DNA of 64,000 nt from Oceanobacter kriegii DSM 6294 (GTDB taxonomy: Bacteria; Pseudomonadota; Gammaproteobacteria; Pseudomonadales; Oceanobacteraceae): NCBI RefSeq assembly GCF_000422845.1, contig NZ_KE383932.1:186070-250069 (forward strand), in the 5' to 3' direction. Positions 1 to 64,000 of the stretch are shown one piece after another. A model generated the notes under the pieces. That model did no database searches. It saw only the letters and a program-made list of their open reading frames with translations, and had not been told where the DNA came from. The translations under genes and the position numbers were made by a program. The first letter of the stretch is position 1, and every line of letters starts with the position of its first letter.

Positions 1-293
1 TCAATATCTACACCGCCCAAGGTTTGCCCTAACGTGCGCTGCGCTTGCTGGATACAACGGGCGGCCTTGACGATCAGATTGTCTTCGCTGGCAACGCCGT
101 CAATGGCTGGTGTCAGGTTGATCTGGTCGTCGCTGCGGGCGCTGAACGTCAGCTGGTCGCCGTAATCGAGAAACTGAAACAGTGTCTGTAGCTCGTGGTA
201 ACCGTTAGCCCGGCGTCCGGTGATGTGCAGCATCAGGTTGAGCTTGGCCGGTGCCGGCAGGGTCAGGGAAGTCACAGCAGTTGTCTCAGTCAT
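1..293 (-). CDS. ispE: 4-diphosphocytidyl-2-C-methyl-D-erythritol kinase (IspE), 5' part only
   Basis: IspE phosphorylates CDP-methylerythritol with ATP in the cytoplasmic MEP pathway of isoprenoid synthesis. Only about 97 N-terminal codons are in the window; the gene runs off the left edge. The translation opens with the family's N-terminal signature [19 protein letters not shown] followed by [12 protein letters not shown], which matches the GHMP-kinase N-terminus of IspE. The ATG at 293 overlaps the end of lolB by 8 bp, so the two are probably translationally coupled. The lolB-ispE order is the usual one in Pseudomonas-like bacteria. Confidence 0.93.
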
Positions 294-870
294 ACAGGGT
301 CCAGTCATTGATCGCTACGGTCAGCTGGTAATCATACCCTTTCAGCTTAATCAGTCCTGGCAGCCAGCTGCCCTGATATTGCTGATAGCGTTTGAAGGTG
401 ATGCTCCAGCCGTCCTGTTGCAGTGACGCCAGCATGCCGTATTCGTCGTATTCGGCCTGGGACTCAGAGCTGGGGGACGGTTGGCCCTTGATCCAGTAAC
501 GAATGCCCTGAACCGGTATGTACCAGCCCATTTGCTCAGCCATTAATTGTTCGGCGGAGGCGGCGGTTAATGGCTCTTGTTGATCCGGCAGGGTCAACGA
601 GGCCTGGTTTTGGTCGCCGTAGAGTCGGCTGGAGCCTTGACCCAGAGGGCCGGTAATAAACAGGTCGTATTGCTGGTGATCCTGTTCCCAGCGCAGGTAG
701 CCGGTTACGGAGTCGTCCGGGCTGCGCACGGAAATCTTGCCGCGCACTTCAAAGTGCTGGATGCGATCCAGCTGGCTTTGTTGTTCGGTACTGGAGGAGG
801 GCAGCAGACTGCAGCTGGCCAACAGTGCACTCAGCAGCACTGTCAGCAAGGGCGTAACAAAGGTCTTCAT
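286..870 (-). CDS. lolB: outer-membrane lipoprotein receptor LolB
   Basis: LolB accepts lipoproteins from the periplasmic carrier LolA and inserts them into the inner leaflet of the outer membrane. The 194-residue product begins with a lipoprotein signal peptide ending in the lipobox LLASC (Cys20) and continues with a LolA/LolB-type beta-barrel domain ([10 protein letters not shown], then YLRWEQ and [10 protein letters not shown]). Length fits the family. Its ATG overlaps the stop codon of the upstream TPR lipoprotein gene in an ATGA arrangement and its 3' end overlaps ispE, so the three genes look like one operon. Identification rests on the signature segments and the conserved position between a TPR lipoprotein and ispE. 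Confidence 0.93.
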
Positions 871-2699
871 CAGAGTTGGTCTTTCTTCAATCCATGGCGC
901 TTGAGGGTGTCGTCGAGAATCTGGCTGCTGGGGTTTTCTTTATAACCTTGCAGCCATACCTGATTGGCGGCACCGGTTTTACCCAGCATCCACAGGGCCT
1001 CGCCGTAATGAGCGGCAATTTCGTCATCCAGTAACAGCTGATGTGCGCGGCCAAGCAACACCGCAGCGGACTCATAGTCACCCAGCTTGAAGTAAGCCCA
1101 GCCCAGACTGTCGATGATGGGGGCGCTTTCCGGGTTCAGGCTGGCGGCTTTTTGCAGCATCGGCAGTGCTTCTTCCGCCCGGTCCAGACGGTCGACCAGT
1201 GTGTAACCCAGGGCATTCAATGCTTCGGAATTCTCTGGCTCAAGCTCAATCACACGGCGCAAGTCGGCTTCCATCTGTTCAAGGTTTTGAAGCTTTTCCC
1301 AAACCAGTGCGCGGGAGAACAGCAGTGAGGCGTTGTCCGGAGCCTTGTCGAGCAGCAGATTAAAGCGCTCCAGAGCGCCGTCGTACTGGCGATAGTCCAG
1401 CAGCAGATTGGCTTCAAGGGCCATCAACTCATCAGCACGGGCAGCGTTCAACTTGCGCAGTTTCTTCAGGTAGATGATGCCGCTGTCGAGGCCATTGGTC
1501 TGGATAATAATGTTGGCTGCATTCAGCTGTGCCGGAATGAATTCGCGTCCCTTGGTGATCTGGACAAAGTATTCCAGTGCCTGCTGGGGATTGCCGGTTT
1601 GTTCTTCCAGCCGACCAAGGTAAAACAGCGCCTGATTGCGGTGGCTGTTGCCGTCCAGCAGCAGTCGCAGGTGGTTGCGGGCAGCATCAATGCGTTGGGT
1701 GTCGAACTCCAGTAAGCCCAGTGATAACAGCAGGGTCTGGTCTTCCGGATATTGCTGATGCAGCTCGGCAAAGGCGCGGTAGGCGTGGTCTGAAAATTTG
1801 GGTCCCATATTCAGCAACAGACGGGCACGCATGACTTGCAGGCCCTTATGACCAGGGTGCTGTTCCAGCGTATGGTTGATCCAGTCGAGGGCTTCCGCCG
1901 TGCGGTTGGATTCTGCCAGCATGCGGGCCTTGAACACGGCGGCGCTGATTTGTTGTGGATCAATGCTCAGTGCCTGATCAAATTGCTGCTCGGCGATGCC
2001 ATCCAGTCCCAGGCTTTGGTTCAGAATCGCCAGCGCGGTCCAGAGGGACGGATTGTCAGGATCTTGCTGGCTGCGTTCCATCAACAGCGACTGCAATTCG
2101 TAGCGGCTGTCTTCAGAACTGTTGGCGGCTGCCGTTGCCAGCAGTTCATAGTGATCATTGCCGGTCAGCTCATGGATGCGATTCAGATGCGTCAGGGCGT
2201 TGGTAAAATCCTGCTTGGCCAGATACAGCTGAGCCAGATGCCAGTGGGCCTGTTCGTTGTCAGGCTCGGCCTGGGTCCACAGCTGGGCAGCCTTGAGCGC
2301 CGCGTTGGTGTCCCCTGTGTATTGGGCAATTTGCATGGCGCGCATGGCAATGGTGCCGGAACCGGCGCTGGCGGCCACTTCCATGTACTTCTGACGGGCC
2401 AGATTAAAGTCTTCCCGCTGGCCGGCAAACTCGGCGATCAGCAGGGCGTTCAATTCGTCTTCGGTGAATTGCCCGGCAACCGCCTTGGGCTGGCTGTTGG
2501 CGGTATCTGCGTCTGTTGTATCGTTTGTCGTGTCGATGGCGGAGTTGGCTGATGCAGTTTCAACCGTGGACTGGCCATTGGACACGACTGAAGAAGCGTC
2601 GGCGGTTTGAACCTGCTGACTGCTACAGGCCGACAGCGCCATGCCCAGCATCAAGGTGGTGATGCCTGCAAATGTGGTGGATAAGCTTGAATTGAACAC
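870..2699 (-). CDS. tetratricopeptide-repeat lipoprotein, hemA-linked
   Basis: A 609-residue predicted lipoprotein: the signal peptide ends in the lipobox LSAC (Cys25), followed by a Ser/Thr/Asp-rich linker to about residue 70. The rest is helical repeats of TPR type, for example units containing QAHWHLAQLYL, NPSLWTALAILNQSLG and SEALNALGYTLVDR. TPR proteins of this kind bind other proteins; no enzymatic motif is visible. The gene lies directly upstream of lolB (ATGA overlap) and diverges from hemA, as in Pseudomonas, so a role in outer-membrane lipoprotein or envelope assembly is a guess from context. The start used is GTG at 2699 because later in-frame ATGs would truncate the signal peptide; no good ribosome site precedes it, so the start is uncertain. 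Confidence 0.85.
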   Translation of the reverse strand: MFNSSLSTTFAGITTLMLGMALSACSSQQVQTADASSVVSNGQSTVETASANSAIDTTNDTTDADTANSQPKAVAGQFTEDELNALLIAEFAGQREDFNLARQKYMEVAASAGSGTIAMRAMQIAQYTGDTNAALKAAQLWTQAEPDNEQAHWHLAQLYLAKQDFTNALTHLNRIHELTGNDHYELLATAAANSSEDSRYELQSLLMERSQQDPDNPSLWTALAILNQSLGLDGIAEQQFDQALSIDPQQISAAVFKARMLAESNRTAEALDWINHTLEQHPGHKGLQVMRARLLLNMGPKFSDHAYRAFAELHQQYPEDQTLLLSLGLLEFDTQRIDAARNHLRLLLDGNSHRNQALFYLGRLEEQTGNPQQALEYFVQITKGREFIPAQLNAANIIIQTNGLDSGIIYLKKLRKLNAARADELMALEANLLLDYRQYDGALERFNLLLDKAPDNASLLFSRALVWEKLQNLEQMEADLRRVIELEPENSEALNALGYTLVDRLDRAEEALPMLQKAASLNPESAPIIDSLGWAYFKLGDYESAAVLLGRAHQLLLDDEIAAHYGEALWMLGKTGAANQVWLQGYKENPSSQILDDTLKRHGLKKDQL

Positions 2700-2830
2700 T
2701 CTGTTTATACCGGCTCGTTATGGCTTGAAGGCTCTATGAGTACTGAAGTGGCCATAAAGTTTTGCGTACATTTAGGGTTAGATGCCACACTAAGTCAAAG
2801 TTTTAGGCAGCAAAACAGACGCCGGATGTT

Positions 2831-2836
2831 TATAAT
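2831..2836 (+). promoter_or_regulatory. -10 hexamer of the probable hemA promoter
   Basis: A perfect TATAAT lies 36 bp upstream of the hemA ATG in the 172 bp gap between the divergent TPR gene and hemA. No good -35 sits at 16-18 bp, so an activator may help. It is the best sigma-70 candidate in this gap. Confidence 0.45.
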
Positions 2837-2871
2837 CCGCGCTTTTCTGAACAAGGGTAACGCACGGCGAA

Positions 2872-4152
2872 ATGGCTATTTGGGCTCTCGGGATCAATCA
2901 CAAAACCGCATCGGTCTCTGTGCGTGAGCGTGTGGCATTCGATCCGGCAACCATGCCCAAGGCATTGGCAGAGCTGTGTAGCCCTGACAGTGCTGACGAA
3001 GCCGTTATCCTTTCTACCTGTAACCGTACCGAAATTTACGGTTCATCCAACCAGTTCGACTGGGTCAAAATTCGTGACTGGCTGGCCGAACATCATCAGG
3101 TTAGCCGAGAAGCCCTCGACGAAGCCCTTTACTGCCTCGAAAACGACGATGCCGTGCATCACACCATGCGCGTAGCCAGTGGTCTCGACTCGCTGGTATT
3201 GGGCGAGCCGCAAATCCTTGGGCAAATGAAATCCGCTTATGCGGTGGCTCAGGAAGCGGGCACTGTCGGGTCTGAACTGGGGCGTTTGTTCCGTCAGACC
3301 TTCTCGATTGCCAAGCGAGTACGCACGGACACGGCGATTGGTGAAAACCCCGTGTCAGTGGCGTTTGCTGCGGTGAAAATGGCCCAGCATATTTTTGCCG
3401 ACCTGAATCGCAGCACTGCCTTGCTGATTGGTGCCGGTGAAACTATTGAACTGGTGGCTCGCCATCTCAAGCAGGCGGGCATCAAGCGCATTATTGTGGC
3501 CAACCGGACGCTGGCTCGTGCCCAGCATCTGGCGGAAGAGTTTCACGCCGAAGCGATTCTGCTGGAAGACATTCCAGAGCATCTGGCCGCTGCCGATGTG
3601 GTGATTTCATCCACCGCCAGTCCATTGCCTGTGTTGGGCAAGGGTACGGTTGAAAAAGCCCTCAAGAAGCGTCGTCACAAGCCCATGTTTATGGTCGATA
3701 TTGCCGTGCCTCGTGACATCGAGGAAGAAGTGGCGGAGCTGGGCGATGTGTATTTGTACACGGTGGATGATTTGCGCAGTATCATCGAAGAGAACGTCAA
3801 ATCCCGTGAGGACGCCGCCCGTCAGGCCGAAGAGCTGATTGAAGCCGGGGTTGAGCACTTTATGCGCGAGCTGAAAGTGCTGAATGCGGTGACCACGGTG
3901 ACCGAACTGCGTAGCCACGTAGACCAGTTGCGTGAAGAGCAATTGATCAAGGCTGTCAAACAACTGCAAAACGGCGCCGACGCAGAAAAAGTTCTGCGCC
4001 AGTTTGCTCATACCTTCAGCAACAAATTGCTGCACGGCCCTACGGTGGCGCTGCGAAAAGCCGCTGCCGATGGCCGTATGGATATTTTTGATAACACCCG
4101 CGAGTTGTTCCAGTTGCCCGACAACCATTTCAGCCGCGACACAGATGACTAG
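2872..4152 (+). CDS. hemA: glutamyl-tRNA reductase (HemA)
   Basis: HemA reduces glutamyl-tRNA(Glu) with NADPH to glutamate-1-semialdehyde, the first committed step of C5-pathway tetrapyrrole synthesis in the cytoplasm. The 426-residue protein starts with the family signature [15 protein letters not shown]. The catalytic cysteine is Cys50 in the motif [21 protein letters not shown]-like block ([13 protein letters not shown]) follows, then the NADPH-binding fold ([16 protein letters not shown]) and a C-terminal helical dimerisation domain. Full length for the family. It begins a compact run hemA-prfA-prmC-moeB, all on the same strand with 0-30 bp gaps. HemH, which ends the pathway, lies 10 kb downstream in a separate unit. 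Confidence 0.97.
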
Positions 4153-4155
4153 TGC

Positions 4156-5244
4156 ATGAAAGAATCCCTGCTTCTCAAACTCGAAACCCTGACCGAACGT
4201 TACGAGGAGGTTGGCCACTTGTTGTCCGACCCGGACGTGATTTCCGATCAGGACAAGTTCCGCAACCTGTCGAAGGAGTACGCGGAGCTGGAGAGTATTG
4301 CCAAAACCTTTGGTGACTATCAGCAGGCACAGTCCGATCTGGAAGAAGCCAATGTACTGGCTTCCGACAGTGACCCGGACATGCGCGCCATGGGGGAAGA
4401 GGAGCAGCAGGTTGCCAAGGACGCACTGGAGCAGCTGTCTGGTGAATTGGAAGTGTTGCTGCTGCCAAAAGACCCGGACGACGGTCGCAACGTCATTCTG
4501 GAAGTGCGGGCAGGTACGGGCGGTGATGAAGCGGCGATTTTCGCCGGTGACCTGTTCCGTATGTACAGTCGCTTTGCGGAAAACGTTGGCTGGCGCTGTG
4601 AAATGATGAGTGCCTCTGAGGGCGAACACGGCGGTTTCAAGGAAGTCATCGCTCGCATCAGTGGCACCGATGTGTATTCGCGTCTGAAGTTTGAATCCGG
4701 CGCTCACCGGGTTCAGCGAGTACCGGAAACCGAGAGCCAGGGTCGTATTCACACGTCTGCCTGTACTGTGGCGGTGATGCCGGAAGTCGACAGCGAAGAA
4801 GACATCGACATCAACAAGAACGACCTGCGTATTGATACCTTCCGTGCCTCCGGTGCCGGTGGTCAGCACGTGAACAAAACCGACTCTGCCATTCGAATCA
4901 CTCACTTGCCAACCGGCATGGTGGTGGAGTGTCAGGAAGAGCGTTCCCAGCACAAGAACCGCGCCAAGGCCATGGCCTTGCTGGCCACGCGCCTGAAAGA
5001 TGCTCAGGTACAGGCCGCGCAAGCCGAACAGGCTGCGACCCGTAAAAGTCTGGTGGGCTCTGGCGACCGCTCTGAGCGTATTCGTACCTACAACTACCCG
5101 CAAGGCCGGGTGACGGATCACCGTATTAACCTGACCTTGTACAAGCTCGACGAAATCGTGCAGGGCGACCTCAATCCGGTACTGGGGCCATTGCTGCAAG
5201 AGCATCAGGCCAACCTGCTGGCGGAAATGGCCGGTGGCAACTGA
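4156..5244 (+). CDS. prfA: peptide chain release factor 1 (RF1)
   Basis: RF1 recognises UAA and UAG stop codons and triggers peptidyl-tRNA hydrolysis. The 362-residue product contains the universal GGQ motif at residues 235-237, the site methylated by PrmC, and the RF1-type PxT codon-reading tripeptide (PET, 190-192), which separates it from RF2 (SPF). The gene starts 3 bp after hemA and overlaps prmC by 11 bp. Adjacency of substrate and modifying enzyme is standard for this operon. Confidence 0.97.
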
Positions 5245-6103
5245 TTCCAATGCCATCACAGTGGCGGACTGGCTAAAACAGTCCGCGCTGGCAATTCATC
5301 AAACCGGTTCAGGCTCCGCCAAAATCGATGCCCAGCTGCTGCTCTGCCATGTGTTAGGCAAAAACCGCACCTGGCTGTTCACCTGGTCTGACACGGAACT
5401 GGACGCTGCCGAGCAGCAGCAAGCTGCGACGCTGTTGCAACGGCGCCTTGATGGCGAACCAATTGCCTACATTCTTGGCTACCGCGAATTCTGGTCACTG
5501 ACACTGGCCACCGAACCTTCCACCCTGATTCCCCGTGCCGATACCGAAACCCTGGTCGAATGGGCGCTCGAACTGCCGTTAGGGCCAAAGGCCGAGGTGC
5601 TGGATTTGGGCACAGGCACCGGTGCGATTGCGCTGGCACTGGCTTCGGAAAATCCGGGCTGGAACGTTCAGGGTGTGGATTTGCAGGCGGGGGCTGTGGC
5701 GTTGGCGAGTCGCAATGCCCGCGATAATCACTTGAGTCACGTAACCTTCTGCCAGAGCAGTTGGTTCGAACAGGTGTCCGGTCAATTCGACCTGATCGTC
5801 AGCAACCCGCCGTACATTGATCCTGAAGATCATCATCTGGATGAGGGCGATGTGCGCTTTGAGCCTCGCTCAGCATTGATTGCCGATGAGCAGGGACTGG
5901 CGGATTTGCGCCATATTGTCGATCAGTCGCGCCTGTACCTTCACGGTGACGGCTGGCTGTTGGTCGAGCACGGCTATGACCAGCAGGCGGCCGTGACGGA
6001 GCTGTTTCGTCAGGCCGGCTATCTGGATGTGTCCACCCGTGAGGACCTGGGCGGTAACCCGAGAATCACCGGTGGCCGTTGGCCAGCCCAACAACTTGCC
6101 TGA
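5234..6103 (+). CDS. prmC: release factor glutamine N5-methyltransferase (PrmC/HemK)
   Basis: PrmC transfers a methyl group from SAM to the glutamine of the GGQ motif of RF1 and RF2. The 289-residue protein has an N-terminal helical substrate-recognition domain, the SAM-binding DLGTGTG at 124-130 and the catalytic NPPY at 191-194, followed by EPRSALIA, typical of the family. The start is GTG at 5234 inside the end of prfA; no in-frame ATG lies near, and this start gives the normal N-terminus. Cotranscription with prfA is very likely. Confidence 0.96.
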
Positions 6104-6131
6104 CACCTCAATTCCCTCGCAGGAGCGACTG

Positions 6132-6890
6132 ATGATTCCCATGACTGACGACGAACTGATGCGCTACAGCCGCCAGTTGCTGCTGCCAGAACTGGACGTG
6201 GATGGCCAAATGGCGCTCAAACAAGCGCGGGTTCTGATTGTGGGCCTGGGTGGTTTGGGTTGTCCGGTGTCGCTGTATTTGGCAGCCGCTGGGGTTGGCC
6301 AGTTGACCCTGGTGGACCCGGACATCGTTGAGCTGTCGAACCTGCAACGGCAGATTGCTCACACCGATGCCGATTTGGGCGACACCAAAGTCGCTTCTGC
6401 CAAGCGTGCGATTGCGCAGGTCAATCCTCATGTAGAGGTCATCACGCATGCCCTGGCAGCCTCAACCGATTGGCTGACAGCGCAGCTGGCGGATATTGAT
6501 CTGTTGGTGGACTGCACCGACCGCGCCAGTATTCGCTATCAAATTAACGATGCCTGTCTGGCCACGTGCACCCCGTGGGTGTCGGCGGCGGCGATTGGCA
6601 TGGCCGGCCAGTTGACGGTGTTTGATCCCGGCTCGGAAGACTCCCCTTGCTATCGTTGCTTGTATCCGGCCCTGAACGATACCGAAATGACCTGCGCAGA
6701 AAGCGGCGTGATTGCGCCGTTGGTCGGCGCTATGGGATCGATGCAGGCACTGGAAGCGCTTAAATGGCTGGCGGGCATTGGCCGCGAGGACAGTCTGGTT
6801 GGGCGGTTGATTTCGTTCGATGCCAAGCGTCATCGTTGGCAGGACTGGAAGCTTGCCCGTAACGGCAGTTGCAGCAGCTGTGGGGGCTGA
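6132..6890 (+). CDS. moeB: ThiF/MoeB-family adenylyltransferase (probable molybdopterin-synthase adenylyltransferase)
   Basis: MoeB adenylates the C-terminal glycine of MoaD so that it can be sulfurated for molybdopterin synthesis; ThiF does the same with ThiS for thiamine. The 252-residue protein begins with the family motif MRYSRQLLLPELDVDGQ, then the nucleotide-binding GLGGLG at 38-43. Two zinc-binding CxxC pairs are visible (CYRC near 173 and CSSC near the C-terminus). The ATG at 6132 was preferred because AGGAG lies just upstream; an in-frame extension into prmC is unlikely. No moa or thi gene is next to it, so MoeB versus ThiF cannot be settled from context, but position after prmC matches moeB of Pseudomonas. 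Confidence 0.9.
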   Translation: MIPMTDDELMRYSRQLLLPELDVDGQMALKQARVLIVGLGGLGCPVSLYLAAAGVGQLTLVDPDIVELSNLQRQIAHTDADLGDTKVASAKRAIAQVNPHVEVITHALAASTDWLTAQLADIDLLVDCTDRASIRYQINDACLATCTPWVSAAAIGMAGQLTVFDPGSEDSPCYRCLYPALNDTEMTCAESGVIAPLVGAMGSMQALEALKWLAGIGREDSLVGRLISFDAKRHRWQDWKLARNGSCSSCGG

Positions 6891-6923
6891 TTCTTTAAGG
6901 GTTAGTTACCGCCCTCTTAAACC

Positions 6924-6952
6924 AAAAAGCCGATCCTGATGATCGGCTTTTT
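6924..6952. terminator. bidirectional rho-independent terminator
   Basis: A perfect 12 bp stem (AAAAAGCCGATC paired with GATCGGCTTTTT) with a 5-base loop lies between the convergent moeB and gmhA genes. T-runs are present on both strands, so it can end both transcripts. Confidence 0.9.
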
Positions 6953-6988
6953 GCTGTTTAACGCGCTGTGCCTGGTTGGGCTGAGCGT

Positions 6989-7609
<621 letters not shown>

Positions 7610-7673
7610 TCATCCGGGGCATGTTAAAGCATCCGTGTGGCCGTTCCAATTTGAAATGCGTGTCATCCGTGTC

Positions 7674-8066
7674 TTAAAAGGCATTTTGCAGCCATTGCAA
7701 CGCAAATGCAGGGCCTGAGCAGGCTATGACATCAAAACGGCAGTTGTCGTTCTGCCGCTGGCGGGATTGCAGCCAGTGTTCAGCAGCCAGGCGCAGCTTT
7801 TGTTGTTTGCGGGCATCAACACTGTCGGCGGCGGAGCCGAAATCCTGACGCTTGCGATAGCGAACCTCGACGAACACCAGTGATTGGGCTGCCGGGTCCC
7901 AGCCTATGATGTCCAGCTCGCCCAGACGGGTGTGGTAGTTGCGCTCCAGAATCTCAATGCCTTGCTGTTGCAGGTACTGTGCTGCTAGCTGTTCAGCACG
8001 CTGGCCCAGCGCTCGTGTTGATGAGCGGCTGGACGAACGGGTGGAAGACGGAGCGCCAGTGGTCAC
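7674..8066 (-). CDS. yraN: YraN/UPF0102 family endonuclease-like protein
   Basis: A small protein of the restriction-endonuclease-like fold, function unproven. Family features are GQRAEQLAAQYLQQQG at the start of the domain and the nuclease-like core ELDIIGWD...LVFVEVRYR, where the D and ExR resemble a D-ExK site with the final residue changed to Arg. The frame is open to a GTG at 8111, but GTG at 8066 overlaps the lpoA stop in a 4 bp GTGA arrangement and gives 130 residues, the usual length, so that start is used. It is probably coupled to lpoA. Confidence 0.85.
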   Translation of the reverse strand: MTTGAPSSTRSSSRSSTRALGQRAEQLAAQYLQQQGIEILERNYHTRLGELDIIGWDPAAQSLVFVEVRYRKRQDFGSAADSVDARKQQKLRLAAEHWLQSRQRQNDNCRFDVIACSGPAFALQWLQNAF

Positions 8067-9892
8067 TGCTGGCCCAGCAGTTGCGGTTGGCCACCGCGGA
8101 AACGGGCGCACTCGGTTTGGCGGTGTACCCGACGGAAGCCATCCAGCGTCAGCTGGCCTGTCATACCGCCCACCTGATGCTGCGGGAAGGCCTGCAGCTG
8201 CGGCAGTCGTGGCAGCAGGCGGTAGGCGTCCAGTCCCAGTGCGTACAAACGCACGTAAGGGCCCTGGCCGCGTTCAGCGTTTTGTTCAACCTGCTGGTAC
8301 AAGGCGCCTTTTTCCAGTACCCAGGGCAAGTCACAGAAGCTGATGCCGTTAAGGTCAACGTCGTGGCGTTTGTCGGTCTGGCCGCTATAAACATGGGAAG
8401 TGGCGTAGACTGGCAAGCTGCCTGCAAAGTTGAACGCCATGGCTGGTTTAATCAGACGAGCCTGTTGCGGCTGGGCCACCAGAAATAGCCAGTCGGCGTC
8501 CTGGCGACGACGTGGTTCAAATTCAGTACGTTGGCGCAGCAGCTGGCGCATGGTCTTGTAGCGCTGGTTGCTTTCATCAACGTTCATCAGCTGGCTGATG
8601 GCCGGGTTGTAGTCGTTCTCGTTTTTGTAGAAGCGAGTTTCGCTGATTTCGCCACCCAGTGCTTCCCAATGATCGCGGAAGGCTTCAAAGATGCGTTCTC
8701 CCCAGCTGCCCGCCGGTACCATCACCAGCGCACGACGATGGCCGTCTTGCCAGGCGCGGTCGGCAATCTGAATGGCTTCGTCTTCCGGCGCCAGACCAAA
8801 CTGAAACAGGTTGGCCGGTGGCTGCGGCTGGTCGAGGCCTGCGGCTTCACTTGGGTGATCCGTTGGCACCAGGTCGCCGTAGTTCAGTGCCAGAGTTGGC
8901 AGCGACAGCACGGTACGCTGTTCCAGTGCTTGCACTTCCTGTTTGCTAACCGGACCAATGACCCACTGCGCGCCGGCCAGCAAGGCCTGGGCATACAGCT
9001 CGTCGATGCTGGCATCCTGTTGGCTGTCGATGACCACCAGATCCGGCGTTGGCTGATTGCGCTTGAGGGCATCGTAGTAACCGGCCATCAAACCGTCACG
9101 AATGGCTTCGCCGGATTTGGCCAATGGGCCAGACAGCGGCAGCAAGACCGCCACCCGCTGTGGTCGCTGGGCAGCCAGTTCATTCAGATAAGCAAGGTTG
9201 CCGGGCAGATTCTGGGCCGCCGGGTGCAGGGCATTGTCTTGCTGCCACTGTTTCAGGGCGCTGATCTGGTCTTCCAGTGTCAGGTCGGGACGACGGGCCA
9301 GCTCAGCCAGTTGCAGCCAGGTACCGAGGTCGGTTCCGGCGTTGGCTGACATCAGGTTGTCGATGTCTTCGTACGGCATCTGGGTCAGGTTTTCCCAGAT
9401 GGCTTCGTGGTTGTCCATTTGATAGCGCGGTGGCAGCACTGGGGCAATGAAAACCCGGATACGAGCTGCGGCAAAATAGTTGCCTTGCAGTTGATACAGC
9501 TGGGCCTGTGCCAGACTAATGCGGGTATCCTGATCGTCACTGGCTTGGTCGCGGTAGCCTTGCAGTTGTTGCAACAGGGCGTCGGCATTGTCCAGCTGGC
9601 CGCTGCGGCGCTCGGTTTCGGTGGCAAGCAGCAGCCATTCGATTTGCTGGCTGGTGGACAGCTGACGGAAGTCCAGTTGTTGCAAATAGGCGCGGGCGTT
9701 GACAAACTCGCCGCTTTCCAGTGCCTGCCGCGTTTGCCGGAAATCGGTTTCAACGGCAGGACTGACAGATTGGCTGGTTGCTGTTGTTGATGTGGCAACC
9801 GGTGCATTGCTGGAACAACCAGCAAGGCCAAGGCTGGTTACAGCCGTTGCCAGTACAACCCATTTGAAAATCCCAGGTGCTTTTCCCAGCAT
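8063..9892 (-). CDS. lpoA: penicillin-binding-protein activator LpoA (LppC family lipoprotein)
   Basis: LpoA is an outer-membrane lipoprotein that stimulates the peptidoglycan synthase PBP1A. The 609-residue product has a lipoprotein signal with lipobox LAGC (Cys26), a TPR-like N-terminal half with repeats such as QLDNADALLQQLQGYR, and a C-terminal half with the periplasmic-binding-protein fold (RVAVLLPLSGPLAKSGEAIRDGLMAGYY). The order lpoA-yraN-SIS gene, with rsmI diverging, is that of E. coli and Pseudomonas. Its ATG shares two bases with the ATG of rsmI on the other strand. Confidence 0.94.
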   Translation of the reverse strand: MLGKAPGIFKWVVLATAVTSLGLAGCSSNAPVATSTTATSQSVSPAVETDFRQTRQALESGEFVNARAYLQQLDFRQLSTSQQIEWLLLATETERRSGQLDNADALLQQLQGYRDQASDDQDTRISLAQAQLYQLQGNYFAAARIRVFIAPVLPPRYQMDNHEAIWENLTQMPYEDIDNLMSANAGTDLGTWLQLAELARRPDLTLEDQISALKQWQQDNALHPAAQNLPGNLAYLNELAAQRPQRVAVLLPLSGPLAKSGEAIRDGLMAGYYDALKRNQPTPDLVVIDSQQDASIDELYAQALLAGAQWVIGPVSKQEVQALEQRTVLSLPTLALNYGDLVPTDHPSEAAGLDQPQPPANLFQFGLAPEDEAIQIADRAWQDGHRRALVMVPAGSWGERIFEAFRDHWEALGGEISETRFYKNENDYNPAISQLMNVDESNQRYKTMRQLLRQRTEFEPRRRQDADWLFLVAQPQQARLIKPAMAFNFAGSLPVYATSHVYSGQTDKRHDVDLNGISFCDLPWVLEKGALYQQVEQNAERGQGPYVRLYALGLDAYRLLPRLPQLQAFPQHQVGGMTGQLTLDGFRRVHRQTECARFRGGQPQLLGQQ

Positions 9893-10751
9893 GAGCTCTC
9901 ATCCCGATTCTGTTTCAGCCACGCTTTTCGTGGTGGCCACTCCGATAGGTAACCTCAGCGATTTGACCGAACGAGCGCGTAAGGTTCTGGAGTCCGTTGA
10001 TTTGATTGCGTGCGAGGATACCAGACATACCCAGAAATTACTCCAGCACCTGGGACTGCGTAAGCCATTGATTTCGGTACACGATCACAACGAACGGGAC
10101 CGTATCGAGCAGATCAGCGAGCAGCTGTCGCAAGGCCGTAACGTCGCTCTGGTGTCGGATGCTGGCACGCCGTTGATTTCTGATCCGGGCTACCCGCTGG
10201 TGCAAGCGCTGACAGAAGCAGGCCACAAGGTCGCGCCAGTTCCGGGAGTCTCGGCCATCATTACGGCGCTGAGCGCTGCGGGGTTACCCACCGACCGATT
10301 CCTGTTTGAAGGGTTTCTGCCGCACAAGCGTTCTGGTCGCCTCGAGCGGATGCAAGCGGTCGCGCAGGAAACCGCCACGCTGGTGTTTTATGAGTCCAAA
10401 CACCGCATTCTCGACAGCCTTGCTGACATGGCCGAGGTGTTTGGTACGGAGCGGCCAATGGTGGTGGCGCGTGAGCTGACCAAAACCTTCGAGAGCTTTT
10501 ATCGGGGTTCGGTTAACGAAGTGATCGAACAGGTGTCAGCCAACGCCGACGACCAGAAAGGTGAGTTCGTGGTGATGGTGGCAGGTAACCCGGCACCGGT
10601 GACCGCATCGGAAGTCGATTTCGAACGCCTGTTCAAACTACTGTTGAAAGAATTACCGCCGAAAAAAGCGGCGGCAGTGCTGTCTGAACTGACGGGCCAA
10701 AGCAAAAAAGAGTTGTATCAACAGGCGCTGGACTGGAAAGACCCGGTATAA
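9891..10751 (+). CDS. rsmI: 16S rRNA (cytidine1402-2'-O)-methyltransferase RsmI
   Basis: RsmI 2'-O-methylates C1402 of 16S rRNA in the decoding centre. The 286-residue protein shows the tetrapyrrole-methylase fold: TLFVVATPIGNLSDLTERA at the N-terminus, CEDTRHTQKLLQH, ALVSDAGTPLISDPG and FEGFLPHK. The ATG at 9891 gives the normal N-terminus; a longer open frame upstream overlaps lpoA in antisense and is rejected. Start codons of rsmI and lpoA overlap in the palindrome CATG, so promoters must lie inside the opposite coding sequences. Confidence 0.94.
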   Translation: MSSHPDSVSATLFVVATPIGNLSDLTERARKVLESVDLIACEDTRHTQKLLQHLGLRKPLISVHDHNERDRIEQISEQLSQGRNVALVSDAGTPLISDPGYPLVQALTEAGHKVAPVPGVSAIITALSAAGLPTDRFLFEGFLPHKRSGRLERMQAVAQETATLVFYESKHRILDSLADMAEVFGTERPMVVARELTKTFESFYRGSVNEVIEQVSANADDQKGEFVVMVAGNPAPVTASEVDFERLFKLLLKELPPKKAAAVLSELTGQSKKELYQQALDWKDPV

Positions 10752-10764
10752 CCTGACGCTGTGC

Positions 10765-10792
10765 TTGAACGGTGGCCGCTTTGTGATAGAGT
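10765..10792 (+). promoter_or_regulatory. rnpB promoter
   Basis: TTGAAC (10765-10770) and TAGAGT (10787-10792), 16 bp apart, place a start site near 10800, which coincides with the 5' end of the RNase P RNA helix P1. It lies just after the rsmI stop. Confidence 0.65.
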
Positions 10793-10800
10793 GCGCCGCC

Positions 10801-11147
<347 letters not shown>

Positions 11148-11561
11148 GATCTTTTTCTTTTTCTTCTTTTTATATCCCTCTGACTTCCCGCGTTATTGGT
11201 TTTCTTTCAGCCACTGTACGAAAAATATGGCGCTTTTCGGTGCTTTTCCATTGTTGTTTGATTTGTCATTATTGGTTGAATATTCTGCCATTAGCAGATT
11301 GTTAAGTGGTTTTTCTTAAAACCCTTGACTTTGTGTGGGAAACCACCAATCGGTTGATTTTTGCACTGTTGTTGTGCGTTAATTGCCTCGTCATGGTGCG
11401 ATGTTTTACGGTTTGTGTGACAGCAACCGCTAGGCGCCCATGAATTGACCGCTTTGTAATTGGCCTGTTGATTGCAAAGCTCCCTCGCTTGACTCTTTGC
11501 GTCATCGTCTGACGTTCTGAATCAAGTGATGACACATTGGAAAAATATTAAGGAGTCCTAG
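11148..11561. other. AT-rich intergenic region after rnpB
   Basis: About 414 bp without a credible gene, visibly richer in A+T than its surroundings. It opens with T-rich sequence (11149-11170) that may end rnpB transcripts. TTGACT at 11325-11330 is a possible -35 without a good -10. The pair GCAAAG/CTTTGC around 11475-11495 can form a weak hairpin. The AAGGAG site just before 11562 serves the next gene. Nothing else recognisable. Confidence 0.5.
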
Positions 11562-12704
11562 GTGTTCCGCGCTGTAGTAGCTGTTTTAGCGTTAAGTTGT
11601 GGTGCTTTTGCCCAGGCCGCTGAATATATTGATCCCGTTCCCCTCGCAGAGAAAATCACCACCCCCGTCGGCAATGTGAAAGAACAAGCCGATGGCAAAG
11701 TGCGTGTACCTCTGATTACCTGGGGCGGAGACATGACCACCATTCTTGCCAATGGTATGTCGACATCCACTCAGCCGGGCAGCTTGCTGGCCGATCAAGG
11801 ACTGAATTATGAGTTGGTGTTGCAGGACAGCTTCGACAAGCAGTTGGAAGAGTACATCTCGGGTAAGTCGCCTTATCTGCGTTGTACGATCGGCATGTGC
11901 AATCAAGCGATTGACTTGCTGGACAAGGACCCCAGAACCAAACCGGTGGTTATTTATCAATTGACCTGGTCCCGTGGCGGTGACTCGGTAGTGGCCACAA
12001 ATGTGATGCGTTTTCGTGAGTTGAAGGGCAAAACCATTGCCATTCAGGCTTACGGACCGCACGTCGATTTTCTTGCCAACCTGCTGGACCGCGCTGGCAT
12101 GGTACCGTCAGACGTCAAGCTGCGCTGGATGTCCGACCTGACCATGAGCCCGAACTCGCCACCGGAAGCCTTTCGCGACGGTGACGTAGATGCGGCCTTT
12201 ACCATTATTCCGGATGCCTACGAACTGACCTCTGGTCGTCGTACTGGTAGCGGTGATAACGGATCGGTGAAAGGCGCCAAGATGATCATTTCAACCATGT
12301 TTGCCCGTCGGGTGATTGCCGACGTGTACGTGGTGCGTTCTGATTACTTCAACAGCCACCGTGGCGAAGTGCGTAACTTTGTTCGTGGCCTGATGGCCGC
12401 CGAGCAGCACTTGCACGAGCTGATGGAAAACCTTGGCCCGGACAGCAAGGAGAGCATGGCGATGCTGGCGGCAGCAGGGGACATCCTGCTGGGTGACGGC
12501 ACCGACCAGACCGGTGTAGAGAACCTCTATCTGGATGCCGAGTTTGTCGATCGTGAAGGCAACCGCGAATTCCTGGGCTCTGAAACCTTTGAGCACCGCC
12601 TGCCGCTGTTGAGCGAAAAAGCCCAACGGTCGTTCAAGGCCATGGGCCTGATCAAGCAAGGTGCGCCATTGGAAGATGCCGACTGGGACTTTGAAACGCT
12701 TTGA
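11562..12704 (+). CDS. periplasmic ABC-type substrate-binding protein, orphan
   Basis: A 380-residue protein with a Sec signal peptide (cleavage after about residue 20, AQAA) and the type II periplasmic-binding fold of the NMT1/SsuA/TauA (nitrate/sulfonate/taurine) group: FRELKGKTIAIQAYGPHVDFLANLLDRAG followed by the DGDVDAAFTIIPDAYEL block. Cys108 and Cys113 could form a disulfide. Start is GTG at 11562 with a strong AAGGAG site 7 bp upstream. No permease or ATPase gene is adjacent and a strong terminator follows directly, so it is transcribed alone. The ligand is unknown. Confidence 0.8.
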   Translation: MFRAVVAVLALSCGAFAQAAEYIDPVPLAEKITTPVGNVKEQADGKVRVPLITWGGDMTTILANGMSTSTQPGSLLADQGLNYELVLQDSFDKQLEEYISGKSPYLRCTIGMCNQAIDLLDKDPRTKPVVIYQLTWSRGGDSVVATNVMRFRELKGKTIAIQAYGPHVDFLANLLDRAGMVPSDVKLRWMSDLTMSPNSPPEAFRDGDVDAAFTIIPDAYELTSGRRTGSGDNGSVKGAKMIISTMFARRVIADVYVVRSDYFNSHRGEVRNFVRGLMAAEQHLHELMENLGPDSKESMAMLAAAGDILLGDGTDQTGVENLYLDAEFVDREGNREFLGSETFEHRLPLLSEKAQRSFKAMGLIKQGAPLEDADWDFETL

Positions 12705-12715
12705 GCCTGAATCAT

Positions 12716-12743
12716 AAAAAACCCGCCAGCTGGCGGGTTTTTT
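12716..12743. terminator. bidirectional rho-independent terminator
   Basis: A perfect palindrome, AAAAAACCCGCCAG followed by CTGGCGGGTTTTTT, lies 12 bp after the binding-protein gene. A- and T-runs on both sides suit both the + strand gene and the convergent Anbu gene. Confidence 0.9.
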
Positions 12744-12819
12744 ATTGGTTTGCTTTTTAGCGGCTTGCTGGGTTACCGAGTGCTCTCAAGAGCGCGCTCG
12801 GACAAATCAAACCACCGCG

Positions 12820-13590
12820 TTATTTGGCGTTGCCTGCATCGGTGTTTGTTGTGTTGTCCGGGGCGCGACAGAGGTCCTCGGTGAGGGAAGGCAGGCCATT
12901 AAACAAATCCCGTATCCCTTCAGACCAGGCCAGTCGAACCTGGCGGAACATCTCGTCATCTTCCTCTACCCGAATGATTTGCGGGTCTTTTAACTGATCC
13001 TTGTGATAGCAAATCAGATCCAGTGGCATACCGACGGACAGGTTACTGCGCAGGGTCGAGTCCATTGAAATCAGGCTGCACAGCATGGCGCGGTCCAGCG
13101 GTGTGTTGTTATTCACAATGCGGTCGATGATTGGTTTACCGTACTTGCTTTCGCCAATCTGGAAATACGGGGTGTCTTCGCCGGCTTCAATAAAGTTGCC
13201 TTGCGGGTAAATGTGGAACAGACGGTGGCTCTCGCCCTTGATCTGACCACTGACCAGCATGCTACAGCTGAAATCGACGCCCTGATTCTGGCCCTGATCG
13301 CGTTTGATCACGTCGCGCATGGTTTTGCCGACCAGCTCCGCCACATCAAACATGGTGGGCACGTTGAGGCAGTGACGCTCGGCGTTGCGAATAGCGGTTT
13401 GCAACATTGTGATCACGCTCTGGGTGGTGGCCAGATTACCTGCGCTCTGAATGAAAATAACCCGTTCTCCGGGTACTTCCAGAACCGTCAGCTTACGGAA
13501 ACTGGCGATGTGGTCGATGCCTGCGTTGGTGCGGGAATCGGAGGTCAACACCAGTCCTTGTTCAACCTTGATGGCAACACAGTAGGTCAT
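12820..13590 (-). CDS. Anbu-type proteasome-like peptidase
   Basis: Anbu proteins are bacterial members of the 20S proteasome/HslV N-terminal-nucleophile family and assemble into rings or helical stacks. The 256-residue product starts MTYCVAIK; removal of Met would expose Thr2 as nucleophile. The other proteasome-type residues are present: Asp18 in TSDSRTNAG and Lys33 in SFRKL. Known anbu genes commonly sit in an operon with an ATP-grasp protein, an alpha-E protein and a transglutaminase-like protein; none is present here. Its upstream flank is 100 bp from the MITE copy at 13691, and its 3' side faces a terminator. Family call is firm; the cellular substrate is unknown. Confidence 0.88.
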   Translation of the reverse strand: MTYCVAIKVEQGLVLTSDSRTNAGIDHIASFRKLTVLEVPGERVIFIQSAGNLATTQSVITMLQTAIRNAERHCLNVPTMFDVAELVGKTMRDVIKRDQGQNQGVDFSCSMLVSGQIKGESHRLFHIYPQGNFIEAGEDTPYFQIGESKYGKPIIDRIVNNNTPLDRAMLCSLISMDSTLRSNLSVGMPLDLICYHKDQLKDPQIIRVEEDDEMFRQVRLAWSEGIRDLFNGLPSLTEDLCRAPDNTTNTDAGNAK

Positions 13591-13690
13591 AAGAGACTCT
13601 CAAAAAATCGTACCGGAAATTGGGCTTTGGCCATCACAATGCACGGCTTCAGCAGCGCCATTCTAGGCTGCATTGTGGCCGGGTCAATAA

Positions 13691-13954
13691 GGGACCCTCT
13701 GAATAACCCAGTGCCCGCTCTGGATGACAGGGCGAAGCTGAATCACGAAGCTGATTTGCAGGCCTGACGGGTCAAGTCAAAAATCAGCGACACAGAGTCA
13801 GCAATGCCCTGCCATCCCCGTAGGGCGCGGCCTGCAGCCCGCCAGAACGGTGTTGGCGAACTTGGAAAGGGCCAGCCATTCCGCTGCATTCGCCGCCTTG
13901 TTCTTACGACCTGCAGACACGCGCAGAGTTGTGCAGAGTTATTCAGAGGGGCCC
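13691..13954 (+). mobile_element. MITE-like element, copy A (264 bp)
   Basis: The ends are near-perfect terminal inverted repeats of about 17 bp: left GGGACCCTCTGAATAAC, right end reads inward GGGCCCCTCTGAATAAC. The whole sequence is the reverse complement of the element at 18565-18857, with a well-conserved outer part and a more divergent centre. It encodes no transposase and shows no clear target-site duplication. The terminal sequence and size suggest a non-autonomous derivative of an IS5-like element; that family assignment is inference. Confidence 0.85.
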
Positions 13955-14023
13955 TTGATCAGGCCGATGAATTTTATTGCGCGAAGCCATCTTTTGATCG
14001 AACTACCATGACCCTTGGCGCAG

Positions 14024-14056
14024 GTTTGTATAAACTTACGCAAAACTTATACAAAC
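14024..14056 (+). promoter_or_regulatory. 33 bp inverted repeat over the probable hemH promoter
   Basis: The arms GTTTGTATAA (14024-14033) and TTATACAAAC (14047-14056) are a perfect 10 bp inverted repeat with a 13 bp spacer. The arms contain TTGTAT and TATACA, 16 bp apart, which could be the -35 and -10 of the hemH promoter. A dimeric repressor or MerR-type regulator would fit such a layout. It lies 45 bp upstream of the hemH ATG. Confidence 0.6.
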
Positions 14057-14101
14057 AGCTTAAAAGGCTGTTGGCAGAGTCAGACAGAGAGAGGCGACTT
14101 C

Positions 14102-15097
14102 ATGGCGAGCGATTCAGCTCCTTACGGCGTATTGCTGGTGAATCTGGGTACCCCAAAAGAACCGACCCCGGCGGCTGTGCGGGAATATCTGGCAGAATTC
14201 CTGTGGGACCGACGCGTGGTGGATGCACCGCGGCCGCTGTGGTGGCTGATTCTGAACGGCATCATCCTGCGCTTTCGTCCGGGTCGGGTGGCCAAGGCCT
14301 ACGCGTCGATCTGGCGCGAAGACGGTTCGCCGCTGATGCATTATTCCAAAGCCCAGCAGCGTGCGTTGCAAGCAGCCTTGAAGCAGCACACCGGTAAAGA
14401 CATCCCGGTGGAGCTGGCCATGACATACGGCGAACCGTCGATGGAGCAGGCAGGTATGGCGCTTCGCAAGGCCGGTGTCGAAAACATCCTGGTGCTGCCG
14501 TTGTATCCGCAGTTTTCTGCGTCGACCACTGGCGCCGTGTACGACCGCCTGGCCAAGGCGCTCAGTCGCTGTCCTCACCTGCCGGAAACCCGCTGGGTGA
14601 ACGAGTACCATGCTCATCCGCTGTACATCAAGGCGCTGGCGGATTCTGTGCGTGAGTACTGGCAGCAGCACGGCCAGGGCGACCGCTTGATGATGTCGTT
14701 CCATGGCATTCCACAGCGCTATGCGGATAACGGCGATCCATACCCGCAGCAATGCAAACAAACGGCACGGTTGCTGGCCTCTGAGCTGGGACTGGCGGAT
14801 TCCCAGTGGATTTGCTCATTCCAGTCACGCTTTGGTCGGGAAGAGTGGGTTAAGCCTTACACCGATTACACCCTGGAGGAGTGGGGTGAGAAGAAAGTGG
14901 GCAGGGTCGACATCATCAGCCCGGCGTTTGCTGCCGACTGCCTGGAAACCCTTGAAGAGCTGGCGGTCGAGAACCGCGAAACCTATCTGGAAGCAGGTGG
15001 TTCGGATTACCACTACATCCCGTGCCTGAATGACCGGCAGGACCACATCGAGCTGCTGGCGCAGCTGGTGGCCAGCAATACGGTGGGCTGGGAGTAG
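14102..15097 (+). CDS. hemH: ferrochelatase (HemH)
   Basis: HemH inserts Fe2+ into protoporphyrin IX, the last step of protoheme synthesis. The 331-residue protein opens with GVLLVNLGTPKEPTP, contains LPLYPQFSASTTGAVYD, and has the metal-site His201 in MSFHGIPQRY and the conserved acidic segment PAFAADCLETLEEL near 265-280. ATG at 14102 was chosen because the preceding GAGAGGCGA can serve as ribosome site and the protein start matches the family; an in-frame extension upstream crosses the inverted repeat. Copy A of the MITE ends about 150 bp upstream. No other heme gene is adjacent. Confidence 0.96.
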   Translation: MASDSAPYGVLLVNLGTPKEPTPAAVREYLAEFLWDRRVVDAPRPLWWLILNGIILRFRPGRVAKAYASIWREDGSPLMHYSKAQQRALQAALKQHTGKDIPVELAMTYGEPSMEQAGMALRKAGVENILVLPLYPQFSASTTGAVYDRLAKALSRCPHLPETRWVNEYHAHPLYIKALADSVREYWQQHGQGDRLMMSFHGIPQRYADNGDPYPQQCKQTARLLASELGLADSQWICSFQSRFGREEWVKPYTDYTLEEWGEKKVGRVDIISPAFAADCLETLEELAVENRETYLEAGGSDYHYIPCLNDRQDHIELLAQLVASNTVGWE

Positions 15098-15175
15098 AGT
15101 TCCGAGCATCACAAAAGAATGTCACAAAAACTTCTTTGGACATTGCAAAAGCCGCTCCATAACCTGCCCTTCGTT

Positions 15176-15196
15176 GTCCGGCCAGGAAGGTCGGAC
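15176..15196 (+). other. hairpin in the RRM-gene leader
   Basis: GTCCGGCC pairs with GGTCGGAC (one G-U pair) around the loop AGGAA, in the 171 bp gap before the RRM gene. The purine-rich loop resembles a Shine-Dalgarno sequence. Cold-regulated RNA-binding genes often have long structured leaders, so it may be part of one; no start site is known. Confidence 0.35.
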
Positions 15197-15268
15197 GCCA
15201 CCGCAGGCGATGTTGTGATTTGAATGGTTTGTGGTGGTTGATCGAGCAAATCACTGTTGGATACCGGT

Positions 15269-15544
15269 ATGAATATTTACGTTGGCAACCTGCCTTATTC
15301 TGCAACCCAAGAAGACCTGACCACTCTGTTTTCCGAATTTGGTAACGTTGAACGTGCCACCGTGGTGATGGATCGTGAAACCAATCGCTCCAAGGGCTTC
15401 GGCTTTGTTGAAATGGCGGATAACGCCGCTGCGACACAGGCGATTGAAGCCCTTAACAACACCGAGCTGAACGGTCGTGCCTTGCGCATCAACGAAGCTC
15501 GCCCTCGTGAAGAACGTCCGCGTACTCCTCGCGCCCCTCGTTAA
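15269..15544 (+). CDS. RRM-domain RNA-binding protein
   Basis: A 91-residue protein made of one RNA-recognition motif with both ribonucleoprotein signatures: RNP2 IYVGNL at residues 3-8 and RNP1 KGFGFVEM near 42-49. The short basic tail is rich in Arg and Pro (ARPREERPRTPRAPR). Such single-RRM proteins occur in many marine gammaproteobacteria and in cyanobacteria, where several are cold-induced; the RNA target here is unknown. The ATG at 15269 is preferred to a TTG 12 bp earlier because IYVGNLPYS then sits at the usual distance. The leader upstream is long and has a hairpin. Confidence 0.9.
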   Translation: MNIYVGNLPYSATQEDLTTLFSEFGNVERATVVMDRETNRSKGFGFVEMADNAAATQAIEALNNTELNGRALRINEARPREERPRTPRAPR

Positions 15545-15682
15545 TGCTTCATCCCGCTATCGCGATTCTGTGGTAGCGGGCACTTCCCCTGTGCTTTCCG
15601 GACGTCTGACTGTACGCTGAGGTGATGGTGGCAGCGAATAAGCTGTGGAACCATGATCCTGTACTTTCGCCGGAAACCTTGC

Positions 15683-16507
15683 ATGAACAAGCCAGCCACT
15701 GAATCAGCCCCTCGGGTGATTTGTCAGATCGACGGTCACATCGCCCGTGTATTTCTAAATCGCCCGGACAAAATGAACGGCCTGGATTTGGCCATGTTCG
15801 ATGAGCTGGTGGCCTGTGCCAAGGGGCTTGCGCGTAACCGTCAGGTGCGGGTGGTGATTCTGGCTGCCCATGGCGATTCGTTTTGTGCAGGTCTGGATTT
15901 CAAGGCGGTTAGCCAAAACCGCATGATGATTCCGAGGTTGTTGCTGAAATGGCCCTGGAGCAAAACCAATCTGGCCCAGCGCATCGCCATGGTGTGGCGT
16001 GACTTGCCAGTGCCTGTGATCAGTGTGCTGCACGGCTGTTGCTTTGGCGGCGGCTTGCAAATTGCGCTGGCGACCGACTTCCGCTTTGCCCACCCGAACA
16101 CTCGCTTGTCGATCATGGAAATGAAGTGGGGGCTAATCCCCGACATGAGTATTCTGACCAGCCTCACCAACCTGACCCGACAGGACATTGCCAAGGAGCT
16201 GACCATGACCGGCCGTGAATTCTGTGCTGAAGAAGCATTGGAATATGGTCTGCTAACGGGCGTTCAGGATGATCCGATGGCCAGCGCCGAGCAGTTGGCG
16301 CAACAGATTGCCGGTCAGTCACCGGATGCCGTGTGCGCGACCAAGAAGCTGTTTAACAAGGGCTGGAAGAAAGGAGAGCGCTCCGCACTGGCGTGGGAAC
16401 GCTGGATTCAATACGGCCTGCTGGGTCGGAAGAATCAGCAGATCGCCATGCGCAATGGCATGGCCAAATCTGAAGATCAAAAGCGGCCGTTCAGGCCGCG
16501 TGGCTGA
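15683..16507 (+). CDS. crotonase-family protein (enoyl-CoA hydratase/isomerase)
   Basis: A 274-residue crotonase-fold protein. The first oxyanion-hole segment is GDSFCAGLDFKAV and the second is GCCFGGGLQIAL. Compared with classical enoyl-CoA hydratase, the position of the first catalytic Glu is Gln (GGGLQ), the second Glu is kept (SIMEMKWG), and an Asp follows in GLIPDM where dienoyl-CoA isomerases have a catalytic Asp. Hydratase activity is therefore doubtful and an isomerase-like role is possible. The start ATG at 15683 is chosen over an upstream ATG (15653) since the domain begins soon after. It converges on the ABC gene with a 10 bp gap. Confidence 0.85.
   Translation: MNKPATESAPRVICQIDGHIARVFLNRPDKMNGLDLAMFDELVACAKGLARNRQVRVVILAAHGDSFCAGLDFKAVSQNRMMIPRLLLKWPWSKTNLAQRIAMVWRDLPVPVISVLHGCCFGGGLQIALATDFRFAHPNTRLSIMEMKWGLIPDMSILTSLTNLTRQDIAKELTMTGREFCAEEALEYGLLTGVQDDPMASAEQLAQQIAGQSPDAVCATKKLFNKGWKKGERSALAWERWIQYGLLGRKNQQIAMRNGMAKSEDQKRPFRPRG
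16479..16499 (-). terminator. terminator of the ABC exporter gene
   Basis: GCGGCC and GGCCGC (16483-16499) pair around a 5-base loop; read on the minus strand the stem is followed by CTTTTG. It lies inside the 3' end of the convergent crotonase gene. Confidence 0.5.
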
Positions 16508-16517
16508 CGTTGATTTA

Positions 16518-18362
16518 TCAGCCTTCGCCAATAAATCCACCGGTTTGGTGGGCCCACAGCTGGGCGTAGATGCCCCCCTTGTCGAGCAACTGCTGGTGGC
16601 TGCCTTGTTCAACGATACGGCCCTGATCCATGACGATCAGGCGGTCCATAGCGGCGATGGTCGATAACCGGTGGGCAATGGCGATCACCGTTTTGTTTTC
16701 CATCAGGCGATACAGGCTTTCCTGAATCGCGGCTTCCACTTCGGAGTCCAGTGCCGAGGTGGCTTCGTCCATGATCAGGATTGGCGCGTCTTTCAACAGT
16801 ACCCGGGCAATGGCAATGCGCTGGCGCTGGCCACCGGACAGTTTCACACCGCGCTCTCCGACTTGAGCGTCAAATCCACGGTTGCCTTCCGGGTCGTGCA
16901 GGCCCGCAATAAAGTCCAGTGCTTCAGCTTTGCGGGCGGCTTCAATCAGGTCTTCTTCGGTGGCGTCCGGGCGGCCGTAAAGAATGTTGTCGCGCACGCT
17001 GCGGTGCAGTAGCGAGGTGTCCTGGGTGATCATGCCGATCTTTTCACGCAGGCTTTCCTGACTGACGTCCTTGATGTTCTGGCCATCAATGCGAATTTCA
17101 CCGCTGTCGATGTCGTAGAAGCGCAGCAGCAGGTTCACCAGCGTGGACTTACCCGCCCCGGAACGGCCCACCAAACCGACCTTTTCACCGGGTTTGATGT
17201 GAATATCCAGCTGGTCGAAGACCTGTTTGTGGGTGTCGGAATCAATGCCCTGATAGTGGAAGTCGACATGATCCAGACGAATCTCCCCGTGGCTGACTTG
17301 CAGCGGCTGGGCATTGGGTTTGTCTTCAATACTGACCGGCTGTGACAGGGTGTTCATGCCGTCGGTGACGGTCCCCAGGTTTTCAAACAGGGCACCAATT
17401 TCCCACATGATCCACTGTGACATGCCGTTAATACGCAGTGCCAGACTGACGGCAATGGCGATGGCACCGACCGAAATAGCGTCGTCGAGCCACAGGGCAA
17501 TCGACAGCGCCGCGACGGCAAAGGCCAGCAGGTAATTGATGCTTTGTACCGATACGTTGAGCCAGGTCGCCAGCCGCATCTGGCGATGCACGGTGACCAT
17601 AAATTCGTCCATCGAATCACGGGCGTAACGGGTTTCCCGCTGGCTGTGGGAAAACAGCTTGATGGTTTGGATGTTGGTGTAGCTGTCGACCACTCGTCCG
17701 GTCATTTTCGAACGGGCGTCAGCCTGATCGGTAGCCACCTGCTTCATACGTGGCACGAAGTAGATCTGAATGCCAATGTAAGCCACCAGCCAGCCCAGCA
17801 GGGGTAGCATCAAACGCCAGTCGGCCAGCGCCACGGCGACCAGCATAGCGCTGAAGTACACCAGAATATAAACCGCCACATCGAGCAGCTTCATCACGGT
17901 TTCACGCACAGCAAGCGCGGTTTGCATCACTTTGGTGGCAATACGACCGGCAAATTCGTCCTGATAGAAACTGATGCTCTGGCCCAGCAAGTAGCGGTGG
18001 GCCAACCAGCGAATTTTCATCGGGTAGTTGCCCAGCAGGGTCTGGTGAACCACAGCAGCGTGCAGAAAGCTCACCAGCGGCATGGCCACCAGCACCACCA
18101 GCGTCATGGTGATCAGGCCAGTGGATTCATCGCTCAGGAAGGTGTCGCGGTTGCTGTTCGACAGCCAGTCCACCAGATCGCCCATAAAGCCGAACAGTGA
18201 CACTTCCAGTATGGCGGCCAGCGCAGTGAGCAACGACATGCTCAGCAGCGGTGCTTCGACGCCCTTGCTGTAGTGACGACAAAAGGCAAACAGGCCCTTG
18301 GGAGGCTGGGTTGGGTGTTCCGGTGGGAACGGATCGACGATGCGTTCAAAGAATTTCAGCAT
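16518..18362 (-). CDS. ABC-type exporter, fused membrane and ATPase domains
   Basis: A 614-residue half transporter of the MsbA/LmrA type. Residues about 1-340 are the membrane domain with about six hydrophobic segments (for example LLSMSLLTALAAILEVSLFG and ITMTLVVLVAMPLVSFLHAA). The ATPase domain follows with Walker A GRSGAGKST near 410, signature LSGGQ near 515, Walker B ILIMDEATSALD near 535 and the H-loop AIAHRLST. It presumably works as a homodimer in the inner membrane. Substrate cannot be read from the sequence and no partner gene is adjacent. The gene forms the right part of the block enclosed by the two MITE copies. Confidence 0.9.
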   Translation of the reverse strand: MLKFFERIVDPFPPEHPTQPPKGLFAFCRHYSKGVEAPLLSMSLLTALAAILEVSLFGFMGDLVDWLSNSNRDTFLSDESTGLITMTLVVLVAMPLVSFLHAAVVHQTLLGNYPMKIRWLAHRYLLGQSISFYQDEFAGRIATKVMQTALAVRETVMKLLDVAVYILVYFSAMLVAVALADWRLMLPLLGWLVAYIGIQIYFVPRMKQVATDQADARSKMTGRVVDSYTNIQTIKLFSHSQRETRYARDSMDEFMVTVHRQMRLATWLNVSVQSINYLLAFAVAALSIALWLDDAISVGAIAIAVSLALRINGMSQWIMWEIGALFENLGTVTDGMNTLSQPVSIEDKPNAQPLQVSHGEIRLDHVDFHYQGIDSDTHKQVFDQLDIHIKPGEKVGLVGRSGAGKSTLVNLLLRFYDIDSGEIRIDGQNIKDVSQESLREKIGMITQDTSLLHRSVRDNILYGRPDATEEDLIEAARKAEALDFIAGLHDPEGNRGFDAQVGERGVKLSGGQRQRIAIARVLLKDAPILIMDEATSALDSEVEAAIQESLYRLMENKTVIAIAHRLSTIAAMDRLIVMDQGRIVEQGSHQQLLDKGGIYAQLWAHQTGGFIGEG

Positions 18363-18506
18363 GGGAATCCGGCGAGGGTGAATCGTCCGCTTTGTAAATG
18401 GAATGGCACCTTAAACCAGTCTGGCGAATGTGATAAGTGCCACAAGTGGATCGACCTGTTCGCGCGGGTTTTGCTGATAGGCGTTATGAGTTTGGCTCTG
18501 TAGTCC

Positions 18507-18534
18507 GGCCGGTTTTGTTGTTCAGGAACCGGCC
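18507..18534. other. GC-rich hairpin upstream of the ABC gene
   Basis: GGCCGGTT (18507-18514) and AACCGGCC (18527-18534) form a perfect 8 bp stem. It lies between the ABC gene start and MITE copy B, in a region with no credible gene. It has no T-run on the + strand; function unknown. Confidence 0.4.
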
Positions 18535-18564
18535 AGTCAAAAGACACGCTTTACGTTGTGGTTA

Positions 18565-18857
18565 GGGACCCTCTGAATAACTCTGCACAGCTCTGCGCGA
18601 GTCCTGCAGGTTGTCATTGGCTCTCTACAACAATCCCGCGACGAATGCAGCGAAATGACTAGTCCTTTTCAAATCGGGCCGCGCAGGTTCGCCAACGCCG
18701 TTATGGCGGCCTGCAGGCCGCGCCCAACGGGGAAGACAGGGCATTGCTGACTCTGTGTCGCTGATTTTTGACTTGACCCGTCAGGCCTGCAAACCAGCTT
18801 CGTGACTCAGCTTCGCCCTGTCATCCAGAGCGGGCACTGAGTTATTTAGAGGGTCCC
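18565..18857 (-). mobile_element. MITE-like element, copy B (293 bp)
   Basis: This is a second copy of the element at 13691-13954, in the opposite orientation. The ends are GGGACCCTCTGAATAAC and, read inward from the right, GGGACCCTCTAAATAAC. The stretch from about 18725 to the right end matches copy A nearly base for base on the reverse strand; the centre has about 30 bp more than copy A. It ends 10 bp beyond the LysR stop codon. No transposase is encoded. Confidence 0.85.
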
Positions 18858-18867
18858 CGGGGTTCGA

Positions 18868-19797
18868 TCACAACAAGTATGGATCGGGCTTCGGAATTTT
18901 GCGGCATATCTCGGCCAGATAATCGAGGAACAGTGCGGTGCGGTGCTCGGTGGTGCGTCGGCTGGCGTACACCGCAGAAATAACCGCGATATCCCGGTGG
19001 AATTCCAATCCTTTCAAGGCCGCCACCAGTTCGCCGCTTTCCAGTTGTTTCTGGCAATACTGCTCTGGCACAAAGCCAATGCCGCAGCCGGAAATAATGG
19101 CGTCCCGCACGCTGCACGGGTCGTTGATTTTAACGGCACTGCCGGGGGCTTTTATCCGGCCGCTCTGGCCCTGATAGCGCCACGGCAACGCCATTTGCGA
19201 ATAGCGTTTTTCCACCACCTGAATGTGTTCCGGGATTTGCGCCGGTGAATTAAGCCCGGCCTTACGCAAATACGCTGGCGAAGCGACGCACAGCAACTGG
19301 CTGGTGTAGAGATTCTTGAGGATCAACTCGGAGTCTTTGGGCGCCCCCACGACCACTGCGATATCAATGGCGTCGCGGATCACGTCGACGTCCTGGCTGG
19401 TGATAAACAGCTCCAGCTCCAGCCCCGGAAAACGCTGGCGAAACTCCGCTAGGTGAGGCGAGAAAATCTCCCGGCCAAACGACATGGGCATCGACACCAC
19501 CAGTTTGCCAGAGGGGGTGCCACTGAGGGCCGACATGGCGGCTTCGGTTTCCCGAGCCCGCTCCAGCACGGCAATGGCGTGTTCGTAAAACGCCTGACCC
19601 TCGTGGGTGATTCGAAACTGGCGGCTGTTGCGTTCAAACAGGCGCACGCCGGTACCCTTTTCGAGCCGGGCAATGGCTTTACTGACCGAGGATTTGGCAA
19701 TCCCCAGATAGTCTGCGGCGGGCGACATTCCCTGATGCTCGGCCACAGCAACAAATACTGGCAGGTCGTCCAGATTCCACGGCATAGGATTGGGCAT
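18868..19797 (-). CDS. LysR-family transcriptional regulator
   Basis: A 309-residue LysR-type regulator: N-terminal winged helix-turn-helix (VFVAVAEHQGMSPAADYLGIAKSSVSKAIARLEK, residues 14-47 approximately) and C-terminal substrate-binding domain (GKLVVSMPMSFGREIFSPHLAEFRQRFPGLELEL onward). It diverges from the ring-cleavage dioxygenase gene at 20009, the standard arrangement for a LysR protein that controls its neighbour with an aromatic acid as inducer. The 211 bp gap has repeated GTTTCC/AAACGATA motifs that could be its sites. Its 3' end is 10 bp from MITE copy B. Confidence 0.9.
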   Translation of the reverse strand: MPNPMPWNLDDLPVFVAVAEHQGMSPAADYLGIAKSSVSKAIARLEKGTGVRLFERNSRQFRITHEGQAFYEHAIAVLERARETEAAMSALSGTPSGKLVVSMPMSFGREIFSPHLAEFRQRFPGLELELFITSQDVDVIRDAIDIAVVVGAPKDSELILKNLYTSQLLCVASPAYLRKAGLNSPAQIPEHIQVVEKRYSQMALPWRYQGQSGRIKAPGSAVKINDPCSVRDAIISGCGIGFVPEQYCQKQLESGELVAALKGLEFHRDIAVISAVYASRRTTEHRTALFLDYLAEICRKIPKPDPYLL

Positions 19798-19819
19798 GGT
19801 TTCGTCTCACTATTTCTAC

Positions 19820-19907
19820 CGTTTCCAAATTCAGTGTGCATTCTGTCAGATTCATGGTTTCCATTCTCAAACGATATGTTTCTTTTGTGGTGTTGTTGGA
19901 AACGATA
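19820..19907. promoter_or_regulatory. repeat cluster between lysR and the dioxygenase gene
   Basis: CGTTTCCAA at 19820-19828 is repeated inverted as TTGGAAACG at 19896-19904. AAACGATA occurs twice in direct orientation (19869-19876 and 19900-19907), 31 bp apart, close to three helical turns. GGTTTCC also occurs at 19857-19862. These are candidates for recognition and activation sites of the LysR protein. Confidence 0.4.
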
Positions 19908-20008
19908 GCTGCGCCTAGGATGCGCTTCGACAGTGTGTTGAAGGCCACGGGGCTTTTTCCGGGCCGCTACGAACAACAACAACCCCACAAACAACACAGG
20001 AGCACACC

Positions 20009-21274
20009 ATGGCAACGATCGTCGGTGGTTTGGGTTTGTCCCATTCGCCTACCATTGTTTCGGGAAAATTGAATAACAAGGCCAATGATCCGGCCTGGGC
20101 GCCAATTTTTGAGAACTTTGCGGAAGTGAAGCAATGGCTGGTGGAAAAGGAAGTAGACGCCATTTTCATGATCTACAACGATCACATTACGTCCTTCTTC
20201 TTTGATCACTATTCCATGTTTGCCATGGGGGTTGATGACGAATACCAGCCTGCTGATGAGGGCGGCGGTGCGATTCCTATTCCGCCAATTCCGGGTCATG
20301 CCGGTCTCGCGCGTCATATAGGAGAGGTGATGGTATCGGAAGAGTTCGATATGTCGTTTTTCCAGAAGAAAGGCATCGATCATGGCTGTTTCTCGCCGTT
20401 GTCGATGATTGCGCTGGATGAAGACGGCTGGAAGGGCTCGATCGTGCCTTTGCAGGTGGGTGTGTTGCAGTGGCCGGTGCCGAGTGCTTCGCGCTGCTAC
20501 AAGTTTGGTAAGGCGTTGCGCAAGGCGATTCAGAGTTATCCGGAAGATTTGCGGGTCGCGGTGGTGGCAACCGGTGGCTTATCTCATCAGGTTCATGGCG
20601 AACGCTGTGGCTTTACCAACGAAACATGGGACAATGACTTCCTTGACCTGTTGGAGACCGCGCCAGAGCAGCTGACCGACCTGACCATTGCCGAATACGC
20701 CGAGCGTGGTGGCTGGGAAGGGGCCGAAGTGATCATGTGGTTGATCATGCGTGGTGCGTTGTCGGAGCAGGTGAAGCAGATTCATCGGGCAACCTATTTG
20801 CCGTCGATGACCAACATTGCCACTCTGGTGCTGGAAGACCTGGGTGATCAGCCAGCCGCCACCGAGCTGGATGCGATTCGCGCCAAAGCCGTTGCCGAGT
20901 TGGCCGGTGTCGAAGCGCTGGAAGGCACCTATCCGTTCAGCTACGAGGTTAGCCATCGCGCCTGGCGCTTGAACGACTTCCTCCATCGGTTGATCATTCC
21001 GGCTCACCGTGACGCCTTTGTGAATGATCCTGAGCCGTTGTACGAGCTGTTCGCACTGTCCGATGACGAGAAAACCATGCTGCGTGAGCGACAATGGATT
21101 GAACTGATTCGCTACGGCGTGATCTTTTTCTCGGTTGAAAAAATGGCCGCCGTACTTGGCGTGTCGAATCCTGAAATTTATGCCGCATTCCGTGGTTTGT
21201 CGCTGGAAGAATTCCAGGCCACCCGCAATGTGTCTATCAAGTATTCGGTATCTCATAAGCCTTCTGCGGGCTGA
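20009..21274 (+). CDS. galA: gallate/protocatechuate-type extradiol dioxygenase
   Basis: A 421-residue type II extradiol dioxygenase in which the LigB-like catalytic part is fused to a C-terminal LigA-like part, the architecture of gallate dioxygenases GalA and DesB (about 420 residues). Fe2+ ligand candidates are His12 (GLSHSPT), His59 (YNDHITSFFFDHYS) and the Glu in GGWEGAEVIMWL (about 237-240); His193/His195 (GGLSHQVHGER) fits the catalytic base. The LigA-like tail carries YGVIFFSVEKMAAVLGVSNPEIYAAFRG. It would open gallate or protocatechuate to an oxaloacetate-pathway intermediate. No other gene of that pathway is nearby. Gallate versus protocatechuate specificity cannot be read securely. 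Confidence 0.85.
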   Translation: MATIVGGLGLSHSPTIVSGKLNNKANDPAWAPIFENFAEVKQWLVEKEVDAIFMIYNDHITSFFFDHYSMFAMGVDDEYQPADEGGGAIPIPPIPGHAGLARHIGEVMVSEEFDMSFFQKKGIDHGCFSPLSMIALDEDGWKGSIVPLQVGVLQWPVPSASRCYKFGKALRKAIQSYPEDLRVAVVATGGLSHQVHGERCGFTNETWDNDFLDLLETAPEQLTDLTIAEYAERGGWEGAEVIMWLIMRGALSEQVKQIHRATYLPSMTNIATLVLEDLGDQPAATELDAIRAKAVAELAGVEALEGTYPFSYEVSHRAWRLNDFLHRLIIPAHRDAFVNDPEPLYELFALSDDEKTMLRERQWIELIRYGVIFFSVEKMAAVLGVSNPEIYAAFRGLSLEEFQATRNVSIKYSVSHKPSAG

Positions 21275-21292
21275 TACCGAAGGGAGCGCCCA

Positions 21293-21334
21293 ATGAGTTC
21301 TGCGGATTTATTGGGCACTGCCACTGAAACCTGA
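21293..21334 (+). CDS. possible 13-codon reading frame after the dioxygenase
   Basis: ATG-TGA frame MSSADLLGTATET with a good ribosome site (AAGGGAG) 7 bp upstream and the next terminator 50 bp further. It could be a remnant of a deleted downstream gene, since a normal translation start is followed almost at once by a stop. No homology can be claimed. Confidence 0.2.
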   Translation: MSSADLLGTATET

Positions 21335-21384
21335 TCGGGTTTCATCTCTGGTTGTCTGTTTCCATCAGCGGACAACCGACTTTG

Positions 21385-21412
21385 CCGGGGGCCTTTGGGC
21401 CCCCGGTTTTTT
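21385..21412 (+). terminator. rho-independent terminator after the dioxygenase gene
   Basis: A GC-rich stem, CCGGGGGCC with GGCCCCCGG, is followed by six T residues. It lies between the convergent dioxygenase and acetyl-CoA hydrolase genes. Confidence 0.9.
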
Positions 21413-21435
21413 ATGCCTGCTGACTTCCTTCCGTT

Positions 21436-22764
21436 TCAATACAAATACCCCAGTTCACGGGCTTGCTGCTCCAGTGTGTCACGAAACTGCGGATGAGCCA
21501 GTCCGATCAGCGCCTTCACTCGTTGCGGTAACGACAAACCTTTGAGGCAGGCGGTGCCGTATTCGGTAACGATGTAATGAGCGTCCATGCGGGTGTCGGT
21601 AACCGCACCACCAGTCAGCTTCGGCACAATACGGCTGACGCTATCGCCCTTGGCGGTAGAGTGCAGGGCAATAAAGGAACGGCCGCCGCGGGAACCGTAG
21701 GCACCACGCACAAAGTCGAGCTGGCCACCGGTGCCGGAGAACGGCGTACCAAGAATCTGCTCGGCGTTGATCTGACCGGTGATATCCACTTCGATGGCGG
21801 AGTTAACCGACACCATATTGGGGTTCTGCTTGATCACACTGGGGTTGTTGACCCACGAGGCCGGGTAGCCAACGATCGACGGGTTGTCGTCCATAAAGTC
21901 GTACATCCGGCGATCGCCCAGTGCCAGCGTAAACACATGCTTGTGTTGCATCAGCTGTTTCAGGCGGCCGTTGAGTACGCCTTTTTCGATCAGGCGGGCC
22001 ATGGCAGGGGAGAATAGCTCCGAATGCAGGCCCAGGTTCTGGTGGTTTTCCAGCAGGTTCAATACCGCATTGGGGACGCCGCCAACACCCATTTGCAGGG
22101 TATCGCCATCGTTGATGAATTCGGCAACCTGACGGGCAATGGCCCAGTCAATGTCAGAGCCTTCGGCGTCGGGGGTTTCCGCCAGCGGCTCGTCGTGTTC
22201 AATCAGCCCTTCAATTTCTGAAATATGAACCGAGCACTCACCGAAGGTGCGCGGCATGTGAGTGTTCACTTCAACAATCACTTTGCGCGCCTTGCGTATC
22301 ACCGTAGCGCCGTAGTCGGCGTTGGTGCCGAGGCTGAAGTAGCCGTGCTTGTCCATCGGTGACACCGTCACCATAAAACAATCCGGCTCGATGTTTTCCG
22401 TCAGCATGCGGCCAACCTGATGAAACGCCGACGGCACAAATTCAATCCATGGCGCTGCGGCGTTGGCTTTCACGGCCTTACGATCGTTATTGCTTAAAAA
22501 CAGGCAGCGAGGGGTGAATTTGCCGCGCATGTCCGGCACCAGCAGGTGTTCCTGCAAGGCTTTGGAGCCGTGCATGTAGTAGACGTTCAAGGCGGGCAGC
22601 ATGTCGTTTTGCCAACCCGTTGCCAGTGCCTGAATCAATCCCGCTGGCTGCGACACCCCCATGCTCAGAATCAGGTTGTTGCAATCACTCAGGCGTTCCA
22701 TGGCCTGTGCGGGCGTCAGTGTTTTCTGCTGGTACAGGTCATTCCATTGGCTGTTGCGACTCAT
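21436..22764 (-). CDS. acetyl-CoA hydrolase/transferase family protein
   Basis: A 442-residue family I CoA-transferase of the acetyl-CoA hydrolase/4-hydroxybutyrate CoA-transferase group. N-terminal half: SMGVSQPAGLIQAL and VSPMDKHGYFSLG. C-terminal half: QMGVGGVPNAVLNLL, the nucleophilic glutamate in VNSAIEVDITGQI, and the family motif GTPFSGTGGQLDFVRGA. It would move CoA between short-chain acyl groups, or hydrolyse acetyl-CoA. Substrate is not determined by the sequence. It stands alone with a convergent neighbour and a 301 bp gap upstream. Confidence 0.85.
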   Translation of the reverse strand: MSRNSQWNDLYQQKTLTPAQAMERLSDCNNLILSMGVSQPAGLIQALATGWQNDMLPALNVYYMHGSKALQEHLLVPDMRGKFTPRCLFLSNNDRKAVKANAAAPWIEFVPSAFHQVGRMLTENIEPDCFMVTVSPMDKHGYFSLGTNADYGATVIRKARKVIVEVNTHMPRTFGECSVHISEIEGLIEHDEPLAETPDAEGSDIDWAIARQVAEFINDGDTLQMGVGGVPNAVLNLLENHQNLGLHSELFSPAMARLIEKGVLNGRLKQLMQHKHVFTLALGDRRMYDFMDDNPSIVGYPASWVNNPSVIKQNPNMVSVNSAIEVDITGQINAEQILGTPFSGTGGQLDFVRGAYGSRGGRSFIALHSTAKGDSVSRIVPKLTGGAVTDTRMDAHYIVTEYGTACLKGLSLPQRVKALIGLAHPQFRDTLEQQARELGYLY

Positions 22765-23065
22765 GGCATCGTCCCCTGATTAAATGATGAACAGTGTTAT
22801 AACACCGCCAAGGCTACAGGTAGATGGAAACTGACCCGACGGTCACAACATGGATCAAGATTGTGATGGGTTTGTCATCTTTGCAGGGATGCTGGCGGCG
22901 ATCAGAAACATGCCAGTTCGATCAATTCTGTGACTGATCGACGACGAAATTTTGTGATCGTAAAGACAAAAAAAGATCGCTTTTCTCTGCCGCAAAAATC
23001 ACTAAATTTGCGCCTCCCGAACAGCACGACGCTGTTTAACCCAATCCGAGGAGATAGCGAGCCAC
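22765..23065. other. intergenic region between divergent acyl-CoA transferase and speC genes
   Basis: 301 bp containing the promoters of both flanking genes. The speC side is A-rich around 22970 and includes AACAGC/GCTGTT (23020-23036), a small hairpin directly before the GAGGAG ribosome site at about 23048. No gene or repeat recognised. Confidence 0.45.
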
Positions 23066-24229
23066 ATGCTCACTCAGCCAGAAGACTACTACGACGCTGA
23101 CACCTTTGCGCGCATCAAGAAATTTGCCGATCAGCAGGAAACCCCATGCCTGATCGTCGACAAGCAGCTGTTTGCGCGGCAGCTGGACGCACTGATGAAT
23201 TGTTTCCCTTACGCCAAAACCTTTTATGCGGTGAAGGCGAACCCGGCTCCGGAATTGCTGAATATTCTGAAAGACCGTGGCTGTAACTTTGATGTAGCGT
23301 CCCGCTATGAGCTGGACAAGGTATTGGCGCTGGGTGTATCCGGCGACCGCGTGAGCTTTGGTAACACCATCAAGAAGGCATCGGACATCCGTTACTTCTA
23401 CGAGAAAGGTGTCAACCTGTTCGCGACCGACAGTGAAGCCGACCTGCGCAATATTGCTCGCGCAGCACCGGGTGCCCGTGTGTTTGTTCGCATTCTGACC
23501 GAAGGCGCACAAACCGCTGACTGGCCACTGTCTCGCAAATTTGGTTGTCAGACCGACATGGCGCTGGATCTGTGTATCCTGGCCCGTGATCTGGGTCTGG
23601 TGCCTTACGGTATCTCGTTCCACGTGGGCTCTCAGCAGCGTGAAATCGGTACCTGGGACTCCGCCATTGCCAAGGTGAAGTGGATTTTCGAGCGTTTGCA
23701 GGAAGAAGATGGCATCGAGCTGAAGATGATCAACATGGGCGGTGGTTTTCCGGCCAGTTACATCAGTCGTACCAACGATCTGGAAACCTACGCCGAGGAA
23801 ATTACCCGTTACCTGCGTGAAGACTTTGGTGACGATTTCCCGGAAGTGATTCTGGAGCCGGGCCGTTCACTGGCAGCCAATGCCGGTGTTCTGGTCAGCG
23901 AAGTGGTTCTGATCAGCCGCAAGACCCGTTTTGGTCTGCACCGCTGGGTGTACACCGATATTGGTAAATTCGGTGGCTTTATCGAAACCATGGACGAAGC
24001 CATCAAATACCCGCTTTACGTTGAAAAGAGCGGTGAAGGTGAAGAGTGTGTGATTGCAGGCCCGACCTGTGACAGTGCCGATATCTTGTACGAAAACTAC
24101 AAGTACGAGCTGCCACTGAATCTGGCCATGGGTGACCGTATGTACTGGTTCTCGACCGGTGCCTACACCACCACCTACAGCGCGGTGGAGTTCAACGGAT
24201 TCCCTCCGCTGAAGAGTTTTTGTATCTGA
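23066..24229 (+). CDS. speC: ornithine decarboxylase, eukaryotic-like fold III type
   Basis: Decarboxylates ornithine to putrescine with pyridoxal phosphate. The 387-residue length equals that of the Pseudomonas SpeC enzyme. PLP lysine is Lys57 in FYAVKANP. Further markers are the glycine-rich NMGGGFPAS, the phosphate-binding EPGRSLAA, the active-site cysteine segment GPTCDSADILYEN, and the C-terminal FSTGAYTTTYS. Related enzymes of marine bacteria also accept lysine, so a lysine/ornithine decarboxylase is possible. It is a single-gene unit with a strong terminator 180 bp downstream. Confidence 0.9.
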   Translation: MLTQPEDYYDADTFARIKKFADQQETPCLIVDKQLFARQLDALMNCFPYAKTFYAVKANPAPELLNILKDRGCNFDVASRYELDKVLALGVSGDRVSFGNTIKKASDIRYFYEKGVNLFATDSEADLRNIARAAPGARVFVRILTEGAQTADWPLSRKFGCQTDMALDLCILARDLGLVPYGISFHVGSQQREIGTWDSAIAKVKWIFERLQEEDGIELKMINMGGGFPASYISRTNDLETYAEEITRYLREDFGDDFPEVILEPGRSLAANAGVLVSEVVLISRKTRFGLHRWVYTDIGKFGGFIETMDEAIKYPLYVEKSGEGEECVIAGPTCDSADILYENYKYELPLNLAMGDRMYWFSTGAYTTTYSAVEFNGFPPLKSFCI

Positions 24230-24405
24230 CGTTCGCTCCGGGCCACGCTCCATAGAGCGCGGCCAACCCTGAGTTGAGCTTTTGGCGACGCGCCCACAAG
24301 CCGTCGCCCGTTTTACAAGAATTCCCCGTCGATGCCTTCAACCGCATCGCAACACATTCCGCTACCGGGCAAACCGGTTCCTGCCTGTGTTCCTGCAGTA
24401 CAAAA

Positions 24406-24428
24406 AAAGCCACCGCAAGGGTGGCTTT
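24406..24428. terminator. bidirectional terminator
   Basis: AAAGCCACC pairs with GGTGGCTTT around a 5-base loop, flanked by an A-run on the left and T-rich sequence on the right. It lies in the 286 bp gap between convergent speC and the secreted-protein gene; the rest of that gap shows nothing recognisable. Confidence 0.8.
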
Positions 24429-24515
24429 GTTGTTTCTGGTCTTGTTGTTTCTGGCGCACCTGTTTTACATCGAAGCGGCTGGCATCTGTTCCAGCCCGGT
24501 AGGCGCTTGCCGCTA

Positions 24516-25838
24516 TCAGAAGCTGCGGTTGATGGAATTACCGGTTTCCGGCTCGTATTCCACAATGCCAATGGAATCGTAGCCAAACAGCAGAGTACCG
24601 GTGTTTTTGTTGAGCCACATCGGGCCATAGTTCAGTGTCAGGGTTGCCAGAGGGCCTTCCTTGCACAGGTGGAACCAGTCAGCCCAGGAATCGCGGCCGC
24701 TACAGCTTTTGTCTGTGATAAGGATCTTTTTGTCGCCGGGCTTCCAGGCGGTGACCATGGCCGAGTTCATTTTGCCGGAAATCCAGAATACGCCACGTTT
24801 GTCATCCCACTGAATATGTCGCCAGGCTTCCGGTTTCGGGCCGCGTTTGATCAATGCCTTGCGGTTACCGGTGGCAGGATCAATTTCGAACATAGTCTTT
24901 TCGCCGGTGGAGTGGGTGTAGAGCTTGCCGTCGTGCAGATAGGCACCCAGCATCGGTCCACGCATATCAAAGCCGCGACCGACTTTCAGGCCATCATCGC
25001 GTTGGCCACTGAGGGTGATGAAGTCGCACTTGCCGCCATCGGCACTGACGCGGGCAAAACCGGTGCCGCCCATCTTGTTGTTGTTAAAGCTGAGAATGAA
25101 GGAGCCATCCCTGGGGTCAACAGCGAAGACTTCCTGGGTGTACTGCACGTACTTTTGCGATTCGCGTTTGATGCTTTTGCGGCCGGACGGGCACTGGCCG
25201 TATTCGCCGTTACGGGCTTCCCAGACGACTGAGCGGTTGCCGGTCTTCGGCTCAACCTTGTAAATCACCGGACCATTGCCGTAGCTGTCTTTGGTGTTTT
25301 TGCGGTAGACGTAACCGAAGGCATACCAGTTGCCATCCGGGCCGGGTTGAATGTCTTTCAGCAGTGGAAACTGTGGGCCGCTGGCAATTTCCATCGGGCC
25401 GTAGTCATCCTGGGCCATACCGCTGATAAAACGGCGTTTCCAGGTGTCCATATCATAAGCAACCACCAGGCCTTTGCCTTCCTCACTGTTGTCCCAGTAC
25501 ACCGAGGCAATCAGCTGGTTGTTGTCGTAGTCTATGAAACCACCACTGATGTGCGCGTTATGGTAGGTCGCAAAGGAAGGGCCATCGGCGACGTTGCTGC
25601 CGCGATTTAGGGCGACTTCGGTCGGGCGCATACACTCTTCCAGACCGGTGCTTTTGCTGCTGTTGTGGCCACAGCGACAATCGGCATCGAAGCTGGTGGG
25701 GTATTGTTCATGCTGCTCCAGTGGGCAGCTGCGCTCGGCGTATTTGGCGTCAGGATTGAGGTAGGAGGAAGCGGCTGCAAGTGCGGATTGGCAGCAAAGC
25801 GCCACCGCGGCCAAACGGAGCAGGGAGTGAATGGACAT
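24516..25838 (-). CDS. secreted protein of unknown function
   Basis: A 440-residue protein not recognised as a named family. It has a clear Sec signal peptide (cleavage near residue 21, SALA/AAS). The mature part has eight cysteines, several near the N-terminus (RSC, DADCRC, LEEC), which suggests disulfides and a periplasmic or exported location. Repeated short strand-like blocks with Gly, Asp and Trp, such as DKRGVFWISGK and DGKLYTHSTGEKTMFEIDPATG, suggest a beta-propeller. No catalytic motif was identified. A perfect 10 bp hairpin ends next to its ribosome site. It follows the RsmB-like gene by 92 bp on the same strand, across a terminator-like hairpin. Confidence 0.75.
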   Translation of the reverse strand: MSIHSLLRLAAVALCCQSALAAASSYLNPDAKYAERSCPLEQHEQYPTSFDADCRCGHNSSKSTGLEECMRPTEVALNRGSNVADGPSFATYHNAHISGGFIDYDNNQLIASVYWDNSEEGKGLVVAYDMDTWKRRFISGMAQDDYGPMEIASGPQFPLLKDIQPGPDGNWYAFGYVYRKNTKDSYGNGPVIYKVEPKTGNRSVVWEARNGEYGQCPSGRKSIKRESQKYVQYTQEVFAVDPRDGSFILSFNNNKMGGTGFARVSADGGKCDFITLSGQRDDGLKVGRGFDMRGPMLGAYLHDGKLYTHSTGEKTMFEIDPATGNRKALIKRGPKPEAWRHIQWDDKRGVFWISGKMNSAMVTAWKPGDKKILITDKSCSGRDSWADWFHLCKEGPLATLTLNYGPMWLNKNTGTLLFGYDSIGIVEYEPETGNSINRSF

Positions 25839-25849
25839 AAGTCTTCCTT

Positions 25850-25880
25850 GGCTGACACTGAAAGCCTGAAAGTGTCAGCC
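25850..25880 (-). promoter_or_regulatory. hairpin abutting the ribosome site of the secreted-protein gene
   Basis: GGCTGACACT and AGTGTCAGCC form a perfect 10 bp stem with an 11-base loop. On the minus strand the stem ends directly before AAGGAAG, which precedes the ATG at 25838. It may influence translation start or mRNA stability. Confidence 0.5.
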
Positions 25881-25894
25881 AGGAAAAACGGGAA

Positions 25895-25918
25895 GTCTTC
25901 ACCCAAATGGGTGAAGAC
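25895..25918 (-). terminator. terminator-like hairpin after the RsmB-like gene
   Basis: GTCTTCACCCA pairs perfectly with TGGGTGAAGAC around a 2-base centre. On the minus strand it is followed after 5 bases by GTTTTT, so termination is likely but the T-run is displaced. Confidence 0.55.
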
Positions 25919-25930
25919 GCTGTGGGGCTA

Positions 25931-27262
25931 TCAGTCCTTGAGGCGCAATACCGCGCAGAACATGGTGTCGCTGTCGAGGGATGGTGCACCCTGAATGCCC
26001 TGGCTGACCAGTTCAAACTGTGGGTTCTGATCCAGGAAGGCTTCGACCACGCCTTCGTTCTCTTCCACCTGCCAGCTGCAGGTGGCGTAAATCAGTTTGC
26101 CGGTTTTACGCAGGGCTTTGCTGCTGAGGGTCAGCAGTTTCAGCTGCAATGCGGCCAGCTCGCGGGTGTTTTCCGGCGTCAGCTTCCAGCGTGCGTCCGG
26201 GTTACGACGCCAGGTACCGGCGTTGGTGCATGGTGCATCCACCAGAATGCGGTCAAAACCTTGCTGCTGGGCAATCTCTTTTGGCAGTCGCAGTGGCGCT
26301 TCGCCGTTCCATTCAAAGCTACGGATATTCAATTGACCACCGCGTTTGGCCCGGCGTTTGAGTTCGTCCAGCTTGAATTTGTGCAGGTCGGTGGCGGTTA
26401 CCGAGCCTTTTTTGCCCAGCGTGGCGGCCAGGGTCAGGGTTTTACCACCGGCTCCGGCACAGGCGTCCCAGATTTTGTGGCCCGGCTGGGCGTCGACCAG
26501 ACGACAGATCATTTGGCTGGCGGCATCCTGAACTTCCAGCTCACCGTTTTTCCAGGCGTCTGTCAGCATAACGTCGGCACCACCAAGGGCGGCCAGCAGG
26601 TGTTCCGGGGTGTCCTGATCTTCGTGTACAGGCAGCAGGCGGCTACGTACGCCTGCATCGGACAGCTCCTGATGCAGGGTTTCCAGCGAGCGACTGCCCT
26701 TGGTGCGCAACCACAGTGGTGGACGCTGGCTTTGCTGCTCAACCCAATGACGCAAGGTCGCATCGGACCAGTCCGAACTATCTGCACGTGCCCACAGTGG
26801 AGTTTCGAGGGTTGGACGAATACCGTGCCACAGCATCAACAGGGCGTTGCTGTCACTGGACTCTACCTGCTTCTTGAATTCGGCAAAGTGCTCGCGACGG
26901 GCTTTCTGCTGGGAAATGGATGGCGCGTGCCAGTCCGCGTGGCTGCGTTGTTGAATCCAGAACCAGAAGTGCTGCGGGGTAGCCAGACGACGTTCGCCAG
27001 GTGACCAGTGCTGGTCCCAGTCGAGCCAGTTGTCGAAGTCCGGGTCCTGAAAGCTCTGCTCCAGTGCATCCGCCAGCTGCATGTAGCGCACGGCGTCTTG
27101 CATGGCGTTGTCGAGCAGCATCCGGTATTTGCCCTGAAAACGTTTGGTGGCTTTGGCGCGCTGTTTCAGCCAGCGGTCCAGCACGGCATGGGCTGGCGCA
27201 TCCTGCCAGTCTTGCCAGATATCAATGAGGTCGGAATAGGAAATCAGGGCTTGTTGGGTCAT
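25931..27262 (-). CDS. RsmB/RsmF-family RNA (cytosine-C5)-methyltransferase
   Basis: A SAM-dependent m5C methyltransferase, probably acting on rRNA. The 443-residue protein has a family N-terminal helical region, the SAM loop DACAGAGGKTLTLAATLG, motif IV DAPCTNAGTWRRNPDARW with its cysteine, and motif VI YATCSW with the catalytic cysteine. It lacks neighbours that would name it rsmB (fmt, def), so it is a paralogue or a different m5C enzyme. The ATG at 27262 was chosen; a TTG 18 bp upstream is the alternative. Confidence 0.87.
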   Translation of the reverse strand: MTQQALISYSDLIDIWQDWQDAPAHAVLDRWLKQRAKATKRFQGKYRMLLDNAMQDAVRYMQLADALEQSFQDPDFDNWLDWDQHWSPGERRLATPQHFWFWIQQRSHADWHAPSISQQKARREHFAEFKKQVESSDSNALLMLWHGIRPTLETPLWARADSSDWSDATLRHWVEQQSQRPPLWLRTKGSRSLETLHQELSDAGVRSRLLPVHEDQDTPEHLLAALGGADVMLTDAWKNGELEVQDAASQMICRLVDAQPGHKIWDACAGAGGKTLTLAATLGKKGSVTATDLHKFKLDELKRRAKRGGQLNIRSFEWNGEAPLRLPKEIAQQQGFDRILVDAPCTNAGTWRRNPDARWKLTPENTRELAALQLKLLTLSSKALRKTGKLIYATCSWQVEENEGVVEAFLDQNPQFELVSQGIQGAPSLDSDTMFCAVLRLKD

Positions 27263-27342
27263 GTTTTTCGCGCTTTTCAATAATTGGCGCCAGTGTAAAA
27301 GCAGGGCGCGTTGACTACCAGTAAAAGCGCAGCATTTGCGCT

Positions 27343-29727
27343 TCAGGTGGCTCTTACCAGGGTTTCCAGCAGCTGTTCCGGAGCAATGGGCTTGAAAATA
27401 TGGAAGCCCTGGCCAATGTCGCAGCCCAGCTCGGTCAGGGTTCGCAAGGTGGCTTCGTCTTCAATGCCTTCTGCCACCACCTGCATTTTCATGGATCGGG
27501 CAATGTCGATCATGCCTTTTACAATCACCTGGGTCGCGGGATCGTTTGGCAGATCGCGCACAAAGGACTGATCGATCTTGATCTTGTCGAACGAGAAACG
27601 CCGCAAATAAGACAGCGAGGAGTAGCCGGTGCCGAAGTCATCCAGTGCAATGCGAACGCCCAGCTCGCGCAGTTGTTGCAGTTTGTCCTGCACTGAATAG
27701 CTGTCATCCAGCAGTGCCGATTCGGTGATTTCCAGCTCGATTTTGGTGAACGGCACGTGATGGCTCTGAATGATGCCGACGATATCGTCGACAATCGATG
27801 GACTGGCCAACTGAACGGGTGACAGGTTAACCGCCAAGGTCATGCCCGCAGGCATCAGGCGGGCATGCAGGCAGGCCTGTTGCAGTATCTGTTTGCCTAG
27901 CGCGTGTATGATTCCGGTATCCTCAGCGACCTTGATAAAGGTGGCAGGGGAGATGCTGCCAAGCACCGGGTCACTCCAGCGAGCCAGTACCTCCGAGCAG
28001 GTAAAATGCCCGCTGGCCAGATGTCGTTGTGGCTGATAGTGCAATCTCAATTCGCCGTTGCTGACGGCGCGTCGCAAGGACTGCTCGATGCGATACAGCT
28101 GGTTGGCAGTGACCGCCATTTGCGGGGCGAACCGAACCACCTGACCACGGCCATTTTCCTTGGCCCGGTAAAGCGCCAGATCGGCGTGTTTCAGCAGCAA
28201 TTCCTGCCGTTGGCCGTCGTCCGGAATAAATGCCAGACCAATACTGGCACCGACCGTGACGGTAAGGCTGCCAATGCGGCAAGGCTGTTCGAGGGTTTCG
28301 ACAATGCGATTGGCGATGTCGATGGCCTGCTGTTGGCTGTCGACCTGACGCAGGATGACGGCAAATTCGTCGCCGCCGGTACGGGCCACCAGATCCGCCG
28401 GGCGGGTATTGCCTTTCAGCCGGCCAGCAATGATTTTCAGCAGTTTGTCGCCGATGTCGTGGCCGAAGGTGTCGTTAACGTTTTTGAAGCGATCAAGGTC
28501 AATCGACAGCAGCGCAAAGATTTGCTCCTTGTGGCTCAGGCTGCGCTGAATGGACGATTGCAGCTCGGTCTGGAACCAGCGGCGGTTGGCCAGCCGGGTG
28601 ACGCTGTCCTCGTGAGCCAGCTGCCAGATTTGCTGTCGCGCCTGATGGGTTTCTGTGACGTCCGAGATGACCCCTCGCCACTGCATGTCCGGTGTCGGAG
28701 TGGCGGTGATTGACCACCAGCACAGCTTGCGATTGATCCAGACCGGAATTTCAAAATCCCTGAACGCCCGTCCCATGGTGAAGTAGGTGCTGATCTCTTC
28801 GGCTTTGCTGTCGGCCAGCTCTGTTTGTTCGCTGGGCAGCTGGGCGTGGCTTTGGCGAATCAGCTTCAGAAACGACTGGTCATCCAGCAGCTCCTTACGA
28901 ATGGCAAACAGCTCTTCCAGCTTGGGTGAAACCCGTTGCAACTTTAACTCTTCATCGGCTTCCCACAGCACGTCGGCGGTACTTTGTTCAAAGTCGTTCA
29001 GCAGCAGGCTGATTACTTGCTTCTGGTGTTCGGAAGTCAGGTCGGTTAATACCTGTGCCCGAAATACCCCAGCGGCATGGACAATGCTGGTGGTCAGAAT
29101 GGTCATGTACACCACCAGCAACAGCAGCAGCAGTGGGCTGATTTCAAAACCGGCCCGATACAGCGTGATGGCAGAAGCACTGCCAAGAATCGCGACAAAC
29201 GTCAGCGAGGCGGAGGGCAGGGTATAGAGTGCAAAACCGCCTGCGCAGATCAGCCCGGAGGTGATGGCGGTAATGAATATCTGCTGCTCTGTACTGGCAA
29301 TGTCGTACAGCAACAGCGGCGGAGAGGCCCACAACAAGGCCAGTAAACCGGCATGAATCACGGCGCGATTTTCGACCCGGGCAGGGGCTTTCTGCGGTGG
29401 TGCCGGTTTGCGGGAAATGCCATACCAGCTTTGCACCGCCATCGCCATCAGCAGTACAACAGAGCCAGCCCACAGCACGGCTTGCCATGGCTCAACCAGA
29501 TTCCACAGCACGGCCAGTGTCAGCGCTGTATTGAGCATCGCAGCGATGGCGTTCATCGGCGTCATGCCGGTGATGGCCAGCAGACGTCGGGCACGCAGTC
29601 GGTCGAAGGCGTCGTCGCCTAATTCTTCCAACGACATCGCAGTCGAATGCGTGGCGTGGTATTGGTCCAGATAGAAGCGCTTTAAAGCGCTTGTCAGCCG
29701 TTTGATAAGCGCCTCCCTGGCGAACAA
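27343..29727 (-). CDS. membrane GGDEF-EAL protein with PAS-like domain
   Basis: A 794-residue cyclic-di-GMP signalling protein. About residues 50-225 contain several hydrophobic segments forming a membrane sensor module; a PAS-like segment follows (residues about 235-360). The GGDEF domain has the intact active-site motif RTGGDEFAVIL, with SIDLDRFKNVNDTFGHDIGD before it, so diguanylate cyclase activity is plausible. The EAL domain begins SEVLARW (EVL in place of EAL) and keeps NLSPVQL, ELEITESAL, DDFGTGYSSLSYL, KIDQSFVRDL and AEGIED, so phosphodiesterase activity is also possible. Which activity dominates cannot be told. It lies alone, 63 bp from the RsmB-like gene. Confidence 0.92.
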   Translation of the reverse strand: MFAREALIKRLTSALKRFYLDQYHATHSTAMSLEELGDDAFDRLRARRLLAITGMTPMNAIAAMLNTALTLAVLWNLVEPWQAVLWAGSVVLLMAMAVQSWYGISRKPAPPQKAPARVENRAVIHAGLLALLWASPPLLLYDIASTEQQIFITAITSGLICAGGFALYTLPSASLTFVAILGSASAITLYRAGFEISPLLLLLLVVYMTILTTSIVHAAGVFRAQVLTDLTSEHQKQVISLLLNDFEQSTADVLWEADEELKLQRVSPKLEELFAIRKELLDDQSFLKLIRQSHAQLPSEQTELADSKAEEISTYFTMGRAFRDFEIPVWINRKLCWWSITATPTPDMQWRGVISDVTETHQARQQIWQLAHEDSVTRLANRRWFQTELQSSIQRSLSHKEQIFALLSIDLDRFKNVNDTFGHDIGDKLLKIIAGRLKGNTRPADLVARTGGDEFAVILRQVDSQQQAIDIANRIVETLEQPCRIGSLTVTVGASIGLAFIPDDGQRQELLLKHADLALYRAKENGRGQVVRFAPQMAVTANQLYRIEQSLRRAVSNGELRLHYQPQRHLASGHFTCSEVLARWSDPVLGSISPATFIKVAEDTGIIHALGKQILQQACLHARLMPAGMTLAVNLSPVQLASPSIVDDIVGIIQSHHVPFTKIELEITESALLDDSYSVQDKLQQLRELGVRIALDDFGTGYSSLSYLRRFSFDKIKIDQSFVRDLPNDPATQVIVKGMIDIARSMKMQVVAEGIEDEATLRTLTELGCDIGQGFHIFKPIAPEQLLETLVRAT

Positions 29728-29799
29728 AGCGTGGCGAACACACGCTGATAGTATCAGGATAGCCGATCTTTGGGATGCTCAGGTTATCTCTGCGTTGTG

Positions 29800-30510
29800 T
29801 TACTCGCCAGGGGCTGCCTGTGCAACACCAGTCACCACAATCTGACCGGCTGCCGGGTAATGCCACTTTACTTCCACATCCCAGAAACGAGTGCCGTACA
29901 TCCGTTCAGGTGGAGGGGTTTGATAGGCCGGTTTTGGGTCCTGGGCCAGACATTGATTGATCAGCTCGACCAACCCCGGTCGGTGGCTTTGTTCAACGGC
30001 CTGAGCGCCGGCAAGGACCTCCGGTTGCCAGTCGACCGTAACCTGAGCCGGTGCTTGCTGGGCAATGCCATTGCTGGCCTCTGGCAAACAGTCGGCGTAG
30101 GGCACATAGGGTTTGATGTCGATGATGGGGGTTTGGTCGAGCAGGTCGACACCGGCGACGTGAATGCGAGTTCCTTCTACCGCCAATACCTTTACCAGCG
30201 ACTGGCCAATGCCATTGGGGCGGTGGCTGCTGCGGGTGGCAAACACGCCCAGTTTGTCGTTGCCTCCCAACCGGGGTGGTCGTACCCGCAAACGCGGTGG
30301 GGCTGCTGGGTCTGGCAAGGCCTCATGGAACAGGAAACTGAGCCAGATATGGGACACCTGCTCCAGCCCTTGCAGCGCCAGTGGATCGTCAAAGGGCGGT
30401 TGCAGCTCAATGATCCCTACCGCAGCCGGCGCCAGCATCGGTTGTCTGGGAATGGCAAATTTTTCAGCAAACGGGGTATGGGCAAGGGCGACGGTTTGAA
30501 TCTGGTGCAT
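29800..30510 (-). CDS. trmO: tRNA (t6A37) N6-methyltransferase TrmO
   Basis: TrmO methylates N6-threonylcarbamoyladenosine at position 37 of some tRNAs to m6t6A. The 236-residue protein has the TsaA/YaeB domain: KEKFAIPRQP-like AEKFAIPRQP near the N-terminus, ALQGLEQVSHIWLSFLFHEA, the substrate-site FATRSSHRPNGIGQSLV, and LLDQTPIIDIKPYVPYAD; a C-terminal extension YGTRFWDVEVKWH completes it. The ATG at 30510 aligns with the family N-terminus; a TTG-initiated extension is rejected. It diverges from the DUF2333 gene. Confidence 0.92.
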   Translation of the reverse strand: MHQIQTVALAHTPFAEKFAIPRQPMLAPAAVGIIELQPPFDDPLALQGLEQVSHIWLSFLFHEALPDPAAPPRLRVRPPRLGGNDKLGVFATRSSHRPNGIGQSLVKVLAVEGTRIHVAGVDLLDQTPIIDIKPYVPYADCLPEASNGIAQQAPAQVTVDWQPEVLAGAQAVEQSHRPGLVELINQCLAQDPKPAYQTPPPERMYGTRFWDVEVKWHYPAAGQIVVTGVAQAAPGE

Positions 30511-30700
30511 GCAGGGGTCCGGTCGGGTGGCGTCAACCCACGATAGATAACCGTGTGTTAACCGATAGGTTGCCAATATTACCGGCTTCAACGGTTGCTT
30601 TTAAAGGCTGAAGGCCGTTGGCAGTCGTGGCATTATGAACCTTCTATCACAGCATGTTGATGTGAGGTTGTGTTTTAGTGGAGCTAAAAGGATTGCTGAT

Positions 30701-31753
30701 ATGAGTGATGATTTCGATACCCGCGGCGAGAGCCTGAAAGAACGCATGCAGGACCGCTGGAGAGAATCCGGTGCCATCCGTAACGGCATTGTGATTGTGG
30801 TGTTGCTGTACATTCTGATCACCCTGGCGCTGGGCTTCTTCTGGAGCAGCGAGCCAGACGCCTTTGCGATTCGGGAAAACACCGCCGTCAAAGCTGAGAC
30901 CATGGGCGTTGACCCGGTGACCGGTTTCACCACTGTATCCACCCTGATCACGGTAGCCGATACCATGCTGCACAAACCGGGTGGTTATTTGAGTAACGAC
31001 ATGACACCGCCGGGTATTTGGCTGGATAACATTCCCAACTGGGAATACGGTGTGCTGACTCAGGTACGCGATTTTACCGAAGCCTTGCGCCGTGACTTCA
31101 GTCGTTCGCAAAGCCAGTCGACCGAAGATGAAGACCTGATCACCGCCGAGAACAGCTTCAAGATTGACCACTCCCGTTGGGCGCTGCCGTCATCAGAATC
31201 TGAATACCAGACTGGTATCGACAAGCTAAACCGCTATATCACCCGTTTGTCCGATCGCAATGTGCCAGACGCCCAGTTCTACTCCCGTGCGGATAACCTG
31301 CAACGTTGGCTGCAAAATGTAGAAACCCGTTTGGGCAGCTTGTCCCAGCGCTTGAGTGCTTCGGTTGGCAAGCCACGCTTGAATACGGATTTGTCGGGTG
31401 ACCCGGATGCCCGTCAGTCGACTCCGAACGACGCCGATCGTGAGGTGAAAACCCCGTGGACCGAGATCGACGACGTGTTCTTTGAAGCCCGTGGCAGTGC
31501 CTGGGCGCTGGCGCATCTGCTGCGCGCCATTGAAGTGGATTTCCGCGATGTGCTGGAGAAGAAAAACGCGCTGGTCAGCCTGCGCCAGATCATTCGTGAG
31601 CTGGATTCCACTCAGGAAACCGTCTGGTCTCCGGTGATTCTGAATGGCAGTGGCTTTGGCCTGTTCGCCAACCACTCGCTGGTGATGGCGTCCTATATCT
31701 CTCGCGCCAATGCCGCCATTGCGGATTTGCGGATGCTGCTGTCACAGGGCTAA
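30701..31753 (+). CDS. DUF2333 family membrane-anchored protein
   Basis: A 350-residue protein with one membrane segment (about residues 27-47) near the N-terminus and a large, mostly helical periplasmic part; segments such as SDRNVPDAQFYSRADNLQ and FFEARGSAWALAHLLRAIEVDF are typical of the DUF2333 family. Function is not established. The ATG at 30701 follows AAAAGGA by 7 bp. A terminator follows immediately, so it is a single-gene transcript. Confidence 0.82.
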   Translation: MSDDFDTRGESLKERMQDRWRESGAIRNGIVIVVLLYILITLALGFFWSSEPDAFAIRENTAVKAETMGVDPVTGFTTVSTLITVADTMLHKPGGYLSNDMTPPGIWLDNIPNWEYGVLTQVRDFTEALRRDFSRSQSQSTEDEDLITAENSFKIDHSRWALPSSESEYQTGIDKLNRYITRLSDRNVPDAQFYSRADNLQRWLQNVETRLGSLSQRLSASVGKPRLNTDLSGDPDARQSTPNDADREVKTPWTEIDDVFFEARGSAWALAHLLRAIEVDFRDVLEKKNALVSLRQIIRELDSTQETVWSPVILNGSGFGLFANHSLVMASYISRANAAIADLRMLLSQG

Positions 31754-31776
31754 CCCTGCTTCTAAAGAATCGCTTG

Positions 31777-31804
31777 AAATAACTCGCCGCCCGGCGGGTT
31801 ATTT
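31777..31804 (+). terminator. rho-independent terminator after the DUF2333 gene
   Basis: AAATAACTCGCCG pairs with CGGCGGGTTATTT (one G-T pair) and the T-rich tail continues to TTTGTTTG. It isolates the DUF2333 gene from the TonB cluster. Confidence 0.85.
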
Positions 31805-32109
31805 GTTTGTGGCCCTCGGTTTTTTCCTGCTTCTTGACCGCTTTTCCATGGCCTGTTCACGGCCTGCTCTCCGTTTCTTCTCTGCACCTTCCCGGACTCT
31901 ATTCCTTCCTGAGTGCTTTTTGATCAGCTGGTCAATTTGTCAAAGCACTGACATCAAGACCGTGTTCGGCTGTCACTTTTCTGTCATTTAAAAGCAATTT
32001 TCATGTCACATATCCGCAACATACTCCGCCCCCAAGATATAAAGAGTCCATGTTCGGTCAGCCACCGTCAGGGACTGTTGTAAAACCTATATTCCTTTCA
32101 GGGGGCTCA
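31805..32109 (+). promoter_or_regulatory. leader and promoter region of the TonB-receptor gene, with a Pho box
   Basis: Between the terminator and the receptor ATG lie 305 bp. The outstanding feature is CTGTCAC-TTTT-CTGTCAT at 31970-31987, which fits the PhoB box pattern of two 7-mers separated by 4 bp. A weaker similar block, CATGTCAC, follows at 32002-32009. The ribosome site is TCAGGGGG just before the ATG at 32110. A convincing -10 was not found. No gene seen in this stretch. Confidence 0.7.
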
Positions 32110-35085
32110 ATGAAACCGACACGGGTAATGCTAACTGCAGCGTCGACGCTTCTCGTTTCACAGGTGATGGCCGGTGAAGCTGTTTTCTATATCACCGAAG
32201 ACGGCATGTCCATGCGTGACGTGGCAGTCAGTGTTGACGGCCAAAAGCAGTTGATCGGTAACACCGGTTTCGTTTCTTTCGATATCGATGCAGGCAACCA
32301 CAGCGTTGAACTGTCCAAGTACGGCGAGTGGCTGGGCGAGTTCCAGTTCAGCACCGAAAACGGCGAACAGAACGCTGAAATCCAGGTAGATGTACTGGGC
32401 GGCGAAGCACTGGAAGACGTCGTGGTTTACACCCCGGGTCAGGAAGAAGCGCCAGCACTGGGCCAGATTTCCGGCTACCTGAACTCTGAAGAAACCGGCG
32501 GTGCGGTTGCGGGTGCCAGCGTATCGATCGCCGGTACTGACATGGCCGTGGTGACCGACGAAGAAGGTTTCTTCTCGTTTGAACTGCCACGTGGTGAATA
32601 CGAAGTTGCTATCGCTCACCCGAACTACGGCCAGCGCGAAGTCGACGGCGTTCGCGTCATGGGTAACGTCAACACCGGCGTTAACCTGACACTGGGTATG
32701 TCCGGTAATGGCGTGATCGAAGAAGTAGTTGCTGTAGGTTCCTACATCCCATCGACCGCCACTGCACAAGAGCGTGATTCTTCTGCGGTACTGGATGCCA
32801 TCGGCTCCGAGCAAATGGCCCGCTTTGGCGACTCCAGTGCTGCGTCTGCGCTGAAGCGCGTTGCCGGTGTTTCTGTTGCTGGTGGGCAGTTTGCGATCAT
32901 TCGTGGTATGGCTGGTCGATACATTTCCTCCACCTTGAACGGTAGCTTGATGCCATCGACCGACCCTATGCGTCGCGATGTTCCTCTCGACTTGTTCCCC
33001 GCGTCTGTTTTGGGCGGTATTGATATTCAGAAAAGCTTCACTCCTGACCTGCCGGGTGACTCCACTGGCGGTGCGATTCGCATGTCGACCAAGGGAATGC
33101 CAGAGTTCACTGGTGGTAAGGCAAGCGTCAAACTGGGTATGAATTCCCGCACTACGTTCAGTGACGTAAATAGCTATGAAGGCGGCTCAACCGACTGGAT
33201 GGGTGTTGACGATGGCACTCGTGAAGAGCCTTCTTTCGCCAATAGCTTCACTGATGGGGGCTACGACGTTCCTACCTTTATTACTGGTGCTGAGCGTGTT
33301 GAATTAACCCAGTCTTTTGATCACAACTACGGTGTGCAGCAGGTTGAGGCAAAACCCGCCCGAGGTTTCAGTGTTTCCTACGGCAAACTGATGGAAGGCG
33401 ACGAAAGCACTCATGGCATGTACTCCGCTTTCAGTTATAGCGACAAGTGGACTGCACGTCACAATGCTGAAATTAATGACACCAGTGAAGAAGGTACCTA
33501 TGAGCGTACCAAGCGTAACATCGATCTTGCGGGATACTTTTATTACGGCATCGAGGACGCTAACAACCTTTGGCAAAGCAAGACCATTTTGCTTCGCAAA
33601 ACAGATAACACGACGAAAACCAGCAACACCCGTGACGAAGGCAAGGATCAGGAGCTGAATCAGACTCTGTTGCAGTGGGTAGAGCGTCAATATCTTGGCC
33701 AGCAGTTCTCCGGTACTCACTACTTTGGAGACGATACTCTCGAATGGCGTGCAGGGATTGCACAAACATCCCGTTATGAGCCTGATCGCCGTACCTACAC
33801 GTATGGTCGTGCTTTGGGTACGTCAAATGACTTTGCTTTCCAGGGAACCGTTGAGCGTCGTTATTCCGACCTGACTGAAAACACCTACGATATTGGTGCG
33901 GATTACACGTCGGAATACCTGTTCGATACCTGGGCCTGGAAGAATAAGTTTGGCTTCAGCTATACCACTAAAAACCGTGAAGTTGAGCTGGCTCGATATG
34001 CGAACCGTGCTGTGACTTCCAGTTCGGTCGATACGACAGCGTCACTGGATGAAATTTTCTCTGACACCAATGTTGATAACGGCACTGTAACCTTCACTGG
34101 TACCACAACAGCGACTGATAGCTATGACGCTGACGAAGAAGTTGTTGCTGTTCACGGCTCCAGCGAGCTGGATATGGATTCGGTATCTGTTCTGGCTGGA
34201 CTGCGTTACGAGAGCATTACTCAGGAGCTTGACTACCCGAACAAGGCTGACTCCCAAAATACCCTGGAAGAAAGCTATGTGTTGCCTGCTTTGTCGGCCA
34301 ACTGGCGTGTCACCGAAGACTCACAGCTGCGAGCCAGTATTACCCAGACGGTTTCTCGTCCAGGTATTACCGAGCGCTCAGAGTCCGTTCAATATGATCC
34401 GGACACAGATAAGCCTCTGACTGGTAATGCTGATCTGGAAATTTCCAAAATCAACAACCTCGATTTGCGCGGCGAATACTACTTCTCTGAAGAAGAAAGT
34501 GTGACCGTTGCCTTGTTCTACAAGGATGTTGATAAGCCAATCGAACGCCAGGTTCTCGATGCCGATGGCAGCGCAGCCGAAGGTTACACCTACGACAACG
34601 TGAACAGCGCAGAGCTTAAAGGTCTGGAGGCTGACTTCCGATTGAATGTCCTGGATACAGACAGATTGTCTGGCTTCGTATCCGGTAACTTCGCCTGGGT
34701 TGATTCTGAAGTCGATTTGACCGGCACCAACGCAGAGCGTCTGGAGGGAGCTTCCAGCCGAGCCCTGCAGGGACAGTCTGAATTTCTGGGCAACCTGCAA
34801 CTTGGTCTTGATGACTATGAATCAGGACAGTCTCTGACACTGCTTGTGAACTACTTTGACGAACGTATCTATGCAACAAGCCGTGGTGACCTGGGGCCTG
34901 TGATGGAAGACGGTCGCACAACCTTTGATCTTGTCTATAGCTACGACTTCAGTGACGACCTGAAGATCAAGGCGAAAGCATCAAACATTACCGATGAGCC
35001 CGTAACTTACTCCCGTGATGGACGTACGTTAGAGAGCTACTACGTAGGCACCGATTTCGACGCATCCGTCGAGTATCAATTCTGA
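32110..35085 (+). CDS. TonB-dependent outer-membrane receptor with N-terminal carboxypeptidase-regulatory-like domains
   Basis: A 991-residue outer-membrane active transporter. The signal peptide ends near residue 21 (QVMA/GEA). Residues about 22-100 form an Ig-like domain and 118-197 a CarboxypepD_reg-like beta-sandwich (GAVAGASVSIAGTDMAVVTDEEGFFSFELPRGEYEV). A TonB-box-like EEVVAVG lies at 204-210, and a second similar stretch, EDVVVY, at 102-107. Then comes the plug (SSAASALKRVAGVSVAGGQFAIIRGMAGRY) and a barrel ending in Phe. The ATG at 32110 has GGGGG in front; an upstream ATG is rejected because it adds residues before the signal peptide. A hairpin separates it from the beta-helix gene. 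Substrate unknown. Confidence 0.92.
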   Translation: MKPTRVMLTAASTLLVSQVMAGEAVFYITEDGMSMRDVAVSVDGQKQLIGNTGFVSFDIDAGNHSVELSKYGEWLGEFQFSTENGEQNAEIQVDVLGGEALEDVVVYTPGQEEAPALGQISGYLNSEETGGAVAGASVSIAGTDMAVVTDEEGFFSFELPRGEYEVAIAHPNYGQREVDGVRVMGNVNTGVNLTLGMSGNGVIEEVVAVGSYIPSTATAQERDSSAVLDAIGSEQMARFGDSSAASALKRVAGVSVAGGQFAIIRGMAGRYISSTLNGSLMPSTDPMRRDVPLDLFPASVLGGIDIQKSFTPDLPGDSTGGAIRMSTKGMPEFTGGKASVKLGMNSRTTFSDVNSYEGGSTDWMGVDDGTREEPSFANSFTDGGYDVPTFITGAERVELTQSFDHNYGVQQVEAKPARGFSVSYGKLMEGDESTHGMYSAFSYSDKWTARHNAEINDTSEEGTYERTKRNIDLAGYFYYGIEDANNLWQSKTILLRKTDNTTKTSNTRDEGKDQELNQTLLQWVERQYLGQQFSGTHYFGDDTLEWRAGIAQTSRYEPDRRTYTYGRALGTSNDFAFQGTVERRYSDLTENTYDIGADYTSEYLFDTWAWKNKFGFSYTTKNREVELARYANRAVTSSSVDTTASLDEIFSDTNVDNGTVTFTGTTTATDSYDADEEVVAVHGSSELDMDSVSVLAGLRYESITQELDYPNKADSQNTLEESYVLPALSANWRVTEDSQLRASITQTVSRPGITERSESVQYDPDTDKPLTGNADLEISKINNLDLRGEYYFSEEESVTVALFYKDVDKPIERQVLDADGSAAEGYTYDNVNSAELKGLEADFRLNVLDTDRLSGFVSGNFAWVDSEVDLTGTNAERLEGASSRALQGQSEFLGNLQLGLDDYESGQSLTLLVNYFDERIYATSRGDLGPVMEDGRTTFDLVYSYDFSDDLKIKAKASNITDEPVTYSRDGRTLESYYVGTDFDASVEYQF

Positions 35086-35106
35086 TTTTTGTAATTGTTC
35101 TGCAAT

Positions 35107-35134
35107 GAAAGTGCACGACACTCAGTGCACTTTC
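35107..35134 (+). terminator. hairpin between receptor and beta-helix lipoprotein genes
   Basis: GAAAGTGCAC pairs perfectly with GTGCACTTTC around 8 bases, 22 bp after the receptor stop. No long T-run follows, so it may act as an attenuator or mRNA 3' stabiliser between genes rather than a full terminator. Confidence 0.5.
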
Positions 35135-35168
35135 TTACTAAGCAACACTCTGTGATGAGGAACTAAAG

Positions 35169-36626
35169 ATGGAACTGAAGAAGAGCTATTTGGCAGTAGC
35201 GATTGCCGCTGCAACTCTGGTTGGTTGCGGTAGCGACAGCAGCGATAGCAACGACAACGATAGCAACAACAACGAGACAGGCACTTACAGCTTCCTGTCT
35301 TGTGAAACCGAATCCCAGTGTGTGATCACTGGCACCATCGACGAAGATTTCACTATGTCTTCTGACGTTCAGTACGTTCTGGACGGTCTGGTTAAAGTTG
35401 GTTACGGCAACATCGCTTTCACTTCTGATTCCGACGTGACTACAGCCAAGAACAACGGCGTAACCCTGACCATCGAACCAGGCACTGACGTACGTGGCGC
35501 TGATGACGGTGTTCTGATCGTTACTCGTGGTTCCAAGCTGATGGCTGAAGGTACTGCTGAAGCTCCTATCACTTTCTCCTCTCTGTCTGATGAAGATTTC
35601 GATGGCCTGGGTGAGTGGGGCGGTGTGATCCTGCAAGGTCTGGCTACCCAGTACGGTGCTGGTAACACTGGCGCTTGTTACGGCGACGGTTCTATTTGTA
35701 ACGTTCAGGGCGAAGGCGGTGACGGTGTAGGTTTCTACGGCGGTAACGAAGACGGCGATAACAGCGGTGTACTGAAGTACGTTCGTATTGCTGAAGCCGG
35801 TAAGGTCGCTGGTCCTAACAACGAAGTTAACGGCCTGACCCTGATGGGTGTTGGTCATGGCACCACCATCGACTACATTCAGGTTCACAACAACCTGGAC
35901 GACGGTATTGAGTGGTTCGGTGGTACTGTAAACGTTACTCACGCTGTACTGACTGGTAACGACGACGACGATATCGACTTTGATACTGGCTACAAGGGCA
36001 ACATCCAGTACGCACTGGTTGTTAAGAATGCTGATCTGACTGCCCCATCCGGTTCTAACGATCCTCGTGGCATCGAAGCAAACTCTTCTGATGATGAATA
36101 CGTTCCTCAAACGGAAGGTGCTTTGGCCAACATCACTCTGGTTGGTGCTGCTGTGACCGAAGGTCAGTACGGTATGCGTCTGCGTGGTTCCCTGACTACC
36201 CGTATTTACAACACTGCAGTTGTGAACTGGGAATCCTGTATCCGTGTAGACGACTCCGACACCGACGGTGATGACACTGTTGATTCTTACAGTAATGTAA
36301 CTCTGGTTAACATTGTTGGTGACTGTGCTCCAGACGGCATGTACACCAAGCGTGACGCCGATGTTGCTACTAACGTTGTGGAAGCAGACATCGATCTGGA
36401 TGCTGCTGCTGCACTGACCTCTGCCAATGGCGAGCTGACCGAAGCTCCAGCCATGACCGCGGTTGACAACGGTTCTGGGTTCGCATTCGACGCTACTTCT
36501 TATGTCGGTGCTGTTGCTCCGGGTACTGCCGCTGCTGACGCATGGTGGGCTGGTTGGGTAATCGAAGGTTCTCTGGATAACGTTGCTAACCAGGACGATC
36601 CAGCGACTACTTTCGCTGCCGAATAA
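35169..36626 (+). CDS. beta-helix surface lipoprotein partnered with the TonB receptor
   Basis: A 485-residue predicted lipoprotein: signal peptide with lipobox LVGC (Cys20), then a Ser/Asp/Asn linker (to about residue 37). The mature domain shows right-handed beta-helix character with repeated short strands and Asp-rich turns, for example LTIEPGTDVRG, DDGIEWFGGTVNVTHAVLTGN and DDDDIDFDTGYKGNIQYALV. Exposed acidic loops could bind metal ions or a ligand. Codon use is strongly biased to GGT, GCT, GTT and CGT, as in highly expressed genes. It sits directly after the receptor gene, an arrangement that recalls SusC/SusD pairs; its function is inferred only from that. Confidence 0.75.
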   Translation: MELKKSYLAVAIAAATLVGCGSDSSDSNDNDSNNNETGTYSFLSCETESQCVITGTIDEDFTMSSDVQYVLDGLVKVGYGNIAFTSDSDVTTAKNNGVTLTIEPGTDVRGADDGVLIVTRGSKLMAEGTAEAPITFSSLSDEDFDGLGEWGGVILQGLATQYGAGNTGACYGDGSICNVQGEGGDGVGFYGGNEDGDNSGVLKYVRIAEAGKVAGPNNEVNGLTLMGVGHGTTIDYIQVHNNLDDGIEWFGGTVNVTHAVLTGNDDDDIDFDTGYKGNIQYALVVKNADLTAPSGSNDPRGIEANSSDDEYVPQTEGALANITLVGAAVTEGQYGMRLRGSLTTRIYNTAVVNWESCIRVDDSDTDGDDTVDSYSNVTLVNIVGDCAPDGMYTKRDADVATNVVEADIDLDAAAALTSANGELTEAPAMTAVDNGSGFAFDATSYVGAVAPGTAAADAWWAGWVIEGSLDNVANQDDPATTFAAE

Positions 36627-36646
36627 TCTTACCTCGGTAAGACAAC

Positions 36647-36674
36647 AAAAACGGCGCCTTCGGGCGCCGTTTTT
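36647..36674 (+). terminator. rho-independent terminator after the beta-helix gene
   Basis: AAAAACGGCGCC and GGCGCCGTTTTT form a perfect 12 bp stem with a TTCG tetraloop, followed by CGTTTC. It ends the receptor/lipoprotein unit. Confidence 0.92.
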
Positions 36675-36753
36675 CGTTTCTGGAATAGTGAATTTTCAAT
36701 TAAAACAACTGAGATCCTTTCTCATTTTAGAAGAGTTGGTATGATCCGTTACC

Positions 36754-36787
36754 CTGTAACAAAGCTGTCACGCAACTGAAGTAATGT
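36754..36787 (+). promoter_or_regulatory. Pho box and -10 of the TonB energy operon
   Basis: CTGTAAC-AAAG-CTGTCAC (36754-36771) is two 7-mers 4 bp apart, close to the PhoB consensus. A -10-like TAATGT lies at 36782-36787, ten bases after the second repeat, the spacing seen at PhoB-activated promoters where the box replaces the -35. The leader up to 36854 includes the hairpin GCCCG/CGGGC at 36808-36828. Confidence 0.7.
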
Positions 36788-36854
36788 GCCAGCTCGAATT
36801 TGAGGGGCCCGAACCATCTTACACGGGCAAATTGGAGTCTAACGGGTAATACAT

Positions 36855-37613
36855 ATGCTACTGCGAACTCGAAACCTGCTGGCTGCCGCCATCCTTGGCG
36901 CATGCGCTATCTCTGGCGCAAATGCAGCGGACGTAAATACGGCAATTGACAAGGGTGTCAGCCGCGTAAACAACGCGCAGGCGTCTCAGCAGAAGATTGA
37001 TTCTATCGACAACAGCATCCGTGCCACCGAGCGTGAATACCGTGGCGTTGTGAAAGAAGTAGACGGTCTGAATGTGTACATCGAGCAGCTGGACAAGCAG
37101 TTGGCGGCTCAGGATGAAGAGCTGTCTTCCATTGCTGACAGTATTGAAAAAGTAACGCTGGTAGAGCGTCAGATCACCCCGTTGATGCTGAAGATGATCG
37201 ACTCCATTGACCAGTTCGTTAAAGCCGACGTGCCGTTCCTGAAAGACGAGCGTAGCGAGCGTGTCGATGCCCTGAAAGACCTGATGGGTCGTTCTGATGT
37301 AACGGTTGCCGAGAAGTACCGCAAGGTGATGGAAGCCTACCAGGCCGAGATTGATTACGGTCGTACCATTGAATCCTACCGTGGCAACCTCGACGGTCGT
37401 GAAGTCGACTTCCTGCGCGTCGGTCGCATATCCCTGATGTACCAGACACTGGACGGCAACGAGCTGGGTGTATGGAACCAGGCTACCGGCCAATTTGAGG
37501 CAATGGACCCAACCATGAAGAGCAAGCTGAACGCCGGCTTGCGTATTGCCCGTGAGCAGGCAGCTCCGGATCTGATCAAAGCGCCCGTTGCAGCACCACA
37601 GGAGGCCAAGTAA
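36855..37613 (+). CDS. DUF3450 periplasmic coiled-coil protein
   Basis: A 252-residue exported protein: signal peptide cleaved near residue 24 (SGANA/AD), then a long coiled coil (about 35-110, rich in Glu, Lys, Gln) and a small globular C-terminal domain with GRISLMYQTLDG and WNQATGQFE. DUF3450 proteins occur as the first gene of TonB2-type operons in Vibrio, Shewanella and relatives. Here it heads the six-gene run and its stop overlaps the ATG of the next gene (TAATG). It probably contacts the TtpC-like protein, which has a similar coiled coil, but this is inference. Confidence 0.87.
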   Translation: MLLRTRNLLAAAILGACAISGANAADVNTAIDKGVSRVNNAQASQQKIDSIDNSIRATEREYRGVVKEVDGLNVYIEQLDKQLAAQDEELSSIADSIEKVTLVERQITPLMLKMIDSIDQFVKADVPFLKDERSERVDALKDLMGRSDVTVAEKYRKVMEAYQAEIDYGRTIESYRGNLDGREVDFLRVGRISLMYQTLDGNELGVWNQATGQFEAMDPTMKSKLNAGLRIAREQAAPDLIKAPVAAPQEAK

Positions 37614-38983
37614 TGAAATTGAAGGCTATTGTATTGTCGGCCGCCCTGGCGTTTGGTTTTAACACTGCAAACGCTGCTGACACGGTTTCTGTTGATGATC
37701 TGCTGGGTCTGGTAAAGCAGGGTCAGGCACGTGATAACAAGGAATTCCAACAGCGTCTGAAGCGTTTCAACTCTGACAAGGCGCAACAGGAAAAAATGCT
37801 GGCTGACACCCGTCAGGAGCGTGACAACCTGGTTGCCGAAAGTGAGCGTAAGGAAGCCCTGTTCGCTGAGAACGAAACCAAAATCGCTGAAGAACAACAG
37901 CGTCTGACCGAGCGCATGGGCTCTCTGAAAGAGCTGTTCGGTGTGCTGCAGCAAGTGGCGGGCGACACCAAGTCCGTGTTTGAAGGCTCCGTGGTCAGCT
38001 CTGAGCTGCCAGGCCGTGAGCAGTTCCTGACCGACCTGATCATCACCGCCGGTTCTTCTTCCAAACTGCCATCCATCGACCAGCTGGAACAGCTGTGGTT
38101 TGAAATGCAGCGTGAAGCAACCTACACCGGTCGCGTATCCAGCTACCAGACTGACGTGGTTGTACCATCCGGTGAAACCGTTCAGAAAGACGTTGTCCGT
38201 GTGGGTGGTTTCAACGCCATTTCCGATGGCAAATACCTGAACTGGGATCTGGAATCCGGTCGTCTGGTTGAACTGGATAAACAGCCAGGTAGTCGTTACA
38301 CCGATCCGGCCAAAGCTCTGGAAGTGGCGTCTGGCGACCAGCTGACTGAGTTCTGGATTGACCCTTCCCGTGGCCAGCTGCTGAAGATCATGGGTCAGTC
38401 CCCTGAACTGCAGGAGCGTGTTGATCAGGGCGGTATCGTTGGTTACATCATCATGGCGTTGGGCCTGGTGGGTATCCTGACTGCATTGTGGCGCATGCTG
38501 GTGCTGTGGCTGGAAGGTATGAAGATCCGCAAGCAAATGAAGTCTGATACGCCAAACGAAAACAACGCACTGGGTCGTGTGATGGCGGTCTTCCAGGCCA
38601 ACAAGGATGCCGACATCGAGACTCTGGAACTGCATTTGGGTGAAGCGATTTCTGCCGAAATCCCACGTCTGACCCGCGCCATTGGCTGGATCAAGATCAT
38701 CTCTGTTGTGGCTCCGCTGCTGGGTCTGCTGGGTACCGTAACCGGTATGATCGACGTGTTCGAAACCATGTCCCTGTTTGGTACCGGCGATCCGAAACTG
38801 ATGGCAGGTGGTATTTCCCAGGCTCTGATGACGACCGTTCAAGGTCTGGTGGCAGCAATTCCTTGTGTGTTCCTGCATACCCTGACCAACAACCGCAGTC
38901 GCGAGCTGATGATGATTCTGGAAGAACGCGCTACCGGTATTCTGGCTCGCCAGAGTGAACAGTCCCACGGTAAAGCGGCGTGA
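37613..38983 (+). CDS. ttpC: TtpC-like MotA/TolQ/ExbB protein with periplasmic coiled coil
   Basis: A 456-residue protein: signal peptide (to about residue 21), periplasmic coiled coil (about 45-110), globular part, then a TolQ/ExbB membrane core from about residue 275 with three segments (GGIVGYIIMALGLVGILTALWRM, IISVVAPLLGLLGTVTGMIDVF and a third after GGISQALMTTVQG). This is the architecture of TtpC, required for TonB2 function in Vibrio. It is larger than normal ExbB and would add to, not replace, the ExbB that follows. It overlaps the next start codon by 4 bp. Confidence 0.88.
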   Translation: MKLKAIVLSAALAFGFNTANAADTVSVDDLLGLVKQGQARDNKEFQQRLKRFNSDKAQQEKMLADTRQERDNLVAESERKEALFAENETKIAEEQQRLTERMGSLKELFGVLQQVAGDTKSVFEGSVVSSELPGREQFLTDLIITAGSSSKLPSIDQLEQLWFEMQREATYTGRVSSYQTDVVVPSGETVQKDVVRVGGFNAISDGKYLNWDLESGRLVELDKQPGSRYTDPAKALEVASGDQLTEFWIDPSRGQLLKIMGQSPELQERVDQGGIVGYIIMALGLVGILTALWRMLVLWLEGMKIRKQMKSDTPNENNALGRVMAVFQANKDADIETLELHLGEAISAEIPRLTRAIGWIKIISVVAPLLGLLGTVTGMIDVFETMSLFGTGDPKLMAGGISQALMTTVQGLVAAIPCVFLHTLTNNRSRELMMILEERATGILARQSEQSHGKAA

Positions 38984-39513
38984 TCGTCATGTTGTTTACT
39001 GAACTCTACGAACCTGTCTACCTGTTCATGGAGCGAGGAGGCATGGTCCTCTTCAGCATCCTGTTCCTGGTACTGTTTCTGTGGGGGTTCGTTCTGGAAC
39101 GTGTTTTCTACTTTATGTTTGTACACCGCGCGTCCGTAAAGGCCGCGGTGGCCGAGTGGGAAGCACGCAGTGAGCGTCGCTCCTGGGCCGCTCATCAGAT
39201 CCGTCAGGATCTGTTGAGCCGGCTGTCCTTTGAACTGACTTCCAATATGAGCACCATCAAAATGCTGATCGGTCTGGCGCCTCTGTTTGGCTTGCTGGGT
39301 ACCGTTACCGGCATGATCGAAGTGTTTGATGTGATGGCGTTTCTGGGCAGTGGTAGCCCAAAAGCGATGGCATCCGGTATTTCCAAGGCAACCATTCCGA
39401 CCATGGCCGGTATGGTGGCTGCGATCACCGGTGTGTTTGCTCAGTCGCTGCTTGATCGTTACATCAAGCGGGAAAAAATTCGAATCGAAGACCAGCTGAC
39501 CTTCGATCACTGA
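38980..39513 (+). CDS. exbB: ExbB2-type TonB energiser
   Basis: A 177-residue inner-membrane proton-channel protein with three transmembrane segments (MVLFSILFLVLFLWGFVLERVF, MLIGLAPLFGLLGTVTGMIEVF and ATIPTMAGMVAAITGVFAQ). With ExbD it uses the proton gradient to drive TonB. The GLLGTVTGM motif is typical. A GTG at 38980 overlaps the ttpC stop (GTGA), with an in-frame ATG at 38989 as alternative start. Confidence 0.92.
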   Translation: MIVMLFTELYEPVYLFMERGGMVLFSILFLVLFLWGFVLERVFYFMFVHRASVKAAVAEWEARSERRSWAAHQIRQDLLSRLSFELTSNMSTIKMLIGLAPLFGLLGTVTGMIEVFDVMAFLGSGSPKAMASGISKATIPTMAGMVAAITGVFAQSLLDRYIKREKIRIEDQLTFDH

Positions 39514-39529
39514 TAAAGAGAAGATTGCT

Positions 39530-39940
39530 ATGAGACGCGGTTTTTCAAATTTGACCCCACAAGCCGAGGAAGGCGAAATCGACATCACTCCGATGCTGGA
39601 CGTGGTGTTCATCATGCTGATCTTCTTCATTGTGACCGCCTCTTTTGTGAAAGAGACCGGTATTGAAGTAAATCGTCCAGACGCCAGCACGGCCAGTGCC
39701 AAGCCACGCGCCAACATCCTGATCGCCATTAACGACATGGGCGAAATCTGGATCGACAAGCGTAAGGTGGATGAAAGTCAGGTACGTGCCAACATCGAGA
39801 GGATGCACGCCGAAAACCCTCAGGGTACGGTGGTGATTCAGGCCGATCAGGAAGCCAAGACCCGTACTCTGGTGGCGGTGATGGACGCAGCACGTGCGGC
39901 AGGTGTGTACGACGTATCCCTGTCAACACAGGAGCAATAA
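39530..39940 (+). CDS. exbD: ExbD2-type TonB energiser
   Basis: A 136-residue protein with a single N-terminal membrane segment containing the essential Asp in DITPMLDVVFIMLIFFIVTAS (Asp24), and a periplasmic domain with INDMGEIWIDKRKVD. It forms the proton-driven motor with ExbB. It starts 16 bp after exbB behind an AGAGAAGA-type ribosome site and ends 1 bp before the tonB ATG. Confidence 0.94.
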   Translation: MRRGFSNLTPQAEEGEIDITPMLDVVFIMLIFFIVTASFVKETGIEVNRPDASTASAKPRANILIAINDMGEIWIDKRKVDESQVRANIERMHAENPQGTVVIQADQEAKTRTLVAVMDAARAAGVYDVSLSTQEQ

Positions 39941-39941
39941 T

Positions 39942-40559
39942 ATGATCGCAGCCTTGCTACGCTACTGTGCAGCACTGGTTGTCGGCTCGGGCGTGACCTT
40001 TGGGGTGTTCTGGGTCATGCAGGGCCTGATCAGTAGTGGCGGCTCTGTTATGAACGAACAGAGCACCGAACGACTCGAAAGCTTTGTGATGCAAAAGCCG
40101 GACGATGAAGTTCAGACCAAGGAACGCAAGCCGCAAAAACCGCCGGTTGCTCCAAAAGAGCCACCCAAGCCTGAAATGCCGAAGCCACAAGTGGCCAAGG
40201 CGTCTACCGATGGCTTTGACGTTGGCGGCTTTGACATCAGTGCCGACCTCAATGTTGACGCTGGCCTGTCTGGCGGTGGTGGTGACGGTGAATACCTGCC
40301 GATTGTGAAGGTAGCGCCTAACTATCCTCGTCGTGCCGCCCAGCGCGGTATTGAAGGCTACGTGGTGGTGGAATTCACTGTGAATGCACTGGGTGCGGTG
40401 GTGAATCCGGTGGTGATTGAAGCGGCTCCGCCGAATATCTTCGATCGCGAGGCACTGGCCGCCGTGAAGAAGTTCAAGTACAAGCCAAAAACCGTTAACG
40501 GCAAAGGCGTCGAAGTACCGGGTGTGCGTAACATCATCCGTTTCGAGCTTGAGAAATAA
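39942..40559 (+). CDS. tonB: TonB2-type energy transducer
   Basis: A 205-residue TonB: N-terminal membrane anchor (about 8-30), a proline/lysine-rich spanning segment (KPQKPPVAPKEPPKPEMPKPQ, about residues 64-85) and a C-terminal domain with PNYPRRAAQRGIEGYVVVEFTV, the motif that docks to TonB boxes. The ATG at 39942 has CAGGAG 9 bp upstream. The short proline region is typical of TonB2 proteins, which reach their receptors with help from TtpC. Confidence 0.93.
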   Translation: MIAALLRYCAALVVGSGVTFGVFWVMQGLISSGGSVMNEQSTERLESFVMQKPDDEVQTKERKPQKPPVAPKEPPKPEMPKPQVAKASTDGFDVGGFDISADLNVDAGLSGGGGDGEYLPIVKVAPNYPRRAAQRGIEGYVVVEFTVNALGAVVNPVVIEAAPPNIFDREALAAVKKFKYKPKTVNGKGVEVPGVRNIIRFELEK

Positions 40560-40573
40560 CACCAGGAGTTAAC

Positions 40574-41872
40574 ATGAAAAAACCATTGGCCCTGTTGGGT
40601 GCCGGATTGGTGGCGCTTTCGTTGTCCTATGTGGGACCTGGTGTGATGTCGGTACAGGCCGCTGAGCAGTCCGGTTCGTCCGCTGCCAGCAACAAGCGTG
40701 TTCGTCGTTCTGCCACCATGCGCCCGCAAATCTTCAAGAAGCTGGACGGCGCTCGTGAGCTGGCCGACCAGAAACAATACGCGGAAGCACTGGAAGAGTT
40801 GCAGGATCTGGAGAAGCGTCGCCGCAACTCCTACGAAACGGCAATGACCCACAATATGTACGCCTATGTGTACTTCAATCAGGAAAAGTACAAGGAGGCT
40901 GCTGCAGCCTACGAGAATGTGATCGCGGTCGAGAACATTCCTGAAAGCCTTGAGCAAACCACCTTGTACAGCCTGGCCAAGCTGTATCTGATTCAGGAAC
41001 AGTACAAGCAGGCGTTGGTGCCACTGAACAAGTGGTTTGGCATTGTTGCCGAGCCGGGCGCTGAAGCCTATGTGCTGCGCGCGCAGGTGTACTTCCAGAT
41101 TGAGCAGTACAACAAGGCACTGCCAGACATCAAGCAGGCCATTGCCATGGTCAAGAAGCAGGGCAACCTGCCGCGTGAAAACTGGTTGATGCTGGAACGT
41201 GCGGTGTACTACCAGAACAAGGACTTCGACAATCTGGCCCGTTGCCTGCAAGACCTGGCAACCCTGTATCCGAAGTCCCAGTACTGGGTTCAGCTGGCGG
41301 CGGTGTATGCCGAGCTGGGGCAGCCAAAGCGTGAGCTTTCAACACTGGAAACCGCGTTTGAACAGAACATGCTGACCAAGGAAAGTGAACTGATCAACTA
41401 CGCTCAGGCGTTGTTGGGGCAGGACATCCCTTATAAGGCGGCAGCCATCATCGAAGACGGCGTTAAAGCAGGCATCATCAAGGAAGATGCCCGCACCATG
41501 TCGCTGCTGGGTGATTCCTGGATGCTGGCGAAGGAATACGACAAGGCCATTGTCGCGATGACAGAGGCTGCCAAGCTGTCTGGTAAAGGCAGTGATTTCT
41601 TCAAGCTGGCGCAGATTCACACCGAACGTCAGGAGTGGAAACTGGCACTGCAAAACGTCAAGCAGGCGATTGCCAAAGGTGGTTTGCAGCAAGAGTCATC
41701 CGCGCTGATTCTGCAAGGTTTGATCGAGTTCAATCTGGACGAGCTGAAGGATGCCAAAGCGTCTTTTGCCAAAGCGGCGAAGTTCGACGAAGCAACCAAA
41801 ACAGCGGGCCAGTGGCTCGAATACATCAAGAGTGAAGAAAAGCGTCGCGAGTACATGGCGGCGTCTTCCTGA
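40574..41872 (+). CDS. TPR-repeat protein of the TonB2 operon
   Basis: A 432-residue exported protein with a signal-like N-terminus (cleavage near residue 30, VQA/AEQ) and about nine TPR-like repeats, such as QYAEALEELQDLEKR, EKYKEAAAAYENVIAV and DEATKTAGQWLEYI. The last gene of the operon in Vibrio and Shewanella TonB2 clusters is the same kind of TPR protein. It is likely periplasmic and part of the complex; its exact task is unknown. It starts 14 bp after tonB. Confidence 0.85.
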   Translation: MKKPLALLGAGLVALSLSYVGPGVMSVQAAEQSGSSAASNKRVRRSATMRPQIFKKLDGARELADQKQYAEALEELQDLEKRRRNSYETAMTHNMYAYVYFNQEKYKEAAAAYENVIAVENIPESLEQTTLYSLAKLYLIQEQYKQALVPLNKWFGIVAEPGAEAYVLRAQVYFQIEQYNKALPDIKQAIAMVKKQGNLPRENWLMLERAVYYQNKDFDNLARCLQDLATLYPKSQYWVQLAAVYAELGQPKRELSTLETAFEQNMLTKESELINYAQALLGQDIPYKAAAIIEDGVKAGIIKEDARTMSLLGDSWMLAKEYDKAIVAMTEAAKLSGKGSDFFKLAQIHTERQEWKLALQNVKQAIAKGGLQQESSALILQGLIEFNLDELKDAKASFAKAAKFDEATKTAGQWLEYIKSEEKRREYMAASS

Positions 41873-41924
41873 TCGGCTTCGGCCGTCAGTCCTGATGTCA
41901 TTATTTTTAAGGAATAATGAGCAT

Positions 41925-41948
41925 AAATGGCCGCTTTTGCGGCCATTT
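41925..41948. terminator. bidirectional terminator after the TonB2 operon
   Basis: AAATGGCCGC pairs with GCGGCCATTT around TTTT. It lies between the convergent TPR gene and the small membrane protein gene, with A/T-runs on both sides. Confidence 0.85.
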
Positions 41949-42017
41949 TGCGTTCCGGGTTTTGCTTTTCGGGTTTTCGCTTACTGCTCTCGATCAGGCT
42001 TCCTGCTCTGATCAAAT

Positions 42018-42665
42018 TTACTGGCCTTGATCAAATAGACCGAGCGCCTCGTCGATGGCCGTCATAATGGCATCGGCATCCACCAATACCCGTCCGGGTT
42101 TGAAAATCATCAGCAGATGCTGGCTTTGTTCAATCACCATGTCCGGGTGGCGTTGTAGCCACTCATAAACGGCTTGTTGTGCGCGCAGTTCAAACGCGTG
42201 GGGCTTTTGCGCCATCACCAGAGTGTTGGGCAACCCGGATATGGCGACGGTTTGCAGGTTGTTCTGATCCGGGTCGGTAAAGCTGTCGCTTTGCAAATTG
42301 CGGTGGTAACGCTGGGGCTGGACCCGAAAATCGCCGGATTCCTGATTTACCTTGTCCATCACAATGACGGTTTGCTCCGCCAGTCCGGACACGCCAACGT
42401 AGGCATAATCCATCACCTTGAAATGAACGCCATCGCGTTGTCCCAGCAGTTGATGGCGGGTATGGCGAAACTGGGAGTGGTGGGTGATGGAAAATCCGGC
42501 TTCCAGAACGTCCTTGTCGAGGGCGCCAAACTGCCGGTATTCAGCATCGAGTTGCTGCGCCAGCGCCCGGCGGACACGGCCGGTATGGCTGCCGGTGTGT
42601 TTGAAAACCAGAAACAGACAGCCGCCTAGCGCGGCGACAATTAACAGGGCGATCAGGTAAATCAT
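42018..42665 (-). CDS. small membrane-anchored protein of unknown function
   Basis: A 215-residue protein with an N-terminal hydrophobic segment (about residues 2-20) and a cytoplasmic or periplasmic soluble domain. No family was recognised. It has a stretch of strand-forming residues (GVHFKVMDYAYVGVSGLAEQTVIVMDK). It converges on the TonB2 operon and is 66 bp from the divergent HIBCH-like gene. Coding is supported by length and codon use. Confidence 0.6.
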   Translation of the reverse strand: MIYLIALLIVAALGGCLFLVFKHTGSHTGRVRRALAQQLDAEYRQFGALDKDVLEAGFSITHHSQFRHTRHQLLGQRDGVHFKVMDYAYVGVSGLAEQTVIVMDKVNQESGDFRVQPQRYHRNLQSDSFTDPDQNNLQTVAISGLPNTLVMAQKPHAFELRAQQAVYEWLQRHPDMVIEQSQHLLMIFKPGRVLVDADAIMTAIDEALGLFDQGQ

Positions 42666-42737
42666 AGGTCGAGTTTCACGGAGTGGGGCGAAAAGTGTAC
42701 CATCCCGAGTCCCTTAACACCGCCATGCGAGGTGCGC

Positions 42738-43838
42738 TTGAGTACGTTTTCTTCTGTGCTGTTTCAGACCGTGTCGGCCACAAAAGGCTACAAGATTGGC
42801 GTGGTGACATTGAATCGTCCGGAGGCCATGAATGCGCTGGATTTTGATTCCATCAAAGCCATTCGCCAGCGTTTGAAACGATGGAAGCACAGTCCCAAAA
42901 TCGCTGCGGTGGTGATTCACTCTTCCAGTAAGCACTTCAGCTGCGGCGGCGATATCCGCGACCTCTACAACAGCATTGCCGACGAGCAACACCCCGCAGC
43001 CGGTGCTGACCGCTACTTCGAGCTGGAATATCAAACTAATGTGGAACTGCAGCGTTACGGCAAGCCGCTGATTACGGTGGGCAATGGCTACACCATGGGC
43101 GGCGGTCTGGGGCTGTTTCTGACCGGTAGCCATCGCATTGCGTTACCGGACATGAAGCTGGCGTGGCCGGAAATCAAAATAGGCTTGTTCCCGGACGTAC
43201 TGGCCGCCTGGTACTTGCCCCGCATCGATCCATCCCTGGGCTTGTGGATGGGTGTAACGGCAACACCATTGGCGCAGGCGGACATCGTTCAACAGGCTCT
43301 GGCTACCCATGCGTTGGCCGCAGATGGTTTTGATCACTTGCTGGCAGCCCTGCGCGGGGCCCGCTGGGCAGAGCATTGGGCCGATAACCACTTCGTGGTG
43401 CGGCATATTCTGAAGTCACTGTCGGTCGAACCGACCACTGGCAGCGACTGGCAGCAACACCGTGGCGAAGTTGAACCCCTGTGTCAGCGTTTGCTGAATG
43501 GTGACTATGCACTGCCGAGCGGGTCGGAGTCTGAGTGGGTCAATCAGGGGGTGGCGGCGTATCACGCCGGCTGTCCGGCGTCTGCGCGGGTGTTTATTGA
43601 GCAGTTTCGGGAAGGCTGGCGCCTGAGTCAGGCGGAAGTGGCCCGGAGGGATCTGGAGTTGGCGTGGCAGGCTTGTCGCCACCCGGATTTGAAAGAAGGC
43701 ATTCGTGCCATGATCATCGACAAGGACAAGCAGCCGGTGTGGCAGCATGCGTCAGTGGCAGCGGTGCCTGATAGCTGGGTCAAGGAGCTGATGACAGCCC
43801 CTTGGCCACGTGGCAAACACCCGCTGAAGGGTTTGTAG
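42738..43838 (+). CDS. 3-hydroxyisobutyryl-CoA hydrolase-like crotonase
   Basis: A crotonase-fold protein of about 366 residues, longer than enoyl-CoA hydratases and typical of 3-hydroxyisobutyryl-CoA hydrolases of valine breakdown. Motifs: VVTLNRPEAMNALDF, the oxyanion segment HFSCGGDIRDLYNS, GYTMGGGLGLFLTGSHRIA, and the catalytic Glu in AWPEIKIGLFPDVLAAWYL. A C-terminal ECH_2-type domain follows. Start is not certain: TTG at 42738 with GAGG 5 bp upstream is preferred, GTG at 42732 is close. No other valine-pathway gene is adjacent. Confidence 0.82.
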   Translation: MSTFSSVLFQTVSATKGYKIGVVTLNRPEAMNALDFDSIKAIRQRLKRWKHSPKIAAVVIHSSSKHFSCGGDIRDLYNSIADEQHPAAGADRYFELEYQTNVELQRYGKPLITVGNGYTMGGGLGLFLTGSHRIALPDMKLAWPEIKIGLFPDVLAAWYLPRIDPSLGLWMGVTATPLAQADIVQQALATHALAADGFDHLLAALRGARWAEHWADNHFVVRHILKSLSVEPTTGSDWQQHRGEVEPLCQRLLNGDYALPSGSESEWVNQGVAAYHAGCPASARVFIEQFREGWRLSQAEVARRDLELAWQACRHPDLKEGIRAMIIDKDKQPVWQHASVAAVPDSWVKELMTAPWPRGKHPLKGL

Positions 43839-43861
43839 TCAGAGGCGCTAAGCCCGGGTTT

Positions 43862-44755
43862 TTACGACTGGGTTGGGGGCGTCAGTATCACGGCCTCGCC
43901 GGTTTGCAGGTGGCCGTCCTGCTTTTCAGACACGCTGGAAATGGCCAGTCCGGCGTTGTCGTACCAGGCAATCAGCTCAGCGACATTACGGCCGTCTGCA
44001 TTGCTGACGTTCATGGGTAGGGCGATTTCAACCGTCATGGATTCGTTGCTCAGCTGCACGGCGGTCAGTTGTTTCTTGGTTTTGCCCAGATACTCCAGTC
44101 GGGCAACCACTTCCTGTCCGGTGTAGCAGCCTTTCTTGAAGTTAATGCCACCGGCCAGCCCCCAACCGGCGTGCTGAGGCACCCACTTTTCCGATGATTC
44201 GGCAGTTACCCACACCAGACCCAGTGCCATATCGGCTTGCAACCATCGGCTATGGATATTGCTGTTATCGTCTTCCGGCTGCTGTTCAGCGTCCGCTTCT
44301 GACCATAACTCGCTACGGCCGTCCGGCCACTCAATACGAATGGCGTCGTCATCCCAATGGATGTCGGCAGCGGCTGTCTCCAGATCTCCTCGGGCATCAA
44401 CCAGAGTGGTGCTCAGTGGCTCGGCGGCTTCCTGGTCGTTGGCCAACGTGCCAACAACCGCGAGGTTGGATACTTCCAGAGTGGTTTTGTAGAACACCGC
44501 GTACTTGCTCAGGTGTTGCTTCAGTACCTCTGCAACATCGCGGCTCAGGCGCAGGTAGAAGTTGTCGTCCTGACGGGCAATCAGGAAGTTCGCCACCATG
44601 CGCCCCTTGGCGGTACAGCAGGCGCCCAGTTGCCAATGCTGCTCGTCCATTTTCATGACGTCACAGGTCAACTGCCCTTGCAGTAGTTTGGCTGAATCCT
44701 TGCCGCGAACGGTGAGGATGGCAAATTCTGGCAGCGAGGCGGTGAGTACCGTCAT
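43862..44755 (-). CDS. ygfZ: tRNA-modifying protein YgfZ (folate-binding)
   Basis: YgfZ is a folate-dependent protein needed for Fe-S cluster enzymes such as MiaB. The 297-residue product has the glycine-cleavage T-protein fold and the diagnostic motif KKGCYTGQEVVARLEYLGK near 207-225, with LQGQLTCDVMKM near the N-terminus. It diverges from sdhE, as in E. coli and Pseudomonas. Its stop lies 23 bp from the convergent HIBCH-like gene. Confidence 0.93.
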   Translation of the reverse strand: MTVLTASLPEFAILTVRGKDSAKLLQGQLTCDVMKMDEQHWQLGACCTAKGRMVANFLIARQDDNFYLRLSRDVAEVLKQHLSKYAVFYKTTLEVSNLAVVGTLANDQEAAEPLSTTLVDARGDLETAAADIHWDDDAIRIEWPDGRSELWSEADAEQQPEDDNSNIHSRWLQADMALGLVWVTAESSEKWVPQHAGWGLAGGINFKKGCYTGQEVVARLEYLGKTKKQLTAVQLSNESMTVEIALPMNVSNADGRNVAELIAWYDNAGLAISSVSEKQDGHLQTGEAVILTPPTQS

Positions 44756-44914
44756 AACAACTCCGGGTGGCTAAGAACAATCTGTCAGTCGACGCAAGGC
44801 TCCGCTGCGTCAGTGCACCGGATTGTTGCATGTCCTGATGTGGGGGCAAGTGATGATTTTTCAACACAGCATGCAATCCCTGACGTTATAATGACGCTCA
44901 AACAGGAGGCCAAT

Positions 44915-45175
44915 GTGACTGACAATATTGAACAAAAACGCCTGCGCTGGCACAGCCGTCGCGGCATGCTGGAACTGGATGTGCTGTTGATTCCCTTTAT
45001 CGACGAAGCCTACGAACAACTGGCAGACGACGATAAGAAGCTCTATAAAGTGTTGCTGGATCAGGAAGACACCGATCTGTTTGCCTGGTTTCTGGAGCGT
45101 GTTGAGCCAGAAGACAGCGGTTTGCAACGCATTGTGACCCTGGTTCTGGAGCATGCCCGCAGCCGCGGCGCTTGA
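44915..45175 (+). CDS. sdhE: succinate dehydrogenase flavinylation factor SdhE
   Basis: SdhE helps covalent attachment of FAD to SdhA. The 86-residue protein has the conserved KRLRWHSRRGMLELDVLL at residues 8-25, in which RGMLE is the hallmark, and the usual five-helix length. GTG at 44915 is taken as start since AGGAGG sits exactly 5 bp before it; the ATG at 44891 would put that site inside the gene. It overlaps ygfX by 23 bp. Confidence 0.92.
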   Translation: MTDNIEQKRLRWHSRRGMLELDVLLIPFIDEAYEQLADDDKKLYKVLLDQEDTDLFAWFLERVEPEDSGLQRIVTLVLEHARSRGA

Positions 45176-45611
45176 TTGGCAACTGCGCCGCTCCAGACTT
45201 CAAAATCGTCTGGATGCGCTGGCGCTGTTGATTCTTCTGATCACCTGTGGGGCGGTGTTTGGCGCCTGGGCCGCGATGGCTCTGGCAGTCGTTATTCTGC
45301 TCACAGGTGGTTGTCTGAGGCGATTTGTTCGCCCGGTGGTTCGGCTGCGGCTGAACACGCCCTCTGGCACGGGCGTGCCGCTATTACGTTTACACACTCA
45401 GGATTTGGCTGACTGGCAGTTGATTCGGGAAGACGGTTCCTGCACAACCGTGCGTTGGCGTGTCGGTTCTGTTCGACGGTCGCAGGTGTTGTTGCTGCGC
45501 TATGGAATCTGGCCGTGGCAGGGGCTGATTATTCGGCCGGACTGCTTTGCCAACCCGCAGGATTACCGCACGTTAGTGCGCGCCTTGTACGGCAATCCCG
45601 CGCTGGGCTGA
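45153..45611 (+). CDS. YgfX-like inner-membrane protein
   Basis: A 152-residue protein with two adjacent membrane segments (about residues 23-52, LALLILLITCGAVFGAWAAMALAVVILL), followed by a soluble part. This gene order, overlapping sdhE, is that of E. coli ygfYX, in which YgfX was described as a toxin-like inhibitor of cell division. Sequence similarity beyond topology and context is weak, so the functional label is uncertain. Confidence 0.75.
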   Translation: MPAAAALDWQLRRSRLQNRLDALALLILLITCGAVFGAWAAMALAVVILLTGGCLRRFVRPVVRLRLNTPSGTGVPLLRLHTQDLADWQLIREDGSCTTVRWRVGSVRRSQVLLLRYGIWPWQGLIIRPDCFANPQDYRTLVRALYGNPALG

Positions 45612-45619
45612 AGAAGGGC

Positions 45620-45660
45620 AGGGCTGAAGCAGTTGCTTGCAGGCAGGCTGCTTCAGCCCT
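45620..45660. terminator. hairpin between convergent ygfX-like and nadB genes
   Basis: AGGGCTGAAGCAG pairs perfectly with CTGCTTCAGCCCT (13 bp) around a 15-base loop. A T-run is lacking, so it may be a weak terminator or an end-stabilising structure. Confidence 0.55.
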
Positions 45661-45680
45661 TACATAAAGGGCTTGGGAAC

Positions 45681-47306
45681 TCAGATTTCGCCAAGCTCTG
45701 TCGGGTGTTTGGAGCTGAGGACGGTATCGAAGGCTTTCGGCAAGGCTTTCGGGTAGTCGCGGCTGTAGTGCAGGCCACGGCTTTCCTTGCGGTGCATTGC
45801 CGAGCGAATGATGATCTCCGCCACATCAACCAGATTCCGCAATTCCAGCAAATCCGCAGTCACGCGGTAGTTGCTGTAGAACTCCTGAATTTCCTGACGC
45901 AGCAGGTTTACCCGGTGCTTGGCTCGAACCAGTCGTTTGGTGGTGCGCACAATACCCACGTAGTCCCACATAAAGGCTCGCAGTTCTTCCCAGTTGTGGG
46001 AAATCACCACGTCTTCATCGGAGTCGGTCACCAGGCTGGCATCCCAGGCCGGAACGGCCGGGGTTTCTTCCTGCTGATCCAACATTTCCTGAATGTGTGA
46101 CGCCGCCGAGCGCGCATACACCAGACATTCCAGTAGTGAGTTGGAGGCCAGTCGATTGGCGCCGTGTAGGCCGGTACAAGCGGTTTCGCCGATGGCGTAC
46201 AAGCCATCGATGTCGGTGCGCCCAAAGTGATCCGTTACCACGCCGCCACAGGTGTAGTGGGAGGCTGGCACAATCGGGATCGGCTCTTTGGTGATGTCGA
46301 TGCCGAGTTCCAGACAGTGGTCATGGATGGTCGGGAAGTGCTGACGAATGAAGTCGGCCGGTTTATGGCTGATGTCCAGATACAGACACTCAGCCCCCAG
46401 ACGTTTCATTTCATGGTCGATGGCGCGGGCCACAATGTCGCGCGGGGCCAGCTCGCCACGGGGATCAAACTGATCCATAAAGCGTTCGCCGTTTGGCAGC
46501 TTGAGCTGACCACCTTCACCACGCACCGCCTCGCTGATCAGGAACGAGGTCGACTCCGGATGGTAAAGGCAGGTTGGGTGAAACTGGTTGAATTCCATAT
46601 TGGCAACCCGACAGCCGGCGCGCCATGCCATCGCAATGCCGTCGCCCGAAGCGGTGTCCGGGTTGGTGGTGTAAACGTATACCTTGCTGGCGCCACCGGT
46701 GGCCAAAATGGTCGCACGGGCAGTGATCGAGACCACCTGATTGCTGCTTTTATCGAGGAAGTAGGCACCAATGCAGCCCTGACCATCGAGACCGAGCTTT
46801 TCCCGGGTAATCAGGTCCACGGCAATGTATTGATGCAACAGGTGCAGGTTCGGACGTTCCTGGGCGCGTTTGATCAGGGTTTCGGAAATGGCCAGTCCGG
46901 TGGCATCGGCGGCGTGAATGATTCGGCGGGCGCTGTGACCACCTTCACGGGTCAGGTGGAAACGCTGGTCACCGCCTTGTTCGGCCAAGCCGTCGAGGGT
47001 GAAGGGAACGCCCATGTCGATCAGCCATTGAATGGCTGATGCCGAGTTTTCTACGGTAAAGCGTACCGCGCTCTCGTCGCACAGTCCGGCACCGGCAATC
47101 AGGGTGTCGTTGACGTGGGCGTCGACGCTGTCGGTTTCATCCAGAACCCCTGCAACGCCCCCTTGTGCCCAGCGGGTGGAACCGCTGTCGAGCCGCTCTT
47201 TGCTGATCACGGCAACCTGCAGGTCTTCCGGCAGGGAAAGGGCAAGAGTCAGACCAGCGGCACCACTGCCAATGATCAGTACGTCATAGGTTAACAATTC
47301 GCTCAT
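45681..47306 (-). CDS. nadB: L-aspartate oxidase (NadB)
   Basis: NadB oxidises L-aspartate to iminoaspartate, first step of de novo NAD synthesis. The 541-residue flavoprotein has the FAD-binding [11 protein letters not shown] at residues 13-23, [12 protein letters not shown], the substrate loop with [22 protein letters not shown], and [23 protein letters not shown], where the last block is diagnostic. It diverges from the sigma factor gene, as in Pseudomonas. nadA and nadC are not in the window. Confidence 0.95.
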
Positions 47307-47387
47307 CTTATAGGGATGCTATCTGTCGATTTGCCTCTATAATGCCAGCCCTTGATGAGCCAGAACAACGATTGTGAATTTTTATGT

Positions 47388-47414
47388 GAACTTTCGTGAA
47401 ATGGCCGGGTCACT
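47388..47414 (+). promoter_or_regulatory. candidate sigma-E autoregulatory promoter
   Basis: GAACTT (47388-47393) followed after 16 bp by TCACT resembles the sigma-E/AlgU consensus GAACTT-N16-TCTGA in its -35 and start of the -10. It lies 86 bp before the rpoE ATG. Family members often autoregulate this way. Confidence 0.45.
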
Positions 47415-47499
47415 AATACTGAGCCAACACATGGAGGCCTTAAAAGTGACCAGCGCAGCGATAATGAAGAAAGAGCCTATGAGGGCATCGGAATCCGGC

Positions 47500-48087
47500 A
47501 TGACAGATAACAAAACAACAGATCGACAGTTGGTCGCACGAGTCCAGAAAGGGGACCGTCGCGCATTCGATTTGTTGGTGCTGAAATACCAGCATCGCAT
47601 TTTGTCTTTGGTTGGACGTTTCATTTCAGATTTTGCTGAGGCGCAGGATGTCACTCAGGAAGCCTTCGTGAAAGCCTATAAGGCGCTTCCGAACTTTCGT
47701 GGCGAAAGCGCTTTCTATACCTGGATGTACCGCATTGCGGTAAACACAGCCAAGAATCATCTGGTCAGTCGTGGCCGTAAAACCCCAACCCAGGACATCG
47801 ATCCTGATGACGCGGAGTTTTTCGGCGACTACAGTCCAATGAAGGACATCGACACACCTGACGGTCTGCTGCAACGCGACCAGTTGCGTGATGTGGTGTT
47901 CAAGGCCATCGACGATCTCCCAGACGATCTGCGTATGGCAATCACTCTGCGTGAAATGGACGGCTTGAGTTACGAGGAAATTGCAGAGGCAATGGAATGT
48001 CCTATTGGTACCGTACGTTCCCGAATTTTCCGGGCGCGTGAGGCGATAGATAAGAAAATGCAGCCACTTGTAATGGCGACTGCTTGA
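47500..48087 (+). CDS. rpoE: envelope-stress sigma factor RpoE/AlgU
   Basis: An extracytoplasmic-function sigma factor for cell-envelope stress. The 195-residue protein has sigma region 2 (RRAFDLLVLKYQHRILSLVGRFISDFAEAQDVTQEAFVKAYKALPNFRGESAFYTWMYRIAVNTAKNHL, about residues 21-90) and region 4 (SYEEIAEAMECPIGTVRSRIFRAREAI). The start used is ATG 47500, which aligns with AlgU; an earlier ATG in frame gives a 42-residue extension without family support. It heads the operon rpoE-mucA-mucB-rseC-mucD. Confidence 0.95.
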   Translation: MTDNKTTDRQLVARVQKGDRRAFDLLVLKYQHRILSLVGRFISDFAEAQDVTQEAFVKAYKALPNFRGESAFYTWMYRIAVNTAKNHLVSRGRKTPTQDIDPDDAEFFGDYSPMKDIDTPDGLLQRDQLRDVVFKAIDDLPDDLRMAITLREMDGLSYEEIAEAMECPIGTVRSRIFRAREAIDKKMQPLVMATA

Positions 48088-48107
48088 CGTTCTGGAAGGT
48101 ATTGGTA

Positions 48108-48809
48108 ATGAACGATCGCATGAATGAATCCCTGTCTGCATTGATTGACGGGGAAGCTGATGAGCTTGAAGTACGGCGTCTCCTGAATGAAGTTGAACAG
48201 GATGACGAGTTGCGTGAGCGTTGGTCCCGCTATCAGATGATGGGTTCCCTGCTGCGTGAAGAGCCAACCATGATGGTTGACCTCTCAAAGGGCATTATGC
48301 AGGCCATTGATGGCGAACCAATGGACGAAGTACCGGCTCGTGAACGCGCCGCTACCGCAGGGTCTGATGTGGTCGCTACCACTGAAACCCGTTCAGGCAC
48401 CTGGAAGCAGGGCTGGATTGCATCCGGTGCTGTGGCCGCGTCTGTGACACTGGCCGTTCTGCTGGGTGTGCGGGTTGTAGATGACAACATGCTGGGTAAT
48501 GGCGGTGCTGCCATGGTTGCCCAGTCTGCTCCACAGGCGGTGATGCCGCTTGAGTCTGCAGCGGTTGCTGGTTCTGACATCGTTCCGGTCAGTCAGCAAA
48601 CCATTGCACCGGCTCAGCTGTCTGTCGCCTCTGCTGATGGCAGCCTGATGGCCAGTGATTCTGACCTGACCGAAGACCAGCTGCGTGATGCGCAAAACCG
48701 TTTGCAGGAATACGTTCTGCAGCACAGCGAACATGCGGTGATGAACTCAGGTCGTGGGCTGATGCCTTTCGCCCGGGTCACCAACTTTGAGCAGGGCGGA
48801 GAAGAGTAG
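48108..48809 (+). CDS. mucA: anti-sigma factor MucA/RseA
   Basis: Holds RpoE inactive at the inner membrane until regulated proteolysis releases it. The 233-residue protein has the N-terminal RseA domain (MNESLSALIDGEADELEVRRLL at the start), one membrane segment near 104-125 (GWIASGAVAASVTLAVLLGVRV) and a periplasmic tail. ATG 48108 follows an AAGG-type ribosome site and gives the family N-terminus. It lies 20 bp after rpoE and 2 bp before mucB. Confidence 0.93.
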   Translation: MNDRMNESLSALIDGEADELEVRRLLNEVEQDDELRERWSRYQMMGSLLREEPTMMVDLSKGIMQAIDGEPMDEVPARERAATAGSDVVATTETRSGTWKQGWIASGAVAASVTLAVLLGVRVVDDNMLGNGGAAMVAQSAPQAVMPLESAAVAGSDIVPVSQQTIAPAQLSVASADGSLMASDSDLTEDQLRDAQNRLQEYVLQHSEHAVMNSGRGLMPFARVTNFEQGGEE

Positions 48810-48811
48810 TA

Positions 48812-49840
48812 GTGAAGTTCGCCTGGATCGGCATATGTGCTGCAGTGATGTTTTCTGCTGCGGCTCATGCCTCTGAAGCAGTCGATGTGTCGGCCTCGCC
48901 GGTTTCAGACTCTGAGCAGAAACCCAGGCAATGGCTACAGCGTATGGCGGACGCCATCAAGCACGAGAATTATCAGGGCGTGTTGGTGTTCGGCAATAAC
49001 AAGGCCTGGCACACGTTATCCGTAAACCATGCGATTATTGATGGCGTGGAGTACGAAAAAATCAGTCACCTGACCGGTATGCCTCGCGAGATCGTTCGCA
49101 ATGGCTCGACGGTGACTTATGATCAGGCGGGTATCTCTTCGGTATTCCGTGATCAGGGTTCGCAGCTCCTTTCGGGCGTTGATCCTGATACTCCCACTCT
49201 GGATGAGTTCTATCGTCTGGATGTTTCTTCCAAAGCTGGCCGGGTGGCCGGGCACACAGCCATCAAACTGAAAATTCGCCCTGTCGATGAATATCGCTTT
49301 GGCCAGAATCTGTGGCTCGATGCGGACACCGGTTTGTTGCTGCGTTCGGACTTGTTGGATAAAAACAACAAGTTACTGGAGCGCTATCAGTTTGCTCAGG
49401 TAGACATTGGCAAGCCACAAACCATTGCTGACTTTGAATCGGCTAACGTGGTGCCTTTGACGACGTCTCTTACAGACGCTCAGGCCCATAACTTGGCGGG
49501 CAACGTTGCCGGTGGCGTGCAGGAACTGGCGATTACCAAACCGTCCAACTGGTATCCGGAATGGGTGCCGCCGGGCTTTTCCCTGACGGGCAGCCGGGTG
49601 GGTCAGCAAAGTGGCGAAACCGCCATGTACTCTGATGGCCTGACGGCATTTACCCTGTTTGTTGATCCGATCGAGCACGAAGCCATCCCGAATTTCAGCA
49701 AGCGCTGGGGGGCAACCTGCGCGGTTGTCAGACACCAGCAGCTTGGTGATGCCAATATGCGCATCACCGTTGTAGGCGAGCTGCCGGTTCAGGCAGCGCA
49801 AAAAATTGCATCTTCTGTCCGGTTTCGTGACAAAAACTGA
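48812..49840 (+). CDS. mucB: sigma-E regulatory protein MucB/RseB
   Basis: A periplasmic protein that binds MucA/RseA and protects it from cleavage, sensing mislocalised lipoproteins or LPS. The 342-residue product has a signal peptide (about 20 residues, AAAHA), the RseB N-terminal lipid-binding domain (LQRMADAIKHENYQGVLVFG) and a C-terminal domain starting near NWYPEWVPPGFSL. Start is GTG at 48812, directly after mucA. Confidence 0.93.
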   Translation: MKFAWIGICAAVMFSAAAHASEAVDVSASPVSDSEQKPRQWLQRMADAIKHENYQGVLVFGNNKAWHTLSVNHAIIDGVEYEKISHLTGMPREIVRNGSTVTYDQAGISSVFRDQGSQLLSGVDPDTPTLDEFYRLDVSSKAGRVAGHTAIKLKIRPVDEYRFGQNLWLDADTGLLLRSDLLDKNNKLLERYQFAQVDIGKPQTIADFESANVVPLTTSLTDAQAHNLAGNVAGGVQELAITKPSNWYPEWVPPGFSLTGSRVGQQSGETAMYSDGLTAFTLFVDPIEHEAIPNFSKRWGATCAVVRHQQLGDANMRITVVGELPVQAAQKIASSVRFRDKN

Positions 49841-49857
49841 CCATCGGTTCTGAATAC

Positions 49858-50319
49858 ATGGCGCAAGAAAGTGTCTTAGTGGCTGACGTAGGCGATGGCG
49901 GCGTTTGGGTTGAGTCGGTGCAGCGTTCCTCGTGTGGAAGCTGCCAGGCAAAATCCGGCTGCGGCCAGTCTGCGCTGGAAAGTATCGGACGCCCTGTTCG
50001 ATTGTGGGTTGCCACCGACCTCAAACTGGAGGCTGGCCAACAGGTAACTCTGGACCTTCCCGATGGAAGCCTGATGAGCAGTGCACTGGCACTCTACGGA
50101 ATCCCCATGGTGGGGCTGATTCTGGGTGCCGTTGCCGGCCAGACGGCAGGGGGCGAATCGGCCTCCATGCTGGTGGGCTTATTGGGGCTATTATTTGGTT
50201 TTGGCGCTGCCCGTTGGTTGTCTAACCAGCGTAAAGGGCAATGGCTACCCCGAATAGTCGCGGTCGCTGAACCGGGCACTACAATGACAATAACAGCTTC
50301 GGAGCATCTAAAGGGTTGA
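49858..50319 (+). CDS. rseC: RseC/MucC family protein
   Basis: A 153-residue protein with an N-terminal cysteine cluster (Cys26, Cys29, Cys35 in the pattern SCGSCQAKSGC) and two membrane segments (about 78-95 and 103-120). RseC homologues link envelope stress and reduction of the SoxR iron-sulfur cluster. It is the fourth gene of the operon and its stop lies 2 bp before the mucD start. Confidence 0.9.
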   Translation: MAQESVLVADVGDGGVWVESVQRSSCGSCQAKSGCGQSALESIGRPVRLWVATDLKLEAGQQVTLDLPDGSLMSSALALYGIPMVGLILGAVAGQTAGGESASMLVGLLGLLFGFGAARWLSNQRKGQWLPRIVAVAEPGTTMTITASEHLKG

Positions 50320-50321
50320 AT

Positions 50322-51710
50322 ATGAGCAAGTTCTTCCGTTTGTTTGTACCTGTTTTTCTGGTGGTTATGACGGCCACTGCCAACGCCAGCCTGCCGGACT
50401 TTCGGGATCTGGTGAAAGAAACCTCTCCCGCCGTCGTCAATATCAGTACCATCCAGCACGTCCAGTCGACGGCCTACAGCGACCGTTACGGGGTGCCGGA
50501 AGACATGCCGGAAATTTTCCGCCACTTCTTTGGTGCGCCTGGCCAAAGCCCACGCGGTGAGCAGGAAAAAACCTCACTGGGCTCCGGCTTTATCGTTTCC
50601 AAAGACGGCTACATCCTGACCAATAACCACGTCATCGACGGTGCTGATGAAATCATCGTGCGGCTTAACGACCGTCGTGAGCTGGATGCCAAACTGATCG
50701 GTGCTGATCCAAGTACCGATTTGGCGGTTCTGAAAGTCGAGGCAGATGATCTGCCAATTGTTGAATTGGGCAATTCCGACGCACTGGAAGTCGGTGAGTG
50801 GGTGGTTGCGATTGGATCGCCATTCGGCTTCGACTACTCCGTGACCGCTGGCATCGTCAGTGCCAAGGGCCGCAGCCTACCGAACGAAAACTACGTACCG
50901 TTTATTCAGACCGACGTTGCCATCAATCCGGGTAACTCCGGTGGCCCGCTGTTTAACCTCGACGGCGAAGTCGTAGGTATCAATTCCCAGATTTACACCC
51001 GCTCGGGTGGCTTTATGGGGGTCTCTTTTGCCATCCCGATCAATGTCGCGATGGACGTTGCTGATCAGCTGAAATCCACCGGTAAGGTCAGCCGCGGCTG
51101 GCTCGGTGTGGTGATTCAGGAAGTCAGCAAGGATCTGGCGGAATCCTTTGGTCTGGACAAGGCCGCTGGTGCATTGGTCGCCCAGGTCGTGCCGGGCAGC
51201 CCTGCTGACAAGGCCGGTTTGAAAAGTGGCGATATCATCACTGCCTTCAATGGTGAGCCTATTTATCTGTCTTCCGACTTGCCGCACCAGGTGGGCCGAG
51301 TGAAGCCGGGTAAGGTAGCCAAGGTCGATCTGGTTCGTAACGGCAAGCGCAAGCGTCTGAACGTTGAAATTGGTGTGCTGGCCGACGCTGATGGTCACGG
51401 CTCTGGTAGCCAGTTGCCACCGAATGAATACGAAAGCGAGCGCATGGGCGTGGTGGTTGCCAACCTGGAAGATGAACAGCGTCGTAAGCTCGGCTTCGAC
51501 GGCGTGGCCGTGCAGTCTGTCACTGATGGTCCTGCGGCGGTATCCGGTCTGGTGAAGGGCGACATCATCACCATGATTCATGGCGAAACCATCAACGATA
51601 TCGACGACTTCAAACAGGCCGTGGGTAATCTGCCGGGTGATCGCAGTGTGCCGATGCGCATTGTGCGTCGCGGTTCGGCGCTGTTTATTCCATTGCGTGT
51701 GCCGGAATAA
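50322..51710 (+). CDS. mucD: periplasmic serine protease MucD/DegP (DegQ family)
   Basis: A 462-residue DegP-type protease and chaperone. Signal peptide to about residue 23 (ANA/SLP). Protease domain: catalytic His in LTNNHVIDGA, Asp in STDLAVLK, Ser in NPGNSGGPLFN. Two PDZ domains follow (about 255-345 and 365-455). The order sigma factor-anti-sigma-MucB-RseC-protease matches Pseudomonas. ATG 50322 is preferred to TTG 50316 because AAAGGG is correctly spaced from it. Confidence 0.95.
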   Translation: MSKFFRLFVPVFLVVMTATANASLPDFRDLVKETSPAVVNISTIQHVQSTAYSDRYGVPEDMPEIFRHFFGAPGQSPRGEQEKTSLGSGFIVSKDGYILTNNHVIDGADEIIVRLNDRRELDAKLIGADPSTDLAVLKVEADDLPIVELGNSDALEVGEWVVAIGSPFGFDYSVTAGIVSAKGRSLPNENYVPFIQTDVAINPGNSGGPLFNLDGEVVGINSQIYTRSGGFMGVSFAIPINVAMDVADQLKSTGKVSRGWLGVVIQEVSKDLAESFGLDKAAGALVAQVVPGSPADKAGLKSGDIITAFNGEPIYLSSDLPHQVGRVKPGKVAKVDLVRNGKRKRLNVEIGVLADADGHGSGSQLPPNEYESERMGVVVANLEDEQRRKLGFDGVAVQSVTDGPAAVSGLVKGDIITMIHGETINDIDDFKQAVGNLPGDRSVPMRIVRRGSALFIPLRVPE

Positions 51711-51747
51711 CCACCACTGGCGTTAGTCATTCCCTGTGTTCCAGGGG

Positions 51748-51783
51748 AAACAACACAGGCAGCTTCGGCTGCCTTTGTTGTTT
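51748..51783. terminator. rho-independent terminator after mucD
   Basis: AAACAACACAGGCAGC and GCTGCCTTTGTTGTTT pair with one mismatch around a TTCG tetraloop, ending in TTT. It closes the sigma-factor operon. Confidence 0.88.
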
Positions 51784-51917
51784 ATGGGGTTTTGTCTGGC
51801 GTGGTATTTGGAGCCGTCGGACAGCCAGATTCCGACTCGGTTGGTCATGGATTAGCCTTGAGGCCCGCTTTCAAGTAGAATTCTCGCCCATTTTGTTTGT
51901 TCTTCTGGAAGTATTTT

Positions 51918-53717
51918 GTGAGCCACCTGGACCGAATTCGTAATTTCTCCATCATTGCCCACATCGACCACGGCAAATCGACCCTGTCTGACCGTTTTAT
52001 TCAGGTGTGTGGTGGTTTGAGTGACCGTGAAATGCAGCAGCAAGTGCTGGATTCCATGGATATCGAGCGTGAACGCGGCATCACGATCAAGGCCCAGAGC
52101 GTTACGCTGGACTACAAGGCCAAAGACGGTAACACCTACCAGCTGAACTTCATTGATACACCGGGACACGTGGACTTCAGCTATGAAGTATCCCGCTCGC
52201 TGTATGCCTGTGAAGGTGCGCTGCTGGTGGTTGATGCCGCTCAGGGTGTGGAAGCGCAATCCGTTGCCAACTGCTACACCGCCATTGAGCAAGGTCTGGA
52301 AGTACGTCCGGTACTGAACAAAATGGACTTGCCACAAGCCGAACCAGAACGTGTGGCGCAGGAAATTGAAGAAATCATTGGTCTTGATGCCATGGACGCT
52401 GTGCGCTGTAGCGCCAAGAGCGGCCTGAACATTGAAGACGTGCTGGAAGATCTGGTGGCCAACGTACCGGCACCGGAAGGTGATATTGATGCACCGTTGC
52501 AGGCGCTGATCATCGACTCCTGGTTCGACCCTTACCTGGGCGTTGTGTCCCTGATTCGTGTGAAAAACGGCTCGATTCGCAAAGGCGACAAGATTCGCCT
52601 GAAGAGCACCGGCAAGGATCACGGCGTTGATGGCGTGGGTATCTTCACACCAAAACGCAAGGAAACCGGCGAGCTGCGCACCGGCGAAGTGGGCTACATG
52701 GTTGCCGGCATCAAAGACATTCATGGCGCCCCGGTGGGTGACACCATTGTGTCTTCCAAGCACCCGGACACGGCCCCGATCCCGGGTTTCCAGAAGGTCA
52801 AGCCGCAGGTATACGCCGGTTTGTTCCCGGTCAGCTCCGACGACTTCGAAGACTTCCGTGACGCGTTGGAAAAACTGTCCCTGAATGACGCCTCGCTGTT
52901 CTACGAGCCAGAAAGCTCCGATGCCCTGGGCTTCGGTTTCCGCTGTGGCTTCCTTGGCATGCTGCACATGGAGATCATTCAGGAACGTCTGGAACGTGAA
53001 TACGACCTTGACCTGATCACCACGGCGCCAACGGTAATCTACGAAGTTGTTAACAAGAAAGGCGAGAAGCTCGAAGTCGATAACCCGTCGAAGTTGCCAG
53101 ACGCAGGCAGCATCGAAACCATGTACGAGCCGATTGCCGAATGTAACATCCTGGTGCCGCAGGAACATTTGGGCAACGTGATTACCCTCTGTGTGGAAAA
53201 GCGTGGCGTACAGATGGACATGCAATACACAGGCAGTCAGGTGTCCCTGCGTTATGAAATCCCGATGGCCGAAGTGGTGATGGACTTCTTCGACCGTCTG
53301 AAGTCATGCAGCCGTGGTTTTGCCTCGCTGGACTACAACTTCAAACGCTTCCAGGAAGCGCCACTGGTACGTCTGGACGTGCTGGTTAACGGTGAGCGCG
53401 TAGATGCGCTGGCGGTGATCATGCACCGTGACAACGTACGCCGTCGTGGTAATTCCCTGACCGAAAAAATGAAAGAGCTGATTCCGCGTCAGATGTTCGA
53501 CGTGGCGATTCAGGCCGCCGTCGGTAACCAGGTAGTAGCACGTACCACCATCAAGGCAATGCGTAAGAACGTACTGGCCAAGTGTTACGGCGGTGACGTC
53601 AGCCGTAAGAAGAAACTGCTGCAGAAGCAGAAAGAAGGTAAGAAACGTATGAAGCAGATTGGTAGCGTGGAAATTCCTCAGTCTGCGTTCCTGGCCGTGC
53701 TCAAGGTAGATGATTAA
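51918..53717 (+). CDS. lepA: elongation factor 4 (LepA)
   Basis: A ribosome-associated GTPase of 599 residues, the standard length. G1 is AHIDHGKST at 14-22, G3 DTPGHVDF, G4 NKMDLP. The C-terminal domain has the LepA-specific end ([18 protein letters not shown], near the C-terminus). The GTG at 51918 gives the normal start [12 protein letters not shown]. It heads the run lepA-DUF4845-rnc-era-recO. The usual next gene lepB is missing. Confidence 0.97.
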
Positions 53718-53729
53718 GGTACTCGACCG

Positions 53730-54089
53730 ATGAAACGACAATCCGGAATGTCCATGATGGGCTTTATGGCCCTGCTGTTGGGTGTCGGTGTGGCAATCAA
53801 ACTCAGTATGGCGATTGTGCCTATGTACTGGGATAACCGTTTGCTACAACAGGTGATCAGCACCATGCACGAATCCCGTTCCGTTAACTCGGCGTCGACC
53901 ATCAAACAGGTGCGCGCGGTGTTTCAGGACCGGATTCGTTCCAACAACCTCAACATCCCGCTGGACAATCTGGAAGTCAAACGCGGCCGTAACAAGCTGA
54001 CCGTAAACCTCAACTACGAGGTGCGCGGTCATCTGGTCGCCAACCTGTTTGCGGTTGGCCAATTTTCCGTACATGAAGAATTCGAATAA
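53730..54089 (+). CDS. DUF4845 membrane protein
   Basis: A 119-residue protein with an N-terminal pilin-like hydrophobic segment (about 7-32, MSMMGFMALLLGVGVAIKLSMAIVP) and a short periplasmic domain. The DUF4845 family normally sits between lepB and rnc. The present copy starts 13 bp after lepA and ends directly before the GTG of rnc. Function unknown. Confidence 0.88.
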   Translation: MKRQSGMSMMGFMALLLGVGVAIKLSMAIVPMYWDNRLLQQVISTMHESRSVNSASTIKQVRAVFQDRIRSNNLNIPLDNLEVKRGRNKLTVNLNYEVRGHLVANLFAVGQFSVHEEFE

Positions 54090-54776
54090 GTGAACGACCC
54101 ATTACTCAAGCTCTCCCAGCGACTGGGATACACATTTAACGACGAAAGCCTGGTGACGCTGGCGCTGACTCATCGCAGCAAAGGCGGCACCAACAACGAG
54201 CGACTGGAGTTTCTGGGCGATTCGATTCTGAATTTTGTGATTGCCGAAGACCTGTACCAGCGTTTCCCGCAGGCTCGTGAAGGCAAGCTCAGCCGTTTGC
54301 GCGCCCGCATGGTGAAAGGTAAGACACTGGCTGAAGTGGCACGGGATTTTGATCTTGGCGACTTCCTGCTGTTGGGCTCCGGCGAGTTGAAAAGCGGCGG
54401 CCACAAGCGTGAATCGATTCTGGCCGATGCGGTTGAAGCCATCATTGGTGCCATTTATCTCGATTCCGGTCTCGACAGTGCTCGTGATCGCATTCTGTCC
54501 TGGTACGCCAGTCGACTGGATGATCTGAGCCTGGAAGACCCGATCAAGGACCCGAAAACCCGCCTGCAGGAATACCAGCAGGGGCGTCATCTGGCCTTGC
54601 CCAAATACGAAGTCCTTTCTGTACAGGGTCCTTCCAACGAGCAGGTGTTCAAGGTCGAAGTGAAAATCCCTGACGCCACACCATACGTTGCCGAAGGCAG
54701 CAGCCGCCGCTCAGCCGAGCAGGCCGCAGCACTGAAATTACTGTCCGCATTGGGCATCAGCGAGGCTGAGGAATGA
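54090..54776 (+). CDS. rnc: ribonuclease III (Rnc)
   Basis: Cleaves double-stranded RNA, including rRNA precursors. The 228-residue protein has the signature [11 protein letters not shown] at residues 37-47 with metal ligands Glu40 and Asp44, the second cluster in [14 protein letters not shown], and a C-terminal double-stranded RNA-binding domain ([11 protein letters not shown] to [14 protein letters not shown]). GTG start directly after the DUF4845 stop; ATGA overlap with era. Confidence 0.96.
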
Positions 54777-55663
54777 GCGTGAAAACCGGATTTGTGGCCA
54801 TTGTTGGCCGCCCGAACGTAGGCAAATCGACCCTGCTGAACCGCATTCTGGGGCAGAAGCTGTCGATCACCTCGCGCAAGCCGCAAACCACCCGTCACCA
54901 GATTCTGGGGATCAAGACCGAAGACGACGTACAGATTATCTACGTCGACACGCCGGGGATGCACCAGCGTCAGGAAAAAGCCATCAACCGCTATATGAAC
55001 AAGGCGGCGACGACGGCGGTAAAAGACGTTGATCTGGTGGTGATGGTGATTGACCGTACCCGCTGGACCGAAGAAGACGAAATGGTACTGGAAGCCATCA
55101 AGGGCCAGCGTGCTCCGGTGGTGCTGGTGGTTAACAAGGTCGACTTCCTCAAAGACAAGGATTCCTTGCTGCCATATATGCAGGAGCTGTCGACCAAGTA
55201 CCCGTTCGAGCAGATCGTGCCGATCAGTGCCAAGCACGGCAACAACGTCGATCGCCTGGAAAACCTGATTGATAGCTACATTCCGGAAGGCGATTATTTC
55301 TACCCGGAAGACCAGATTACCGACCGCAGCTCGCGCTTTCTGGCGGCTGAACTGGTGCGTGAAAAAATCATGCGTCAGCTGGGGGATGAACTGCCGTACG
55401 AAATGACGGTTGAAATCGAAGAGTTCACCCACGATGGTACGCTGGCAGAAATCAGTGCGCTGATTCTGGTTGAGCGCGCCTCGCAAAAACGCATTGTGAT
55501 TGGTGAAGCCGGTTCCCGTATCAAGCGCATTGGTCAGGACGCCCGCAAGGACATGGAAACCATGTTCGACTGCAAGGTGATGCTGAACCTGTGGGTGAAG
55601 GTCAAATCCAACTGGTCCGACGACGAACGCGCCCTGCGCAGTCTGGGATACGACGACCGCTAA
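54773..55663 (+). CDS. era: GTPase Era
   Basis: Era assists 30S ribosome assembly. The 296-residue product has G1 GRPNVGKST (12-20), the G3 motif DTPG, G4 NKVD, and a C-terminal KH domain containing [26 protein letters not shown]. It overlaps rnc by 4 bp and ends 2 bp before recO. Confidence 0.97.
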
Positions 55664-55665
55664 TC

Positions 55666-56355
55666 ATGCAGCGGCTGGTGGTTTTGCATCAGCGACCAAT
55701 GGGCGAAAGCAATTGGTTGCTGAACATCTTCAGTGAGCAGGATGGCCACCAGCTTGTGCTTGCCCCCCGTCGTGCGGGTCGGCTGGCGCTATGGCAGCTG
55801 TATCAGGGCGAATGGCGCAGTGATAAGGACTGGCCGCGCATGACGGTCAGTGATCGCTTGTCCGAGCTCAAGTATCAGCGCCAGCAACTCTTCTGTTGTA
55901 CGTATCTTTCCGAATTACTGATCCAGCTATTGCCCATGGCCGATGCCCAGCCGCAGCTGTTTCAGCGTTTCCTGACCCTGCTGGAAGCCATGCAAACGCC
56001 ACAGGCGCTGGAGCCCTGGCTACGCATTTTCGAATACCAATTGCTACAGGCCCTCGGTTTTGGCTTTGACTGGCACCAGACGGTGGAAGGGCAGCCGGTG
56101 CAGGCAGAGCTTAGCTATCAGTTTCGGGCGGAGCTCGGGCTGTTGGAAATCGATGCCAGACAGTCGGCCGGTACGGATCAGACAGTCCCTGTCATGACAG
56201 CAAGCCAGAGCTTGCCGGGGCAGGCGCTGCTGGAGCTGGCCGATGGCGCGTTTAACCGCCGCAATCTGGCGGTTGCCAAACAGGTGCTGAGGCTGGCACT
56301 GTCGCAACATCTTTCAAAACCTTTGGTCAGTCGGCAATTGTTTGCCATGCCCTGA
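55666..56355 (+). CDS. recO: DNA repair protein RecO
   Basis: RecO works with RecR and RecF to load RecA on gapped DNA. The 229-residue protein has an N-terminal OB fold (LVVLHQRPMGESNWLLNIFSEQDG) and a helical C-terminal domain (LRIFEYQLLQALGFGFDW). The zinc-finger cysteines of some RecO proteins are absent, as in E. coli. ATG 55666 is chosen since it follows the era stop; an upstream extension overlaps era. Confidence 0.92.
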   Translation: MQRLVVLHQRPMGESNWLLNIFSEQDGHQLVLAPRRAGRLALWQLYQGEWRSDKDWPRMTVSDRLSELKYQRQQLFCCTYLSELLIQLLPMADAQPQLFQRFLTLLEAMQTPQALEPWLRIFEYQLLQALGFGFDWHQTVEGQPVQAELSYQFRAELGLLEIDARQSAGTDQTVPVMTASQSLPGQALLELADGAFNRRNLAVAKQVLRLALSQHLSKPLVSRQLFAMP

Positions 56356-56387
56356 AGGGCAGCTATCCACCTTGAGGAGAATTTACC

Positions 56388-57125
56388 GTGTCTCAATCCC
56401 GCGTATTGTTGGGCGTTAACATCGATCACATCGCTACCCTGCGTCAGGCCCGTGGCACTCGTTACCCAGACCCGGTACAGGCGGCGTTTATTGCCGAGCA
56501 AGCCGGTGCGGATGGCATCACCATTCACCCTCGTGAAGACCGTCGTCATATCCAGACCCGCGATGTCTACGTGCTAAAGGAAACCCTGGCAACCCGTATG
56601 AACCTCGAAATGGCCGTCACCGACGCCATGATTGAGTTGGCCGAAGACATCGAGCCTGCTTGTGTTTGTCTGGTGCCGGAAAAGCGTGAAGAGCTGACTA
56701 CAGAAGGTGGCCTTGACGTTGCCGGTCAGGAAGCAGCGATTACCGCAGCGGTTGCGCGTTTGGCAGCGGTTGGCAGTGAAGTGTCGCTGTTTATCGACCC
56801 GGATAACGCTCAAATTGACGCCGCGGTTCGCTCTGGTGCGCCAGTAATCGAACTGCATACCGGCCGTTATGCCGACGCCGAAAGCCGCGAAGAAGCCGAT
56901 GCCGAGCTGGAACGCATTCGTGCCGCTGCGGCCTATGCCGCTGACAAGGGCCTGATTGTGAATGCCGGTCATGGCTTGAACTATCACAACGTTGAGCCGA
57001 TTGCTGCCATTCCGCAAATGAACGAGCTGAACATCGGCCACGCCATTGTTGCCCATGCCGTGTTTGTGGGCTTTGAGCGTGCGGTGGCAGAAATGCGCAC
57101 GCTGCTGGAAAACGCTCGTCGCTGA
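56388..57125 (+). CDS. pdxJ: pyridoxine 5'-phosphate synthase (PdxJ)
   Basis: Joins 1-deoxyxylulose 5-phosphate and 3-amino-2-oxopropyl phosphate to pyridoxine phosphate. The 245-residue protein has [18 protein letters not shown] at residues 7-24, [13 protein letters not shown], and [15 protein letters not shown]. Start is GTG 56388 with GAGGAG upstream. It lies in the conserved block recO-pdxJ-acpS. Confidence 0.96.
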
Positions 57126-57132
57126 GTAAGCC

Positions 57133-57549
57133 ATGACCACTGAAGCACAGTCGCTGAATAATTTGCCAGCCGGTGTGATTGGGGTGGGCACGGACCTGAT
57201 TAGGGAATCCCGTTTACAAGGTTCGCTGGATCGCCACGGTGAGCGGTTTGCTCGCCGTATTCTGACCGAAGCCGAACGGCTGTTATGGCAGCAGCGCCGC
57301 TGCTCGGTGAATTTCCTCGCCAAGCAGTACGCCGCCAAGGAAGCGCTTGCCAAGGCACTGGGTACCGGGATCGCGAAAGGCGTGGGCTTTCAGCAACTGG
57401 AAGTGTTGCGCAATGAGCAGGGGGCGCCTTATGCCGTGCTGCATGGTGCCGCCAGGGAGCGACTGGAAGCGCTGGGCGGTAGCCGAGCCTGGATCAGTCT
57501 GACCGACGACGATCAGATGATTCAGGCTTTTGCCGTGCTGTCTGCCTGA
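57133..57549 (+). CDS. acpS: holo-[acyl-carrier-protein] synthase (AcpS)
   Basis: Transfers the phosphopantetheine arm of CoA to acyl carrier protein. The 138-residue protein has GVGTDLIRESRL (17-28), FLAKQYAAKEALAKALGTG (residues about 58-76) and [17 protein letters not shown] near its end. The N-terminal extension of about 13 residues is unusual but the ATG is the only good start. Its last 28 bp overlap the convergent gacS gene. Confidence 0.94.
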   Translation: MTTEAQSLNNLPAGVIGVGTDLIRESRLQGSLDRHGERFARRILTEAERLLWQQRRCSVNFLAKQYAAKEALAKALGTGIAKGVGFQQLEVLRNEQGAPYAVLHGAARERLEALGGSRAWISLTDDDQMIQAFAVLSA

Positions 57550-60398
57550 TTCAACAGCGCTGGCCAGTCGTTCTGGCTGGCCCATTGCTCCAGCGTCACG
57601 GACGCTTCAATCACTGTGCGCAGCTTGTTTGGCAGTTGCTCGTGCTGCTGTTGTTTCAGGGCTGTTTCCATGCTGTATAACGCCTGTTGCAGAGCGGGCA
57701 CACCACAGTAGCGGGTTGCCCCGTGCATGCGATGAATAGCACTCTGCAATCCTTCCAGATCTTCTTCTTCCCACAGTTCGCGGATCACATCGGTTTCTTC
57801 ACGGAGCGTTTTCAGCAACATGGTCATCATGTCGGTTGCCAGTGCTGGCTTGCCACTGGCGGCTTTTAATGCCCGCTGGGGACAGAATACCGGGGCGGCT
57901 TCGTCGGCGCTGTTTGCTGCCGGTTCAGCAGGATTGGAAGGTTCAGGTTCCTGAGCTTGTTCATCGGTCCATGTGTTGTCTTCATCGGCTCCGGCGCTGT
58001 CTTCACTGGCACGGTAGCCGGTCCATTCCTCAACGCACTCAATCAATTCGTCGGTAGAAATAGGTTTGGTGCAGTAGGCGTTCATGCCAGCCCGCAGCAG
58101 CTCTTTACGTTCATCGGCCATGGCATGGGCGGTGAGGGCAACCACCGGCAGTGCTTGTTTGCCCGGCAGCTGGCGGATTTTCTGGGTAGCTTCCAGACCG
58201 TTCATGCCCGGCATCTGGATGTCCATAAACACCATATCAAAGTTGCCTTCAGCAACCCGCTCAATGGCTTCGGGGCCGGAGCTGGCACCTTCGGTTGGCA
58301 GGCCCAGCAGGTTCAGCAGGGTGACCTGCATCTTCTGGTTCGGCTCGGAGTCATCCACCACCAGAATCGACGGTGCTGGCATGTTCTGGTCTGACGGGTT
58401 GCGTTGTTTATCGCGCTCGTCGTAGTCGGCTTTTTTGCCATTCAGCAGGTTGTTCAGCACCTTGTGCAAGCGCATGCTGTTGAGTGGTCGGGACAGGCAA
58501 ATGGCTGCGCCATAGCTGTCGAGGGCCTGACGGTCCTCTTCGCGGTCGCTGTCGACCAGCGCAATAATTGGCACGCCATGAGGCACCAGTTGCGACACCA
58601 GGCGCTGGCATTTGGAGCTGCCAATCAGCTCGCTCTTGATGGCCATGACCACGGCATCAATATTCAGGCGCTGGTTATTCAGCAACTGATCCAGCTCGTC
58701 GGCGTTGCGGCAGTTGGTGCTGTCCAGTTGCCATTCCGTCAGTAGCTGGTGAATGTTGTTACTGCTGTGCTTGCGGTCGTCCAGCACGGCAATGTGGCCG
58801 TGACCCAGTGATGGCAGTGCTGCACGTTGCTCAGGGTCGATGTCCAGCGATACATGGAAGCTGAAAGTGGAACCTTCGCCGGGGGCGCTTTCGATACGAA
58901 TGTCACCGTGCATTTCCTGCACCAGTGCCCGCGCAATAACCAACCCTAGGCCGCTGCCGCCAAAGCGTCGTGATGTGCTGCTGTCGGCCTGGGTAAAGGC
59001 ATTGAACAACTTGTTTTGTTGTTCGGTGCTCATGCCGATACCGGTGTCACGGATCTCGACCAGAATACTGGCCTGATTATTACGTTGGTTGATCAGTGAA
59101 ATCTGCATCGACACGGAGCCGCTCTCGGTGAACTTGATGGCGTTGTTCACCAGATTACGTATCACCTGCTTCAGGCGACTGCCATCACCGACGACGCAGC
59201 AAGGCACGGCAGGATCAATATTCAGCAACAGGTCGAGGCCTTTCTTCAAACCCATAGGGGCACAGGCAATCAGTTCATGCTCGGCTATTTGACGCAAGTT
59301 GAACGGCTCGTGCTCCATGATCAACTTGCCCGCTTCAATTTTCGACAGGTCGAGTACGTCAGTCAGCAGCCGCAGCAAATCGGCCGCAGAGGTTTCCATG
59401 ATCCTGAGGTAATCGATCTGCTGGTCGGTCATACGGGTACGGCCCAGCAGATTCATGTAGCCGTTGATGCCACTGAGCGGGGTGCGGATTTCATGGCTGA
59501 TGTTGGCCAAAAACTCCGATTTCATGCGGCTGGCTTGTTCGGCTTCACGCTGGCCCAGCAACAACTGACGGTTGCGGATTTCGAGGTCGTCCATGGTCTC
59601 CTGAATGTCCCGGGTGGCTTCTTCCAGGGTACGTTGGAATTCCGCTTCCGAGCGTTGCAGGTTTGACGCCAGCTTGTTCAGGTGTATGGCGATATCGCCC
59701 AATTCGCCGCCGCCATCAGGTCGAACACGTGTTTCATACTTGCCTTCGGTCATACGGCGCATGGCGTCGAGAATTTCCCGCGATGGACGCGAAAACTGAC
59801 GGCTGATGTAGATAGCCAGCATCAAACAGGCGAACAGGGTAGCCAGAATCAGACCCAGCGATGAGGCTAGGTGACGGTAGGCTTCAAGGCTGGTATTGGC
59901 TGACGACAGTTCGAGCTCGGCCCAGCCCAGCAAACGCGGCGTTGGGTCCTGCTCGGCAAAGAAGTCGTCCGATACCTGATCGGAAATTTCGAGGTTCTGG
60001 GCAATGATGGGCGCGCGAATACGAACCGAGCTCGAGGTGCGCATCAGGTGCAGCTGTCCCCGCTGTACCTGTGAGCCGCCTAACTGATCGGTTTTCATGC
60101 GGGGGCCGGAGTGGGCCAGTAAATCCATGTCCTGGTTGTAAATACTGACCGCACGAACGTCCGGTTCTTCCAGCATGTTGTTGGCGATATTTTGCAGAAT
60201 GGCGTTATTGCCGATGGTGACACCGTATTCGCACACCGGAGCCAGCTGTTTGGCCATGGCCAGTGCCCGCTCTTCCAGCAGATCGCCGAGATCCTGAAAA
60301 CGCTGGGTAATAAAGAAGCCGCCCAACACCAGTGACAGCAACAACCCGGGCAGCATGCCCATCAGCAAGAAACGATGTTGAATATTCCAGTTTTTCAT
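57522..60398 (-). CDS. gacS: hybrid sensor kinase GacS/BarA
   Basis: An inner-membrane hybrid histidine kinase that phosphorylates the response regulator GacA/UvrY to control small regulatory RNAs. The 958-residue protein has two membrane segments (about 11-31 and 179-198), a HAMP domain (199-250), the histidine-kinase domain with His302 in [11 protein letters not shown], an ATPase domain, a degenerate receiver, a receiver with the phospho-acceptor Asp in [11 protein letters not shown], and a C-terminal HPt domain with [14 protein letters not shown] 60398 was chosen over an earlier TTG. The surrounding order matches Pseudomonas gacS-cysM-rlmD-relA. Confidence 0.92.
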
Positions 60399-60701
60399 CG
60401 GCAAACCATCATGCAGGCGAACGGCCGCCAGCAATGCAGCCCTGTATTCGGGAGAGGTCGGTAGAGACTACTGGTGATGGTCGGGGGGTGCAATAAAAGG
60501 CCGTTGATATCTGCCGTTTGGTGGCTGAGGTTGTGGGACGATTTGCGCCATGAGTTTGGCGATTGCTGTTCCTTTGCACACTGCTAACCACTGCATAACC
60601 AAAGAAAGATTTATTATTAAAATATTTCGCGCTTCAGGCGTACCATGTATGCCATTTTGTTATAAGCGCCGTATTAGCCGGCCAACGTACCAGGTTTCCT
60701 T
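60399..60701. other. intergenic region between gacS and cysM
   Basis: About 303 bp with divergent promoters. A/T-rich stretch at 60600-60635 (TTATTATTAAAATATTTC) probably includes part of the cysM promoter, and TTGTTATAAG lies at 60656-60665. No gene or repeat recognised. Confidence 0.4.
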
Positions 60702-61613
60702 ATGTCTTCAGAGCAACACCCGAACACCCAGTATCCAACCATTACGGATTGCATTGGCAATACGCCACTGGTGCGATTGCAGCGTATGGGCAGCAACGAG
60801 CGTGGCAATCAGGTATTGCTGAAGCTGGAAGGCAACAACCCCGCGGGTTCGGTCAAGGATCGTCCGGCCTTGTCGATGATCCAGCTGGCTGAACAGCGTG
60901 GCCAAATTACCCCGGGAGATACCCTGATTGAAGCCACCAGTGGCAATACCGGTATTGCGCTGGCAATGGCTGCGGCCATGATGGGCTACAAGATGATTCT
61001 GATCATGCCGGACAACAGCACCATGGAACGCCGCTGGGCCATGCAAGCCTACGGTGCCGAGCTGATTCTGGTGGCTGGTATGGAAGAAGCCCGCGACCTT
61101 GCCTCGCGTATGGAAGCAGACGGCAAAGGCATTGTGCTTAACCAGTTTGGCAACCTCGACAATCCACAAGCCCACTATGAGGGCACAGGGCCGGAAATCT
61201 GGCAGCAGACGGCCGGTCAGGTGACTCACTTTGTCAGCTCCATGGGTACAACGGGAACCATCATGGGCACCTCCCGTTACCTGAAGGAACAAAACCCGGA
61301 CGTGCAGATCGTCGGTTTGCAACCGTCAGACGGTGCATCCATTCCCGGTATTCGACGTTGGCCGCAGGAATACCTGCCTACCATTTTTGATCAGCAGCGG
61401 GTTGATCAGGTGCTGGATATCGGCCAGCAGGATGCCGAAGACACCATGCGTCGGCTGGCTCGTGAAGAAGGGATTTTCTGTGGCGTATCGTCAGGTGGCG
61501 CTGTTTTTGCTGCGTTGCAGCTGGCACAGACACTGCAAAACGCCACCATCGTGGCGATTGTGTGTGACCGCGGTGATCGTTATTTGTCCTCTGGTGTGTT
61601 TGCACCCCGATAA
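60702..61613 (+). CDS. cysM: cysteine synthase B (CysM)
   Basis: Makes cysteine from O-acetylserine and sulfide, or S-sulfocysteine from thiosulfate, using PLP. The 303-residue protein has the PLP lysine in SVKDRPAL (Lys52), TSGNTGIALAM for phosphate binding and SSMGTTGTIMGTSRYL. Length and the RPAL motif fit CysM over CysK. It is divergent from gacS. Confidence 0.94.
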   Translation: MSSEQHPNTQYPTITDCIGNTPLVRLQRMGSNERGNQVLLKLEGNNPAGSVKDRPALSMIQLAEQRGQITPGDTLIEATSGNTGIALAMAAAMMGYKMILIMPDNSTMERRWAMQAYGAELILVAGMEEARDLASRMEADGKGIVLNQFGNLDNPQAHYEGTGPEIWQQTAGQVTHFVSSMGTTGTIMGTSRYLKEQNPDVQIVGLQPSDGASIPGIRRWPQEYLPTIFDQQRVDQVLDIGQQDAEDTMRRLAREEGIFCGVSSGGAVFAALQLAQTLQNATIVAIVCDRGDRYLSSGVFAPR

Positions 61614-61620
61614 ATAGCCA

Positions 61621-61650
61621 AACCCTGTCGGCTTTCTGACCGGCGGGGTT
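61621..61650 (+). other. hairpin between cysM and rlmD
   Basis: AACCCTGTCGG pairs with CCGGCGGGGTT (two G-T pairs) around 8 bases just after the cysM stop; no T-run follows. It may be a weak terminator or stabiliser. Confidence 0.35.
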
Positions 61651-61705
61651 GCAAAACCTTCTCCAGTGCCAATACTGTGCGCCGACTCGAACGGAGGGGA
61701 CTCAG

Positions 61706-63070
61706 GTGGCATCACCACGAACATTGCAACTAACCATTCAGGATCTGACTTCAGAAGGGCAGGGCGTTGCCCGGCTTGGACGTGATGTGTATTTCGTGCC
61801 GGGGGCGTTACCCGGAGAAACCGTCACGGCGCGTCTGGATGGCCGTCGCAAGAAAGTCTGGATGACCCGCCTGCTGTCGGTGGATACCCCGAGTGCCGAT
61901 CGGGTCGAAGCTCCATGTGCGCATTACCAGCGTTGCGGTGGTTGCGACTTGCAGCACCTGCAATACGACGCTCAGGTGAACTTCAAGCAACAGCGGGTTG
62001 AGCGTGAGTTCCGTCGCTACGGCATTGAAGTGCCCGAGTGGGCGGCACCGATCACCGCATCGCCATGGCAGTATCGCCGCAAGGCGCGTCTGGGCGTGCG
62101 CTTCAGCAAGGACAAACAGCAAAACTTTGTTGGCTTTCGGGAGCATGCCTCCGAGCACCTGACCAACATCAACCATTGTCAGGTACTGCCGTCGTTTGAA
62201 GTACTGGACTGGTCTGCCTGGCGTAGCTTGCTGGAAAGTCTGGCTGGGCGCGATCGCATCAGTCAGATTGAAGTGGTGGCTGCCGATAACGCCATGGCGC
62301 TGGTGCTGCGAGTATTGAAACCGCTGTCTGCTGGCGACAAAAAAGCGCTGGCCGATTTCGTGAGTCATCATGGTGCAAAGATGCTCAGCAACACCGTTGC
62401 GGGCAGTACGCTGGAATCCGGCCAGTTGCCAGAGAACTACGAAGTGCAGCTGTGGACCAGCGGTGGGCGCGGCACTGAGCCTGAATGTCTGTACCCTGAC
62501 GCCGCGCAAACACTGGTGCATATGGTGGATGAGCAACCGCTGAAAATGCAACTGAGCGACTTCTTTCAGGTCAATGGTGCGGTTAATCGCACCATGGTCA
62601 TGCAGGCCATCGACTGGCTGAATCCGCAACCGGATGACGTTATCTGGGACCTGTTTGCCGGTCATGGCAACTTCAGTATGCCACTGGCACGGCGCTGTCA
62701 GCAGGTTCATGCAGTGGAAGTGCAGGACAGCATGGTCAGCAGTTTGCGGCAGCAGGCCGAATCGCTGGCGCTGTCCTTGCATGCGGTGGAGGCGGATTTG
62801 TCCGAGCCCGGCAAGCTTGCTGCGCTGCCACAACCGGACAAGGTGCTGCTGGACCCGCCAAGAGCGGGGGCGGCGGCCCAAATAGACGAATTGAACGCCC
62901 GTAAGGTGTCGCAGATTGTGTATGTGTCTTGTGACGCGGCGACCCTTGCGCGTGACCTCGGTCGGCTCACCGAAGCCGGCTATCGAGTTGAAAAAGCAGG
63001 CATCATGGATATGTTCCCACAGACCCATCACGTGGAAACCATGGTGCTGCTAAGCCATCAGGGAAAATAA
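61706..63070 (+). CDS. rlmD: 23S rRNA (uracil1939-C5)-methyltransferase RlmD
   Basis: Methylates U1939 of 23S rRNA. The 454-residue protein has an N-terminal TRAM domain, a 4Fe-4S site (Cys71, Cys77, Cys80 in CAHYQRCGGC, fourth Cys near 158 in NHCQVLP), the SAM site DLFAGHGNFSMPLA and the catalytic Cys in YVSCDAATLARDL. GTG 61706 has GGAGGGG upstream; an extension further upstream is not supported. Confidence 0.95.
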   Translation: MASPRTLQLTIQDLTSEGQGVARLGRDVYFVPGALPGETVTARLDGRRKKVWMTRLLSVDTPSADRVEAPCAHYQRCGGCDLQHLQYDAQVNFKQQRVEREFRRYGIEVPEWAAPITASPWQYRRKARLGVRFSKDKQQNFVGFREHASEHLTNINHCQVLPSFEVLDWSAWRSLLESLAGRDRISQIEVVAADNAMALVLRVLKPLSAGDKKALADFVSHHGAKMLSNTVAGSTLESGQLPENYEVQLWTSGGRGTEPECLYPDAAQTLVHMVDEQPLKMQLSDFFQVNGAVNRTMVMQAIDWLNPQPDDVIWDLFAGHGNFSMPLARRCQQVHAVEVQDSMVSSLRQQAESLALSLHAVEADLSEPGKLAALPQPDKVLLDPPRAGAAAQIDELNARKVSQIVYVSCDAATLARDLGRLTEAGYRVEKAGIMDMFPQTHHVETMVLLSHQGK

Positions 63071-63072
63071 CA

Positions 63073-64000
63073 ATGGTAAAGGTGCGGGAAGACTTGCCGG
63101 TTTGGCACGACGGATCACTGGACATCGAACAATGGCTGGAAAAGGTCAAACAGGTCTACGACCTGCGTGAACCGGAAGCCTTGCTGAATGCACTCGATCT
63201 GGCCAAACAGCTGTCGGACGAAGCCATCGCCAAGCAAACCTGGTGGGCGGTCGACAGTATGCAAATGGGCCTCGAAATGGCCCAGATTCTGATGGACCTG
63301 CGGTTGGATACCGAATCCATCATCGCCGCCGTGCTGTATCGTGGTGTGCGTGAAGGCCGTCTGCCTTTGGCCAAGGTGGAACGTGAATTTGGCAGCGAAG
63401 TTGCCAAGTTGATTGAAGGCGTACTGCGGATGGCGGCTATCAGCGCCATTCAGAACTCTTCCGGCGAAACCGTGCTGGGCCAGCGTGAAGCCCAGGTCGA
63501 TAACCTGCGCAAGATGCTGGTGGCCATGATCGACGATGTGCGGGTAGCGCTGATCAAGCTGGCCGAACGTACCTCAGCCATCCGGGCGGTGAAGGACGCT
63601 CCGGACGAACGCCGTCGCAAGGTGGCTGAAGAAGTCTTCAATGTCTATGCCCCACTGGCGCACCGGTTGGGCATTGGTCACCTGAAGTGGGAGCTGGAAG
63701 ACCTGGCGTTCCGCTACATGCAGCCGCAAGCCTACAAACAAATTGCCTCCTTGCTGGACGAAAAACGGATTGCCCGTCAGGACTACATCGACAACGTGGT
63801 GCAAACCCTGCGCGATGAGCTGTTCGGAGCCGGTATTCGCTGCGACGTTTACGGCCGCGCCAAGCATATCTACAGCATCTGGCGCAAAATGAGCCGCAAG
63901 AATCTGGATTTCTCGCAAATCTATGACATTCGAGCAGTGCGCATTCTGGTGCCGGAACTGCGCGACTGCTACGCCACGCTGGGGATTGTTCACACCCGCT
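63073..64000 (+). CDS. relA: GTP pyrophosphokinase RelA, 5' part only
   Basis: Synthesises (p)ppGpp on stalled ribosomes. The first 309 residues are in the window. The region of the HD hydrolase domain is present, but the expected His-Asp pair is missing (AAVLYRGVREG), as in other gammaproteobacterial RelA proteins, while YAPLAHRLGIGHLKWELEDLAFRY and the start of the synthetase domain with KHIYSIWRKM and IYDIRAVRILV are intact. It follows rlmD by 2 bp, so the two are probably cotranscribed. The right edge cuts it. Confidence 0.94.
   Translation, partial: MVKVREDLPVWHDGSLDIEQWLEKVKQVYDLREPEALLNALDLAKQLSDEAIAKQTWWAVDSMQMGLEMAQILMDLRLDTESIIAAVLYRGVREGRLPLAKVEREFGSEVAKLIEGVLRMAAISAIQNSSGETVLGQREAQVDNLRKMLVAMIDDVRVALIKLAERTSAIRAVKDAPDERRRKVAEEVFNVYAPLAHRLGIGHLKWELEDLAFRYMQPQAYKQIASLLDEKRIARQDYIDNVVQTLRDELFGAGIRCDVYGRAKHIYSIWRKMSRKNLDFSQIYDIRAVRILVPELRDCYATLGIVHTR

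Follow-up and report, generated by a model that had tools for sequence, protein, structure and literature searches.

A predicted Pho-controlled outer-membrane import locus of Oceanobacter kriegii, with its own TonB2 motor and a receptor–lipoprotein pair apparently exchanged as a block

Eight genes within a 64,000-nucleotide stretch of the Oceanobacter kriegii DSM 6294 genome (hereafter the window) probably encode a phosphate-starvation outer-membrane import system, in which, as the likeliest function, a lipoprotein captures a phosphorus-containing ligand and TonB drives its uptake. A broader proposal, to which we give slightly less than an even chance, is that these lipoproteins, shared by several phyla, are phospho-ligand receptors of a new class, built on a beta-helix with a metal-dependent acid site, and, jointly, that in these marine bacteria receptor plug/barrel and lipoprotein are an interchangeable cartridge, while the Pho-controlled promoter, the receptor N-terminus and the motor stay fixed. 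New here are seven near-invariant acids in the lipoproteins and the block replacement of receptor plug/barrel and lipoprotein.

All genes of the complete energised path put forward in the original prediction were found at the claimed position and strand (32110-41872, all on the plus strand). The TonB-dependent receptor (32110-35085; 991 aa; PF00593, PF07715 and CarboxypepD_reg) consists of a CarboxypepD_reg-like N-terminal domain, plug and barrel, in that order, and scored under the family cut-off of TIGR01782. It is followed by an ElpS/FI/FII-like beta-helix lipoprotein (35169-36626; 485 aa; lipobox ...LVGC), ttpB (36855-37613; DUF3450, E 4e-80), ttpC (37613-38983), exbB2 (38980-39513), exbD2 (39530-39940), tonB2 (39942-40559; PF03544) and the TPR-protein gene ttpD (40574-41872). 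The names ttpB and ttpD follow the available text of PMC6957404. TtpC has a MotA/TolQ/ExbB domain (MotA_ExbB) and a DUF3450-like N-terminus, the DUF3450 match being sub-threshold (26.6 of 32.6 bits). The eight genes are present in a row as predicted, but judged from sequence the row is two transcription units, divided by a terminator-like hairpin at 36647-36674 (strand unassigned; the scan put it on the minus strand, and the stem is nearly symmetric). Unit 1 comprises receptor and lipoprotein and unit 2 the six-gene TonB2 cassette. The cluster has no inner-membrane transporter gene, also as predicted. The window locus itself contains no T2SS genes; GspD was found elsewhere in the genome. A search of 31500-42200 against Rfam at gathering thresholds gave no match, and a riboswitch was rejected on that basis.

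Each transcription unit is preceded by its own Pho box. Pho box 1 (31970-31987, plus strand; CTGTCAC-N4-CTGTCAT), 5' of the receptor, has no mismatches to CTGTCAY-N4-CTGTCAY, and Pho box 2 (36754-36771, plus strand; CTGTAAC-N4-CTGTCAC), 5' of the TonB2 cassette, has one. They are the top two among 24 matches in the window, a total that is at chance level (shuffles 18.1 ± 4.2). Genome-wide, there are three perfect matches to the relaxed Pho pattern, two of which are these boxes. The pattern also occurs elsewhere in the genome at a Na/Pi cotransporter (no mismatches) and, with one mismatch each, at a pstS-like gene (judged by eye, directly before pst genes) and at a TonB-dependent receptor followed by a phytase-domain lipoprotein; PstA-, PhoR- and PhoB-like genes were found as well. 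Pho control of both units, claimed earlier for the cluster, holds as a sequence prediction.

Related loci were scored with weights hand-set from a consensus and a box threshold of ≥21. In the window's own family a Pho box lies 5' of the receptor at 13/14 loci and 5' of ttpB at 12/13, counts that include the nearly identical L061 and L062. Over 119 loci, three duplicates among them, boxes precede 23/31 ttpB, 44/118 lipoprotein and 25/105 receptor genes, so that at this score a box is missing 5' of over half of the lipoprotein genes and of the receptor genes; the background is 0/46 for the internal gene ttpC and 1.9% for random segments. Where the lipoprotein comes first in the pair, the box is at the first gene in 26/52 cases and at the second in 2/52, against 8/470 for control genes; receptor-first pairs have a box also 5' of the second gene in 12/42. 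Pho boxes 5' of ttpB and of the pair's first gene are thus far above background in related loci, and the co-occurrence that had been proposed as a check is frequent among homologues.

Control by iron was rejected, as neither unit has an upstream Fur-like site (the best match has 9 of 19 mismatches). Import of iron, another metal or a cofactor, with phosphate starvation merely co-inducing the genes, draws on the Vibrio vulnificus TonB2 cassette, which has a Fur site and serves siderophore uptake (available part of PMC6957404). Given the poor Fur-like match, the lack of any Rfam match at gathering thresholds in the region and the phosphate and T2SS genes, the classes counted, beside a minority of related loci, we consider it very unlikely.

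Two or more core Pho/Pst families occur at 19/116 related loci versus 3/80 control regions (p 0.004), and any P gene nearby at 26/116 versus 5/80. Controls were raised to 80 because the enrichment against the first 40 regions was weak (26/116 vs 4/40). No controls came from the genomes in which the 79 named loci lie, so for these the controls are unmatched; the control genomes G447, G468 and G496 are outside the 116-locus genomes. The PstS reference for this search was a relative's PstS. GspD and GspE are both present at 18/116 loci. The linkage check proposed earlier was run for phosphate and T2SS genes: homologues are linked to pst/phoU/phoBR or T2SS genes in a minority of loci. No single enzyme that would name the ligand recurred beside the pair in related loci.

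An AlphaFold2 model (mean pLDDT 85.6) lends support to the predicted beta-helix of the lipoprotein. A known domain was rejected after sequence searches of Pfam (no match at E≤0.1), NCBIfam (none near a cut-off) and the PDB (no meaningful match), and a close fold match was rejected because Foldseek returned nothing at E≤0.001. Among the best 50 of 247 Foldseek neighbours, all weak (best E 2.5e-3), most are known as beta-helix proteins; a GH87 glucanase and polygalacturonases are included, and pectate lyases and alginate epimerases resemble the lipoprotein weakly in fold. This similarity would suit SusCD-style uptake of phosphate-free glycans, induced under phosphate stress for carbon, but the lipoprotein has no SusD domain and no carbohydrate enzyme is among the identified neighbour clusters (10 representatives against Pfam; 650 neighbours in total), making this reading highly improbable.

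The mature lipoprotein is acidic, as had been claimed (77 D/E vs 17 K/R), and its gene has the lowest effective codon number of 40 window genes compared. Conserved acids are E182, D197, E219, D244, D245, E248, D266, D267, D270 and E303; conserved basic residues are few (R120, H240 and R339). Seven acidic positions are 99-100% conserved in 162 lipoprotein domains, a set that leaves out the duplicates L062, L108 and L112, L090 and L095-L098 with odd N-termini, and segments of <240 positions or with a stop. Loci L101-L179 were retrieved via the peptide pattern DDG[IVF]E[WFH]FG, which contains D244, D245 and E248, so in these loci part of the conservation of the three residues follows from the search itself; D266, D267, D270 and E303 lie outside the pattern. 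The motifs D244/D245/E248 and D266/D267/D270 are about 22 residues apart, roughly one turn of a beta-helix. Relatives of the lipoprotein number at least 569 in one scan, span several phyla and include records from SAR86, SAR92 and Alteromonas. Of these at least 569, the best 79 make up the named loci, which are therefore no random sample, and many of the loci end at contig borders.

Conserved acids with few basic residues may reflect catalysis or structure instead of phosphate capture. The lipoprotein could be a surface enzyme or enzyme activator (a phosphohydrolase or phosphorylated-glycan hydrolase) whose product the receptor imports; acids near-invariant across phyla are more typical of an active site than of a variable binding site, and the GH87 glucanase and polygalacturonases among the fold neighbours point the same way. 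According to the accessible portion of PMC2996285, overexpression of the Caulobacter crescentus lipoprotein ElpS raised phosphatase activity in the supernatant, but neither the refolded nor the immunoprecipitated protein showed such activity. Since a metal site accounts for the acids equally well and no fold match reached E≤0.001, we regard the enzyme explanation as unlikely, though less so than import of iron or glycans. In the text available, the pentapeptide-repeat protein of PMC12864828 is unrelated to the lipoprotein question, and PMC2536512 has nothing bearing on the lipoprotein system.

Receptor and lipoprotein behave as a pair. The receptor is on the same strand within 3 kb of the lipoprotein at 94/116 loci, and with the motor's distances removed, receptor and lipoprotein distances correlate at 0.84 (21 rows; 0/2000 permutations as high). 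The lipoprotein co-varies with the receptor and occupies the SusD-like place assigned to it earlier, in place only and not in homology. DNA homology to the sister locus L071 is lost across an approximate block at 32911-36647 (plus strand) that runs from around codon 267 of the receptor to slightly beyond the stop codon of the lipoprotein gene. Within the block, 174 bp of the lipoprotein gene still match as an island; homology is regained at the hairpin. Comparable breaks separate L061/L070, L065/L073 and L069/L075. Receptor plug/barrel and lipoprotein appear to have been swapped as one block, with promoter, receptor N-terminus and motor retained. In the open-licence literature we found no report of a receptor and lipoprotein exchanged as a single block.

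In the window's family, L070-L073 and L075 were assigned to type B because they differ strongly from the pair in the window (receptor 37-45% identical, lipoprotein 38-41%). For rows from other families the default was type A; one of them, L077, sits by type B on the barrel tree. L075 is a third type (barrel 31-41% and lipoprotein 39-49% identical to six compared rows), and its lipoprotein is not permuted. On the motor tree there are four type changes, or five if the third type is counted, and types alternate between close species; the four sister pairs tested for this were picked after inspecting the tree with type alternation. At E≤1e-30 the receptor has a single match over its full length in each matching family genome, the others being partial or ≤41% identical; paralogy as the origin of types A and B was therefore rejected, and we read them as alternatives at one place. 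They may have arisen via ancient duplication with loss. The replaced block, consisting of barrel and lipoprotein, and the alternation between close species would also fit evasion of phages or bacteriocins targeting the surface pair, rather than a change of ligand. Both types keep the acid motif, which counts against this explanation; we consider it quite possible, if short of probable, and it is compatible with the import model.

Under that import model, PhoB would bind both predicted Pho boxes at low phosphate, switching on both units. Unit 1 would supply the receptor and the beta-helix lipoprotein and unit 2 a dedicated six-gene TonB2 motor. The lipid-anchored lipoprotein, probably on the cell surface, would capture the phosphorus-containing ligand, its acids probably holding divalent cations as a bridge to phosphate groups, and would pass it to the receptor barrel, taken as its partner because of their joint replacement and co-variation. 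TonB2 would drive import by touching the receptor N-terminal part, the part that remains with the local motor through a replacement of barrel and lipoprotein. Uptake could then be completed by periplasmic phosphatases and the Pst or Na/Pi transporter.

Iron, B12 and glycans are well-known cargoes of energised outer-membrane transport, whereas in the open-licence literature surveyed such transport of phosphorus compounds is inferred from expression studies. A Pho-controlled system with a dedicated motor offers a clean genetic handle, and natural exchange provides ready-made chimaeras to map ligand-sensing versus TonB-sensing parts. The lipoprotein family is large and reaches the marine records named above, and may therefore bear on organic phosphorus acquisition by marine bacteria.

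The original prediction that the combination has no named function does not stand for its parts: the pair resembles two described arrangements, and the motor is a named cassette. This kind of system is partly known, because relatives show the arrangements of ElpS/Cc0171 and of Flavobacterium FII with its TBDT. ElpS (CC0170) is a surface-exposed lipoprotein made on phosphate starvation; counting against the import model, Cc0171 is reported as constitutive, and phosphatase activity did not change when elpS was deleted (PMC2996285, available part). As in the window, a lipobox lipoprotein adjoins a TonB-dependent receptor; T2SS genes adjoin that pair, whereas the window has a TonB2 cassette instead. 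Homologues of the window lipoprotein are in the published order lipoprotein-TBDR-gsp at 3/5 fetched loci (L247, L250 and L251) in relatives of a Phenylobacterium genome, and for the family of the Phenylobacterium record G395 a match at E≤1e-5 occurs in 48/119 genomes. The putative homology to ElpS is drawn from these syntenic relatives, not from the CC0170 sequence.

In Flavobacterium johnsoniae, Pi depletion induces FII together with its TBDT, the phoBR operon includes FII, and the low-Pi TBDTs with the hypothetical lipoproteins FI and FII, of polygalacturonase-like modelled fold, are PUSIII and PUSIV (PMC8115612, in the text available). By description these resemble the window's beta-helix (pectate-lyase-like) lipoprotein and TBDT, and a Flavobacteriia relative (L172/L252) has its TBDR-lipoprotein pair beside phoB/phoR-like genes. 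The FI/FII system belongs to another phylum, and a TonB2 cassette was not seen there in that text. The motor matches the V. vulnificus operon ttpB2-ttpC2-exbB2-exbD2-tonB2-ttpD2 in content and order (accessible text of PMC6957404), in line with the predicted own TonB2 motor. Unlike that operon, the window locus has a Pho box and an adjoining receptor–lipoprotein pair, and no Fur-like site upstream of either unit; a Fur site characterises the V. vulnificus operon but does not define the cassette. A requirement for TtpB and TtpD in transport is among the traits expected of a Vibrio-type cassette. SusCD/PusCD systems likewise join a TBDT to a lipoprotein partner and work similarly, but the window lipoprotein has no SusD-family domain (Pfam, E≤0.1) and is a beta-helix instead. 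We found no report in the open-licence literature uniting a lipoprotein–receptor pair with a TonB2 motor under Pho control; the feature that marks the window locus as a variant of these systems is its dedicated motor, predicted to be Pho-controlled.

All eight genes of the row described in the original prediction are found on the plus strand, with the receptor at 32110-35085, the lipoprotein at 35169-36626 and ttpB-ttpC-exbB-exbD-tonB-ttpD at 36855-41872. The receptor and lipoprotein genes form one unit and the six TonB2 genes another, with a terminator-like hairpin at 36647-36674 between them. Between receptor and lipoprotein (35086-35168), an inverted repeat was seen by eye, GAAAGTGCAC...GTGCACTTTC; judged from the sequence, it could permit different expression levels of the two genes. 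The effective number of codons of the lipoprotein gene is 32.9, the lowest among the 40 window genes compared, which suggests that it is highly expressed.

Across related loci, the receptor barrel and the lipoprotein appear to change together, apart from the TonB2 motor. We refer to the window-like barrel and lipoprotein as type A and to those of loci L070-L073 as type B. Within one genus, L061 and L070 share 89-99% identity in the five motor proteins and 88% in TtpD, versus 45% in the receptor and 39% in the lipoprotein. Values for L065 and L073, also from one genus, are 89-97% (motor), 83% (TtpD), 43% (receptor) and 40% (lipoprotein). L070 and L073 come from different genera and are 73% identical in the receptor and 74% in the lipoprotein. 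In the three pairs tested, receptor residues 20-260 track the motor (84-88% identity), and from residue 305 onward identity is down to 30%. DNA homology is lost within the receptor, at about codon 267 to 313, and regained about 20 to 130 bp past the lipoprotein stop in all four pairs examined (window/L071, L061/L070, L065/L073 and L069/L075), three of which have a short homologous island inside the lipoprotein. The two comparisons between loci of one type, window/L061 and L070/L073, show homology unbroken through the block.

Within the family, type B (L070-L073) requires one change on the barrel tree, versus four each on the motor and receptor N-terminus trees. When L075 is scored as type B, the motor and N-terminus trees each require five; L075 is 83% identical to L069 in the motor, only 31% in the barrel and 39% in the lipoprotein, and is better treated as a third type. 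The lipoprotein tree requires two changes of type, with weak support. The motor data reject a single type B clade, whether L075 is included (p = 2.8e-70) or left out (p = 8.9e-5), and the barrel data reject every one of the four sister pairs. With the motor's contribution removed, the correlation between receptor and lipoprotein distances is 0.84. Most simply, the exchanges would be explained by recombination inside the conserved plug on one side and close to the intergenic hairpin on the other. The same distribution might also go back to an old polymorphism, or to a duplication followed by loss.

No domain match was found for the lipoprotein. Its predicted structure is confident and contains a beta-helix, with only weak fold neighbours. 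Across 162 domains, D244, D245, E248, D266, D267, D270 and E303 (window numbering) are conserved at 99-100%, E182 and D197 at 98-99% and E219 at 92%; basic positions at ≥70% are R120, H240, R339 and the column of T257 in the window. Because the two D-rich motifs are spaced by 22 residues, about one helix turn, we infer that they stack on the beta-helix. In the single-unit lipoproteins of L070-L073 and L093, a YxGAV...W motif is N-terminal rather than C-terminal to the helix core, and tandem lipoproteins occur in both orders (motif first in L082 and L084, core first in L074 and L086). Such forms would fit an origin of the permuted order by duplication, the usual route to circular permutation. 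In L074, L080, L082, L084, L086, L088, L089 and L099 the lipoprotein is of double length, at about 940-1010 aa, and seems to consist of two beta-helix units.

The pattern CTGTCAY-N4-CTGTCAY, allowing up to three mismatches, has 24 matches in the window, a chance-level total (shuffles 18.1 ± 4.2). The sole perfect match (31970) and the sole one-mismatch match (36754) each lie directly upstream of one unit. In the whole genome (36 contigs, 4.5 Mb), a relaxed pattern has three perfect matches, namely both window boxes and one ahead of a Na/Pi cotransporter (PF02690), and 14 further matches with one mismatch. One of the latter precedes a pstS-like gene, identified by eye and followed by pst genes. 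The reversed control pattern still yields 8 matches versus 17, so the one-mismatch set includes chance matches. Pfam confirms PstA-, PhoR- and PhoB-like proteins in this genome. Another of the 14 one-mismatch matches lies upstream of a second TonB-dependent receptor followed by a lipoprotein-like phytase-domain protein (PF02333; G000:C1, about 507,600-512,500; L180:7669-12488). Another TonB2-type cassette (L181:6667-14304) adjoins and diverges from a different TonB-dependent receptor, and its DUF3450 protein is more distant.

We scored 119 related loci (40 plus the best 79 of at least 569 relatives, three duplicates counted) using a hand-weighted Pho matrix with a cut-off of 21. Boxes were found upstream of ttpB in 23/31, the lipoprotein in 44/118 and the receptor in 25/105, versus 0/46 for the internal gene ttpC and 1.9% of random segments. 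Without duplicates, lipoprotein-first pairs have a box at the first gene in 26/52 and at the second in 2/52; for receptor-first pairs the counts are 20/41 and 12/42, and for control genes 8/470. Of 116 loci, 94 have a same-strand receptor within 3 kb of the lipoprotein, and 43 have two or more of the three motor genes sought (ttpC, exbD, tonB) close to it. Compared with 80 control regions, the 116 loci more often contain any phosphate gene of the set (26 versus 5; Fisher p = 0.0015), at least two core Pho/Pst families (19 versus 3; p = 0.004) and GspD together with GspE (18 versus 0; p = 4e-5). In Alteromonas, Glaciecola and Salinimonas records (L166, L146, L153), phoB-phoR-like genes lie upstream on the same strand, followed by lipoprotein(s), receptor and TonB2. 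A strong Pho-like box was observed between T2SS genes and receptor in a Phenylobacterium genome (L251:12567).

Several known systems resemble parts of this one. According to PMC2996285, ElpS is a surface lipoprotein made on phosphate starvation whose gene adjoins receptor Cc0171 and T2SS genes; homologues of the two co-occur in genomes, and ElpS itself was without phosphatase activity in those authors' tests. The order lipoprotein-TBDR-gsp also occurs in 3/5 loci fetched from the family of G395, a genome reached via a Phenylobacterium record, and 48/119 genomes of that family have relatives of the window lipoprotein. The Caulobacter PhoB regulon includes TonB receptors and T2SS (PMC11208175), Flavobacterium FI and FII are low-Pi lipoproteins clustered with TBDTs (PMC8115612), and the TonB2 system is named in PMC6957404. 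No joint account of an ElpS/FI/FII-type pair, TonB2 and Pho control was found in the open-licence literature searched. The original observation is confirmed, and its interpretation is largely upheld. The proposal of an undescribed system holds only in part: the components are known, and what is new is how they are put together and that barrel and lipoprotein are replaced jointly.
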